The position numbers and the translations under genes were made by a program. 32,158 nt of DNA, taken from the NCBI GenBank assembly GCA_016124735.1, contig WGMZ01000020.1, positions 1-32,158 on the forward strand. Direction: 5' to 3'. How positions within the stretch are numbered: position 1 is the first letter of the stretch; the number at the start of each line of letters is the position of its first letter. This DNA comes from Bacteroidota bacterium (GTDB lineage: Bacteria; Bacteroidota; Bacteroidia; UBA8524). Below, one piece after another: positions 1-32,158 of this stretch. The notes below the pieces were generated by a model that worked only from the letters and a program-made list of their open reading frames with translations, was not told the DNA's origin and searched no databases.

Positions 1-137
1 ATATCCCGAACGTACGGGATAGCGAAGGAAGGCATAGCGGGTCATTGAGGAAGCAAGCGCGCTTTTTTTCTTCCTTTTTTTCTAGAAAAAAGGAAATAGA
101 AAGAAGGATAAATGGATTAAGAATCCTTTGGCAAAAG
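1..137 (+). repeat. Dispersed repeat, copy A (cut by window edge)
   Basis: This stretch is closely similar to the reverse complement of 27900-28031. Shared landmarks, in order, are an imperfect palindrome ATCCCG-N6-CGGGAT (3-20), AGCGGGTCAT, GAGGAAGC, a T-run, TTCTTCC, another T-run, GGAAATAGAA and ATGGATTA. There is no convincing gene in it: an ORF at 45-275 is open but low in complexity. The element probably continues left of the window. Bases 138-300 hold nothing I can identify. Confidence 0.8.
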
Positions 138-300
138 GTTTTGCGGGAGATAAATGGATACGCATATAAAATTATTCATCAGAATATGTCGCGATGCATC
201 GGCTTCCTTATTTCAATACAATTCCATGGTTTTACAATTGATGAAAGGTCATCGATTTATCGAGATTCATTATAGTCTTTAAATTCCTGATAGTAGAAGT

Positions 301-401
301 CCTTTCCAACCCACAGCTTTTGAACTTGATCCGTAAAATCCAACTTTTCGAACTCCGAACGCATTCTCCGAACTAAACAAAAAAAGCGACCGAAGTCGCT
401 T
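301..401 (-). repeat. tRNA trailer repeat, copy 1 (after tRNA-Phe)
   Basis: Read on the minus strand, the terminator of tRNA-Phe and the following ~80 bases resemble the sequence after tRNA-Glu at 31951-32040. Both have the hairpin stem GCGAC/GTCGC, then TTTTTTTGTTT, two CGGAG words, and TTTACGGATCAAGT followed by a near-match ending CTGTGGG. The copies differ by small insertions and deletions in the middle. A short ORF runs through it, but the homology crosses tRNA terminators, so I read it as a non-coding repeat. Confidence 0.65.
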
Positions 402-407
402 ATTTTG
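376..407 (-). terminator. Rho-independent terminator of tRNA-Phe
   Basis: The stem AAGCGAC/GTCGCTT (384-390 with 395-401) has a 4-base loop. On the minus strand it is followed by a run of T, about 13 bases after the tRNA 3' end. The stem core is the same as in the tRNA-Glu terminator at the other end of the window. Confidence 0.85.
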
Positions 408-413
408 TTTCCG

Positions 414-486
414 TGGTGCGGGGCGGAATCGAACCGTCGACACAAGGATTTTCAGTCCTTTGCTCTACCAACTGAGCTACCGCACC
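414..486 (-). tRNA. tRNA-Phe (anticodon GAA)
   Basis: On the minus strand the sequence folds as a 73-nt tRNA. The 7-bp acceptor stem is GGTGCGG (486-480) with CCGCACC (421-415), with discriminator A at 414. The D-arm is GCTC...GAGC, the anticodon loop CTGAAAATC carries GAA, and the T-loop is GGTTCGATTCC. CCA is not encoded. It has its own promoter upstream and a terminator directly downstream, so it is a single-gene transcription unit. Confidence 0.97.
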
Positions 487-497
487 AATGGGGAGTG

Positions 498-527
498 CAA
501 AAGTAGTATTTTTCGGAACTCTGCAAA
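498..527 (-). promoter_or_regulatory. Bacteroidota-type promoter of tRNA-Phe
   Basis: On the minus strand TTTG (527-524) is followed after 18 bases by TACTTTTG (505-498), an exact match to the Bacteroidota -7 consensus TAnnTTTG. The -7 box ends 11 bases before the first base of the tRNA. Confidence 0.8.
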
Positions 528-564
528 AAAATATTTTCATCCCTTTCAGAGTCTCTTCACAAAC

Positions 565-596
565 TTGGAGAGAACAGGCAAAAATCCGCATATTTG
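565..596 (+). promoter_or_regulatory. Candidate promoter for the Fe-S membrane protein gene
   Basis: TTG (565-567) is followed after 21 bases by CATATTTG (589-596), one mismatch from TAnnTTTG. Transcription would start about 10-15 bases before the ATG at 616, giving a very short leader. Supported by motif match only. Confidence 0.4.
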
Positions 597-615
597 GTGA
601 TTCAAATATCCGCCT

Positions 616-1905
616 ATGATCGCTCAGGGAATCTTTGTTGTTGTGCTGGCCGCTTCTATCTACCTCTTTAGCCGTAATGTGGGAAAAATAGCTCGTAATA
701 TCCATCTGGGTAGAGACCTCGATATGTCCAACCGAAAAGGTGAACGATTTCGTACCATGATGCGTGTGGCTTTCGGACAATCCAAAATGGGGACACGCCC
801 GGTACCTGCCTTCTTCCATCTTTTAATCTATGTGGGGTTCGTTCTCATCAATATTGAAGTGATGGAAATTCTTATTGATGGCGTCGCAGGAACCCACCGC
901 ATCTTCCAACCCCTGCTCGGAGGTTTCTACACCTTCCTGCTTTCCTTCTTTGAAATTCTCGGAGCGCTGGTGCTCATAGCCTGTGTCGTGTTTCTCTACC
1001 GCCGTCATATTCAAAAACTCTTTCGGCTCAATATGCCCGAGATGAAAGGCTGGCCGGCCAAAGACGCAACCAATATCCTCCTCATTGAAATCATTCTGAT
1101 GATGGCGCTTTTCACCATGAACGCGGCCGATCGCTCTTTCCAACTCTCTACCGAAGGAGCCATGCCGATTAGCTCTATGCTGGCACCCCTGTTTGATAAC
1201 ATAGGCAACCACAGCCTTCATACCATTGAACGCACCGCCTGGTGGTTCCACATCTTGGGCATTTTAGCCTTCCTGAATTACCTTCCTTTTTCCAAGCATT
1301 TTCATATCATCCTGGCCTTCCCCAATACCTGGTATACCCGTTTGGAACCCAAAGGGCAGTTCGCCAATATGGAATCTGTAACGACGGAAGTGCAACTGAT
1401 GATGGATCCAACGGCTCCGGCACCGGAAGGCTACGAACCCCCTACCAGCTTCGGAGCAAAAGACGTACAAGACCTCAGTTGGAAAAATCTGATGGATGCC
1501 TATACCTGCACAGAATGTGGTCGCTGCACTTCTTCCTGTCCGGCAAACCAAACAGGTAAATTGCTTTCGCCCAGAAAGGTCATGATGGATACCCGCGACC
1601 GACTCGAAGAAGTAGGCAAGAACATTGATGCCCACAGCGGCACATTTGAAGAGGACGGAAAAAACCTGCACAGCTATATCAGCAAGGAAGAGCTCTGGGC
1701 CTGCACCACCTGTAATGCCTGTGCAGAAGCCTGCCCTGTTAATATCAACCCGATGGAAATTATCTTCCAAATGAGACAGTATCTGGTAATGGAACAAGCC
1801 GATGCTCCAGGAGAGTTGAACAATATGTTCAGCAACATGGAAAACAATGGAGCCCCCTGGCAATTTTCACCAAGTGATCGGGCAAACTGGACGCAGGAAC
1901 AGTAA
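616..1905 (+). CDS. Membrane-bound di-[4Fe-4S] protein, HdrC/NarI-like
   Basis: A 429-aa protein with two parts. The N-terminal ~240 residues hold about five membrane helices with histidines suited to haem b binding (FFH near 68, WWFH near 210, SKHFH near 227), as in NarI-type cytochrome b subunits. The C-terminal part has two ferredoxin-type 4Fe-4S motifs: C298-x2-C301-x2-C304-x3-C308-P and C363-x2-C366-x2-C369-x3-C373-P. From memory this is a well conserved Bacteroidota family, usually next to a CCG-domain Fe-S protein; here that partner is at 5986, beyond three unrelated genes. It likely moves electrons between the quinone pool and a soluble Fe-S partner at the inner membrane. The physiological donor and acceptor are not known to me, so I give no symbol. 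Confidence 0.9.
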   Translation: MIAQGIFVVVLAASIYLFSRNVGKIARNIHLGRDLDMSNRKGERFRTMMRVAFGQSKMGTRPVPAFFHLLIYVGFVLINIEVMEILIDGVAGTHRIFQPLLGGFYTFLLSFFEILGALVLIACVVFLYRRHIQKLFRLNMPEMKGWPAKDATNILLIEIILMMALFTMNAADRSFQLSTEGAMPISSMLAPLFDNIGNHSLHTIERTAWWFHILGILAFLNYLPFSKHFHIILAFPNTWYTRLEPKGQFANMESVTTEVQLMMDPTAPAPEGYEPPTSFGAKDVQDLSWKNLMDAYTCTECGRCTSSCPANQTGKLLSPRKVMMDTRDRLEEVGKNIDAHSGTFEEDGKNLHSYISKEELWACTTCNACAEACPVNINPMEIIFQMRQYLVMEQADAPGELNNMFSNMENNGAPWQFSPSDRANWTQEQ

Positions 1906-1945
1906 ACAGTATGAAAATTAGACTCTCCGTTCAGCAGTTGAAATA

Positions 1946-1976
1946 AACCGTTGAGCCTGAAAGCTTGCCAACGGTT
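1946..1976 (+). other. Stem-loop after the Fe-S gene, no U-tract
   Basis: AACCGTT (1946-1952) pairs perfectly with AACGGTT (1970-1976) across a 17-base loop that can itself pair in part (GAGC with GCTT). No T-run follows, so this is not a standard terminator. It could protect the mRNA 3' end or weaken read-through into the response regulator gene. Confidence 0.3.
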
Positions 1977-2079
1977 CAAAATATAAGTATTACAACGTAC
2001 CTAATCCTCGTAATTTTAGTACTCCCCGTTTACCATTCAGGAGATTTTGGTATAAATTGAAACTAAATTCTCTGACCCT

Positions 2080-2769
2080 ATGGTAATGGACATCAATATT
2101 AAATCCAGTCGACCAGCCAGAATTTTTATCGTTGACGATCATCAGGTTCTGATAGACGGAATTAAACTTCTATTAAGAAAAGATCATTCTATTCATTTCT
2201 CCAAAGAAGCCAATAGTTCCGAAGAGGCTCTCGAGCTTCTGGATCGTTGCCATAATGAGATTGACATTCTCATCACGGATATATCCATGAATGGGATGAG
2301 TGGCCTCGACTTGATAGAAATTGTTAAAAAACGCTACTCCCATATCCGGGTAATAATTCTAAGCATGTATAAAGACCCGGAGAAGATAAGTGCCATCATG
2401 GAATCGGATGCAGAAGGATACGTTCTAAAGAATTCGGGGAAGCAAGAGCTACTCGAAGCTATCCATAAGGTATATCAGGGAGGAAATTATTACAGTCCCG
2501 AAGTAATTGGCTCCTTCATGCGGCACCGCAACGCAGAAAGTAAAAAACAGAAAAAAGATATACGCGAGGTCCTCACCGCTCGTGAAATTGAAATTGTTCA
2601 ACTCATCTGCAAAGAAATGACCACCGCCGAAATTGCTGAAAAACTATTTATCAGCCCGAGAACTGTAGACACCCACCGGAAACATATCCTCGAAAAAACC
2701 GATAGTCGTTCGGTTGTGAGCCTTATTAAACTAGCCTTTGAACACCGCTTGATTTCCATTCCGGCTTAA
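2080..2769 (+). CDS. NarL/LuxR-family response regulator
   Basis: A 229-aa two-domain response regulator. The receiver domain spans about residues 13-132, with the acidic pair D19-D20, phospho-acceptor D67 (ILITDISMNG), switch residue S95 and K117, so phosphotransfer looks intact. The LuxR-type HTH covers about 165-222 (LTAREIEIVQ ... TVDTHRKHILEK). No histidine kinase gene is present in the window. It lies 113 bases before the OmpA-family gene on the same strand. The second LuxR-type HTH gene, at 5664, resembles its output domain (shared VxTHRKxxLxKTxSxSVVxLxK pattern), so the two may recognise similar DNA. An ATG two codons further in (M3) is an alternative start. Confidence 0.92.
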   Translation: MVMDINIKSSRPARIFIVDDHQVLIDGIKLLLRKDHSIHFSKEANSSEEALELLDRCHNEIDILITDISMNGMSGLDLIEIVKKRYSHIRVIILSMYKDPEKISAIMESDAEGYVLKNSGKQELLEAIHKVYQGGNYYSPEVIGSFMRHRNAESKKQKKDIREVLTAREIEIVQLICKEMTTAEIAEKLFISPRTVDTHRKHILEKTDSRSVVSLIKLAFEHRLISIPA

Positions 2770-2882
2770 GTCAACAGGCTTTTCTTTTCTTAATCCGTAT
2801 TGCTAGGTATCAGAAAATCCCCGTTTGTAGTGATTTATTGATAATCAACGGGTTCTAGTTTCGTATTGAGGAGACTTGACCT

Positions 2883-5642
2883 ATGAAAAAACTGACTCTG
2901 TTAATCCTGGTGCTTCTAATGGGCATTGCGGTTCACGCTCAAAATGGCGACACCTATTTCGAGAAGGGCGATTATCAAAATGCCATACGGGCTTATCGAT
3001 CTGAGGCGATGCGTAACCCATCCGTTTACTTCAACCTGGGACGTGCATATTTTGGCATTCAAAATTACGACGCAGCCATTTTGGCTTTTGAAAACTGGAA
3101 ATCGAAGGATCCAAAATGCGATCAAAAGAAAGCCGACCAATGGCTGGCTCTCCTGCGTCGAGACGATCAGGCAGTAACCATTGAGAACATGGGTTCCTCC
3201 ATCAACACTTCCAACGACGAATACGTACCCCGCGTTTCAGCAGATGGAAAATACCTCTACTTTATCTCCGAAGACCGGAGTGGCGGACTAGGAGGTGAAG
3301 ACATCTGGTATTGCGAAAGAAATACAGATGGACACTGGGGAAGCCCACAAAATTTCCGGCAACTGAATACTTCCTCCCACGAAGGGATTCTGGCCATTTC
3401 GCCCGATGGAAATGTGGCCATCGTGTTTGGCAATTATCCGGGCAGTTTCGGAGATGGAGACCTTTTCTATTCCGTCAAAACCGAAAACGGCTGGAGCTAT
3501 CCATGCAACCTGGGCGGAACCATCAATACCAAGAAATGGGAATCGCTGGCCACTCTTGGTCCCGATGGAAAAACGCTCATTTACTCCACGGATGGCCGCG
3601 ACGGAAAAGGCAATTCCGATCTCTGGGTAACACAGCTTACTGAGAAGGGATGGACCACTCCAAAAAATCTGGGGTCCACCATCAATACCAAAGAAGATGA
3701 AAAATGGCCCTTTATCGCCGCCGACGGTAAAACACTTTATTTCAGTTCCGACGGACATTTTGGTTTCGGTGGAAGTGACCTCTTTATGGTTCGACGCCTC
3801 GACGACAGCTGGACCAATTGGTCAGAACCGGTCAATTTGGGTCGCTATATCAATACCCTGAACGATGACAAAGATTTTTCTGTTTCCGGTTCGGGCATCA
3901 ACGGTTTCGTTACACGTTCCGGAGCCGCAGATGGATACGGATCCAATGATATTTACTCCTTTTATGTCCCAGTTCAATTTCGGCCAGAACAAGTGTTCAA
4001 TGTCTATGGTCGGGTAAATGACGAGAACGACTCCAATGCTTTTGTCACCATTCATTACTATGATCTGAGTGATGGAAAAGAGGTGAATTTCACCAGCACA
4101 GACAAAAAAGATGGCATGTATACCGTATCCCTGCAGAAAGGAAAAAAATATCAGGTGGAGATCAACATGAAAGGCTATCTGTATTTCACTACCGTTTTGG
4201 ATTTATCCAATCCCGATCTGCTTCGTAAAAAAGAAGCGTTCAAAGAAAAATTGAAATTCAAACAAACGGAAATCGACCGAATTCAGCACGATCTGGATCA
4301 ACAGAATGCCGCCTTAAAAGCTGCGATGCAATCGGGTTCGGAAGATATACAGAAGATGTTCGACCAGGTTCAAACAACCCTGGCGCAACTACGCAAATCC
4401 CTGAATGATCTGGAACAACTGATGGCCGAAGCTAAATACAATTGGCTGGAGGAAGAAGGCCAGAGCCTCAACCTGCGGCAGGATTATACATTACAGACCG
4501 CAAGAATCGGAGCCAAGTTTGAATTGAAAAACATCTTCTTCGAATTTGGTAAAGCTACTTTGACCAAAGAGTCTGAAACTGAGCTCGACAAATTATACGA
4601 AATCATGGCCAAGAGCGAAATAGTAATTGAGCTGGGAGGCCATACAGATAGCATCGGATCGAAGGAAGCGAACCAAAAACTTTCTCAGGATCGGGTGAAT
4701 AGCGTAAAAACATACCTGGTCGGCAAAGGGATCGACGGGCAACGTATTCAGGCTGTTGGATACGGAGAAGAGCAGCCCGTGGCGTCCAATTCGACTGAAA
4801 AAGGACGGGCTATGAACCGACGGGTGGAAGTGAAGATCCTGAAACTGCAGATGGACCGCGAAGGCGGGGAAGAGGTGGTAAAAGGAAACGATAAAAAAGA
4901 CAAAAAGAAGAAGGAAGAGGTAGTGCCAAATGAGCAAGCCGAAAAAGGAGATATGCTGGCCCTACTGCAAAAAGCAGCTAAAAATGGAGGACTGCCTTCC
5001 GGCAGCGATTGCAATAAAAACCCCGAATTCAATACCAACCCTCAGTATAACCCCAATCCAAAAAAACACCCCCGGGCTGCCTGGCTGAATTATAGCACAA
5101 TGAACAAAGGCAATTTCATCTTAAAATCCTTTAATGCCAGTGTTGTAAATTGGGGCTATAAACCTTTAGGATCCAACTCGCTTGGTGCAGAGATTTCCTT
5201 CGTATCTAAAAAACTTACAGAGAACCGGTTCCAGTACTATTTCGTCAATCCCGATTCAATCAAATTGGGGATCGGATATAACAATTTAAAGAATCTTCAG
5301 TTGGGTAAATCTCCTTTTGTATTTTGTTACGGATTGGAAACTAAACTCTTTTTGGGAAAAACAGCGAACATGACAGCTGATCGCTTTTTTGGCCACATGA
5401 GCGTCCCACTAGGCTTCCGCTACTTTATGAAACCAGGTGGCATAATACTGGCACCGGAAGTATTTTACAATGTCAATGTTTGGACATCCAGAACAAAAAG
5501 AAACGATGGTGCATTCGAAAACGGAGCGCAATACATACGCATTGGTGCAAACGCCAGATGGAAATTTATTCATGCGGGTGCGAATTATAATATCGGACCA
5601 ACGGTAAACTTTCTCGGTTTCCGAGCCGGCGTGTCGTTTTAA
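2883..5642 (+). CDS. OmpA-family outer-membrane protein with TPR, PD40 repeats and a C-terminal barrel-like domain
   Basis: A 919-aa exported protein; the signal peptide ends near VHAQ (residue 20) and there is no lipobox cysteine. In order: TPR-like repeats (about 22-95); WD40-like PD40 repeats (about 100-365, with repeated PRVSADGKYLYF-type and LGxxINT elements); a carboxypeptidase-regulatory-like domain (about 375-445); a coiled coil (about 446-525); an OmpA-type peptidoglycan-binding domain (about 553-652, with GGHTDSIGS and NRRVEV); a charged lysine-rich linker; and a ~180-residue tail ending in Phe, rich in alternating hydrophobic strands. The first four elements plus OmpA match PorE-like and other Bacteroidota envelope proteins. 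The tail after OmpA is unusual. An SD-like GAGGAG sits 10 bases before the ATG. A role in anchoring an envelope complex to peptidoglycan is inferred. Confidence 0.88.
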   Translation: MKKLTLLILVLLMGIAVHAQNGDTYFEKGDYQNAIRAYRSEAMRNPSVYFNLGRAYFGIQNYDAAILAFENWKSKDPKCDQKKADQWLALLRRDDQAVTIENMGSSINTSNDEYVPRVSADGKYLYFISEDRSGGLGGEDIWYCERNTDGHWGSPQNFRQLNTSSHEGILAISPDGNVAIVFGNYPGSFGDGDLFYSVKTENGWSYPCNLGGTINTKKWESLATLGPDGKTLIYSTDGRDGKGNSDLWVTQLTEKGWTTPKNLGSTINTKEDEKWPFIAADGKTLYFSSDGHFGFGGSDLFMVRRLDDSWTNWSEPVNLGRYINTLNDDKDFSVSGSGINGFVTRSGAADGYGSNDIYSFYVPVQFRPEQVFNVYGRVNDENDSNAFVTIHYYDLSDGKEVNFTSTDKKDGMYTVSLQKGKKYQVEINMKGYLYFTTVLDLSNPDLLRKKEAFKEKLKFKQTEIDRIQHDLDQQNAALKAAMQSGSEDIQKMFDQVQTTLAQLRKSLNDLEQLMAEAKYNWLEEEGQSLNLRQDYTLQTARIGAKFELKNIFFEFGKATLTKESETELDKLYEIMAKSEIVIELGGHTDSIGSKEANQKLSQDRVNSVKTYLVGKGIDGQRIQAVGYGEEQPVASNSTEKGRAMNRRVEVKILKLQMDREGGEEVVKGNDKKDKKKKEEVVPNEQAEKGDMLALLQKAAKNGGLPSGSDCNKNPEFNTNPQYNPNPKKHPRAAWLNYSTMNKGNFILKSFNASVVNWGYKPLGSNSLGAEISFVSKKLTENRFQYYFVNPDSIKLGIGYNNLKNLQLGKSPFVFCYGLETKLFLGKTANMTADRFFGHMSVPLGFRYFMKPGGIILAPEVFYNVNVWTSRTKRNDGAFENGAQYIRIGANARWKFIHAGANYNIGPTVNFLGFRAGVSF

Positions 5643-5663
5643 TCTATACAGGAGGACTCTAAT

Positions 5664-5891
5664 ATGAAAACAGTTTTAACAAAAAGAGAAGAAGAAATCA
5701 TTAAGCTGATTGCACAGGAGCTCACATCGAGTCAAATTGCAAAAAAGCTTGATATAAGTGTACATACCGTTGAAACCCATCGTAAAAATCTTTTGGTGAA
5801 AACGCGATCCAGTTCTGTGGTTGGATTGCTTAAGTACGCCATTCAGGAAGGATGGGTTCCCGGATTCTATGTAAATGGTAAGGTCTCGTAA
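5664..5891 (+). CDS. Stand-alone LuxR-type HTH protein, 75 aa
   Basis: Almost the whole protein is one LuxR-type helix-turn-helix (LTKREEEIIKL ... TVETHRKNLLVK), with no receiver or sensor domain. It starts 21 bases after the OmpA-family stop codon, behind a strong Shine-Dalgarno AGGAGG, which is noteworthy because most Bacteroidota genes lack one. It is followed by a good terminator, so it is probably the last gene of the 2883 transcript. It resembles the output domain of the response regulator at 2080 and could act as a constitutive activator, a competitor for the same sites, or a dimerisation partner. Which of these applies cannot be read from sequence. Confidence 0.85.
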   Translation: MKTVLTKREEEIIKLIAQELTSSQIAKKLDISVHTVETHRKNLLVKTRSSSVVGLLKYAIQEGWVPGFYVNGKVS

Positions 5892-5911
5892 ACCTTTTCA
5901 TAACCTAAGGT

Positions 5912-5937
5912 AAAAGCCGGCCTCGTGCCGGTTTTTT
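5912..5937 (+). terminator. Rho-independent terminator after the small HTH gene
   Basis: CCGGC (5917-5921) pairs with GCCGG (5927-5931) around a 5-base loop. The stem extends with A-T and G-T pairs on each side, and a T-run follows. It closes the 2883-5891 unit. Confidence 0.88.
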
Positions 5938-5985
5938 GTTTAGTGGGCTTCAATAACTATTTTGCAGTCGATTTAACGCAACACG

Positions 5986-6771
5986 ATGACTCTTCATGTT
6001 CCAACCATGGCCGATATGGCCGCTCAAGGCGAAAAACCGGAAGTCCTATTCTGGGTAGGTTGCGCGGGTTCTTTTGACGAAAGAGCGCAAAAAATCACCC
6101 GGGCCTTTGTTAAAATTCTTCAAGCTGCCGATGTCAAATTTGCAATTCTTGGAACTGAAGAATCCTGCACCGGTGATCCGGCAAAAAGAGCCGGCAATGA
6201 ATTTCTATTCCAGATGCAGGCAATGGCAAATATTGCAACTTTAAATGCCTATGAAGTGGCGAAGATTGTCACCGCTTGCCCTCACTGTTTTAATACCCTG
6301 AAAAATGAGTACCCTGATCTAGGCGGGACCTATGAAGTGGTGCACCATACCCAATTTCTCAACGAATTACTGAACTCTGGTCGTTTGGCTATTGAAGGAG
6401 GCGCATTCAAAGGAAAGAAAATCACCTACCACGACTCCTGCTATTTGGGCAGGGCCAACGGAGTTTACGAAGCCCCGCGCGAACTCATCCAAAAATTGGA
6501 TGCTGAATTGGTCGAGATGAAACGCTGCCGTAGCAACGGTTTATGCTGTGGTGCCGGCGGAGCACAAATGTTCAAAGAGGCGGAAAATGGAAACAAAGAG
6601 GTCAATATAGAAAGAACCGAAGACGCTCTGGAAACCGGTGCTTCAATCGTCGCCTCTGCTTGTCCGTTCTGCATGACTATGATGCGCGATGGAGTGAAAC
6701 ATGAAGAAAAGGAAAGCGAAGTGCAGGTTCTGGATATTGCCGAGCTCATCGCCCAGGCGAAGGATCTTTAA
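5986..6771 (+). CDS. CCG-domain Fe-S protein (heterodisulfide reductase subunit B-like)
   Basis: A 261-aa soluble protein with two cysteine-rich CCG domains. The first has C26 (FWVGCAGS), CTGDP and CPHC; the second has CYLGR, CCGAGG (the canonical CCG signature) and CPFC. In HdrB, LldE and GlpC relatives these motifs bind unusual Fe-S clusters. From memory, close homologues are nearly universal in Bacteroidota and sit next to the membrane di-[4Fe-4S] protein found here at 616, so the two probably form one redox complex. Here they are 4 kb apart and this gene has its own transcription start after a terminator. The start is supported by the typical N-terminus VPTMA followed by PEVLFWVGCAGS. Confidence 0.92.
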   Translation: MTLHVPTMADMAAQGEKPEVLFWVGCAGSFDERAQKITRAFVKILQAADVKFAILGTEESCTGDPAKRAGNEFLFQMQAMANIATLNAYEVAKIVTACPHCFNTLKNEYPDLGGTYEVVHHTQFLNELLNSGRLAIEGGAFKGKKITYHDSCYLGRANGVYEAPRELIQKLDAELVEMKRCRSNGLCCGAGGAQMFKEAENGNKEVNIERTEDALETGASIVASACPFCMTMMRDGVKHEEKESEVQVLDIAELIAQAKDL

Positions 6772-6777
6772 CCGAAC

Positions 6778-9700
6778 TTATCGTATCAGAGTAATTGTGC
6801 CTGAATACCGATAAGCCTTGTTGTGGATACTTTCCACCTCAACCAAATAGGCATACACATCTTCCGGAACATTGACTCCTTTATACCGACCATCCCAGGT
6901 ATCATCTGCATTTTCGGAATAATAGATTTCTTCGCCCCAACGGTTATAGATATGGATGCGAATGGATTTATAATTCCCGGCAACAATTACAAAATGATCG
7001 TTCAATCCGGTATTATGGCCGGTCGGAGTAAATGCATTGGGAATAAATACGCTTAATTCAGGAACGATGAGCACCACTTTGCCGGATGAATCCCAACAGC
7101 CCTGATTGCTTGTAACCCGCAAATGAACCCTGTAATAAGCCGAATCGGATTCGTCTAATATAGGGAATGTATAAAATGGGTCCTTGCTGGTAGAAGAACC
7201 AAAATTCGGATCTCCAAAATCCCATTCCCATTTCGTGATATAGGAGCGGCCATAGGTGATGCTATGATCGTAAAATTGGATGCCGGGGAAATTAACTGTA
7301 GTAGTCCATTTGTTCGCATCCGGAATGGCCCGGGGCTGCGGATAGACTTCAACCGAAACTGGAACTGCTTCGGCAGTGCAGCCGCCATCCGCAGATGAGG
7401 TTGTCACGGTCAATTCAATCTGAAAAATACCGTACGCATTGTAAGTATGCTGAATATTCGCTGTCAGATCTGTTCCCTTAAACGGGCTACCCTCTCCAAA
7501 ATCCCACACATACATGCTATTCGTAGAAACAGCTCCGCTGCTATTTGCCAATACTGTTAGCGGTTCACAGCCTTGCGTTGTATCAACAGAAATAATGGGA
7601 CGAGGAAGCGGGAATACCCGCACCAATTTGCTATCTGCTGCCTCCGGACAAACACTTGCCTGCTCGGTACGGATATTAATGGTAACCTGACCCGCTCCAA
7701 CATCCCCAATTCCGGGTTTATATTTAGCCTGGCCATCATGGGATACCGAAAGCCCATCGAACAATCCATCCCCCGTGGAACTCCAAAATACTGTTGGGCT
7801 TTCTGTATAACTTGCCCGAAGGGCCAGTTCAGAACCTTCGCAAACCTCATCGGGAATAATAGCCTCCAATGTAGGAAGTGCTTCGAGAAATAAAGAAGCA
7901 TCGACCGAACTACTGCAGGCATTGGCCGCAGTGAACGAGTAATTAATGGCGTACCAACCACGCTGCAGTCCGTCGATATTCCATTGACTTCCCTGTATAT
8001 CCAAGCCAGTACCCGTCCAGCTTCTTCCCGAACCATCGGGATCAGAAATCAAACTGAGGTCAACTGGATTCTGATTCATGCACAAGGAATCATCCTCAAA
8101 AATAAGTTTGGGCTGAGGTTTGATACTCAAGGAAACAGAGTCTGTATGGGCACAGTTTCCCAACTTGCGGGTATAATAAAACCACACCTGATTTCCTGTA
8201 TAGCGAAAGGATTCTCCGATGGAAGCTGGCAGGAAGGAGTCGGGCGCAATCAGGGATTCATTGGAGGTCCAAATGCCATCCGAAGGTGAGGCATTGCTTG
8301 CTTCAAACAAGCTCATCATCCGATCATTAAAACAAACAGGATTGATTGAACCTGCCTGCACATTCGGAATGGGCCGAACGGTCAATATGCAGGTATCGTA
8401 AGCCGAGCATCCATTGACATTATTGGTGAGCTTGAGTACGATATAATAAACTCCATTCGCAACTGCGTTATTCAATTTCAACAATACATTCGTGGGGTCA
8501 CTTTTATCCAGATTAGACTGAATATCCGATGCCCCGTTTGCCTCATACCAATTCACCGTCAATCCATTATAATTTGCGGGCTGTAGCTTGAGAGAATTCA
8601 GAACGAGTTCCTTTTCATTTGCACAAACGTCGAAAGTTGGCATCAGTTGAGTAGATGGGGCGGGTCGAATATTGACATTGATGGTCTTTGAATTGGGACA
8701 TCCTTTTGAATCGGTTACTTTATATGTCAAAGCATGATTTCCCGAACCAGCGACCAGCGGGTAAAAGATATTGTTTGCAATCGCCTGGGGATTCGGGGAA
8801 GCCGTCCAGGTTCCATTGAAAGCAGTCGGAAATTGAACCGCGGTAATAAGATGAATGGAATCATCATCCGGACAAATAGGACCAATTCCGGTGATATCCA
8901 CGTAAGGCTTCGGGTCCATGGTTAGTACCACCGTATCGAGGTATGCACATTGAAGCGTGTCAAAAGCTTTTTTGCCACGTACCACGAATCCGCGGCTTTG
9001 AGATACGATATAATTAAAACTATCCTGGGTGGAAAAAGGGGTAGGCAAAGGATTGCTAGTGAAAGTCGACAAGTCATACCATTCAAACTGACTCCCTCCA
9101 ATTGCGCCTATTCGCACGGTATCGCCTTCGCAGGAATGCCTGTCGGGACCTGCATCAAGGCCAATTAGAGCCAGAGTATTGTGCATCGTGTCGGAATTGT
9201 AACAACCAAATGAGTCCGTAACACGGACCCAATAATCCCAGTCATTCACTGCTGCAATCACCCGACTGGTTTCTCCGGTGACCCAATAATAGCTGAGATT
9301 CAAGGAATCATTTCCAGCGTCGAGGAAACTGGTGTCGCCCTGACATACCCGCTGATCGGGACCAAGATCCACCGGTGGTGGATATTTCACCTGCAAGCGA
9401 ACGGTATCCCAGTTCATGCAACCGTCTGCATCTTCTACCTGGATTACATAAATGCGACTGGTATCGGGTTTTACCCTCACATCTTCGGCAATAGTAAACG
9501 GACCAAAGGGAACCGAATCCGTCAATTCGCTCCATCCGAATGAATAGGGCTTTGACCCATTCCATGTTGTGGCATCCAATAAAAGGCTGTCTCCAATGCA
9601 GATGAATGAGTCGGAAACCACATCCACTTCAACAAAGTCCGGTATTTCCAGCGAATCAATCTCGATATTGTAGCAAGGAGTATTGGTATGGTATATAAAA

Positions 9701-11124
9701 CTTACCTGATATTTCCCAGGATTTATGAAGGCCGTATCGTATACCGCATTGTTTCCACTGCCATAAGCCACTTTCTGATTTTCATCCCGAATAACCCATT
9801 GCGAGGCAAACCCAGGATAATTTTTATCGGGTATATAATGCAATGCCACCTTTCCACAATCCAACACTTTTGTACTGATAGTTGCCCTGGGCGTTTCCCG
9901 AACAAAGATGTTGAATGAGCGAATGCTTTGCCCTTTGATTGGACAGGCATCATCTTCTGCTGTTATAGTAAATGAATAAGGAATATTGCTAATATCACTT
10001 TCCGTTGGTGTCCAGCAAACCTGCCCCTTGGCATGTTTGACCAGCCCATTGTTATGGGTAAAAGTTGCCCCTCTGATTCCTCTGTTCCAACTAATACGCA
10101 CCGTATCGCTGCTATTCGAATCATTTGTTATGATATCCATACAGGTTTTTTGCCCTGCACAAGCATAGGCTGTGAAAGGCGATTCGATACTTGGTATTTT
10201 GTTATTGGGACATGAGATGATGATGAATTGCATGTCCCTCCGCGTCTCGCCAATTTTAACCAGGGCGCCTCCTACCCGCCTCCACTCGGTGACTTTTATA
10301 ACAACCACGGCAATTTGATTGGCCTGCATCGGACGGAAAGCCAAATCGCCTGAAACGGGATCAAGATGGAATCCGGCAGGCAGGCCGGCATTGGCATTTG
10401 GAAAGCCAAAAAAATTCAATGGCTTGGTATAGCTGTAACTTCCGTAATAAGTTGCCGACTGTCCTTTCGCGCGCATAGCCGGTGCCAGCTCAAAAGACAT
10501 GCTGTCTCCGTCCATTGAATCCAAGGCTCCATTATTGAACACAAAATCCTGTCCGGCACAGATAATTCCAACCGGGTCGTTGGTAAATATGGGGCTCGAG
10601 TTACAGGAAGTCTGACAACGGTTCAGCTCCACATAAGTATAAAACAAATCCGAGTTGCAACAAGTGGTGGTCGCATGGTTGCGCGTCGAATTGCCGATAT
10701 AGCCAATATGAAAATCGCAACAGCTCGTCCCGCCCAGGTAGACGATTACCTTATAGGTCAGCTTTTCGATACCATAGGCAAAAGAACAGGAGCCATTGGA
10801 GCTACTGGAATTGCAGGTAGAATTGCACTTCGTGCAATAACCATCGCAAACCGGAGTAATGTCTTTGCAACTAATCTGCTGCGGATAGTAGGTTACCGGA
10901 GTAAAACTGCAGTTGATGGCCGATACATAAAGGTTATATACATTGGCCGGAATAGACCAGTTGGCATTGCAGTCCTTGTAGACAATCGTAGTAAATTCGA
11001 AGCTATCGGTTCCAACGCATCGATAACTCATGTCTGCACCCATGATATCACTTGCCTCCGCCTGCATGGAAATCATCAGCATTGGCAAAAGGAATAAAAA
11101 AAGCCTGTGAATCAATTGGTGCAT
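6778..11124 (-). CDS. Very large secreted PKD protein with T9SS type B sorting domain
   Basis: A 1448-aa exported protein. A signal peptide (MHQLIHRLFLFLLPMLMIS...AEA) is followed by a cysteine-rich N-terminal domain (about 25-190, with CC and CxxCxxxC clusters). A long array of Ig/PKD-like modules follows, with at least one clear PKD domain near 1170-1250 (YVWDFGEG) and a second WDFGD near 1300. The last ~90 residues are the gliding-motility-associated C-terminal domain (type B T9SS signal): IPNAFTPTGHNTGLNDHF, IYNRWGEEIY, WDGRYKGVNVPEDVYAY. The cargo would cross the outer membrane through the T9SS and stay at the surface or be released. It ends 6 bases from the CCG-domain gene, so the two are convergent. 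Adhesion or a surface-layer function is a guess. Confidence 0.93.
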   Translation of the reverse strand: MHQLIHRLFLFLLPMLMISMQAEASDIMGADMSYRCVGTDSFEFTTIVYKDCNANWSIPANVYNLYVSAINCSFTPVTYYPQQISCKDITPVCDGYCTKCNSTCNSSSSNGSCSFAYGIEKLTYKVIVYLGGTSCCDFHIGYIGNSTRNHATTTCCNSDLFYTYVELNRCQTSCNSSPIFTNDPVGIICAGQDFVFNNGALDSMDGDSMSFELAPAMRAKGQSATYYGSYSYTKPLNFFGFPNANAGLPAGFHLDPVSGDLAFRPMQANQIAVVVIKVTEWRRVGGALVKIGETRRDMQFIIISCPNNKIPSIESPFTAYACAGQKTCMDIITNDSNSSDTVRISWNRGIRGATFTHNNGLVKHAKGQVCWTPTESDISNIPYSFTITAEDDACPIKGQSIRSFNIFVRETPRATISTKVLDCGKVALHYIPDKNYPGFASQWVIRDENQKVAYGSGNNAVYDTAFINPGKYQVSFIYHTNTPCYNIEIDSLEIPDFVEVDVVSDSFICIGDSLLLDATTWNGSKPYSFGWSELTDSVPFGPFTIAEDVRVKPDTSRIYVIQVEDADGCMNWDTVRLQVKYPPPVDLGPDQRVCQGDTSFLDAGNDSLNLSYYWVTGETSRVIAAVNDWDYWVRVTDSFGCYNSDTMHNTLALIGLDAGPDRHSCEGDTVRIGAIGGSQFEWYDLSTFTSNPLPTPFSTQDSFNYIVSQSRGFVVRGKKAFDTLQCAYLDTVVLTMDPKPYVDITGIGPICPDDDSIHLITAVQFPTAFNGTWTASPNPQAIANNIFYPLVAGSGNHALTYKVTDSKGCPNSKTINVNIRPAPSTQLMPTFDVCANEKELVLNSLKLQPANYNGLTVNWYEANGASDIQSNLDKSDPTNVLLKLNNAVANGVYYIVLKLTNNVNGCSAYDTCILTVRPIPNVQAGSINPVCFNDRMMSLFEASNASPSDGIWTSNESLIAPDSFLPASIGESFRYTGNQVWFYYTRKLGNCAHTDSVSLSIKPQPKLIFEDDSLCMNQNPVDLSLISDPDGSGRSWTGTGLDIQGSQWNIDGLQRGWYAINYSFTAANACSSSVDASLFLEALPTLEAIIPDEVCEGSELALRASYTESPTVFWSSTGDGLFDGLSVSHDGQAKYKPGIGDVGAGQVTINIRTEQASVCPEAADSKLVRVFPLPRPIISVDTTQGCEPLTVLANSSGAVSTNSMYVWDFGEGSPFKGTDLTANIQHTYNAYGIFQIELTVTTSSADGGCTAEAVPVSVEVYPQPRAIPDANKWTTTVNFPGIQFYDHSITYGRSYITKWEWDFGDPNFGSSTSKDPFYTFPILDESDSAYYRVHLRVTSNQGCWDSSGKVVLIVPELSVFIPNAFTPTGHNTGLNDHFVIVAGNYKSIRIHIYNRWGEEIYYSENADDTWDGRYKGVNVPEDVYAYLVEVESIHNKAYRYSGTITLIR

Positions 11125-11218
11125 AGGTAAAAATCAAAGTTACTAAACTCCCTGCACACGCTTTTTGATTCCTTAATTTTTAAGACGAAGGAGCCAAATC
11201 TGCTATAGATGAGTTCTG

Positions 11219-11226
11219 TATATTTG
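11219..11226 (+). promoter_or_regulatory. -7 box directly before the ATG at 11231
   Basis: TATATTTG is an exact match to TAnnTTTG and ends 4 bases before the start codon. If used, the RNA would begin at or next to the ATG, giving a leaderless mRNA. No good -33 TTTG is seen at the usual spacing. Confidence 0.4.
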
Positions 11227-11230
11227 AAGC

Positions 11231-11704
11231 ATGAATACCACGGCATTTGATCCTTCCTCCCGCCTTTGGCTCTACACATCATCCCGGAATTTTAGTGATG
11301 CGGAATGCAAAGAAATCAAGAGTCTTTTGGCTGAGTTCGCAGCGGGATGGACCGCACATGACAAGAAATTGAAAGCAACCGGCTCCATCGAGCATGGCCG
11401 GGTAGTGGCTTTAATGGTAGATGAAAGTCAGGCAGGTGCCAGCGGGTGTTCAATCGACAAATCGGTTCATTTTTTACGAGATTTGGGTGTAAAATATGAT
11501 ACTGACTTCTTCGTTCGAAATCTGGTTGGCGTCAAGATGAATGGCACCTGGGAATGGGTTGATTTCAGATCGATACCAACACTCTTGCAAGAAGGAAAAA
11601 TTTCATCCGATACGATGGTTCTCGATAATACCATCCAAACGGCCGGATCCCTCAATCGGTGGGAGAAAAGACTGAGCGATACCTGGCTGAATCGCTACCT
11701 TTAA
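11231..11704 (+). CDS. Conserved Bacteroidota protein (databases often call it "ABC transporter ATPase")
   Basis: A 157-aa cytoplasmic protein of a family I recognise from Bacteroidota, with RLWLYTSSRNF near the start, GWTAHDKKLKA, the highly conserved ASGCSIDKSVHFL (about 75-87), and a tryptophan-rich end. No Walker A, Walker B or ABC signature is present, so the common database name is misleading. In related genomes, as I recall, it lies next to the two Fe-S genes found here at 616 and 5986, and its position fits a disrupted version of that order. Biochemical function is unknown. It ends 10 bases before the TTG-start gene at 11715, so the two are probably co-transcribed. Confidence 0.85.
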   Translation: MNTTAFDPSSRLWLYTSSRNFSDAECKEIKSLLAEFAAGWTAHDKKLKATGSIEHGRVVALMVDESQAGASGCSIDKSVHFLRDLGVKYDTDFFVRNLVGVKMNGTWEWVDFRSIPTLLQEGKISSDTMVLDNTIQTAGSLNRWEKRLSDTWLNRYL

Positions 11705-11714
11705 AAAAAGTCTG

Positions 11715-13166
11715 TTGAAAACCGAAAGTCTTCTTCGATTTGCCCCCTGGGTTGTTGCACTAATCTATTTTATCCTGTCAGCCCAGCTTCCTTTTTGGGG
11801 CGATAGTATTGCCAGTGTTTCCAAAGCTGCTGTGCGTATCTATACTGAAGGGTTGGCAAATCCATGGAATTACCCCGATGCAGATCCCGGCCATCCAACC
11901 CTTTTCCCATGGATGATTGCCTTATTTTGGAAAGCACTCGGTTTTCAACTTTGGGTACCTCATCTTATGGTGGCCATCCTCAGTGCTCTGCTTTTAAAAG
12001 AGCTCATCCTGGCTAGTCGTCTCCTGGATGAAAAGCTTCAACTCTGGGCCCTGATATTAGGCAGTATCGCTCCTTTGATGCTTAGTCAGGCGATCGAAAT
12101 TTCACTGGCTCTTCCACTCACGCTCCTTTTCTTTATTGCCGCCCGGAATCTAAAAAAATGCAATACCCGGGCCTGGGTGCTTGCAGCGACAGCCATGGTT
12201 CTGGTGCATTTGCAAGGCCTCATGTTGCTCGGAGCCCTGGGATTCTACGACCTGCTTCGTTCATGGCCCCTGAGGAAGTCCTTTTTCTATAGACTACCCT
12301 ACTATTTTATCCCTTTGCTAGCTTTCGGCATCTGGCTGTATTTCCACCAAAGAGCATTTGGCTGGGCACTCTTCACACCCAACTATGAACGTGGTGCACC
12401 CGGACTGCATGTAGCTATTTATAACCTGTTTATTAGTGGATGGAGAATAATAGACCTGGGGTATTTTGTCATGATTCTTCCCGTGATGTATCGAATCATT
12501 CATCATCTGATAAAAAAGAAAGGAAGCGACCAGGAAAAATTGTTTCTCAGTTTGTTCCTGGTATTGGCTATTGGAATCCCTGTGGTATTTGCCTATCCGC
12601 CAAATCACCGCTATCTCCTTCCCATTTATATACTCAGTATCCCCTTATTTCTTCGGATATTGCTTCCCTTTTCCAATAAAAAAAAGGCTCTGATTTTATC
12701 TGCCAGCTTCCTGGTCCTGTTGAGTGGCAACCTCTGGTTTTATCCCGGAAAATGTTTGGGTGACCAAAATCTGGTTTTTTTAAACTACCGTCCATTGGAA
12801 AAGCAGATGATCCAGGACCTCCCTGACAGCGCAACCGTATATTCCTATGCTCCTTTGAACAATGCCAGCCTCTATACATATTTGAAAGACAAGCGGAGCA
12901 TCCGCTACGACGATTTATATGGAAAGGATTACGCCTCTTGCGACTGGATAGCGGAAAGCAACCTGAATTGCGAATTCAATCAAAACGACCGAGACAGTTT
13001 GGAGGCTCTTTTTGTGTCGCATACGTATGAAAATTATGGTGTATTTGTGCGTCTGTGGATGAATAAGAAACTTCTACCAACCTACCCCGATTTTCCCGGA
13101 CCTGATCGTCAGCCTGGTTCTCTGGAAAAGCTCATTCGAATCCTGAAAGCTAAATTTCGCAGTTAA
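11715..13166 (+). CDS. GT39/PMT-like integral membrane glycosyltransferase (GT-C fold)
   Basis: A 483-aa protein with about ten membrane helices in the first ~360 residues and a soluble C-terminal part. The first periplasmic loop has the acidic positions expected of GT-C enzymes (WGDSIASVSKAA, then NPWNYPDADPGHP followed by the LFPWMIALFW helix), as in dolichyl- or undecaprenyl-phosphate sugar transferases. It would move a sugar from a polyprenyl phosphate carrier to a lipid, glycan or protein on the periplasmic side; the acceptor cannot be inferred. The start is TTG at 11715, with no in-frame ATG before the first helix. Its TAA stop overlaps the stop of the convergent gene at 13163 by three bases. 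Confidence 0.75.
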   Translation: MKTESLLRFAPWVVALIYFILSAQLPFWGDSIASVSKAAVRIYTEGLANPWNYPDADPGHPTLFPWMIALFWKALGFQLWVPHLMVAILSALLLKELILASRLLDEKLQLWALILGSIAPLMLSQAIEISLALPLTLLFFIAARNLKKCNTRAWVLAATAMVLVHLQGLMLLGALGFYDLLRSWPLRKSFFYRLPYYFIPLLAFGIWLYFHQRAFGWALFTPNYERGAPGLHVAIYNLFISGWRIIDLGYFVMILPVMYRIIHHLIKKKGSDQEKLFLSLFLVLAIGIPVVFAYPPNHRYLLPIYILSIPLFLRILLPFSNKKKALILSASFLVLLSGNLWFYPGKCLGDQNLVFLNYRPLEKQMIQDLPDSATVYSYAPLNNASLYTYLKDKRSIRYDDLYGKDYASCDWIAESNLNCEFNQNDRDSLEALFVSHTYENYGVFVRLWMNKKLLPTYPDFPGPDRQPGSLEKLIRILKAKFRS

Positions 13167-14302
13167 ACGCTGTATTTCTGGTAGAATCTCCACCACAAAT
13201 CAGGTAATTCTTCATTGCTTGCAGTCAGGTAATCCTCATAATTGCAAGGCACCATAATGGGCAGGGTATTCTGCTTCCCGCTTTTCGGGTGAGGTATTTC
13301 CATCCACCAGCGGTCGCTAATCTGACTTTTATAAAATACCAGTTCCTGGTTTTCCTTAAGCACCAAGACATAGCGGGTAAATTGTTCATTATTCTCCGAT
13401 GGATGCTCGGCCCTTCTCTGAGGAAATGCTTCCAGAAAGAACCATATCATCTGTGCCACCTGTCGTGCGCAAACCTTGCTATTATCTAATTCCGGACTGT
13501 AATTAAAAAAACCTACACTCATGCATTGCCCTCCCAGACCTGCATAGCGCGCAAGCTGACAAGCTTCTTCGTTTAGCAGTCCATTCGGAGAAGCATCGTG
13601 TACCGCAGGGAATTCCGAAGCGCGTATCACCCCGCAGTCGAATACTGCCAGATGCGCCGACCGAAAAGCCGGTTCTGCGAGCTTAAGATTGGAACGAAGT
13701 GTTCCCAAACGCACCGGATCGAAGAACATTCTTTCCATCACATCAACCGAAGCCTGTTCCGTCAAATATGTCTGGTGCCCGAAAGAATAAAAATTAAAAA
13801 GATGACTATTGGAATCAAGTACCACTTTATTCAGCCAGGTTCCTTCCCGGAAGTTCACTTTTTTGCCACAATAAACGATCTCGAGGTTATTGGATTGATT
13901 TTTCAGTGCATGGTATTGCTGGCTTGCCAATCCTTCATCTCCTCCGATCAGCACTGCACAGATTCCCAGGGCACTCAACTCATGCAAAACCGTTTGGACC
14001 GCAAATCGCGTATCTTCCGGAGAATCGCCAGCCTCCACATTGCCCAAATCGGCCACAACAGACCATTCTTTGGCGCACATCAGACGATAGAGCTCTGACC
14101 GCACCACATCTGCTGCCTGCGAGGCTCCCGGATACATTCCATCAATGCGCGCATCGTTTATACCAAACATAGCTATCTTAACTCCTTCCAGATCTGGAAA
14201 TCTGTGCAGATGAATGCGCACATGGTTGGCTAAAGCACCGGGCAGTTGGTCTGAAGAAAAAATCAAATCGGGATGAACCGGACGCAGGAATGTTTCAAGC
14301 AT
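13163..14302 (-). CDS. Formimidoylglutamase/arginase-family protein lacking the metal-ligand motifs
   Basis: A 379-aa protein similar to a Bacteroidota branch annotated as formimidoylglutamase or arginase. Landmarks are MFGINDAR, VLIGGDEG, HLFNFYSFGHQ, SPNGLLNEEACQLARYAG, QVAQMIWFFLEAF, SDRWWMEIPHP and MVPCNYEDYL. The usual ureohydrolase ligands are changed: GGDH reads GGDE, the DAHxD segment reads LDSNSH, and the SxDxD segment reads VFDCGV. A binuclear manganese centre is therefore unlikely and the protein is probably not a ureohydrolase. I place the start at the ATG at 14302 (MLETFLRPV), which has AAGGAT upstream; an upstream ATG at 14356 would overlap the divergent gene's start. The stop overlaps that of the convergent glycosyltransferase gene. 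Confidence 0.85.
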   Translation of the reverse strand: MLETFLRPVHPDLIFSSDQLPGALANHVRIHLHRFPDLEGVKIAMFGINDARIDGMYPGASQAADVVRSELYRLMCAKEWSVVADLGNVEAGDSPEDTRFAVQTVLHELSALGICAVLIGGDEGLASQQYHALKNQSNNLEIVYCGKKVNFREGTWLNKVVLDSNSHLFNFYSFGHQTYLTEQASVDVMERMFFDPVRLGTLRSNLKLAEPAFRSAHLAVFDCGVIRASEFPAVHDASPNGLLNEEACQLARYAGLGGQCMSVGFFNYSPELDNSKVCARQVAQMIWFFLEAFPQRRAEHPSENNEQFTRYVLVLKENQELVFYKSQISDRWWMEIPHPKSGKQNTLPIMVPCNYEDYLTASNEELPDLWWRFYQKYSV

Positions 14303-14354
14303 GGCCAAAATTATCCTTTTTCGCTTACTATTGAATTGACTAATTTGCCGGCTC

Positions 14355-15353
14355 ATGATTCTTTTAACCGGAGCAACGGGATTTCTTGGCAGTCATGTTT
14401 GTGCCACATTGCTGGAAAACGGCTATCAGGTAAGGGCATGCAGGCGTATAAACAGCTCCCTGCAAGAGTTTCATCAAATCATGAAATGGCGCTTGGGCAA
14501 CGATTGGGAGGAACAGTACCCCTCGCCCGAATGGGTCTATGCGGACATTTTGGACTACGAATCCCTGATGGACGCGATGAGCGGTGTAGAAGCAGTATTT
14601 CATGTGGCTGCCATTGTAAGTTTTTGGAGCAAACGCCGGGATGAACTCTTTGAAGTCAATGTGGAAGGAACCGCCAATGTGGTCGACGCCTGCCTTGAAA
14701 GTGAAATTCCCTGGATGATTCATACCAGTTCTATTGCTGCCATCGGACGCGACGACAAGCACCCTCAGATAAACGAAAACAGTGAATGGATCAATACGCC
14801 GAATAACTCACAGTATGCAATTTCCAAGCATCTCGCTGAACTGGAGGTCTGGCGCGGAAGAGAAGAAGGGCTCAAGGCTTCGATGGTCAATCCCGGAATA
14901 ATTTTAGGAGAAGGCGACTGGACCAAAGGAAGCTGCAGACTGTTAAAAAAAATTGCCGACGGACTGCCTTATTATACCCAAAGCCAGAACGGGTATGTGG
15001 ATGTGATTGATGTGGCCAAAGCCTTGCTGGCACTGTATCAGAAACGAATTGATGGAGAACGATTCATTCTGGTCGGTGAAAGTCTGACAGCCAGAGACTT
15101 AATTCAAACCGGCGCTCAAGTTTTTGGAAACAAAGAGGCCCGAATAGAAATACACCCATGGATGATGCGAATCGCTGCCTATGTAAGTACCCTTATTTCC
15201 TATTTCAATAAGAAAGAGCCACTTATCACAAAAGAAACAGCAGCAACAGCTACTCACACCTATCAATACGCAACAGAGAAATCGAAAAATGAGTTGAACA
15301 TTCAGTACAATTCATTAGAAAGTTTATTTCGTCGAATTCAGTCGATAATCTGA
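14355..15353 (+). CDS. NAD(P)-dependent extended SDR (epimerase/dihydroflavonol reductase-like)
   Basis: A 332-aa extended short-chain dehydrogenase. The Rossmann motif TGATGFLG at the N-terminus supplies G6, G9 and G12. HVAAIVSFW follows, then the conserved serines in HTSSIAAIG (about 125-131) and the catalytic pair Y154-x3-K158 (QYAISKHLAEL). The C-terminal ~170 residues form the variable substrate-binding part. It is closest in appearance to the dihydroflavonol-4-reductase and 3-beta-hydroxysteroid dehydrogenase-like group, common in bacteria with mostly unknown substrates. It is divergent from the arginase-like gene, with 52 bases between starts, so the promoters must be compact. The distal part is followed by the promoter of the next T9SS gene. 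Confidence 0.88.
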   Translation: MILLTGATGFLGSHVCATLLENGYQVRACRRINSSLQEFHQIMKWRLGNDWEEQYPSPEWVYADILDYESLMDAMSGVEAVFHVAAIVSFWSKRRDELFEVNVEGTANVVDACLESEIPWMIHTSSIAAIGRDDKHPQINENSEWINTPNNSQYAISKHLAELEVWRGREEGLKASMVNPGIILGEGDWTKGSCRLLKKIADGLPYYTQSQNGYVDVIDVAKALLALYQKRIDGERFILVGESLTARDLIQTGAQVFGNKEARIEIHPWMMRIAAYVSTLISYFNKKEPLITKETAATATHTYQYATEKSKNELNIQYNSLESLFRRIQSII

Positions 15354-15399
15354 TAAATAATCACGTAATCAATCCATCTTTTAGACAAAGATTGCTTTT

Positions 15400-15432
15400 C
15401 TTGCACTATAGTGTATTCATGTGATACATTTA
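15400..15432 (+). promoter_or_regulatory. Candidate promoter of the T9SS type A gene
   Basis: CTTG (15400-15403) is followed after 21 bases by TACATTTA (15425-15432), one mismatch from TAnnTTTG. It lies 13 bases before the ATG at 15446. Confidence 0.4.
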
Positions 15433-15445
15433 AAGCCAGATTTAT

Positions 15446-18400
15446 ATGAAAATTTTCAACAAAACGACCTTTGTCGTCGGGCTCTTCATGCTCTTATCGC
15501 AATGGAGTTCGGGACAAAACCCTGTCACCATCGGGACAGGAACCTCAACCCAAAGGTACCCATTTGGTGCATATTGGGGTTATGAACGATCAGCCGCTAT
15601 CTACCAGGCATCGGAAGTCAGCCGTTCAGGCGTTATCGACAAACTTTCCTGGTATTTCACAAGCACAACAAGCGGAACCTATGGTATCCGAATCTATCTG
15701 AAACAAACCTCAAACAACAACTTCCCGTCTTCTACTACTTACGCTTCAGAAGCAAGCAATGCTAAGTTGGTTTATGCAGACAGTGGAGTGGCGCCTACAT
15801 CCGGGGGGTGGTTCCAATTCACATTAGATGATACCTTTAATTACTCCAATTCATCGAATCTTCAGGTTATTGTAGAAATGAATACCGGAGGTACGGGCAT
15901 AAGTAATTCCACCAGTGTTCGTTACACCTCCACTTCATCATCGGTTACGAATACTATGCAAAACTGGACTGCGGATAATAATCCGCCCACATCAACGGGT
16001 TCTACAAACAGTAGCCGTCCAAACATTCAGATTCATTTCGTACCCGATCCACTTCCGGATTTGAATATCCCTTCCGTGCTCAGCCCGAATTTTGCCGGCT
16101 GTAATTCCAGCACCTACGATTTGCAGTTTCAGATTGGCAATAGTGGCGGTGCCGCGGTGAGTTCTGGAAAGTATATCCGTGTTGGATATACGCTTAATAA
16201 TGGCAACGAAGTCATCGATTCATTTCAATTAAGCTCGGATCTTGCCATCAATGGCTCTGTAAACCACACAATCAATGGGATCTCCATTAGTGGTATTACA
16301 CAACCGAATTTTAAAATTTGGGCCAATATCGATGCAGATGATATTCATTCAAACGACAGTACAACTTTCAATGTAGTCAACCCGAATTGTATCGGAACCA
16401 ATTATTCCAGCGATTTCGAAGGAACCGATGGAGGTTGGGAAACCAATGCTTTGTGGGTGAATGGTGCGGTCAATAAAGGCAGTTTGAACAACCCACCAAG
16501 CGGTACCGACGGATGGATAACCGATGCAAGCAACAATTATCCAAACAATGCCAATGCCAGCCTGTATTCTCCATACTTCGATTTCAACCAGGTATGTACT
16601 CCTGTTTTCTCCTGGCAAATGCGCTTTATTACTGAGAACAACTGGGATGCTGTAATTCTCGAGGCCAGCACTGACTTTGTCAACTGGACCAAGGTAAGCA
16701 CCCTGTCACCCGGCTATAATAACAATAGCAACAGTGGACCCTTGGCTGCTCCTAAATTCTCAGGAAACAACAATTCATGGACGCTTTACCAGGCAGATTT
16801 ATCTGCTTTCAAAGGAAATACAGTACGCCTTCGTTTTCGTTTCGGATCGGATGGAAGCGGCACAAATCCCGGAGTTGCCATCGACGACGTCGACATGCTC
16901 ATGTTTCCTAACTACAATGGAGCAGGGATGATTGTTCCGGACACCATGATTCAAAATGCGATTTACGACACCGAAATCAGCTCCACTTCTACACCAATCA
17001 CAGGAGCTAAATTCGACTGGAAACTGGATGGCACCGTAATCGGAACCGATCAGGATTTAGATTACAGTTTCCCAAATACAGGAACCTTTACCCTTACACA
17101 CCGGGTACTCGATGCCTGCGGACTCGTGCTCGATTCCGTAAATAAAAGCATTGTAATCATTGCTCCGACTGCTATTCCAACTCCTGATTTTGTGGCAGAT
17201 GCCAACGTAATCAGTCAGTTTGGAACAGTGAATTATACCAACCTCACCGGAAATGGAGCTTCTTATTATGAATGGTACGTCTCTCCTGCCATTTACATTG
17301 ATCCACAAACTCAATTGCCTCTGCCTTCCGTATCTTACGGGAACAATACAACGGCCTATTCTAAATCTCCAAGCATGGACTTTTTTGGAACCGGTAATTA
17401 TGATGTATGTCTGATTGCCGAGAATGCCCTTGGACGCGACACTTTGTGTAAAACACAATATATCCTCGTTGGAGGAGGTGCAGCAGGAGGCGATTCGGTT
17501 ATGTGCTCTGGAACCAGCATGGATGCGAATACCCATACCATGGGACATATTTATGATCCGGGTGGCCCCAATGCAAACTACGGAAATGGACTCAACTGTA
17601 CCTTTACCATTGATTTCTCATGTTATGATTCTCTGGTGATGGGATTCAACTCCTTTAACCTCGAAGACAATTATGACTTCCTGCATATTTACGACGGAGA
17701 TCAAAATTCAGGTACGCCATTGTGGGATATTTCTGCATTTCCTAACGGCCTCACCAATACCACCATCCAAAGCTTAAATGTGGCGACCAGCGGATTGGTT
17801 ACTCTTGTATTCTCTTCCGATCCTTCAGTGAACAGACCCGGATTCGAATTGGAATACGAAGCCAGAAACCAGAAAACAACTATCGCAGCATCTTTCGATG
17901 TGCCTGATTCACTTTGTCAGAACTTCCCGGTAACCTTTAATAGCACAAGTACCAATGCAAAAACATTTGCGTGGGACTTTACTGGAAGCGGAATATTTGT
18001 GTCCAACACTGGACAACCCACCTTTACTTATTCAACGCCCGGAACCTACGATGTGAAACTGGCTGTTTCAGGTTGCGCCGGAGTTGACACATTCACGAAA
18101 ACTGTAGTGGTAAGAGCAATTGGATCGAATGCAGTCGATTTTGCAGCAGACTATACCACCTATACCATTCATGATGAGGTGGTAATCAAGGACATGACAC
18201 ATGGGTGTATTTCAGATTACCAATGGGTGATAGAGCCGGCAGTTGCAACATTTTTGAACGGCAGTGACAAAACAGCAGAAGCTCATGCAACCATTACAAC
18301 TCCAGGTTACTATACAGTAAAACTCTTCACCACCAACTCGGCAGGCACCGATTCTCTTGTAAAAACGAATTATCTGCATATTGTTAATATCTGCAAGCCT

Positions 18401-20020
18401 TCCGTTGGAACAAACCTGGCAGATATGGGAATCAGCCGTGTGGTATTTAATGATATCGACAACTCAAGTCATCCAGATGATGGTTACTTCGACTTTGCAG
18501 ATCAAAAGACCACGTTGATGAAGGGCAAAGTATACGATATCACCGTTTACCGCCCATCCACTTCCAATGAGATCAGCCGAAAAGTCTGGATTGACTACAA
18601 TGGAAATGGTGATTTCAGCGACTCAGGCGAATTGGTGGCTTACGAAGCCGCGGCACGAACACTGTCCTTTACCTCCAGCATAGGAATACCCAGAAGTGCG
18701 ATGAATGGCATGGTAACGATGCGCGTAGCCACATCGTACCGGAATCAGACAAACGACCCATGCGGTACCCGCACCTATGGTGAAACAGAAGACTACCGCG
18801 TGATTCTGGTACCAGATCAAATCAAACCGATAATCACCTTGAATGGAGCAGACACAATCACCATCAACCGAAACGACAGTTATACAGAACTGGGCGCGAC
18901 GGCTACCGACAATTTAGATGGAAATCTGACGCCATTTATCATGATTACTCAAAGTATTGATACGTCCATTGCCGGAACCTATACCATTTCTTACGATGTA
19001 ACTGATACGGCTGGAAATGCGGCAAATACAGTAACCCGTATTCTGATCATTCTTCCGGATGCGCCGTTTATGAATTTGAATGGATTGAACCCAGACACTC
19101 TGGACGTATTCCAATCATACGTCGACCCCGGCGTTGTGGCTTTGGACTTTAACAATCAAGCTTTGGCAGTAATGGTTCAGAGTAATTTGGATTCCTCACA
19201 GCTTGGCACGTATACCATTACTTATACTGCAATGGACGTAAATGGAAGAAGTTCCAGTGTTTCAAGAGATGTGGTGGTGGTAGATCGCGTCAAACCCACA
19301 GCCATCCTGAATTCCTCGGATACTGTAGTCGTTGAAGTCTTCGGTCCGTATAACGACCCGGGCATTCAAATCAGCGACAATTATTGCAGCAGCGGAAATC
19401 AGTTCACGACCAACTCGGTTGACATTGCAACTTTAGGTTTCAAAACACTTATCTATACCTTCAGCGATTGCAATGGCAATACCGATAGTATTAGCAGGGT
19501 ATTGAAAGTAGTAGATACAGAGGCTCCTGAGATTCATTTGAAAGGAGACATCACTGCAAACACAATCCGCCAGCACGATTACATCGACTCAGGTTATGTG
19601 GTTACGGATAATTATGATCCGGAAGCCAATATTACCGTAGAGACGATTACAACTCTTAACAGACAATCGCCCGGACTCTATACTTTACAGTATAAAGCAA
19701 CCGATGCTTCCGGTAATGTTTCCTACAGTGAAAAACGTTTCATCTATGTATTAGACAACGTTGGTTTGGCACCGCTTGCCGACAGCAAACTGACTGTATA
19801 TCCAAACCCGGGAACAGGTGTATTCAACCTTTCAACCGATGCATTCAGTGGAGAGGTAACTCTGCATGTCTACGACATGTTTGGAAAAGAAGTAAAAGTA
19901 CAGCAGTTGGATTTCCACCAACAAGGCATTAGCGACCTCACCGGTTTAGCTAAGGGCACGTACATCCTGCGTCTGACACAGGGAGAACGTTCTGCCACTG
20001 CGCACGTAGTGCTTCAATAA
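15446..20020 (+). CDS. Modular secreted protein with MAM-like, CUB, PKD, GEVED and Ig-like domains; T9SS type A signal
   Basis: A 1524-aa exported protein with a signal peptide ending near SSGQ (residue 24). In order: an N-terminal beta-rich domain (about 25-200); a CARDB-like segment (about 205-310); a MAM/jelly-roll-like domain (about 320-490, with FSWQMRF and AIDDVDM); PKD-like modules (about 495-680); a CUB domain (about 685-805, CTFTIDFSCYDSL, YDFLHIYDGD, LVFSSD); further PKD modules (about 815-980); a GEVED domain (about 1055-1130, WIDYNGNGDF, GETEDYRV); four bacterial Ig-like (DUF5011-type) repeats (about 1130-1440); and a type A T9SS tail (VYPNPGTGVFNLS, VYDMFGKEV, GTYILRL). No catalytic domain is recognisable. 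A surface adhesin or binding protein is likely. It is a monocistronic unit with a strong terminator. Confidence 0.92.
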   Translation: MKIFNKTTFVVGLFMLLSQWSSGQNPVTIGTGTSTQRYPFGAYWGYERSAAIYQASEVSRSGVIDKLSWYFTSTTSGTYGIRIYLKQTSNNNFPSSTTYASEASNAKLVYADSGVAPTSGGWFQFTLDDTFNYSNSSNLQVIVEMNTGGTGISNSTSVRYTSTSSSVTNTMQNWTADNNPPTSTGSTNSSRPNIQIHFVPDPLPDLNIPSVLSPNFAGCNSSTYDLQFQIGNSGGAAVSSGKYIRVGYTLNNGNEVIDSFQLSSDLAINGSVNHTINGISISGITQPNFKIWANIDADDIHSNDSTTFNVVNPNCIGTNYSSDFEGTDGGWETNALWVNGAVNKGSLNNPPSGTDGWITDASNNYPNNANASLYSPYFDFNQVCTPVFSWQMRFITENNWDAVILEASTDFVNWTKVSTLSPGYNNNSNSGPLAAPKFSGNNNSWTLYQADLSAFKGNTVRLRFRFGSDGSGTNPGVAIDDVDMLMFPNYNGAGMIVPDTMIQNAIYDTEISSTSTPITGAKFDWKLDGTVIGTDQDLDYSFPNTGTFTLTHRVLDACGLVLDSVNKSIVIIAPTAIPTPDFVADANVISQFGTVNYTNLTGNGASYYEWYVSPAIYIDPQTQLPLPSVSYGNNTTAYSKSPSMDFFGTGNYDVCLIAENALGRDTLCKTQYILVGGGAAGGDSVMCSGTSMDANTHTMGHIYDPGGPNANYGNGLNCTFTIDFSCYDSLVMGFNSFNLEDNYDFLHIYDGDQNSGTPLWDISAFPNGLTNTTIQSLNVATSGLVTLVFSSDPSVNRPGFELEYEARNQKTTIAASFDVPDSLCQNFPVTFNSTSTNAKTFAWDFTGSGIFVSNTGQPTFTYSTPGTYDVKLAVSGCAGVDTFTKTVVVRAIGSNAVDFAADYTTYTIHDEVVIKDMTHGCISDYQWVIEPAVATFLNGSDKTAEAHATITTPGYYTVKLFTTNSAGTDSLVKTNYLHIVNICKPSVGTNLADMGISRVVFNDIDNSSHPDDGYFDFADQKTTLMKGKVYDITVYRPSTSNEISRKVWIDYNGNGDFSDSGELVAYEAAARTLSFTSSIGIPRSAMNGMVTMRVATSYRNQTNDPCGTRTYGETEDYRVILVPDQIKPIITLNGADTITINRNDSYTELGATATDNLDGNLTPFIMITQSIDTSIAGTYTISYDVTDTAGNAANTVTRILIILPDAPFMNLNGLNPDTLDVFQSYVDPGVVALDFNNQALAVMVQSNLDSSQLGTYTITYTAMDVNGRSSSVSRDVVVVDRVKPTAILNSSDTVVVEVFGPYNDPGIQISDNYCSSGNQFTTNSVDIATLGFKTLIYTFSDCNGNTDSISRVLKVVDTEAPEIHLKGDITANTIRQHDYIDSGYVVTDNYDPEANITVETITTLNRQSPGLYTLQYKATDASGNVSYSEKRFIYVLDNVGLAPLADSKLTVYPNPGTGVFNLSTDAFSGEVTLHVYDMFGKEVKVQQLDFHQQGISDLTGLAKGTYILRLTQGERSATAHVVLQ

Positions 20021-20040
20021 TAACACGGAGTATTCTCCTT

Positions 20041-20073
20041 AAAGGCCGTCCCGATTTCGGGGCGGCCTTTTTT
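20041..20073 (+). terminator. Strong rho-independent terminator of the T9SS type A gene
   Basis: A 13-bp stem (20041-20053 with 20058-20070) contains a single T-G pair and closes on an ATTT loop. A T-run follows, starting inside the stem base. It begins 20 bases after the stop codon. Confidence 0.95.
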
Positions 20074-20077
20074 GTGG

Positions 20078-20100
20078 TATGGGCTCCCTTCTTTTAAGGA
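20078..20100 (-). other. Orphan copy of a lipoprotein gene leader
   Basis: These 23 bases match 21225-21247, the leader just before the start codon of the lipoprotein gene at 20329-21222, with a single mismatch and in the same orientation. In that gene the segment holds the Shine-Dalgarno AAAGGAG. Here no start codon follows; on the minus strand the copy runs straight into the terminator at 20041-20073. It looks like the remnant of a deleted paralogue or of a misplaced duplication. Bases 20101-20278 show no gene I trust. Confidence 0.65.
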
Positions 20101-20284
20101 TATTGGTTGTATAAATTAGTTAAGGAGATGACGTCTATGACGTTGTATGTCAATTTATGGAAATTGAAAGTTTATGACCTCTTGTTGCATGTTTTAAAAT
20201 GGGAGAATGAGACCTCAAGATTAAAGGTGCAACGATTAGACAGAGCTCCTCCTTTAAGCTTGTTGGCTTTTTATTCCATAAAAA

Positions 20285-20305
20285 AACCCCGACAAAGTCG
20301 GGGTT
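20285..20305 (-). terminator. Terminator of lipoprotein paralogue 1
   Basis: AACCCCGAC (20285-20293) pairs perfectly with GTCGGGGTT (20297-20305) around an AAA loop. On the minus strand a T-run follows (20286-20281). The CCCCGAC core is shared with the terminators of paralogues 2-4. Confidence 0.92.
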
Positions 20306-20328
20306 CATTTTATCCCTTAAAGAAAATT

Positions 20329-21222
20329 CTATTCTACAGTATAATTCTTTTTAATACCGCCAGGCAAAGTAATGACAATATCATTATCACATTTTCCGTC
20401 GCCGAAATCAACGGATAGGGATGTGGTAGACCCGTCATTCTTCAATTCCACTACTCCGGAAATGCATGTTTTGGAACAAGTTGGATCCACTTTGCTAACC
20501 AGATCTTTTGTGATAGAGACGGTGTATTTTTTGCCGCTGTGGTTTTCCCCTGCTGAACTTCCGGAAAGAGAATAGACATCATCCTTTGTACCGGCAGTTT
20601 TCACTCCATCCGTTTGAGTAATTTCATATTTACCAGTCGGCACATAGGAATATTGTGTTTTACCATCGAGTTGAGATTTCAGAGTGAAATTGTAACTCAC
20701 ACTGAATTTATCGCTTGCCGTTCTTTGAATATAGAGACTATCCATATCACCAAATACTAATTCACAAACAGCCTCATCCCAATCTTTGTCTTTCTTCCTT
20801 TTCAAATTTATTTGGGAATGATCTTTTCCAATCCACACGGCAGAGCCGATTTCATTGAATTTTTTCTCATTGGAATAGACGGTAAAGGAACCGCCCCGCT
20901 TCCAGCCGTCACCACATACAACACCGGTATCTAAGTCGATAGTGATTTCGATTCCATCGCCATCTGTGAAGATGGTATCCTTATAAGTGATTTTAACGCC
21001 GTCTGGCAAGATGGTATTTCCATTTTTACCGAGAAAACCTTGCGTTTCACCAATGTCTTGCAATAAGTCGGTCATTCCCGAAATGGCTGTCTGGTCTGTA
21101 CTGAAATCCTGAGCAGACTCAGAGGTTTGTGTAGCGTCTTGCAAAACTTTTTCACAGGAAGTAGTAGCAAGCATGGCTATGCCAATAGCAAGTATAATTC
21201 CTGCATTCACTATTTTTTTCAT
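20329..21222 (-). CDS. Lipoprotein paralogue 1 (TDGDG / DFGDGxCDN family)
   Basis: A 297-aa lipoprotein. The signal peptide has a lipobox ending at C23 (ATTSC), followed by EKV. Family landmarks: an alpha-helical N-terminal part, ILPDGVKITYKDTIFTDGDG (about 70-90), a DDVYSLSGSS segment, CSKTCISG, and the C-terminal VDFGDGKCDND followed by a GGIKKNYTVE-type last strand. No named domain is recognised. It is one of five paralogues in the array at 20329-27768. The start is fixed by AAAGGAG at a good distance before the ATG. A weak -7-like CAACTTTG lies at 21262-21255. It lacks the TCGAGGCC upstream site found in the other four, so its regulation may differ. Function unknown; anchored to the inner or outer membrane through its lipid. 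Confidence 0.88.
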   Translation of the reverse strand: MKKIVNAGIILAIGIAMLATTSCEKVLQDATQTSESAQDFSTDQTAISGMTDLLQDIGETQGFLGKNGNTILPDGVKITYKDTIFTDGDGIEITIDLDTGVVCGDGWKRGGSFTVYSNEKKFNEIGSAVWIGKDHSQINLKRKKDKDWDEAVCELVFGDMDSLYIQRTASDKFSVSYNFTLKSQLDGKTQYSYVPTGKYEITQTDGVKTAGTKDDVYSLSGSSAGENHSGKKYTVSITKDLVSKVDPTCSKTCISGVVELKNDGSTTSLSVDFGDGKCDNDIVITLPGGIKKNYTVE

Positions 21223-21224
21223 GA

Positions 21225-21262
21225 TATGGGCTCCTTTCTTTTAAGGATGATGCACAAAGTTG
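21225..21262 (-). promoter_or_regulatory. Leader and -7-like box of lipoprotein paralogue 1
   Basis: On the minus strand CAACTTTG (21262-21255) is one mismatch from TAnnTTTG. The leader that follows contains AAAGGAG before the ATG. The part 21225-21247 is the segment duplicated at 20078-20100. Confidence 0.4.
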
Positions 21263-21462
21263 TGAAAAAAATAGAAATGCCGGGTACCTGTATTCCGGTA
21301 ATTCTATAAAGGAATCCTGAATTCGTCTATGTTCGAAGGTTTATGGTTCAGAATGATTGCCTCATATCAACTAAGCCGCTCCGTGAAAAGACGGGTCTTT
21401 TCTTTTTCGACTTTACCACAGCCTCCGTTCTAATCCTCAATACTCATCCTCATTCCCTCAAA

Positions 21463-21487
21463 CAAAAAAGCCCCGACAAACGGGGCT
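21463..21487 (-). terminator. Terminator of lipoprotein paralogue 2
   Basis: AGCCCCG (21469-21475) pairs with CGGGGCT (21481-21487) around the loop ACAAA. On the minus strand TTTTTTG follows. It belongs to the same hairpin family as the terminators of paralogues 3 and 4. Confidence 0.92.
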
Positions 21488-21508
21488 ATGTAAGCAGATA
21501 GTGATTCG

Positions 21509-22408
21509 TTAATTTATTTCGATTGTTTTTTTAGTAATTCTGGTATTACCCTTATATACTGTAACGTCGACCTTATTGTCGCAATCACCGTTTCCAAAAT
21601 CAGAAACTGCTTTCAGGGAACTTCCTGTCGTTTCCAGAGTGTATTTGCCTGAAACGAATGTTTTCGAGCATGAATCCGACTTTAAGACCAATGTTCCATC
21701 CTGGGAAGTAGTAATCGTTTTATTATTCTCCGTTATCTTCAAGCCAAAATCCTTGAATTCATATTGATCGTCACTGTTTTTATCCGGAGTTGAATATCCC
21801 ATAGTTTGAGTAATGATAGGTGTTCCAGTTAAAGAAATATCATAAGTTACCATGGGATTAACAGGACGCTCTACTTGATAATAAAGGGAAACTATCGCAA
21901 TTGTATAACCATCTCCATCTGGTGTTGGTTGTAAATTCCATTGAGAATTTATAATTCCATGCCCACTCCTTGACCTTATTTCTCCTTGCACTAAAAAAGT
22001 GTAACTGTAGCACCCATTCAGGAAAATCCTATTGCCTATATCAAAAGTAATTTTTACTTTTCTTGCAGAGCCGTCTCCACAATCCACCAGGCTGTCATTG
22101 TTATTCATGTTCTGTCCCCCAAAACCAACCACAAATTTTACTCCCGGATTCCAACTGCTATCAATCCAATTAATAGTTGCGTCTCCGTCGGGAAAGATAT
22201 GATACGTTTGCATTTTGTGCAGAGCAGGGGTATTGAGCACAATATCTACCAGTAAGTTGTTCATCTGGTTCATTTGGTCCTGTACATAGGCAACATCCTG
22301 GGTTGCCTAAACCAATTCTTCCGCTTCCTTCTTGGGGTCTCCAACCTTATTGCATGCAACGCTGGTTAAGACCAATGAAGCAATGAAGGAGAAAATTAAT
22401 TTTTTCAT
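21509..22408 (-). pseudogene. Lipoprotein paralogue 2, interrupted by an in-frame TAG
   Basis: From the ATG at 22408 the frame reads a lipoprotein signal peptide (MKKLIFSFIASLVLTSVAC, lipobox Cys at codon 19) and KVGDPKKEAEELV. It then meets TAG at codon 34 (22309-22307) and continues in the same frame with ATQDVAYVQDQ, followed by 254 more residues from 22273. Those residues carry the family landmarks: IFPDGDATINWIDSS, SCSKTFVSG, and DFGNGDCDN near the end. The TDGDG motif of its paralogues is lost (WNPG instead). Restart at 22273 would give a protein without signal peptide or lipid anchor. The gene was intact as a 299-codon lipoprotein until recently. A sequencing error at one base is the main alternative. 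Confidence 0.85.
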
Positions 22409-22435
22409 TGTGATATGATTTAAGGAGTAATATTT

Positions 22436-22491
22436 CAAATTAACAATAATCAGGACTTACCGATCAGGTTTGCAGGCCCCGATTAAGCCTC
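22436..22491 (-). promoter_or_regulatory. Promoter and 11-bp-period direct repeat of paralogue 2
   Basis: On the minus strand GAGGCT (22491-22486) and GGGGCC (22480-22475) lie 11 bases apart, followed by TTAATTTG (22443-22436), one mismatch from TAnnTTTG. The spacing of 39 bases between the proximal repeat and the -7 box is the same as in paralogue 3. Confidence 0.5.
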
Positions 22492-22554
22492 GTTCATCTC
22501 AACGAATTGATAGATATTTAGAGTTGTCTGTAATTTTATAACTGCGGAATTAAA

Positions 22555-22577
22555 AAGGCCCCGACGAGCGGGGCTTT
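22555..22577 (-). terminator. Terminator of lipoprotein paralogue 3
   Basis: GCCCCG (22558-22563) pairs with CGGGGC (22569-22574) around ACGAG. On the minus strand a short T-run follows after one C. The stem is identical to that of paralogue 2. Confidence 0.88.
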
Positions 22578-22598
22578 CAATGCTATTTGGGAATAAAC

Positions 22599-23642
22599 CT
22601 ATTTAAGAGTGAAATCCGTTGCGGGGAGGTTTCCATATTTAATTGTGCCTTTGGCATCGCAGGATCCGTCTCCAAAATCAATTATAAATTTTTTACCTGA
22701 TGAAACAGTGAGCGTAAAGGCACCTTTAACGAAAGCACTCGTTGCTGTGCAAGAAAAATCCTTCACAAGGGGTTTACTATCATCAATAAGCATAGTGTAG
22801 GCTTTATCGTCATTATCAAATCCGGAAGAACTTCCTTTGATTTCGTAAATATCATCATTGGTATCAACAGTGGTATTTCCTGCGGTTTGAGATACACTGT
22901 AATTTCCAGTATACTGATAATTTCCATGATAACTAAAATCTGACCAATTCGATTTAATGATCCTGGAAGAATAATCTAGCTTTAAAGTTGTTGGATTTTT
23001 TCTTGAAATAGTAAGAAATGGTGCAGGCACAATCACATATTTTGGAGCTCCAGGAGCCGTATTAAAAGTACTATCCTTTACCTTATTATCATTTGTGAAT
23101 GCATAAGCTACCCCTCCACTTTGAAATACCATGGGAAGGGTATACCCGTCCACAGTGTATCCTCCAGCATTTTTATTCAGTAAAAGTCCCTGACTAACTT
23201 GAATCACCAGACCATCTTCGTTGTATTTCTTATTAGCCTGTATGCGGACAGTTCCTGCATAAAAGGTTCCATTCATAGATTTAATAAAATCATTAAAAGA
23301 CAATTTACTTGCCTCTATATCTTCGACTTTAATATTTGAAAATTCCACTTGAAAATCGATTCCATTTCCATCGGTAAATACAGAATCAATCCAGGTGATT
23401 TCAACCCCATCGGGAATGATAGCGTACCCCCCTGTTTTTAGCATGTTCGGATCGTTTTGCATTACATCTTTTGCCAAATCTGCCAATGCAGAGAAAGTTT
23501 GCTGTGTTCTTGAATAGTCTTCCATTCCAGCCTCTGCGTCTTTGGTGTCCTGGACCGGATTAGTTACTTTATCGCAGGAGCTCAAGGCAATCATTCCTGC
23601 GGCAGCCGCAGAAATCATCAGGTGTGTCAATTTAAATTTCAT
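22599..23642 (-). CDS. Lipoprotein paralogue 3 (TDGDG / DFGDGxCDN family)
   Basis: A 347-aa lipoprotein, the longest of the family. The lipobox ends at C23 (ALSSC), followed by DKVTNPVQD. Landmarks in order: NDPNMLKTG, IIPDGVEITWIDSVFTDGNG (about 80-100), a middle beta-rich part, DDIYEIKGSSSG, a SCTATSAFVKG segment, and IDFGDGSCDAKG near the C-terminus. The frame is open 36 codons further upstream, but the signal peptide begins at the ATG at 23642, and the upstream part holds the promoter and direct repeat, so I use 23642. It is closest in its N-terminal half to paralogue 5 (shared NDPNM, WxDSVFTDG). Function unknown; its own promoter and terminator make it an independent transcription unit. 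Confidence 0.88.
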   Translation of the reverse strand: MKFKLTHLMISAAAAGMIALSSCDKVTNPVQDTKDAEAGMEDYSRTQQTFSALADLAKDVMQNDPNMLKTGGYAIIPDGVEITWIDSVFTDGNGIDFQVEFSNIKVEDIEASKLSFNDFIKSMNGTFYAGTVRIQANKKYNEDGLVIQVSQGLLLNKNAGGYTVDGYTLPMVFQSGGVAYAFTNDNKVKDSTFNTAPGAPKYVIVPAPFLTISRKNPTTLKLDYSSRIIKSNWSDFSYHGNYQYTGNYSVSQTAGNTTVDTNDDIYEIKGSSSGFDNDDKAYTMLIDDSKPLVKDFSCTATSAFVKGAFTLTVSSGKKFIIDFGDGSCDAKGTIKYGNLPATDFTLK

Positions 23643-23668
23643 TATAATGGGGATTTTAAAATAAAGAA

Positions 23669-23724
23669 CAAAGATATATGCCCACGCAGTTAAACAATAT
23701 TTGTGTAGGCCTCGAATAGGCCTC
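23669..23724 (-). promoter_or_regulatory. Promoter and GAGGCC direct repeat of paralogue 3
   Basis: On the minus strand two perfect copies of TCGAGGCCTA lie 11 bases apart (GAGGCC at 23724-23719 and 23713-23708). A TTG follows (23697-23695), and after 18 bases TATCTTTG (23676-23669), an exact TAnnTTTG match. The repeat sits just upstream of the -33 region, a position typical of activator sites. Confidence 0.65.
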
Positions 23725-23821
23725 GATAAAATCAATTGACTGGTAATCAATATTATAGATCTTATTAAACCTATTATTCATTTGAACAGGTGAGATTTTA
23801 ATGAGACAAAATAATCACAAT

Positions 23822-23850
23822 AAAAACCCCGACAAGCAAGGCTCTTTTTC
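23822..23850 (-). terminator. Weakened terminator of lipoprotein paralogue 4
   Basis: On the minus strand GCCTTG (23842-23837), loop CTTGT and CGGGGT (23831-23826) are followed by TTTT. It is the same hairpin as in paralogues 2 and 3, but three of its six pairs are now G-T wobbles, so it should terminate poorly. It lies about 130 bases after the stop codon. The rest of the 339-base gap between paralogues 3 and 4 shows no gene. Confidence 0.5.
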
Positions 23851-23981
23851 TCTCCCCTTATTGCCATTGATCTTATAATAGCAAAAACTCTATGGCACAC
23901 TTTTGTGCCAGGGGAGCACAATGACTATCGCTCGGAAAGGTATGCATTAGCCTTTCACCTGGGATAGATTCGATACTGCAA

Positions 23982-24941
23982 TTATTTGATAGTTATGGTC
24001 TTTTTCACCCCACCGGGAAGTTCCACATTAACATCATTATCGCAGGTCCCATCACCAAAATCTGCCTTAAGGGTAAATTTCGATCCGTTATTTTTCAACT
24101 CCATCTTCCCCTTCACAAATGTATTTGAACAACCAGGTGTTAGTACTCGTCTTAATGTATCGGTAACTGTAAAAGAATAAACCGTCCCTTGTCTATTTTT
24201 GCAATTGGCGGCTGTTCCTGTTACCATCATCTGATCATCTAATAATCCTTCTGAACCACCGTCTATGGTAGCAACATGAAAGGTCCCAACATTGTATGTT
24301 TTTCCTCCCACGTAAGATTCAGTCAATTTACGTTTGACGAAGCTGAAATTATAGTCGATATCCCAAGCATCGGCTCCTGTGCGGCTGATTATGCATTCGT
24401 AACTGCCGGAGCCTCCGAGTTTTTTATTTCCATCATCAATTAGATACAGGGTACCCTCCTTTAAAATGATATATCGATCCAGTTCCAAATTGATGGTGCA
24501 ATTTGGGTCCGAATAGGGTAAGTCCATTCGTATGCGTCCGGAACCCCAACGTGTGGCGCCATCACCACCCTTGGAACCTGTGCCGGCCGCTGGATTATCA
24601 AAAATTGAAAGATACGGATAATTCGGATTATCAGGGTCCTCGAACTCAAATAAAATGACTATACCATCACCATCCGTAAAAACCGAGTCATCGTTTTTAT
24701 AGCTAAAATACTCCCTTGAAATAAAAGGGTTCCCATTTTTCATTTGCAGGTTGGGATCCGAGCTGACTATGTCTTGTAAGGCATCGGTCAAAGAAGACAC
24801 CGCTACCATATCCGAGGCCATATCTTCCGCTGAATCGGTCGTTTCAGTGGCGTCACTAATTACCTTCTCGCAAGCTGTGAAAGCAAATGCGATCACAACG
24901 AGCCGCGCCATTGCGCTAAGCTGTTTGGAAAAACCATTCAT
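23982..24941 (-). CDS. Lipoprotein paralogue 4 (TDGDG / DFGDGxCDN family)
   Basis: A 319-aa lipoprotein with a lipobox ending at C24 (AFTAC), followed by EKVISDATETTDSAEDM, nearly the same opening as paralogue 1 (EKVLQDATQTSESAQDF). Landmarks: SSDPNLQMKNG, then DSVFTDGDG (about 82-90), a glycine-rich middle part, DDQMMVTGTAA, CSNTFVKG, and ADFGDGTCDNDV with GGVKKTITIK at the end. Paralogues 1 and 4 share the EKV opening and the LPGG(I/V)KK ending, so they appear to be sister copies. The start is supported by TAGGAG a few bases before the ATG. Function unknown. The weak terminator may allow read-through towards paralogue 3. Confidence 0.88.
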   Translation of the reverse strand: MNGFSKQLSAMARLVVIAFAFTACEKVISDATETTDSAEDMASDMVAVSSLTDALQDIVSSDPNLQMKNGNPFISREYFSYKNDDSVFTDGDGIVILFEFEDPDNPNYPYLSIFDNPAAGTGSKGGDGATRWGSGRIRMDLPYSDPNCTINLELDRYIILKEGTLYLIDDGNKKLGGSGSYECIISRTGADAWDIDYNFSFVKRKLTESYVGGKTYNVGTFHVATIDGGSEGLLDDQMMVTGTAANCKNRQGTVYSFTVTDTLRRVLTPGCSNTFVKGKMELKNNGSKFTLKADFGDGTCDNDVNVELPGGVKKTITIK

Positions 24942-24970
24942 GTCTTACTCCTATTTATTAAATAATCAAA

Positions 24971-25027
24971 TGAAGATAGGATAAACCCTACAATGCCACA
25001 AGGAATACAGGGCCTCGAAAAGACCTC
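24971..25027 (-). promoter_or_regulatory. Promoter and direct repeat of paralogue 4
   Basis: On the minus strand GAGGTC (25027-25022) and GAGGCC (25016-25011) are 11 bases apart. TTG (25001-24999) and TATCTTCA (24978-24971) follow after 20 bases; this -7 box is a partial match to TAnnTTTG. The arrangement mirrors that of paralogue 3. Bases 25028-25217 contain nothing I can identify. Confidence 0.5.
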
Positions 25028-25217
25028 ACTACTTTCATTAAGTTGATTTTCAGTCAATTAAAAATAATGGATGGTTTCAAGTTCGGTTCCCTTCAATCCC
25101 AGAGAATGGAATAGGTCAAAGGAGAAGGTACGGAAAAGATACCAGGGTATGGTGAAAAGGTAGGTGGCAATTCCGATTACTCGTTGGAAACCACAAAACC
25201 CTTATTAGCCCTTTAAA

Positions 25218-26600
25218 TCAATCTTTTCCCCAGAGCCTTCGCCACCAACCTCTGAATCCTCCTCCACCATAATTGTCTTTATGCATGGTGCGGTAAATAG
25301 GTTTGTTCTTGAGTTCTTCCAGGTTTTTCTTTTCTCTTGCCGCCAGCTCCTGATCCATGTAGCGACATTTCTCTTTGTCTTTACACACATAGAGATTGAG
25401 TTCTCTGTCCAATACAAACTCCATCCCGGAAACTATGATCAGGGAATCGGCACCATTTTTAAAATCTATATCCGCTGCTCCCGTATGAAAAGATCCACCG
25501 GTGAGGTAGGCCAGATTGAGGTATTGGGGATTGACAGTCCAATCGCCATCGGCAAGAATCACAGCGACAGGGTGTTTGATCTGATCCCAGAGATCGAAGT
25601 CGCGGATCATGGAATTATCTGCGACCAAGATGAGTTCCTGATAGTCTTCATACTTCTCCATGGATTTGATAATAGCCTCGATATCATTCTCTGGCATCTC
25701 TCCTCCCAAACCCTTGCGCATGGCGGTATTGAATACACGGACCACCTTGTTCATATTATCTGAGCTACCGAAATAAATGCCTCCGGTTTCTCCCAACTTT
25801 TTCTCGTATTCCCATTTGGCGTCCCCATCGTTGAAAAAGGCAAAATATTTTATTCCCGATGTGTCAATATTATCGAGATGCCAGGCCAGGCATTGGGCGG
25901 AATATTGGTACATGCTGCTGGTCCAGTCGATGACTACTAAAGCATTGTTCCATTGTTTGTTTCGATCAAAGGCCTTATAAACACTGGAATCAAGCATGCC
26001 GCCAGCATTCCTCATGTACCGATCCACCCTACGTTTTACCCCGCTGTAATCCGGGGGAGCACCTGCCGCCAATTCCGCAGCCCTTTTCGCTTCCTTTTCT
26101 TTGATCTCCTTCTTTGTTAAGGGCCGGTACTTTATCAATATTCCATGATAGAGCTTTTTGGCTTCCTCTTCTGTATCGCAAGCGGTTTCCAAAACAAGAT
26201 TGAAAACGATATTCATGTCGTTCAACTCGGGATCAATATCAAATAAGGTCTTAAGTCGGTTGGCCAATAACTCGTAGTAATTCGTTTGCCAGAAACTAAA
26301 GTCTTTAGGGTATTTGCTAAACACCAGCGACACTTCCAATGGCAATATCGTTTCCTTTACCTGGTACCAGGGTTCGGCATTACTTATTTCATATTTCGCA
26401 TAACCGTTCTCGAGGCTCACCGTGTTTTTTAGGTAAGCTGGGTTGACCTTTTTGGTGATTTGAATTTTAAAAAGACCTTCAATCTCCCGCGCATGGGCTT
26501 TGGGATTGTTTAACAATTCGGCACTAAAACGCTCCTTCCTTTGTCCCTGAACAAGACATACGCATAGCAGGGAAAAGCTTAGGATTAGTGCGCGAATCAT
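25218..26600 (-). CDS. Exported protein with a VWA-like domain
   Basis: A 460-aa protein with a signal peptide (MIRALILSFSLLCVCLVQGQ) and no convincing lipobox. The N-terminal part (about 25-200) is not recognised and includes a charged KEIKEKEAKRAAE helix. The C-terminal half looks like a von Willebrand A fold: ALVVIDWTSSMYQYS (D225-x-T227-x-S229, a variant of the metal-binding DxSxS), FAFFNDGD, and ELILVADNS, with strand/helix alternation. The protein ends in a basic, Gly- and Trp-rich tail (GGGGFRGWWRRLW). It lies inside the lipoprotein array, on the same strand, between paralogues 4 and 5. A role as a periplasmic partner of these lipoproteins is inference from position only. No terminator is seen after it. 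Confidence 0.75.
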   Translation of the reverse strand: MIRALILSFSLLCVCLVQGQRKERFSAELLNNPKAHAREIEGLFKIQITKKVNPAYLKNTVSLENGYAKYEISNAEPWYQVKETILPLEVSLVFSKYPKDFSFWQTNYYELLANRLKTLFDIDPELNDMNIVFNLVLETACDTEEEAKKLYHGILIKYRPLTKKEIKEKEAKRAAELAAGAPPDYSGVKRRVDRYMRNAGGMLDSSVYKAFDRNKQWNNALVVIDWTSSMYQYSAQCLAWHLDNIDTSGIKYFAFFNDGDAKWEYEKKLGETGGIYFGSSDNMNKVVRVFNTAMRKGLGGEMPENDIEAIIKSMEKYEDYQELILVADNSMIRDFDLWDQIKHPVAVILADGDWTVNPQYLNLAYLTGGSFHTGAADIDFKNGADSLIIVSGMEFVLDRELNLYVCKDKEKCRYMDQELAAREKKNLEELKNKPIYRTMHKDNYGGGGFRGWWRRLWGKD

Positions 26601-26708
26601 GGTGCAAATATCTTCTTATTGGGTGGCTCTGGCAAATGCCAGCATCACAAAGAGAACGGAAGGCCCTTTCCTTTATTTCATCCTTCAGACTTATTAAGAG
26701 CATAAAAA

Positions 26709-26730
26709 AACCTGCTCTTTAGAGCAGGTT
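26709..26730 (-). terminator. Terminator of lipoprotein paralogue 5
   Basis: AACCTGCTCT (26709-26718) pairs perfectly with AGAGCAGGTT (26721-26730), with a tight loop. On the minus strand a run of seven T follows. Its sequence is unrelated to the terminators of the other paralogues. Confidence 0.92.
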
Positions 26731-26757
26731 TTCATTTAATATTCTAAGATTTAAAAC

Positions 26758-27768
26758 TTACAGCTCAACCTCTTTGGTAATCTTGCTCACGGTAATCTTC
26801 ACCTTATTGTCGCAGGTACCATCACCATAATCAATATCTGCAGTCTTGGCTGCTTTAAAAGTTAACGTTCCCTGGACCGGGATTTTTGCACAGGTTTTTG
26901 ACTTAAGTATCAGGGGAGTATTAATCGTGACATTGTAATTGCCATCTTGATCTCCATCAGATTCAGAAGCTCCTGTTATATTGTAAACGTCGTCCAAAAT
27001 GTCGCTGGTGGAGGCACCTTCAGTTTGATTTATAGTATAATTTCCAACTACAGTGCCCCGATAAATTGCTCTGAACTCGAATTTATCCAAATCGGCCCAT
27101 TCAATGCCCAAAGGAAAGTAGCTCACATTAGTTTTTATTTGATTTACATCTTCTCTTGTTACCCGGATCAAATTATAATTATATGCCTGGTTTTCAACCC
27201 CGTAAAAATTGGAATCCGCAGCTGCACTTAGCTTATCGACATAAGCCTTTTCAGTTGGGCCGGAAACTGCGATAGAAACATTACCCATCATTATAAGATC
27301 ATCCCCTTGATTTGGATGCATATAAAACACTCCACCTACAGCAGAAACAAACAACTGAGCGCCCACTTCATCCATGTGTGAAGAAGCATAACAAAGCAGC
27401 TGGCCCTTCACTAAGCCTCCATCCTGCGTTGAAAAAACTTTAGCCGAAAAATCACTTGCAAGTGTATCTAAAGTCCCCAAATCGATTACAAAAAGCACTC
27501 CGTCCCCATCTGTAAATACAGAGTCGAACCAAACCACTTTTGCCTCGTCTGGAAGATATCCATAGGTAGTTCCCTTCTTTTGCATATTGGGGTCGTTATT
27601 GGCCACATCCATCACCAAATTCGTCAGGGCAGTTTGAGCAGTCTGATCTTTCGAGTATTTTGTTGCTGCCTTTTGTGTCGCGGTGATGTCATCTACCGGG
27701 TTTGAAAGCTTGTCGCAAGCTGCAAAGAGAAAAAGCAATAAAATTGCTGGAAGTGTATATTTTTTCAT
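26758..27768 (-). CDS. Lipoprotein paralogue 5 (TDGDG / DFGDGxCDN family)
   Basis: A 336-aa lipoprotein with a lipobox ending at C18 (LFAAC), followed by DKLSNPVDD. Landmarks: NDPNMQKKG, YLPDEAKVVWFDSVFTDGDG (about 70-90), a long middle region, DDVYNITGASESDGDQDG (a second acidic, possibly calcium-binding stretch), TCAKIPVQG, and IDYGDGTCDNKV close to the end. It is closest to paralogue 3. It is the first member of the array in the direction of transcription and is followed, after its own terminator, by the VWA-like gene. Function unknown. Two conserved cysteines, shared with the paralogues and ~30 residues apart, could form a disulphide in the periplasm or outside the cell. Confidence 0.88.
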   Translation of the reverse strand: MKKYTLPAILLLFLFAACDKLSNPVDDITATQKAATKYSKDQTAQTALTNLVMDVANNDPNMQKKGTTYGYLPDEAKVVWFDSVFTDGDGVLFVIDLGTLDTLASDFSAKVFSTQDGGLVKGQLLCYASSHMDEVGAQLFVSAVGGVFYMHPNQGDDLIMMGNVSIAVSGPTEKAYVDKLSAAADSNFYGVENQAYNYNLIRVTREDVNQIKTNVSYFPLGIEWADLDKFEFRAIYRGTVVGNYTINQTEGASTSDILDDVYNITGASESDGDQDGNYNVTINTPLILKSKTCAKIPVQGTLTFKAAKTADIDYGDGTCDNKVKITVSKITKEVEL

Positions 27769-27839
27769 TATTCGTGTGGTTTTGGTTTTTAAAAATAATC
27801 AATCCATCTGAATTTATTCAATTTTACCGATTAATGCAT

Positions 27840-27845
27840 GGCCTC
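27840..27845 (-). promoter_or_regulatory. Single GAGGCC site upstream of paralogue 5
   Basis: On the minus strand TCGAGGCC lies 72 bases before the start codon, the same place as the proximal half of the direct repeat in paralogues 2-4. The distal half is not conserved here, and no clear -7 box is seen at the expected position. Confidence 0.4.
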
Positions 27846-27899
27846 GATTTGAAGAATTTACTATTTATAACTTGTGTATCCGTTTATTTCCCTCAAAAC

Positions 27900-28302
27900 C
27901 TTATAATGGATTCATAATCCATTTTTCCTTTATTCTATTTCCTTTTTTTAGAAAAAAAGGAAGAAAAAAATCGTGCTGCTTCCTCGATGACCCGCTAAGC
28001 CTTACTCTGCTATCCCGTACTTACGGGATATCCGCTCCGTTAGGCAGCGGGTACCCTCCCGACAAATTCGGGACAGAAGCCAGGCGCCTATTGCTTACGC
28101 CAGCATAAGATAACATCTCAGTCTGTTGGATATAGATAAACTTCGTGCGGGTGGGCTGGCCAAAATGCGGGCCGCGCGCTGGCGTGATGTTTTTTTTAGG
28201 GAGGCCAGGTGCAATGGCCGACCGTTAAGAAAAAAACAGAGAGTGGGGAAGCTTATTTTGGCCTTGATTTTTTGGTTCATTTTGTATCAAGACAAAATGA
28301 AC
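27900..28302 (-). repeat. Dispersed repeat, copy B (27900-28031 matches copy A)
   Basis: Bases 27900-28031 are the inverted counterpart of 1-137. The element seems to continue to the palindrome at 28275-28302: the sequence between contains several short inverted repeats, T- and A-runs, and a GC-rich central part unlike its AT-rich surroundings. From memory, sequence of the type CCTTGATTTTTTGGTT...TATCAAG recurs in many Bacteroidota genomes as a non-coding repeat. Short ORFs through it (for example 28126-28311) are not credible genes. It accounts for most of the 608-base gap between paralogue 5 and mfd. Confidence 0.65.
28275..28302. repeat. Perfect 11-bp inverted repeat in the dispersed element
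   Basis: GTTCATTTTGT (28275-28285) and ACAAAATGAAC (28292-28302) are perfect reverse complements with a 6-base spacer ATCAAG. An outer TTGAT (28264-28268) can also pair with ATCAA (28286-28290), so two alternative folds are possible. It may mark one end of the element. Confidence 0.75.
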
Positions 28303-28376
28303 ATACAATAAGAAATAAACAAGATTATTCTCACCAATCAGAAGTGGTATTGAAGCGGAGGCTCATGATTTATCAA

Positions 28377-31300
28377 TCACAGAGAAACCTTTGCAGACTG
28401 AATAATCTTTTCGAATAAGCCCATGCATTCGGTTATGCCTTCAATACCCTGGAAAGTCACGGTCAGGCTTTTCGCCGTCTGCTTCATGCGGCATTGCGCC
28501 GGATTGGACGTGATGTATTTGAGGATATTGCCAAAATAGGCACTGCTGTAATACGCACTTTCCTGATCTGAGGGAAACCAGGCCTTTACTGAACCCTGGT
28601 CCAGAATGACTTTTTCAAAGCCCAATTCCCGGGCTTTCCACTTCAGCCGCACGGCATCCAATAGTTCCAAGACCGGCGCCGGCAATGGGCCAAAACGGTC
28701 TTTGAGCATAAAGCCAAACTTATTGAGCGCTTCCGGTGTGTGTACCTTGGCCAATTCGTTGTACAAGCTCAGTCGTTCGGAAATGCTGCGTACATAATCA
28801 TCCGGAATCAATAATTCCTTATAGCTTTCCACCTGGCAATCCTGGAAAGAAACATCCATCTCTTCCTCTTTGAACAGCTCGCTGAATTCGTCGCGTTTCA
28901 ATTCGCGCAGTGCTTCATCCAGAATTTTTTGGTACATATCAAAGCCAATCTCAGCAATGAATCCACTCTGTTCCGCGCCCAACAAATTTCCTGCGCCACG
29001 GATATCCAAATCGCGCATGGCCACGTTGAATCCGCTTCCCAACTCAGAAAATTGCTCAATGGCACTCAGCCTCTTTCGTGCTTCCTGGGTCAGGGTGCTG
29101 AGCGGCGGAGAAAGCAAATAGCAATACGCCTTTTTGTTGGATCGACCCACTCGCCCACGCATCTGGTGCAGATCGCTCAAGCCAAACATATGTGCGTTGT
29201 TGATGATGATGGTATTGGCATTCGGAATATCCAGTCCGGATTCAATAATGGTGGTGGCAACCAGCACGTCGTATTCGCCTTCCACAAATTTGATCATCAC
29301 GTCTTCCAGATGATCGCCATCCATCTGTCCGTGCGCCACCGCTACCCGTGCACCCGGAACGGTATCACGAATCACTTGTGCCACATCCTGAATATCCCTC
29401 ACCCGGTGATGAATCATAAAGACCTGTCCGTCCCGCTCCAGCTCATGTTCCACCGCCTCCTTTATCAGTTCCCGGTTGAAGACATGAATTTCTGTTTTCA
29501 CAGCCTGCCGGTTTGGCGGCGGTGTATTGATAATGGATAAATCGCGGGCACCCATCAGCGAGAAATGCAGGGTTCTTGGGATTGGCGTAGCGGTTAGTGT
29601 CAGGGTGTCTACATTGACTTTGAATTGCTTGAGTTTCTCTTTGGCCGCCACACCAAACTTCTGTTCCTCATCAATAATTAACAATCCCAGGTCTTTGAAT
29701 TTGGTCTTTTTCGAGATGAGTTTATGCGTACCAATCAGAATATCAATCTGTCCTTGCTCCAGTTTTTTTAATATCTCCGTTTGCTGCTTTGCGGTGCGGA
29801 AACGGTTGATATAATCCACGTTGCAGGGAAAATCCTTCAATCGGCTTCGAAAGGTCTTGTAATGTTGCTGGGCCAGGATGGTTGTCGGCACCAACACTGC
29901 TACCTGCTTGCTGTCGCATACCGATTTAAACGCCGCACGAATCGCCACTTCCGTCTTACCAAATCCCACATCGCCGCATACCAGTCGGTCCATTGGATGT
30001 TCCTGTTCCATGTCGCGTTTCACATCTTCCGTGGCTTTGGACTGGTCAGGGGTGTCTTCGTAGATGAAGGAAGCCTCGAGTTCCGTTTGAAGGTAATTAT
30101 CCGGAGCAAATGCAAAGCCTGGCTGGGCCTTTCTTGCCGCGTAGAGCTTGATCAGATCACGGGCAATGTCTTTAACCTTTTTCTTTGTGCTCTTCTTGAG
30201 TTTTTCCCAGGAATCCGAACCCAAACGGTGCATGGTCGGCTCTGTGCCGTCTTTTCCTACGTATTTGGAAATCTTATGCAGCGAATTGATGTGCACATAC
30301 AGCAGGTCGTTGTTTTTATAGATGAGACGCACCACCTCCTGTTTCACCCCGTTCACTTCCAGCTTCTCAAGACCGCTGAATTTCCCGATGCCATGATCGA
30401 TATGCACCACAAAATCGCCGGGTTTGAGTTCGCTGAGTTCTTTCAGGGTTAATGCATTCGTGGCCTTATGCCGGGATGCGTTGCGGTATTTGAAATAGCG
30501 ATCGAAGAGTTGGTGATCCGTATAACAGGCCACACCAAATTCCTCGTCGATAAACCCTTCGCTTAATCCTTTGTAAACCGGTTCAAAGGCCACGATTTTG
30601 TCGATATCCGCAAATATGGAATACAGACGTTCAATCTGTTTGCTGGTATCAGAAAAGATAAGGGTTTGAATGTGCCTTTCTCCCAATCCTTTGATATCCG
30701 CAATGATGCGCTCGAAATTCTTGTTGAAATAAGGCTGGGGACGTATCGAAAAGTTCCTTTGGAACTCAGGTTTCATGGCCGCCCGGGCACCGAATTCCAC
30801 CAAGCCAAATTTTCGCAGGTGCCGTTTAATGTCGGTACCCTCTTCAAATAGCAGCTCCGGATCCAGAAGTGCGCCTCTGTCTTCCAGATTCGAGAAATGT
30901 TGGCGTGCCTTCTCTAGACCCAGGGAGATGCTCTCTACTGTATTGGAAGCGTCTTTCACCCAGATCCGCGTGCCTTTGGGCAGGTAGTCGAAAAAAGAGA
31001 CGCGTTCTTCTGCTATCCCCTCATTCTGAATATTGGGGATGATGTTCGCACTTTTGATGCGTTTCACGGAGAGTTGTTCTTCCGGATCAAATTCACGGAT
31101 ACTTTCCACGATATCGCCATCCAATTCAATCCGGTAAGGCAAATCATTTCCGAAAGAGAAGACGTCGATGATTCCTCCCCGTATGGAGAACTGTCCGGCT
31201 TCAAACACAAAATCTTCTCTCTCAAAGTGGTGCTCAGCCAGGAGCTCCATCAGGAAATCCATATCGAAATTTTCACCTTCCCGAATTCGAAAGCTGTTCT

Positions 31301-31718
31301 TCTCCAGTGCTTTTTGTGCAATCACCCTTTCACTGACAGCCTGAGGATAGGTCAACACAACCGGAATTTCTTCCGGATCCCCCAAACGGGTCAACACTTC
31401 AGCACGAAGCAGTACCGCGTTATTGTCCAGACTATCTTCCCTAAAAGACTTCTTATAAGAGGAGGGAAAAGTAAACGCCTGTGCTCCACTCACATTTTCG
31501 AAATCCGTCCGAAAATAGGCCGCTTCCTCTTCGTCGTTCAATACAATTAGCATCGGTTCCTTCAGTGCCTCATAAAGGCTGGCTGCCACCACAGCTGCTG
31601 CCGATCCCGATAAGCCCCCGGCAAATGCCCTGAGTTTTGGTTGCAAACGCATTTGCTCCTGCATTTCAAGAATGCCGGGATGTTCTTTGTATTGATCCAG
31701 AAACTGACGGATGTTCAT
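28377..31718 (-). CDS. mfd: Transcription-repair coupling factor Mfd
   Basis: A 1113-aa DNA translocase that removes stalled RNA polymerase and recruits UvrA to the lesion. In order: the UvrB-like N-terminal module (about 20-350); the RNA-polymerase-interacting CarD-like domain (about 425-485, GDFVVHIDHGIGKFSG); RecG-like helicase domains with Walker A GDVGFGKTE (about 578-588), DEEQ (about 683-686), TATPIPRT, TIIESGLDIPNANT and QMRGRVGRS; and the C-terminal TRCF domain (about 960-1060). All helicase motifs are intact and the length is normal for the family. I use the ATG at 31718 (MNIRQFLDQY); a GTG at 31736 is an alternative. It is divergent from tRNA-Glu. Confidence 0.97.
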   Translation of the reverse strand: MNIRQFLDQYKEHPGILEMQEQMRLQPKLRAFAGGLSGSAAAVVAASLYEALKEPMLIVLNDEEEAAYFRTDFENVSGAQAFTFPSSYKKSFREDSLDNNAVLLRAEVLTRLGDPEEIPVVLTYPQAVSERVIAQKALEKNSFRIREGENFDMDFLMELLAEHHFEREDFVFEAGQFSIRGGIIDVFSFGNDLPYRIELDGDIVESIREFDPEEQLSVKRIKSANIIPNIQNEGIAEERVSFFDYLPKGTRIWVKDASNTVESISLGLEKARQHFSNLEDRGALLDPELLFEEGTDIKRHLRKFGLVEFGARAAMKPEFQRNFSIRPQPYFNKNFERIIADIKGLGERHIQTLIFSDTSKQIERLYSIFADIDKIVAFEPVYKGLSEGFIDEEFGVACYTDHQLFDRYFKYRNASRHKATNALTLKELSELKPGDFVVHIDHGIGKFSGLEKLEVNGVKQEVVRLIYKNNDLLYVHINSLHKISKYVGKDGTEPTMHRLGSDSWEKLKKSTKKKVKDIARDLIKLYAARKAQPGFAFAPDNYLQTELEASFIYEDTPDQSKATEDVKRDMEQEHPMDRLVCGDVGFGKTEVAIRAAFKSVCDSKQVAVLVPTTILAQQHYKTFRSRLKDFPCNVDYINRFRTAKQQTEILKKLEQGQIDILIGTHKLISKKTKFKDLGLLIIDEEQKFGVAAKEKLKQFKVNVDTLTLTATPIPRTLHFSLMGARDLSIINTPPPNRQAVKTEIHVFNRELIKEAVEHELERDGQVFMIHHRVRDIQDVAQVIRDTVPGARVAVAHGQMDGDHLEDVMIKFVEGEYDVLVATTIIESGLDIPNANTIIINNAHMFGLSDLHQMRGRVGRSNKKAYCYLLSPPLSTLTQEARKRLSAIEQFSELGSGFNVAMRDLDIRGAGNLLGAEQSGFIAEIGFDMYQKILDEALRELKRDEFSELFKEEEMDVSFQDCQVESYKELLIPDDYVRSISERLSLYNELAKVHTPEALNKFGFMLKDRFGPLPAPVLELLDAVRLKWKARELGFEKVILDQGSVKAWFPSDQESAYYSSAYFGNILKYITSNPAQCRMKQTAKSLTVTFQGIEGITECMGLFEKIIQSAKVSL

Positions 31719-31819
31719 GGGGCTGCGAAAATACACATTGCGGAGCGAGACAGGAAACCTTCTGCGGCTTACGCAGATGAATTTTTCGAAAAACTTTTTT
31801 GAAATTTAGTTTACCGGAG

Positions 31820-31849
31820 TTGCAAAAATTAAAAACAGTCGTACATTTG
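31820..31849 (+). promoter_or_regulatory. Bacteroidota-type promoter of tRNA-Glu
   Basis: TTG (31820-31822) is followed after 19 bases by TACATTTG (31842-31849), an exact match to TAnnTTTG. The -7 box ends 19 bases before the tRNA. Confidence 0.8.
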
Positions 31850-31868
31850 CAGCCTCGAAAGAGAAAAT

Positions 31869-31940
31869 GGCCCGTTCGTCTATCGGTTAGGACGCCAGGT
31901 TTTCATCCTGGAAAGAGGGGTTCGATTCCCCTACGGGCTA
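31869..31940 (+). tRNA. tRNA-Glu (anticodon TTC)
   Basis: A 72-nt tRNA. The acceptor is GGCCCGT with ACGGGCT (first pair G-T) and discriminator A at 31940. The D-arm is GTCTATCGGTTAGGAC, the anticodon stem CCAGG/CCTGG holds loop TTTTCAT with TTC, and the T-loop is GGTTCGATTCC. CCA is not encoded. Confidence 0.97.
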
Positions 31941-31948
31941 CAACAAAC

Positions 31949-31977
31949 AAAAAGCGACTTTAGGTCGCTTTTTTTGT
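31949..31977 (+). terminator. Rho-independent terminator of tRNA-Glu
   Basis: AAAGCGAC (31951-31958) pairs with GTCGCTTT (31964-31971) around a 5-base loop, followed by a T-run. It begins about 10 bases after the tRNA. Confidence 0.92.
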
Positions 31978-32040
31978 TTGAGGGAAGAGTGCGGAGAAAG
32001 AGAGCGGAGTCCCTTTACGGATCAAGTACGAAACCTGTGG
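31951..32040 (+). repeat. tRNA trailer repeat, copy 2 (after tRNA-Glu)
   Basis: This segment is homologous to the reverse complement of 301-401, which follows tRNA-Phe. Besides the shared terminator it has two GCGGAG words and TTTACGGATCAAGT, then a CTGTGGGG end. The similarity beyond the hairpin cannot come from terminator function alone. Confidence 0.65.
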
Positions 32041-32080
32041 GGTTGATTAATAAAAGGTGATTTTTGCAGGGATAAATTCT

Positions 32081-32158
32081 ATGCACGAGTCATTACACAT
32101 ATTACTGGATCTGGTATTACCTGAGGGATTAAAGAAGTATTTCGAGTTAGTTGATCAT
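32081..32158 (+). CDS. Partial transposase, ISAon1-like N-terminus (runs off the window)
   Basis: From the ATG at 32081 the frame is open to the window edge for 26 codons (MHESLHILLDLVLPEGLKKY, then FELVDH). The LLLPEGLxxYFE pattern is what I remember from the N-terminal region of ISAon1-family transposases of Bacteroidota. AGGG lies 10-13 bases upstream. No terminal inverted repeat can be fixed because the element's other end is outside the window. The call rests on a short stretch. Confidence 0.5.
   Translation, partial: MHESLHILLDLVLPEGLKKYFELVDH

Follow-up and report, generated by a model that had tools for sequence, protein, structure and literature searches.

Proteins exported by Bacteroidota carry general O-glycans at the sequon D-(S/T)-(A/I/L/V/M/T) (PMC12871550), and an extended form of the motif also allows S, G, F or C at the third position (PMC8729774). 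In this phylum, O-glycoproteins reside mostly in the periplasm and the membranes, and most of their sites face the periplasm (PMC12871550). For lipoproteins carried to the cell surface, the minimal export signal in C. canimorsus is C-x-K-(D/E)2 (PMC5080379). The lipoproteins described here resemble the general O-glycoproteins in being exported and in holding D-(S/T)-(A/I/L/V/M/T) at one fixed position within a predicted loop; they differ in that a glycan is present in the described proteins (PMC12871550, PMC8729774), whereas here the sequon is read from sequence alone.

The window analyzed is the whole 32,158-nucleotide stretch (positions 1-32158), which represents the entire contig C15 of the assembly, so that the surroundings beyond mfd are cut off. 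Its minus strand carries five homologous lipoprotein genes, A-E (Table 1). The first-pass annotation had described a tandem array of five paralogues on one strand. The homology and the common strand were borne out; as an array, however, the group is broken up by gene V, unrelated in sequence to A-E, and one of its members is damaged. Owing to an in-frame TAG at codon 34, gene B is an interrupted copy; the stop lies after the lipobox, and the open reading frame listed from 22273 begins at a later Met and lacks the lipobox. The listed frame of gene C begins at TTG 23750 and not at the ATG that fits the lipobox. A search for family remnants between the array genes found none.

Table 1. Features of the lipoprotein array and its surroundings (positions in the window).
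Feature	Position	Strand	Remark
Terminator-like hairpin after A	20284..20306	-	
Gene A	20329..21222	-	Intact lipoprotein, 297 aa; of A-E nearest to single-copy relatives
Sequon D82-T-I in A	20971..20979	-	Start of the acidic motif of the first-pass annotation
Terminator-like hairpin after B	21469..21487	-	
Gene B	21509..22408	-	Interrupted by in-frame TAG, open otherwise; most diverged copy
In-frame TAG, codon 34 of gene B	22307..22309	-	
Degenerate direct repeat GAGGCTTAATCGGGGCC upstream of B	22475..22491	-	
Terminator-like hairpin after C	22558..22574	-	
Gene C	22599..23642	-	Intact lipoprotein, 347 aa; ATG at 23642 fits lipobox
Sequon D86-S-V in C	23379..23387	-	
Direct repeat GAGGCCTATTCGAGGCC upstream of C	23708..23724	-	11-bp spacing
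Terminator-like hairpin after D	23822..23846	-	
Gene D	23982..24941	-	Intact lipoprotein, 319 aa
Sequon D85-S-V in D	24681..24689	-	
Direct repeat GAGGTCTTTTCGAGGCC upstream of D	25011..25027	-	
Gene V	25218..26600	-	460 aa, non-family, secreted, VWA-like; between D and E
Gene E	26758..27768	-	Intact lipoprotein, 336 aa; between mfd and V
Sequon D82-S-V in E	27517..27525	-	
Half-site TCGAGGCC upstream of E	27840..27847	-	At -77

Pairwise BLASTP comparisons of A-E gave E-values from 9e-42 (A-D) to 9e-10 (B-D). This similarity exceeds chance, since whole-genome searches with one paralogue or a profile return the other copies. Within the genome of the window (G000), a profile of the five copies matched A-E, one distant copy on a different contig, and nothing else. 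The alignment of A-E contains 19 invariant columns, including the lipidated Cys, a DD pair, two later Cys residues and the DxGxGxCD end. Of the motifs noted at first pass, the lipobox C-[DEN]-K-[VL] (CEKVL, CNKVG, CDKVT, CEKVI and CDKLS in A-E), the DD segment and the D(F/Y)GxGxCD end are present, as is a Cys before (V/I)xG. Two others were less general than reported: the TDGDG motif occurs in four of the five copies, gene B having SSWNP--GV at that place, and the context of the conserved Cys reads CISG in gene A instead of FV(K/Q/S)G. The contrast of conserved ends and a diverged middle was confirmed. The middle of the mature proteins, 97-143 residues long, is the least conserved part, with a mean identity of 18.5% against 33% in the C-terminal third and 37-42% in the N-terminal parts.

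A further gene and a repeat of the contig lie close by. On the plus strand, convergent with the array, positions 15446-20020 encode a 1524-aa secreted protein with PKD/HYR-like repeats and, judged by eye, an apparent T9SS C-terminal sorting domain. A 34-base direct repeat, 88% identical, has one copy at the terminator of this large gene (20068-20101) and the other at the start-codon region of gene A (21215-21248).

The copies belong to a family that spans the class Bacteroidia. A ten-sequence profile (A2) detected members in 216 of the 296 Bacteroidia genomes sampled, and in 126 of 166 genera; in a draw of 247 genomes from the phylum, 37 had a member, just three of these lying outside Bacteroidia. 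Genomes often hold one or two copies, with up to eight matches. Members are ~265-350 aa long and share a plan of lipobox, helical part and strands with IDFG, DD-Y-x-I-x-G and DFGxGxCD. A-E match a 51-row profile across almost the whole length of the profile (E 1.7e-61 to 2.5e-24), although it included A, C, D and E; membership was checked without this bias by a profile of the five copies alone, which recovers distant members. No characterized families emerged for the five from these profile searches.

None of the libraries searched has a name for the family, which lacks both a Pfam or NCBIfam model and a solved relative. Scanning the proteins of the window against Pfam, NCBIfam and PADLOC gave nothing above cut-off for A-E; SusD_RagB, the domain of Sus-type (SusD) lipoproteins, was not matched either. 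Against Pfam and NCBIfam, the 51 members gave weak matches only, to Myco_19_kDa, BamJ and PG1828. The first of these, PF05481 (LpqH family), shares a short hairpin-like stretch, ITGxASG..G..F, and was matched weakly by 18 of the 51 members; one member reached E 4.4e-5. However, the matches fall at varying places and on varying parts of the profile; none of 119 genomes held a match over the cut-off, and copy C scored 15.9 against the required 23 bits. No convincing PDB sequence match was obtained for the family. The two profile matches of members that were displayed in full, to an isomerase and to BamM, cover just the signal peptide and the first ~60 residues. An internal duplication was also considered and set aside, as just 12 columns (IDFGxxxC) match between the halves, too short to claim. 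Searches for family relatives on viral contigs and on plasmids found none, and the family motifs were not found in print in a literature search.

Canonical members, for example the single copy at C12:168240-169046 of the same genome and its syntenic relatives, share with the array the lipobox, the helical N-terminal part, the IDFG strand, DD-Y-x-I-x-G, the invariant Cys pair, the D(F/Y)GxGxCD end and, in most members, the sequon before strand 2. The array copies differ from them in the loss of the first Cys pair, the presence of the TDGDG loop and a longer, far more variable middle.

The origin of the array was addressed by synteny and by a tree of 56 family members. In the related genomes G001, G004 and G003, the V orthologue adjoins one, one and two family genes, respectively, and in G001 and G004 mfd lies on the other side of V. 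In the tree, A-E form one clade (100/98) beside the copies of the same locus in G001 and G004 and one from G003. At a separate syntenic locus, G000, G001 and G004 have distant copies, which make up a clade of their own. From this monophyly and the separate clade of the distant copies it follows that A-E are local duplicates; their inner branching order is unsure because of the long branches. The ancestral order was probably mfd, the VWA-like gene, and one or two lipoprotein genes.

The array diverged two to five times faster than the relatives' copies at the same locus, with summed branch lengths, read from the printed tree, of ~1.5-3.8 for A-E versus 0.7-1.3, gene B having the longest branch. 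The lipoproteins are ~54-56% identical between G001 and G004, yet mostly 25-37% between the window and G004. Gene V, used as a rate control, shows no speed-up in the window (74.1% identity to G004, versus 72.8% between G001 and G004). At the mfd-V locus the middle changes fastest: G004 and G001 share 47% of residues there versus 64% in the C-terminal part, and the middle falls to 12-23% between the window and G004.

Tandem pairs or triplets recur in families f5, f12, f15 and f41, and no other tandem run in the 24 multi-copy genomes examined is as long as that of the five array copies. In the f12 pair beside a helicase-nuclease gene, too, the copies differ most in the middle, a pattern weak or absent in other tandem groups. 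This pair directly follows the helicase-nuclease-like gene in five related genomes (L146-L150), and its identity by region is 39-65% within a copy type and 27-45% between the two types. The ~980-residue gene before the f12 pairs was taken first for a transporter; in our own reading it is a helicase-nuclease.

The flanks of several copies also share features. Genes B, C and D are preceded by GAGGYCTWTTCGAGGCC-like direct repeats with 11-bp spacing, the proximal half lying ~71-75 bases before the start codon. Allowing three mismatches, the window contains three matches, upstream of B, C and D, and no others, with 0.14 expected. In the 3.1-Mb genome there are two perfect matches, upstream of C and D, and the weaker ones elsewhere are at background level. 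The repeat has been kept while its flanks diverged. The hairpins after A-D are similar in sequence; the one after E is different. Together, the repeats and terminators would fit the copying of a unit that brings its control region along, and perhaps a common regulation, though they prove neither.

Diversification has a serious rival in the drift of redundant copies, because gene B is already broken. One copy, or the distant genomic copy, may do the work while the surplus copies drift towards loss. The in-frame stop and longest branch of B, the distant syntenic single-copy member in the same genome and a stop-bearing family copy in another genome (G113) are all consistent with such relaxed constraint. 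Yet A, C, D and E remain open across 297-347 codons and retain the lipobox, both C-terminal Cys residues and the sequon; change is focused in the middle while the ends are held, and the upstream repeat survives between diverged flanks. We treat relaxed constraint as possible but somewhat doubtful.

The side of the membrane on which the proteins act bears on a second alternative, in which they would be surface-exposed lipoproteins whose variable outer loops are under diversifying selection for phage, predator or ligand recognition. The lipobox, the fast local divergence and the variable length of the middle are compatible with it, as is a weak likeness in shape to the surface lipoprotein OspA (Z ~7), a score that nevertheless lies inside the background range of the tool. 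The surface exposure suggested at first pass is not supported by the C. canimorsus signal C-x-K-(D/E)2 (PMC5080379), which follows the lipidated Cys in none of the five array copies and in 5 of 47 family members, though export signals differ among species. No SusD_RagB protein (PF07980) was found in the array's own genome, so the local export signal has no calibration there. Given the missing signal and the mostly periplasmic sites of O-glycoproteins, a periplasm-facing position is a little more likely, and diversifying surface loops appear rather unlikely.

Structure prediction suggests that the copies share a scaffold. AlphaFold2 models of A (pLDDT 77.7, pTM 0.77) and C (pLDDT 65.9, pTM 0.68) place the same elements in the same order, a long N-terminal helical part followed by antiparallel strands (17 in A), so the two predicted folds are not unrelated, in line with the common scaffold proposed earlier. 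Strand and non-strand states agree at 267 of 288 aligned positions (93%); the agreement is not independent, since one shallow alignment of the same ten sequences lies behind both models. Foldseek reached E 0.1 at best, and the structural aligner a Z of 9.9 with an rmsd of 6.4. The aligner listed outer-membrane barrels (Z up to 9.9, rmsd 5-7), Borrelia OspA and the lipid-transfer domains of oxysterol-binding-related proteins (ORP; Z 6-7, rmsd 3.7-5.5). With these the predicted models share a long antiparallel beta-meander; they have no sequence relation to them, and the structural scores are near background. In our reading the predicted fold is a long meander for which the searches gave no relative, and the absence of a matching solved fold is no evidence for a new one.

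The curved sheet and helix could also be seen as an incomplete barrel with a lid, that is, a carrier of lipids or other hydrophobic ligands. The lowest-rmsd likeness is indeed to the ORP lipid-transfer domains, at Z ~6.4-7.1 with rmsd down to 3.7-4.1 over 155-160 residues for model A and Z ~6-7 with rmsd 4.5-5.5 for model C, and one strand face is more hydrophobic (p 0.04). However, Foldseek gives these domains an E of 0.19 at best, porin barrels score higher, and Z below 8 is common according to the tool's own note. A lipid-carrier role, proposed from predicted models, would be unlikely.

All 51 aligned and all 49 held-out members have Cys 239 and Cys 267 (L095 numbering), an invariant pair that all five array copies share. 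A second pair, Cys 79 and 104, occurs together in 37 of the 51 members, is absent from 14 and is never represented by a single Cys (p 8e-13, kinship ignored); among the held-out members, 34 have both, 3 one and 12 neither (concordant in 46 of 49). Being present in 37 of 51 members and absent from the rest, this pair does not define the family, and it is absent in the array copies and the locus relatives. The simplest reading is that of two disulfides, of which the array would retain the C-terminal one alone.

The acidic DSVFTDGDG motif had been proposed as a possible calcium-binding site, a proposal that the comparison does not uphold. Its acidic residues, D-x(4)-D-G-[DN]-G, are conserved in four of the five copies and in the locus relatives. 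Against a calcium site, the EF-hand/dockerin loop D-x-[DNS]-x-[DNS]-G was not found at the motif in A-E; the only DxDxDG string among the five is in E, at residue 271, far from the motif. TDGDG is limited to the subfamily of the mfd-V locus and its nearest relatives, and is missing from B and from most of the wider family, which keeps D-(S/T)-x at the same place. Calcium binding through this loop is thus very improbable.

What is kept across the family is a sequon. Within the motif loop, 38 of 51 members have the strict O-glycosylation sequon and 43 the extended one, and 40 of 49 held-out members have the strict form. In the array, A, C, D and E carry the strict sequon, and B, with DSS, the extended motif only. 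At the site, 44 of 50 third residues fall within the strict set (T, L, I, V and A were seen), versus 19 of 69 for D-(S/T)-x at other places in these proteins (p 2e-11); the held-out members gave 51 of 54 versus 39 of 101, and the p values of these contrasts are inflated by kinship among members. Overall, sequons are not enriched in the family proteins (63 versus 77 expected); one site alone stands out. A folding constraint could instead hold the third residue. The D-(S/T)-hydrophobic motif is probably a glycan site, although a sequon alone is no proof of a glycan.

The neighborhood offers little on function. Gene V is secreted, has a MIDAS-like D-W-T-S-S motif recognized by eye and no Pfam match, and is ~50-81% identical to the relatives' orthologues, which are conserved neighbors of family genes. 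V relatives occur in 56 of 197 Bacteroidia genomes. Within the order, four genomes hold both V and the family, and in each of them V adjoins the lipoprotein gene or genes; in the genomes outside the order that were compared by contig it does not lie beside the lipoprotein gene. The linkage therefore looks like local synteny, and V was rejected as a functional partner. Across 44 loci there was no class-wide conserved functional neighbor, most conserved neighbors being housekeeping genes common to close relatives, so that no partner hints at a function. An array of immunity lipoproteins against toxins of neighboring bacteria, suggested by diversified tandem copies of an anchored protein, is scarcely credible, given that no toxin gene was recognized nearby, PADLOC gave no match, and the family occurs in most of the class at 1-8 matches per genome.

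We favor the explanation that a single lipoprotein of a Bacteroidia-wide family was amplified in tandem in this lineage specifically. The copied unit was probably a cassette of upstream direct repeat, gene and terminator. The product would be anchored by lipid. Behind the lipidated Cys, a helix would lead into a long meander of antiparallel beta-strands, which the two invariant Cys residues would close with a disulfide near the C terminus; a glycan would probably sit on the D-(S/T)-hydrophobic sequon, in the loop before strand 2. This evolutionary and structural part of the explanation we consider likely. How the protein works is a more tentative matter. Its anatomy and the pattern of divergence suggest a binding scaffold with variable middle hairpins, the most likely mode being a periplasm-facing, membrane-anchored one in which these hairpins contact a ligand or partner. 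Duplication and fast change of the middle may then have produced copies of differing specificity while B decays, and the different binding faces imagined at first pass would follow; we hold this ligand-binding step to be doubtful.

A lipoprotein present in about three quarters of the sampled Bacteroidia genomes thus stands without a library model or solved relative. On a bolder view, which we offer as speculation with the odds against it, this would be a class-wide family of glycosylated lipoproteins with an undescribed beta-meander, in whose arrays a binding face may diversify rapidly while the glycan stays on a fixed loop of the conserved part. The conserved sequon makes a direct prediction on O-glycosylation in Bacteroidota. 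The array itself is a natural experiment: four intact, strongly diverged copies stand beside a slow-changing neighbor, which allows the conserved scaffold to be told apart from the variable part.
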